The translations under genes and the position numbers were made by a program. A DNA stretch of 5,280 nt from Bacteroidales bacterium (GTDB taxonomy: Bacteria > Bacteroidota > Bacteroidia > Bacteroidales > UBA10428), in contig JAFGOZ010000482.1 of NCBI GenBank assembly GCA_016926235.1, forward strand, positions 1 through 5,280, read 5' to 3'. The notes beneath the pieces are model-generated. The model did no database searches. It was not told the origin of the DNA and saw only the letters and a list, made by a program, of their open reading frames with translations. This document shows positions 1 through 5,280 of the stretch, piece by piece. Numbering within the stretch: the first letter of the stretch is position 1; the number at the start of each line of letters is the position of its first letter.

Positions 1-32
1 CTTTCCTTTGCCGGAATTTTGTAATCACTCAT
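1..32 (-). CDS. Partial CDS, N-terminus only, unknown product
   Basis: An ATG on the minus strand at 32-30 opens a frame that runs off the left edge of the window, reading MSDYKIPAKE. A clear AAGGAG sequence lies 8 nt upstream, which makes this a believable start even though only ten codons are visible. The gene follows palindrome 1 by about 65 nt, so it would be the first gene of the next module in the array. Ten residues are too few to assign a family. Confidence 0.6.
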   Translation of the reverse strand, partial: MSDYKIPAKE

Positions 33-40
33 AAGTTAAT

Positions 41-46
41 CTCCTT
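41..46 (-). promoter_or_regulatory. Ribosome binding site of the left-edge gene
   Basis: AAGGAG on the minus strand, 8 nt before the ATG at 32. It is the only strong Shine-Dalgarno sequence in the window. The other genes have weak or no such motif, as is usual in Bacteroidota, so it decides the start of the partial gene. A TTGACA-like hexamer lies about 20 nt further upstream, but no matching -10 element was seen. Confidence 0.6.
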
Positions 47-97
47 TTTGTTTTTAAAAAGTGTCAACTTATTTCAGGAAAAGACATCTCATAATAT

Positions 98-237
98 TAC
101 CGGCAACGTTTGGCGGTATGAAACGTTGGGGAGTTCGGAGCTATTTTACTATCAAGGTACAACGAACTTTGATGCGAGAATCAATGTTCGAATAACCACC
201 TCACCCCCAATGTTTTATGACCGCGTGTTGGCGGTAG
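98..237 (-). repeat. attC-like palindrome 1
   Basis: An imperfect palindrome of about 140 bp. On the minus strand it opens with TACCGCCAACACGCGG and closes with CCAAACGTTGCCGGTA. The outer arms pair with bulges, including AAC-(A)-CG against CGTT, and continue into ATAAAACATTGGGG against CCCCAACGTTTCAT. A variable centre follows, with a distal TTCG/CGAA stem at 134-137 and 189-192. The ends fit an R''...R' layout like that of integron attC sites, with a GTT core at 105-107. It is closely similar to palindrome 2 at its ends but differs in the centre. It separates module A from the left-edge gene. An alternative is a transcribed intergenic repeat of another kind. Confidence 0.75.
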
Positions 238-289
238 TTAATATTATAGTTTTATCAAGTTAAAGTCATTTTCAGTTAAAATTTAATTG

Positions 290-721
290 TCAGTCAGAAG
301 TTTTAGAACCTTTTTTTAGAACTAAAAACCATAAAATTATTATAGCAAAGAATACTAAGATAAACACAAATCCCCAATCAGGTCCTTGAAGTATAATATC
401 ATCACCAACTGCCTCCATACCGTCTCGAGTTCTAATCCATTGTGTATTTCCTATATGTGTATCTGAAACCGCCTCAAATATTGCAAGTACAAATAATGTA
501 AGACTAATTATTCCTGAAAGAATTCGTTCTAAGATATTATCTGTTTTTTCATTTAGTTGCCAATGATTCCAAATCCAACCTAATAATACCCAGACAAGAA
601 ACGGAATAAGTATTAAATATCCAATTCGAATTCCAAGCCATACAGGCCATGATTCATTGATTGGCCCCCATATAAGTAATACAACAAAAACAGTACCTGC
701 TAAATATTTTCTAAAAGCCAT
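290..721 (-). CDS. Small multi-pass membrane protein, unknown function
   Basis: A 143-residue protein with about four hydrophobic membrane segments, near residues 6-20, 28-52, 68-84 and 116-136. A hydrophilic loop of about 30 residues separates the last two, and a short basic tail (KKGSK) follows. It is rich in tryptophan (WPVW, WIWNHWQ). No enzyme motif was found and I do not recognise the family. It is the second gene of module A, 49 nt after the stop of the membrane-anchored protein at 771-1526, so the two are probably co-transcribed. The start is the first ATG in the frame, with no clear ribosome binding site. The stop lies about 50 nt before palindrome 1. Its role is unknown; a membrane partner or immunity-type protein is possible, but this is only context. 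Confidence 0.75.
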   Translation of the reverse strand: MAFRKYLAGTVFVVLLIWGPINESWPVWLGIRIGYLILIPFLVWVLLGWIWNHWQLNEKTDNILERILSGIISLTLFVLAIFEAVSDTHIGNTQWIRTRDGMEAVGDDIILQGPDWGFVFILVFFAIIILWFLVLKKGSKTSD

Positions 722-770
722 AATATATCTACTTTTTCATTTATTTGATATTAGTTTTTGACTGAAATTG

Positions 771-1526
771 TTATGCAAATCCTTTAGGTTTAAATCTTAT
801 GAAATTATTATTATTTGTAAAATTATCAAACTCGAATAATGTATAAAATCTGCTTTTGGCTGAATTTTTATACTCTAACAATATCTTTAAATCTTGGAAT
901 TCTACAGGAAATTTATCAAGTTTTGGACGTTCAGATGGAATGCTCTCAGTGTATTTTTGATATTCACATTTAAGAACAATATCATCATCAGATGTTTTGA
1001 TTGGTTTTAAATTATTTAGAGAGTCTATTTTAGTGAACCATATTCCTGATGATTTTCTGTAAATCTTTGGATAGAAAGCTGTCACATCAGAATTGTTTCT
1101 AATTATTAATTTGTATTTCCATTTTAATCCCCAAACGTGAATTGCCTTTTCTCCTTCAATGTATCCTTTTGAAAGGTCATTTTTCCAACTCAATCCTTCA
1201 TTAGAATTTAATCCTCCATCAGGAATAAGTTCAAAAGTTAATTCAGGTCTAATAAAAAACTTTTTTCTTATCCATGGAATTATCGCAATTATAAGAGCCA
1301 CTATGATAGCAATAATCCCAAGCATAATATTAAAGTCAATATTTTTTTTATCGCTCGGTTCTTCACTTGACTCACTTTTTAAAATTATCGAGTCATCAAT
1401 CTTTTTAATATCAATCGTATCAGTTATCATAGTATCTGAATAAGTAACTTTTGATTCGACTGTATCAATTGAGTAGCTCTGTAATGAATAAAAAATTAAA
1501 ATCAATAGTATGCTAATTGTTCTCAT
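771..1526 (-). CDS. Membrane-anchored protein with N-terminal signal, unknown function
   Basis: A 251-residue protein. Residues 1-19 form a signal-like stretch (MRT then a hydrophobic run ending near SYS). A polar, acidic and serine-rich linker spans about 20-64. One strong transmembrane segment follows at about 66-85, ended by IRKK (86-89). By the positive-inside rule the linker would be periplasmic and the C-terminal 160 residues cytoplasmic. The C-terminal part looks beta-rich (for example KYKLIIRNNSDVTAF at 137-151), perhaps an immunoglobulin-like or adaptor fold, with no catalytic motif seen. It is the first gene of module A; its ATG lies about 20 nt from the end of palindrome 2, leaving room for only a very short leader. 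No Shine-Dalgarno sequence is evident. I do not recognise the family. Confidence 0.75.
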   Translation of the reverse strand: MRTISILLILIFYSLQSYSIDTVESKVTYSDTMITDTIDIKKIDDSIILKSESSEEPSDKKNIDFNIMLGIIAIIVALIIAIIPWIRKKFFIRPELTFELIPDGGLNSNEGLSWKNDLSKGYIEGEKAIHVWGLKWKYKLIIRNNSDVTAFYPKIYRKSSGIWFTKIDSLNNLKPIKTSDDDIVLKCEYQKYTESIPSERPKLDKFPVEFQDLKILLEYKNSAKSRFYTLFEFDNFTNNNNFIRFKPKGFA

Positions 1527-1542
1527 GGTTGTCTGTTTTAAT

Positions 1543-1680
1543 TACCGCCAACGTTTGGCGGTATGAAATCGTTGGGGATTGCGGGCTACTTTCCTGTCCA
1601 GTTACACCGAACGTAATGCGTGGCAGGAAGCTCGCATAACCACCTAAACCCCAATGTTTTATACCGCGTGTTGTGCAACG
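1543..1680 (-). repeat. attC-like palindrome 2
   Basis: On the minus strand it opens with CGTTGCACAACACGCGGT and closes with ACCGCCAAACGTTGGCGGTA. The inner arms ATAAAACATTGGGG and CCCCAACGATTTCAT match palindrome 1 nearly base for base. The distal arm pairs TGCGAGCTTCCTG (1636-1624) with CAGGAAAGTAGCCCGCA (1596-1580). The outermost bases pair poorly with each other but perfectly with the far ends of the neighbouring modules, as expected for an integrated cassette site. The putative core GTT is at 1552-1550. The stop codon of the 1684-2451 gene is only a few bases outside it. Confidence 0.78.
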
Positions 1681-1683
1681 TTT

Positions 1684-2451
1684 TTATATCATTAGTTTCT
1701 TTATTTGTTCTTCTAAATCAATGTACTTAGCTTTTAATTCGTCATCCATTATGTCAGGATTCATATCGTCTTTAGCCATTTTGAATACAGCTAAACTAAA
1801 AATCTGTGATAATTTAAATTGATAAAAAGTATTAGCAATATATTCAATGTCCTTATAAAAATCGTCATGACTAATTCTAATTTTCTCATCCTCTGGCAAA
1901 TGCTCTAAATATTTGTATTTAGGTTCTTTTTTAGGAAAACCATCATAATGCTTTACACAATTACAAATCCAGTTAATTTTATGAAGCGAAATATCAGAAT
2001 ACCAGTCATTAAATTTGAAATTATAGTTTTTCTCAAAGAATTTCTCAATTGAATCTTTACCTTGCTTTCCATCATTGAACATTAGGTTAGCTTCTTTAAG
2101 CAAATCTTTAACGTAATTCTCGACCTTATGAAATAATCCTACATATCCTAAACGAATTGTATCATAATAATTTTCTTTTAGTTGTGATTCACTTATGTTT
2201 AGAATCTTTTTGTAAAACGAAGTCTTTAACTCTTTTTTAGTATCTACTAAAGCTTTGTTGGTCGATGGTATGAAATAACGTTGATATAAAGTTTTATAAT
2301 CTTGAATGTCGGAAAAACGAGTAATAATAAAATTGAAAAGCCGATTTGCATCAGCATCAGTTTGGGTTAAATCGAAATTTGGTATTTTGGAAAACTCATT
2401 AGCCAAATTCGCTATTAACTGGTCAATCTTATTTTGTTTTCCTTTTTTCAT
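1684..2451 (-). CDS. HEPN-like protein, unknown function
   Basis: A 255-residue, mostly helical, soluble protein, with no signal peptide or membrane segment seen. A helix with LGYVGLFHKVENYVKDLL at 101-118 and a short motif CNCVKHYDGFPKK at 163-175 resemble the paired helices and the N..KH(x)G turn seen in many HEPN-related proteins. The arginine of a standard RX4-6H site is not evident, so the assignment is tentative. The start codon overlaps the stop of the SUKH gene by 4 nt (ATGA at 2451-2448), implying translational coupling and a shared function. It ends only 11 nt before the variable end of palindrome 2. It may be the effector or partner of the SUKH protein, but no family was recognised. 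Confidence 0.75.
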   Translation of the reverse strand: MKKGKQNKIDQLIANLANEFSKIPNFDLTQTDADANRLFNFIITRFSDIQDYKTLYQRYFIPSTNKALVDTKKELKTSFYKKILNISESQLKENYYDTIRLGYVGLFHKVENYVKDLLKEANLMFNDGKQGKDSIEKFFEKNYNFKFNDWYSDISLHKINWICNCVKHYDGFPKKEPKYKYLEHLPEDEKIRISHDDFYKDIEYIANTFYQFKLSQIFSLAVFKMAKDDMNPDIMDDELKAKYIDLEEQIKKLMI

Positions 2452-2936
2452 AATTCATCTGCAAACTTATCTTCAGATACAAGACCATTATAAAAATCAT
2501 CAAATGAATCAGCGATATGAATATCCTCTCCACATTCACAATCAATCCACCTAACTGAAGGTATAACGCTCAGTCGATAATCAAGAGTAATCCACCAATG
2601 ACCATCTCCAGTCAATAAAACTTGTTTTTCAGGCAATCCCCATTCTTGAATCATATAGTCGGATTGCATAATATTATGTGCAGAATCCGATTCTTTGTCC
2701 AAAACAATCCCGAACAATTCAGTCAATGGCACATGATTATCCGCCCATGTAGTCTTTATTGTCATTGGGAAGGCAAATCCTTTTGTGTATCCACCGTTTT
2801 GAATTTTAAGCAAATCAAGAAAAGAATCAGGTAGTTTTACTCCTAATTCGGATTCCGCTAGTTCAATCATTTTTTCAGTCAAAGGGGGATTATCGTAATA
2901 ATTTGAATCCCAAAAATCAGTCATGTTTATTGTCAT
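2448..2936 (-). CDS. SMI1/KNR4 (SUKH-1) family immunity-type protein
   Basis: A 162-residue cytoplasmic protein with the SUKH-1 pattern. There is an N-terminal PPLTEKMIELAESELGVKLP at 17-36, then FLDLLKIQNGGY at 39-50, an aromatic W-D-H-V segment near 64-69, EWGLPEKQVLLTGDGHWWITLDYR at 98-121 and a final acidic helix SFDDFYNGLV at 144-153. Length is typical of the family. SUKH proteins are known as immunity proteins against toxins, often nucleases, of polymorphic or contact-dependent systems; no toxin gene is present here. It is the first gene of module B, 18 nt from the end of palindrome 3, and overlaps the next gene by 4 nt. A second ATG four codons in could also be the start. Confidence 0.9.
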   Translation of the reverse strand: MTINMTDFWDSNYYDNPPLTEKMIELAESELGVKLPDSFLDLLKIQNGGYTKGFAFPMTIKTTWADNHVPLTELFGIVLDKESDSAHNIMQSDYMIQEWGLPEKQVLLTGDGHWWITLDYRLSVIPSVRWIDCECGEDIHIADSFDDFYNGLVSEDKFADEL

Positions 2937-2954
2937 GTTCGGGGGTTGTTAAAT

Positions 2955-3098
2955 GTTGCACAACGTGCTACTGTAAATTTTCGGGCGGGCTTTAATCGCA
3001 GTTAACCATCGAGCCGTTGAAGCTTAATTTACAGACATTTGGTGTCAGTTTGTACTTCACCCCCGCCTGAAATTTGACAGTTTGTTGTGTGCCGTAGT
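2955..3098 (-). repeat. attC-like palindrome 3, divergent subtype
   Basis: On the minus strand it opens with ACTACGGCACACAAC and closes with CACGTTGTGCAAC. The arms CACAACAAACTGTCAAATTT and the complement of AAATTTACAGTAGCACGTTGTG pair with a few bulges, followed by a GGCGGG/CCCGCC stem (3068-3063 and 2989-2984). The outer logic is that of palindromes 1 and 2, but the inner arms are unrelated in sequence and the opening lacks the ACGCGGT block. A putative GTT core lies at 2964-2962. It directly abuts the stop codon of the 3099-3611 gene. Confidence 0.72.
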
Positions 3099-3611
3099 TT
3101 ATTCATTATCAATCGTTTTGCTATATAAAATCAATGAATTTACATAGTCAGAATCAAATTCAATTGTCCTTATACTTTTGAGTTTATATTTTTCAGTCTC
3201 CCCCCATTTTGCCTTTGCATCAATCTCTAGTATTATAAGGTCTTCCTTAGTTATCTTCACAAGTCGACCAATAAAACACACCGTATCATCCTTTTTCTCA
3301 ATCTTAAATGCTCCAAATCTATCCGATACTAGTTGAAGGGTCTCGGATAAGTCAGTTATTGGAAAAATATCCTTGTCTGTTGGTACTAGATTTTTTGCTT
3401 TCAATACTTTTTCTCGAAATTTTTCATAATCGTCTCTTTTATATTTGAGAATCTTATCTGTCTTTAAAATCAAGTATCCGTCAATTACATAATCAACAGG
3501 GTTGTATTTAATCAGTGTCCAATCGTTATTAAAATTAATAAGGTATCCAGATATTATATCTTTTCTATCTCGATATTTAAATGAAACAAATTTTCCTTTT
3601 AAATCTTTCAT
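3099..3611 (-). CDS. Protein with two probable small beta-barrel domains, unknown function
   Basis: A 170-residue soluble protein. Residues 5-56 (GKFVSFKYRD, GYLINFNNDWTLIKYNPVDY, GYLILKTDKI) and 110-160 (VCFIGRLVKITKEDLIILEI, YKLKSIRTIEF) both look like small, strand-rich Sm/SH3-like barrels. The alternation is short strand, turn, strand, and a final strand with an I-R/K-x-I pattern. A charged helical linker joins them (60-80). I recall similar hypothetical proteins in Bacteroidota but no defined function; RNA or protein binding is only a guess. It is the second gene of module C, 18 nt after the stop of the HEPN-motif gene, so the two are probably one transcript. The start ATG has no strong ribosome binding site. 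Confidence 0.75.
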   Translation of the reverse strand: MKDLKGKFVSFKYRDRKDIISGYLINFNNDWTLIKYNPVDYVIDGYLILKTDKILKYKRDDYEKFREKVLKAKNLVPTDKDIFPITDLSETLQLVSDRFGAFKIEKKDDTVCFIGRLVKITKEDLIILEIDAKAKWGETEKYKLKSIRTIEFDSDYVNSLILYSKTIDNE

Positions 3612-3629
3612 ATCTCAATATTGTAGTAG

Positions 3630-4268
3630 TCATTTTGCCTCTGTAATTGTTCTTTTTTCTATTTTGTCTTTTAAACTATTAAGTTCATTAATAAGTTGTT
3701 CATTTATCACTTTTTCATGATTTTGCAATCCATGAACAATTTCATTTCTGGTTTTTCGAATATAATCAAGTCTATCCAATTCAGATTCAGATATTATTTT
3801 GTTCTTATTTAAGAATCGAATAGCATCAAGTGGCATTCTTATCTTTTCATTATCATCCAGTACAAAGGACATATCCTTAGCCATCCTTTCAAAATGTATC
3901 CAAGAATTCATGAATTTACCGAGCAAATCTGTTTTATCATCTTTGTCCTCAATAAGTTTAAATCCAAAAAGATTTAGAAATAAAAGATTTGCAATCTCTG
4001 CGTAAACTTCAGCATTTGTCCTCTCTACAGTTAATCCATTGCCTTGATGGTATAACTCATTCCTTAATCTATGAAACCATTCTATTTCACCCAAATCAAT
4101 CCCTTTTATTTTATCCGAAGCGTATTCTTCGATGCCATCCAATAATTTTGGAAAACTTTCACACATCTCAGAATAGTCCTTCCGGGAAATTTGAATTGCA
4201 GTAATCCTTTTAGGAAGTCCAAGAAAAGTCTTCATCATCAACTCCACAGAATTGTCAATGCAAATCAT
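3630..4268 (-). CDS. HEPN-motif protein, N-terminally truncated
   Basis: A 212-residue protein read from the first available ATG. It carries two RX4H motifs, RNELYH at 69-74 and RNEIVH at 174-179, each in a helical setting as in HEPN ribonuclease-type domains. The stretch IDLGEIEWFHRLRNELYHQG at 57-76 matches a widespread family of uncharacterised proteins I recognise only by its conserved segments. In that family a conserved block resembling SPWASGPGELLRHGL precedes this point, and here it is still encoded in frame upstream (4269-4373) but without any ATG, GTG or TTG start. The gene therefore seems to have lost its start at the junction near 4365. If translated from 4268 it lacks about 30-40 family residues and may be inactive. 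It is followed after 18 nt by the 3099-3611 gene. Confidence 0.7.
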   Translation of the reverse strand: MICIDNSVELMMKTFLGLPKRITAIQISRKDYSEMCESFPKLLDGIEEYASDKIKGIDLGEIEWFHRLRNELYHQGNGLTVERTNAEVYAEIANLLFLNLFGFKLIEDKDDKTDLLGKFMNSWIHFERMAKDMSFVLDDNEKIRMPLDAIRFLNKNKIISESELDRLDYIRKTRNEIVHGLQNHEKVINEQLINELNSLKDKIEKRTITEAK

Positions 4269-4373
4269 TGCTATCCTTCGATTGGAATCAGTATCCTTTT
4301 GAAGAAGTTTTAATCCGTGTCTTAATAATTCACCTGGTCCAGATGCCCATGGCGAATTTGCTTTGACCGCGTG
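4269..4373 (-). pseudogene. Orphaned 5' coding segment of the HEPN-motif gene
   Basis: The frame of the 3630-4268 gene stays open for 35 codons upstream, up to a TAA at 4376-4374 inside the palindrome remnant. It encodes the family-like sequence NSPWASGPGELLRHGLKLLQ and then KDTDSNRRIA just before the internal ATG. No start codon of any usual type lies in this frame. The out-of-frame ATG at 4351-4349 reads only six codons before a stop. The natural start and leader were apparently removed when this DNA was joined to the site remnant at about 4362-4366. Confidence 0.6.
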
Positions 4374-4387
4374 TTAGGGTTAGGTGG
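4365..4387 (-). repeat. attC-like palindrome remnant (opening end only)
   Basis: On the minus strand, CCTAACCCTAACACGCGGTC contains the conserved AACACGCGGTC block that opens palindrome 1 (palindrome 2 has AACACGCGGT) and lies in the same place, right after the stop of the module D gene. The rest of a site (the ATAAAACATTGGGG arm, the centre and the closing CGTT end) is missing; the sequence instead enters the coding frame of the HEPN-motif gene. This is best read as a deletion joint. It removes the variable end of module C that should match ACTACGGCACACAAC at 3098-3084. Confidence 0.65.
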
Positions 4388-4394
4388 TTAACCC
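4377..4394. repeat. Short perfect inverted repeat
   Basis: GGGTTA (4377-4382), a 6-nt loop, and TAACCC (4389-4394). It spans the stop codon and last codon of the HEPN gene and the end of the palindrome remnant. It could form a weak hairpin in the transcript, but no T-run follows on either strand, so it is not a clear terminator. On the plus strand the sequence also resembles the inner GGGGTTTAGGTGGTTA part of palindrome 2 in reverse orientation. Confidence 0.4.
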
Positions 4395-4780
4395 AACATT
4401 AATTTAATTTGATTTATGAATTCTATCATCTCCTTGTGCATAGCTTCAACCTCTTCTTTTTCAAATTTAACGAAGGCATCATAGTCTCCTTTTGTCCGAT
4501 TTTGATATGCATTTCTTAGAATCTTACCGAATTTAACATCAATTTGTCCGGTTGAAATAAACTCCTTATTAAACCAACCAATCAGTTGAGCATGTTTGGA
4601 AGTCTCGAATTGATGTTTTAATGCCAGAGCTGTCACAGCATAATACAACCCATAATATATCCGGTTAACTGCAACAATCAGCCTATCTGATTCAATAAGG
4701 AATCTTGAAAGATCAATTGTTTCTTTTGCCTGTTCGAATCGATAGGCAATCAAAGTATCTCTATCGCTGTCACTTATCAT
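4388..4780 (-). CDS. HEPN domain protein, partner of a nucleotidyltransferase
   Basis: A 130-residue helical cytoplasmic protein of the HEPN superfamily (PF05168-like by its pattern). It has VAVNRIYYGLYYAVTALAL at 36-54, SKHAQLIGWFNKEFISTG at 61-78, and GKILRNAYQNRTKGDYDAF at 85-103, where the LR...(A/G)DY segment is typical of the family. The RX4-6H motif of ribonuclease HEPN toxins such as HepT is not seen; the corresponding place reads RNAYQNR. Its ATG overlaps the stop of the nucleotidyltransferase gene by 4 nt (ATGA), the standard arrangement of HEPN/MNT toxin-antitoxin type pairs. Whether it is a toxin here or a substrate-binding partner cannot be told. It ends directly at the palindrome remnant. 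Confidence 0.88.
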   Translation of the reverse strand: MISDSDRDTLIAYRFEQAKETIDLSRFLIESDRLIVAVNRIYYGLYYAVTALALKHQFETSKHAQLIGWFNKEFISTGQIDVKFGKILRNAYQNRTKGDYDAFVKFEKEEVEAMHKEMIEFINQIKLMLG

Positions 4781-5100
4781 GCGTGATAACCCTGATTTAA
4801 AGCATTTACAAAAATGGGTTGTTTTCCTCTTGGAGAATCTAACTCGATCTCACTGAGAATATGTGTATCGGTAAGAATCCCGTATTTTAGATCAATCTCG
4901 TAGCAGACATCTGAGATTTGTCTTTCTAATCTCCAGTCAGATTTATCCTTTACAAGAATCAAAATATCATAATCCGAATCTCCTTTTGATTTATCTGTCA
5001 TTTGAGAGCCAAATAATACAACATCCTTCAGGTTATCATGAAGCATATTGGACAAACTGTACTTTAAATCAGTTAATATTTGAATCTTATCGTCTGTCAT
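4777..5100 (-). CDS. Minimal nucleotidyltransferase (MNT), antitoxin-type partner of HEPN
   Basis: Starting at the ATG at 5100-5098 this is a 107-residue protein. It has the nucleotidyltransferase signature VVLFGSQMTDKSKGDSDYD: GS at 31-32, then ten residues, then DYD at 43-45, the GSX10DXD metal-binding motif. A further acidic cluster YEIDLKYG (67-74) may supply the third ligand. In characterised HEPN/MNT pairs this enzyme adenylylates the HEPN partner to neutralise it. A longer frame opens with GTG at 5181, adding 27 residues. I prefer the ATG because a promoter-like TATCTTTG lies 20 nt upstream of it, the added residues do not resemble the family, and the length fits minimal nucleotidyltransferases. 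The stop overlaps the HEPN start by 4 nt. Confidence 0.85.
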   Translation of the reverse strand: MTDDKIQILTDLKYSLSNMLHDNLKDVVLFGSQMTDKSKGDSDYDILILVKDKSDWRLERQISDVCYEIDLKYGILTDTHILSEIELDSPRGKQPIFVNALNQGYHA

Positions 5101-5120
5101 GTCCTGTTGGTTACTTTTCC

Positions 5121-5128
5121 CAAAGATA
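5121..5128 (-). promoter_or_regulatory. Bacteroidota-type promoter -7 element
   Basis: TATCTTTG on the minus strand matches the TAnnTTTG -7 consensus of the Bacteroidota primary sigma factor. A TTG lies 25 nt upstream, somewhat farther than the usual spacing, so the -33 match is weak. Transcription would start about 10-15 nt before the ATG at 5100, giving module D its own promoter inside the cassette. I found no equal match before the first genes of modules A and B. Confidence 0.45.
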
Positions 5129-5180
5129 ATAAATCCTATAAAGTATTTATCATCAAGGTATAATCTCACTTTGTTTCCCA

Positions 5181-5231
5181 CACCAGATAACGCCTGACTT
5201 TTACTAAAATAGGTTTACACTTTTCGTGTTA
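5181..5231 (-). repeat. Possible attC-like site of module D, short or divergent
   Basis: On the minus strand GGCGTTATCTGGTG (5194-5181) has the CGTT closing end seen in palindromes 1-3 and sits where a cassette would begin. About 30 nt further out, TTTAACACG (5233-5225) resembles the AACACG opening end, which would make a site of only about 50 bp. A small hairpin, TACAC and GTGTTA around TTTTC, lies at 5216-5231. The inner arms show little pairing, so this is uncertain. The CGTT end does not complement the module D remnant at 4365-4387 beyond TAAC and CACC. Confidence 0.35.
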
Positions 5232-5280
5232 AAAATATTCATATTTATTATCTAAAAACTTTGTTCGAAAATCATTTTTA
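5229..5280 (-). CDS. Possible C-terminal tail of a gene running off the right edge
   Basis: One minus-strand frame is open from the edge for 16 codons and ends with TAA at 5231-5229, reading KNDFRTKFLDNKYEYF. The stop overlaps the AACACG-like end of the possible right-hand site, the same placement as the stops of other genes in this array next to their palindromes. An open stretch this short could be chance. Confidence 0.3.
   Translation of the reverse strand, partial: KNDFRTKFLDNKYEYF

Follow-up and report, generated by a model that had tools for sequence, protein, structure and literature searches.

The stretch of DNA analyzed here (5,280 nucleotides from a Bacteroidales bacterium; hereafter, the window) very probably lies inside an integron-like array, in which the enzyme acting on the hairpin sites, judged from relatives, would be an insertless recombinase related to XerA and IntI and not IntI itself. 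Integron-type swappable cassettes spread resistance genes in other bacteria. The initial annotation had proposed an integron array or a related recombination system; our analysis supports this proposal, and its second half fits better, with an insertless recombinase in relatives.

Hairpin sites and genes of the window

Three hairpins of ∼125 bases, at 105-229, 1550-1672, and 2962-3086, are set between co-oriented two-gene modules. They were found where the initial annotation had reported three long palindromes, and each reads from AAC to GTT on the minus strand, which carries all eight main genes, in agreement with the single gene direction reported there. Site 1 (98..237, minus strand) runs from AAC at 229 to GTT at 105, with R'' TTAACTACCGCCAAC and R' GTTGCCGGTAATATT; site 2 (1543..1680, minus strand) runs from AAC at 1672 to GTT at 1550, with R'' GTTGCACAAC and R' GTTGGCGGTAATTAA; and site 3 (2955..3098, minus strand) runs from AAC at 3086 to GTT at 2962, with R' GTTGTGCAAC. 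These attC-like sites scored 92.3, 91.6, and 54.7 bits, respectively, with model R1, all three being members of its training set. The predicted fold favored the bottom strand in two of the three sites, site 3 folding slightly better on the top strand. By blastn, bases 1547-1625 of site 2 matched a plasmid of Persicobacter sp. JZB09 (E 9e-12) and plasmid pPP2 (E 4e-3), and site 1 alone gave an E value of 0.1. Site 3 had no relevant match among plasmids (unrelated Pantoea only, E 0.5), and an Rfam search of the sites returned no match beyond two chance-level hits.

The outer arms of the sites are chained. The R' box of site 3 paired at 10 of 10 positions with R'' of site 2, its successor, and R' of site 2 did the same with R'' of site 1 (14/15 over a longer stretch, inverted repeat I8), whereas pairing of sites 3 and 2 with their own R'' reached 7/10 and 4/10. 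Site 1 has its successor beyond the window; its R' and R'' paired with each other at 9 of 10 positions. From this pairing and from the repeated cassettes in pPP2 described below, we delimited two cassettes, both on the minus strand. Cassette 1 (107..1551; 1445 bases) would extend from the TT of site 2 to the G of site 1 and contains two genes of unknown function that lack a Pfam match, one encoding 143 amino acids (aa) with hydrophobic stretches recognized by eye (290..721) and the other 251 aa (771..1526). Cassette 2 (1552..2963; 1412 bases), from the TT of site 3 to the G of site 2, encodes a 162-aa protein with an SMI1/KNR4 (SUKH) domain (2448..2936; Pfam E 3.8e-17) and a 255-aa protein (1684..2451) from a family without a Pfam domain. 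Six of the 110 relatives of the latter protein had a taxon label, and all six were Bacteroidota. None of the cassettes of the window had a cross-genome DNA pair among 267 compared cassettes, which yielded 6 such pairs overall.

Beyond site 3, also on the minus strand, lie genes for a 170-aa protein without a Pfam match (3099..3611), for a protein of 212 aa from the first ATG with a weak HepT-like match under the curated cutoff (3630..4268), for a 130-aa HEPN-domain protein (4388..4780; Pfam E 2.4e-11), and for a 134-aa MNT-like nucleotidyltransferase recognized by Pfam (4777..5181). The last two likely form a toxin-antitoxin-type pair. A PADLOC search gave weak or candidate matches only, including that of the MNT-like gene to the candidate defense family PDC-S09 (E 2.7e-14).

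A half-site at 4363..4392 (minus strand; repeats D4 and I1) consists of the R'' CCCTAAC followed by ACGCGGTCA, the start of L'', and has neither L' nor R'; it is probably a deletion scar. The reading frame of the gene at 3630..4268 is open back to this half-site without an ATG, GTG, or TTG start. A remnant had been annotated at 4365-4387, and R'' with ACGCGGTCA is indeed present there, but the stem detector score of 21 falls inside the range given by shuffled sequence. The fifth site suspected near 5194 was not confirmed: a GTT box (GTTATCTGG) is present without a hairpin, and it shows no pairing with the R'' located at 4381. Considered as an attI site, the same region showed by eye no short inverted repeat directly preceding GTT, such as most attI-like sites of relatives have. 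No recombinase, attI site, or excision product was found for the 5,280-nt window, and the evidence on the recombinase and attI comes from relatives.

Site chaining and cassette duplication in relatives

Downstream of a recombinase gene in 80 loci, we found 186 sites, which are hairpins with an R'' ending in AAC and an R' starting with GTT. The sites are long (median, 124 bases), with a semiconserved middle part. For 60 sampled sites, fold stability relative to shuffled sequences gave a mean z of -3.9, with 50 sites below -2, and the bottom strand was predicted to be more stable in 155 of the 186 sites. GTTRRRY is the consensus of the integron R' box, and it fitted 15 of 182 R' boxes. The alignment behind R1 was made from 60 sites, one of which was dropped with coordinates past the contig end, and 34 of the 59 training sites come from loci later scanned with R1.

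Dispersed palindromic repeats of the REP/BIME or MITE type, which are intergenic and are copied as a palindrome alone, would also be palindromic, intergenic, and mutually similar, with a semiconserved middle, as these sites are. The outer arms argue against such repeats, since R' of one site paired 6/6 with R'' of the next in 112 of 140 neighbors from genome loci (28 showed no 6/6 chaining) but with R'' of its own site in only 5 of 183 cases, compared to 0.9% at random. In pPP2, the chain was seen in 85 of 126 cases and own-site pairing in 5 of 127, the former count being lowered because at least one site was placed three bases off. The IntI-bearing integron of Gemmatirosa, used as a control, showed the chain in 25 of 39 cases. 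At the level of sequence, pairing of the arms with the next site is the mark of units exchanged at GTT.

The Persicobacter plasmid pPP2 contains 125 sites in about 100 kb, after removal of one attI-like hairpin and of a doubtful match at 301815-302047 from a raw list of 127 places. Individual cassettes have moved between contexts in this plasmid: 25 cassette families comprise 70 near-identical copies (95% or more), every copy has a different pair of neighbors, and only 2 of 95 copy pairs have one neighbor family in common. Over the 95 pairs, identity at the right edge ended at the GTT itself in 45 and within two further bases in 41; at the left edge, it ended within three bases of GTT in 70. 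The unit repeated in pPP2 is thus a complete cassette, delimited by GTT on both sides, and not the palindrome, which again argues against dispersed repeats, as does the position of the sites on one strand downstream of one recombinase family. Single palindromes at fixed positions, with no gene turnover and no recombinase, had been named in the initial annotation as the pattern of an ordinary repeat; this was not the pattern observed, and we consider an origin as dispersed repeats extremely improbable.

The same copies bear on a fossil array, that is, one that was formerly mobile and in which homologous recombination, acting on sites of similar sequence, now rearranges or duplicates the cassettes. 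Both the half-site (R'' at 4381) and the start-less gene beside it resemble decay, and five of ten fetched array regions (G305, G270, G182, G049, and G041) showed no recombinase at the array head. Homologous recombination is, however, not expected to stop at GTT-proximal boundaries and is therefore disfavored by near-identical cassettes that sit between unlike neighbors and whose edges coincide with GTT or lie only a few bases from it. Moreover, the aligned recombinase frames are open and conserved. Thus, we regard a fossil array as very improbable and retain the reading of an array served by an insertless recombinase.

The recombinase beside the arrays

In the loci of relatives, the recombinase gene immediately precedes the array and shares its orientation. 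Sites were present downstream of the recombinase in 45 of the 53 loci with at least 1 kb of downstream sequence and absent from the other 8. Overall, 186 sites were found in 315 kb downstream versus 12 in 704 kb upstream, and a model-free stem detector alone gave 120 versus 13; R1 matches lay upstream in 8 of 182 cases, six of them in a single locus (L094).

The initial annotation had advised looking for a recombinase with the IntI-specific insert and for an attI site. In relatives, the second search was successful: of 35 tested loci, 34 had an attI-like GTT junction 38 to 250 bases past the matched frame of the insertless enzyme at a threshold of 9/12, with 32 loci at 10 or 11 and two at only 9; the fixed GTT contributes 3 of the 12, and the second-ranked GTTs of these stretches reached 6 to 9. 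The test covered loci whose first site lies within 1500 bases of the recombinase, and one of them, L088, had no match. Most attI-like sites show a short inverted repeat directly before GTT. The enzyme itself departs from the expectation, as the array-side recombinase has 20 residues in place of the insert, compared to 62 in IntI4. Three Persicobacter recombinases, of which only the first is known to adjoin an array, scored 198.3, 216.0, and 152.3 bits with TIGR02249, all failing the cutoff of 265. The Persicobacter recombinase passed NF040815 (226.1 bits; cutoff, 220), and its nearest solved structures include XerA-type enzymes and IntI4. About 95 extra N-terminal residues were present in 72 of 80 scanned recombinase loci. 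A quick tree built from 55 proteins grouped five IntI rows together at 100, placed ten XerC/D-like rows apart, and united the array-type recombinases with a support of 80, along with that of L003, for which no adjoining array is known; the tree did not decide whether IntI and the insertless family are sisters.

A canonical array of the CALIN type, with IntI elsewhere in the genome and the adjoining recombinase a coincidence, would fit the integron logic of the sites and the occurrence of the same chain in the Gemmatirosa integron. IntI did pass the curated cutoff in array-bearing genomes, but in only 2 of 33 (L055 left out of the count), several of the 33 being incomplete drafts. The attI-like junctions beside the insertless recombinase and the rare fit of R' to GTTRRRY also argue against this explanation, as does, more weakly, the lack of R1 sites in two IntI-bearing plasmid records, where no candidate passed a first look. 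We consider a CALIN-type array very unlikely and favor the insertless recombinase as the enzyme of the arrays.

In a survey of Bacteroidota, sites matched in 155 of 296 sampled genomes, with two or more in 129. Of the 45 genomes that have the recombinase N-terminal domain, 44 carried sites, versus 111 of 251 without it (Fisher p 4.7e-13), and 111 of the 155 site-bearing genomes showed no such domain in this survey. The sole survey of another phylum, centered on a genome labeled Spirochaetaceae, gave sites in 8 of 120 genomes; one centered on G334 (labeled Rickettsiales) was excluded, since it covered largely the same genomes as the Bacteroidota survey and was not independent. A scan of viral contigs gave 29 loci. 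According to a passage of the IntegronFinder 2.0 paper (PMC9024848), only In0 had been found in Bacteroidetes earlier, followed by one complete integron, in Salinibacter ruber. Our literature search (outside preprints and most subscription papers) retrieved no description of such arrays in Bacteroidota. Judged from relatives, the arrays seem to be a widespread integron variant that has seemingly gone unrecognized in this phylum.

Proposed mechanism and comparison with known systems

Our model builds on features read from sequence, namely, site structure, chaining, cassette copies amid new neighbors, junctions of the attI type, adjacency of recombinase and array, a predicted strand bias, and absence of the insert. 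From these, we infer a single-stranded substrate, strand exchange at GTT, and this enzyme family as the agent. A cassette would comprise one or two genes and one attC-like hairpin site, whose bottom strand probably folds out, as in integrons. Based on the cassette boundaries, the tyrosine recombinase would exchange strands at the GTT of R', releasing cassettes as circles, which may then be inserted either at the attI-like site that closely follows the recombinase gene or at another site. More broadly, we find it somewhat likely that there is a second integron lineage, which occurs in roughly half of the species of Bacteroidota and extends into other phyla. Its recombinase would be insertless, Xer/IntI-like, and frequently equipped with an N-terminal domain of unknown nature, and would act on folded single-stranded attC-like sites. 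If so, the IntI insert would represent one of several ways to read hairpin sites, and a major phylum that carries integrons would have gone unnoticed. A large cassette pool may have escaped searches built on IntI or on models of classical sites, and many short nameless genes of Bacteroidota, HEPN/MNT and SUKH genes included, would be cassette cargo.

The arrays resemble IntI-attI-attC integrons in their ordered and co-oriented cassettes, in their R''/L''...L'/R' hairpins with a GTT junction, in an R' that belongs to the next cassette, in an attI-like site by the recombinase gene, and in a bottom strand that is mostly predicted to fold better; in the Gemmatirosa control integron, IntI also has the same direction as its array. 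They differ from integrons in a recombinase that lacks the IntI insert, remains under the TIGR02249 cutoff, and mostly carries an extra N-terminal domain, in R' boxes that do not follow GTTRRRY, in long sites with a semiconserved middle, and in the short inverted repeat before GTT in most attI-like sites. Xer recombinases act at a single dif site. The Persicobacter recombinase is like XerA, XerC, and XerD in passing NF040815 ("site-specific tyrosine recombinase/integron integrase"), but in the quick tree it separates from the XerC/D-like proteins encoded in the same genomes, and it heads cassette arrays. Finally, the arrays share with CALIN, which are attC clusters lacking an integron integrase, the presence of site arrays without IntI, but differ from them in that another recombinase adjoins the arrays in relatives.

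Hairpin sites and genes of the window

On the minus strand, the window carries three hairpin sites of the form AAC...GTT, site 1 at 229-105, site 2 at 1672-1550, and site 3 at 3086-2962, which bear out the three palindromes of the initial annotation. All eight main genes lie on this same strand, as the annotation had described: two genes of unassigned function (290-721 and 771-1526), one for a 255-aa family without a Pfam domain (1684-2451), a SUKH protein gene (2448-2936), one for a 170-aa protein (3099-3611), one for a HepT-like protein with a weak match (3630-4268), and a HEPN plus nucleotidyltransferase gene pair (4388-5181). In the 255-aa family, 10 of the 20 closest relatives lie on contigs of 0.9 to 1.5 kb, a length close to that of a cassette; these may be assemblies broken at flanking sites or merely short metagenome contigs.

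A half-site (CCCTAAC ACGCGGTCA; minus strand, 4363-4392, R'' box ending in AAC at ∼4381) adjoins an open frame in which ATG, GTG, and TTG are all absent before 4268 (4268-4360). From their sequence, the two look as if a deletion had taken away the remainder of the site together with the beginning of the gene in the next cassette. The possible fifth site of the annotation was not confirmed: GTTATCTGG (5190-5200), located just before the nucleotidyltransferase gene, resembles an R' box (starting with GTT) but neither forms a hairpin nor pairs with the R'' at 4381.

The predicted DNA fold of the bottom (plus) strand was more stable than that of the gene strand for site 1 (-21.3 versus -17.9) and site 2 (-26.0 versus -20.3) and slightly less stable for site 3 (-16.9 versus -18.0). 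Over 186 sites, the bottom strand was predicted to be more stable in 155 (41 of 46 by locus, P = 6.6e-8), and 50 of 60 sampled sites fell below a z of -2 relative to shuffles.

Pairing between neighboring sites

The final portion (R') of each site in an integron array is part of the next cassette, so R' is expected to pair better with the R'' of the site that follows than with its own. Accordingly, the R' of site 3 (GTTGTGCAAC) pairs at 10/10 positions with the R'' of site 2 (GTTGCACAAC) and at 7/10 with its own, and the R' of site 2 (GTTGGCGGTA) pairs at 10/10 with the R'' of site 1 (TACCGCCAAC; 14/15 over a longer stretch, inverted repeat I8) and at 4/10 with its own. Site 1, whose successor lies outside the window, pairs with its own R'' at 9/10, so the three window sites alone are not decisive; the many relatives are.

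Window site 2 matches plasmids of Persicobacter. One of them, pPP2 of Persicobacter psychrovividus (404,592 bases), carries an attI-like hairpin and, beyond it, 125 sites spanning 303,376 to 403,531, plus one doubtful match; the DNA model found no sites on its opposite strand. R' pairs 6/6 with the next R'' in 85 of 126 neighbors and with its own R'' in 5 of 127. The median cassette measures 686 bases; 82 cassettes have their longest ORF on the array strand, 26 have it on the opposite strand, and 18 contain no ORF of 60 aa. Twenty-five cassette families occur in two to nine copies that are nearly identical (70 in total), every copy has a different pair of neighbors, and 2 of 95 copy pairs have one neighbor family in common. 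At the right edge of these 95 pairs, the common sequence stops at GTT in 45 and at most 2 bases further in 41; at the left edge, it stops within 3 bases of GTT in 70. The array is headed by a 379-aa tyrosine recombinase gene in the same direction, and ∼107 bases past it lies an inverted repeat and then AAACAAGTTGTTCCC, in which GTTGTTCC pairs with GGAACAAC in the first site.

Among the pPP2 cassettes we also observed a ParB/RepB/Spo0J-annotated gene and an inserted transposase pair (locus L007, 11940-13043 and 22410-23616). In Persicobacter sp. JZB09 (locus L006, 1126-3188), a separate tyrosine recombinase gene overlaps a zinc-finger transposase-like gene, IS91-like by eye, and may represent another type of mobile element.

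Sites beside recombinase genes and their spread

We scanned many genomes with an alignment of the pPP2 recombinase and 12 relatives (A1), in which the sites played no part, and kept the best 80 of 544 confirmed loci, 72 of which name Bacteroidota in their record titles. In these 80 loci, a simple stem detector counted 120 sites over 315 kb downstream of the recombinase versus 13 over 704 kb upstream. R1, a covariance model built from 59 sites (3 from the window, 34 from scanned loci, and 22 from pPP2), gave 182 matches in the same loci, 181 of them on the recombinase strand; eight were upstream of the recombinase, six of these in a single locus (L094). Of the 53 loci with 1 kb or more of downstream sequence, 45 had sites when both detectors were merged, and in the other eight no site was found. 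Neighbors chained 6/6 in 112 of 140 cases, versus 0.9% at random, 5/183 with the own site, and 3/137 with the previous one. The array next to the Gemmatirosa kalamazoonensis IntI, the integron integrase, served as a positive control and showed 6/6 chaining in 25 of 39 neighbors with the same detector, false hits included. In 26 of 80 loci, the downstream contig end lay within 600 bases of the recombinase, and the upstream end lay that close in none, as expected if assemblies break in repetitive arrays.

The attI site that the annotation had proposed to seek has a counterpart in the relatives. In 34 of 35 loci, an attI-like GTT located 38 to 250 bases past the matched recombinase frame pairs with the first R'' at 9/12 or better, a score that includes 3 for GTT itself. 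It reached 10 or 11 in 32 loci, compared with 6 to 9 for runner-up GTTs in the same stretches, and a short inverted repeat, for example, ATATAAACTCCCTATGGGAGTTTATCCAATT, precedes most of these GTTs.

The scan of Bacteroidota suggested at the outset found sites widely. At an E threshold of 0.001, R1 matched 155 of 296 genomes drawn from the phylum of Marivirga, 129 with two or more matches, and these counts are low because only 11 candidates were scored per genome. The N-terminal domain of the recombinase (alignment A5) was present in 45 of the 296 genomes; 44 of these 45 have sites, versus 111 of 251 without the domain. Whole-genome searches of 18 genomes yielded 2 to 113 sites each; Gillisia limnaea, for instance, has 61 and Winogradskyella epiphytica 113. 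R1 matched 8 of 120 genomes from the phylum to which a genome labeled Spirochaetaceae belongs, and in one of these eight a divergent recombinase stands at the head of an array.

We retrieved ten array regions. Three have a head recombinase in the array direction (G234, G170, and G262, the last cut at the region start) and five have none at the head; G218 and G082 carry short (272 to 280 aa) insertless recombinases without the N-terminal extension, pointing away from the array (L154-L157). The arrays thus differ in architecture, and a recombinase may be missing from some of them. In G340 (L176-L180), the array is headed by a recombinase pointing away from it.

Comparison with integrons

The IntI-specific insert, which the annotation had also proposed to seek, is absent from the relatives' array recombinase: IntI4 (PDB 2A3V) has 62 residues where a close relative of the pPP2 recombinase has 20. 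The pPP2 protein scored 198.3 bits, in two pieces, against TIGR02249 (cutoff, 265) and 226.1 bits against NF040815 (cutoff, 220). Judged by sequence, the recombinase beside the relatives' arrays is not IntI. Its predicted structure (mean pLDDT 82, pTM 0.50) has XerA and IntI4 as nearest structures. The N-terminal domain (A1 residues 1 to 95) is modeled as strand-strand-helix-strand-strand-helix-strand; 72 of the best 80 of 544 loci align across all or part of this ∼95-residue region, for which Pfam gave no family match in seven relatives. A quick tree of 55 proteins separated IntI (5 rows) from the array-type family, with XerC/D-like rows apart from both, and fixed no order between the two. 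Of 33 array-bearing genomes, 2 contained IntI above the cutoff; by their titles, both are metagenome assemblies.

Bacteroidota are listed among integron-bearing phyla in passages of PMC8618304 and PMC9668308, the latter naming the IntI-specific domain among the defining traits; a passage of PMC8138268 describes the insert as incompletely conserved within its integron-like subgroup. For Bacteroidetes, the IntegronFinder 2.0 paper (PMC9024848) reports In0 alone from its authors' previous study, followed by a single complete integron, that of Salinibacter ruber. Site models for 11 taxa are provided in PMC8352920, and the word start "bacteroid" is absent from its text. The literature searched, with preprints and most subscription papers outside its coverage, returned no paper on arrays with insertless recombinases.

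Our results indicate that the window's array works like an integron. The annotation's "integron array or related system" stands in this sense; under a strict definition by IntI, the array would fail one tested feature, judging from the insertless recombinase of its relatives. The recombination chemistry, a single-stranded substrate, and the link of the window to a recombinase of its own are inferred. C immediately precedes GTT in 171 of 182 sites, and A immediately follows AAC in 180 of 186. The classical R' box has the form GTTRRRY, which 15 of 182 R' boxes fit. The middle of the sites (columns 30 to 110 of site alignment A2) is semi-conserved across genera (AGTGCT..., GACAG...) and in this differs from the variable loop of classical attC.
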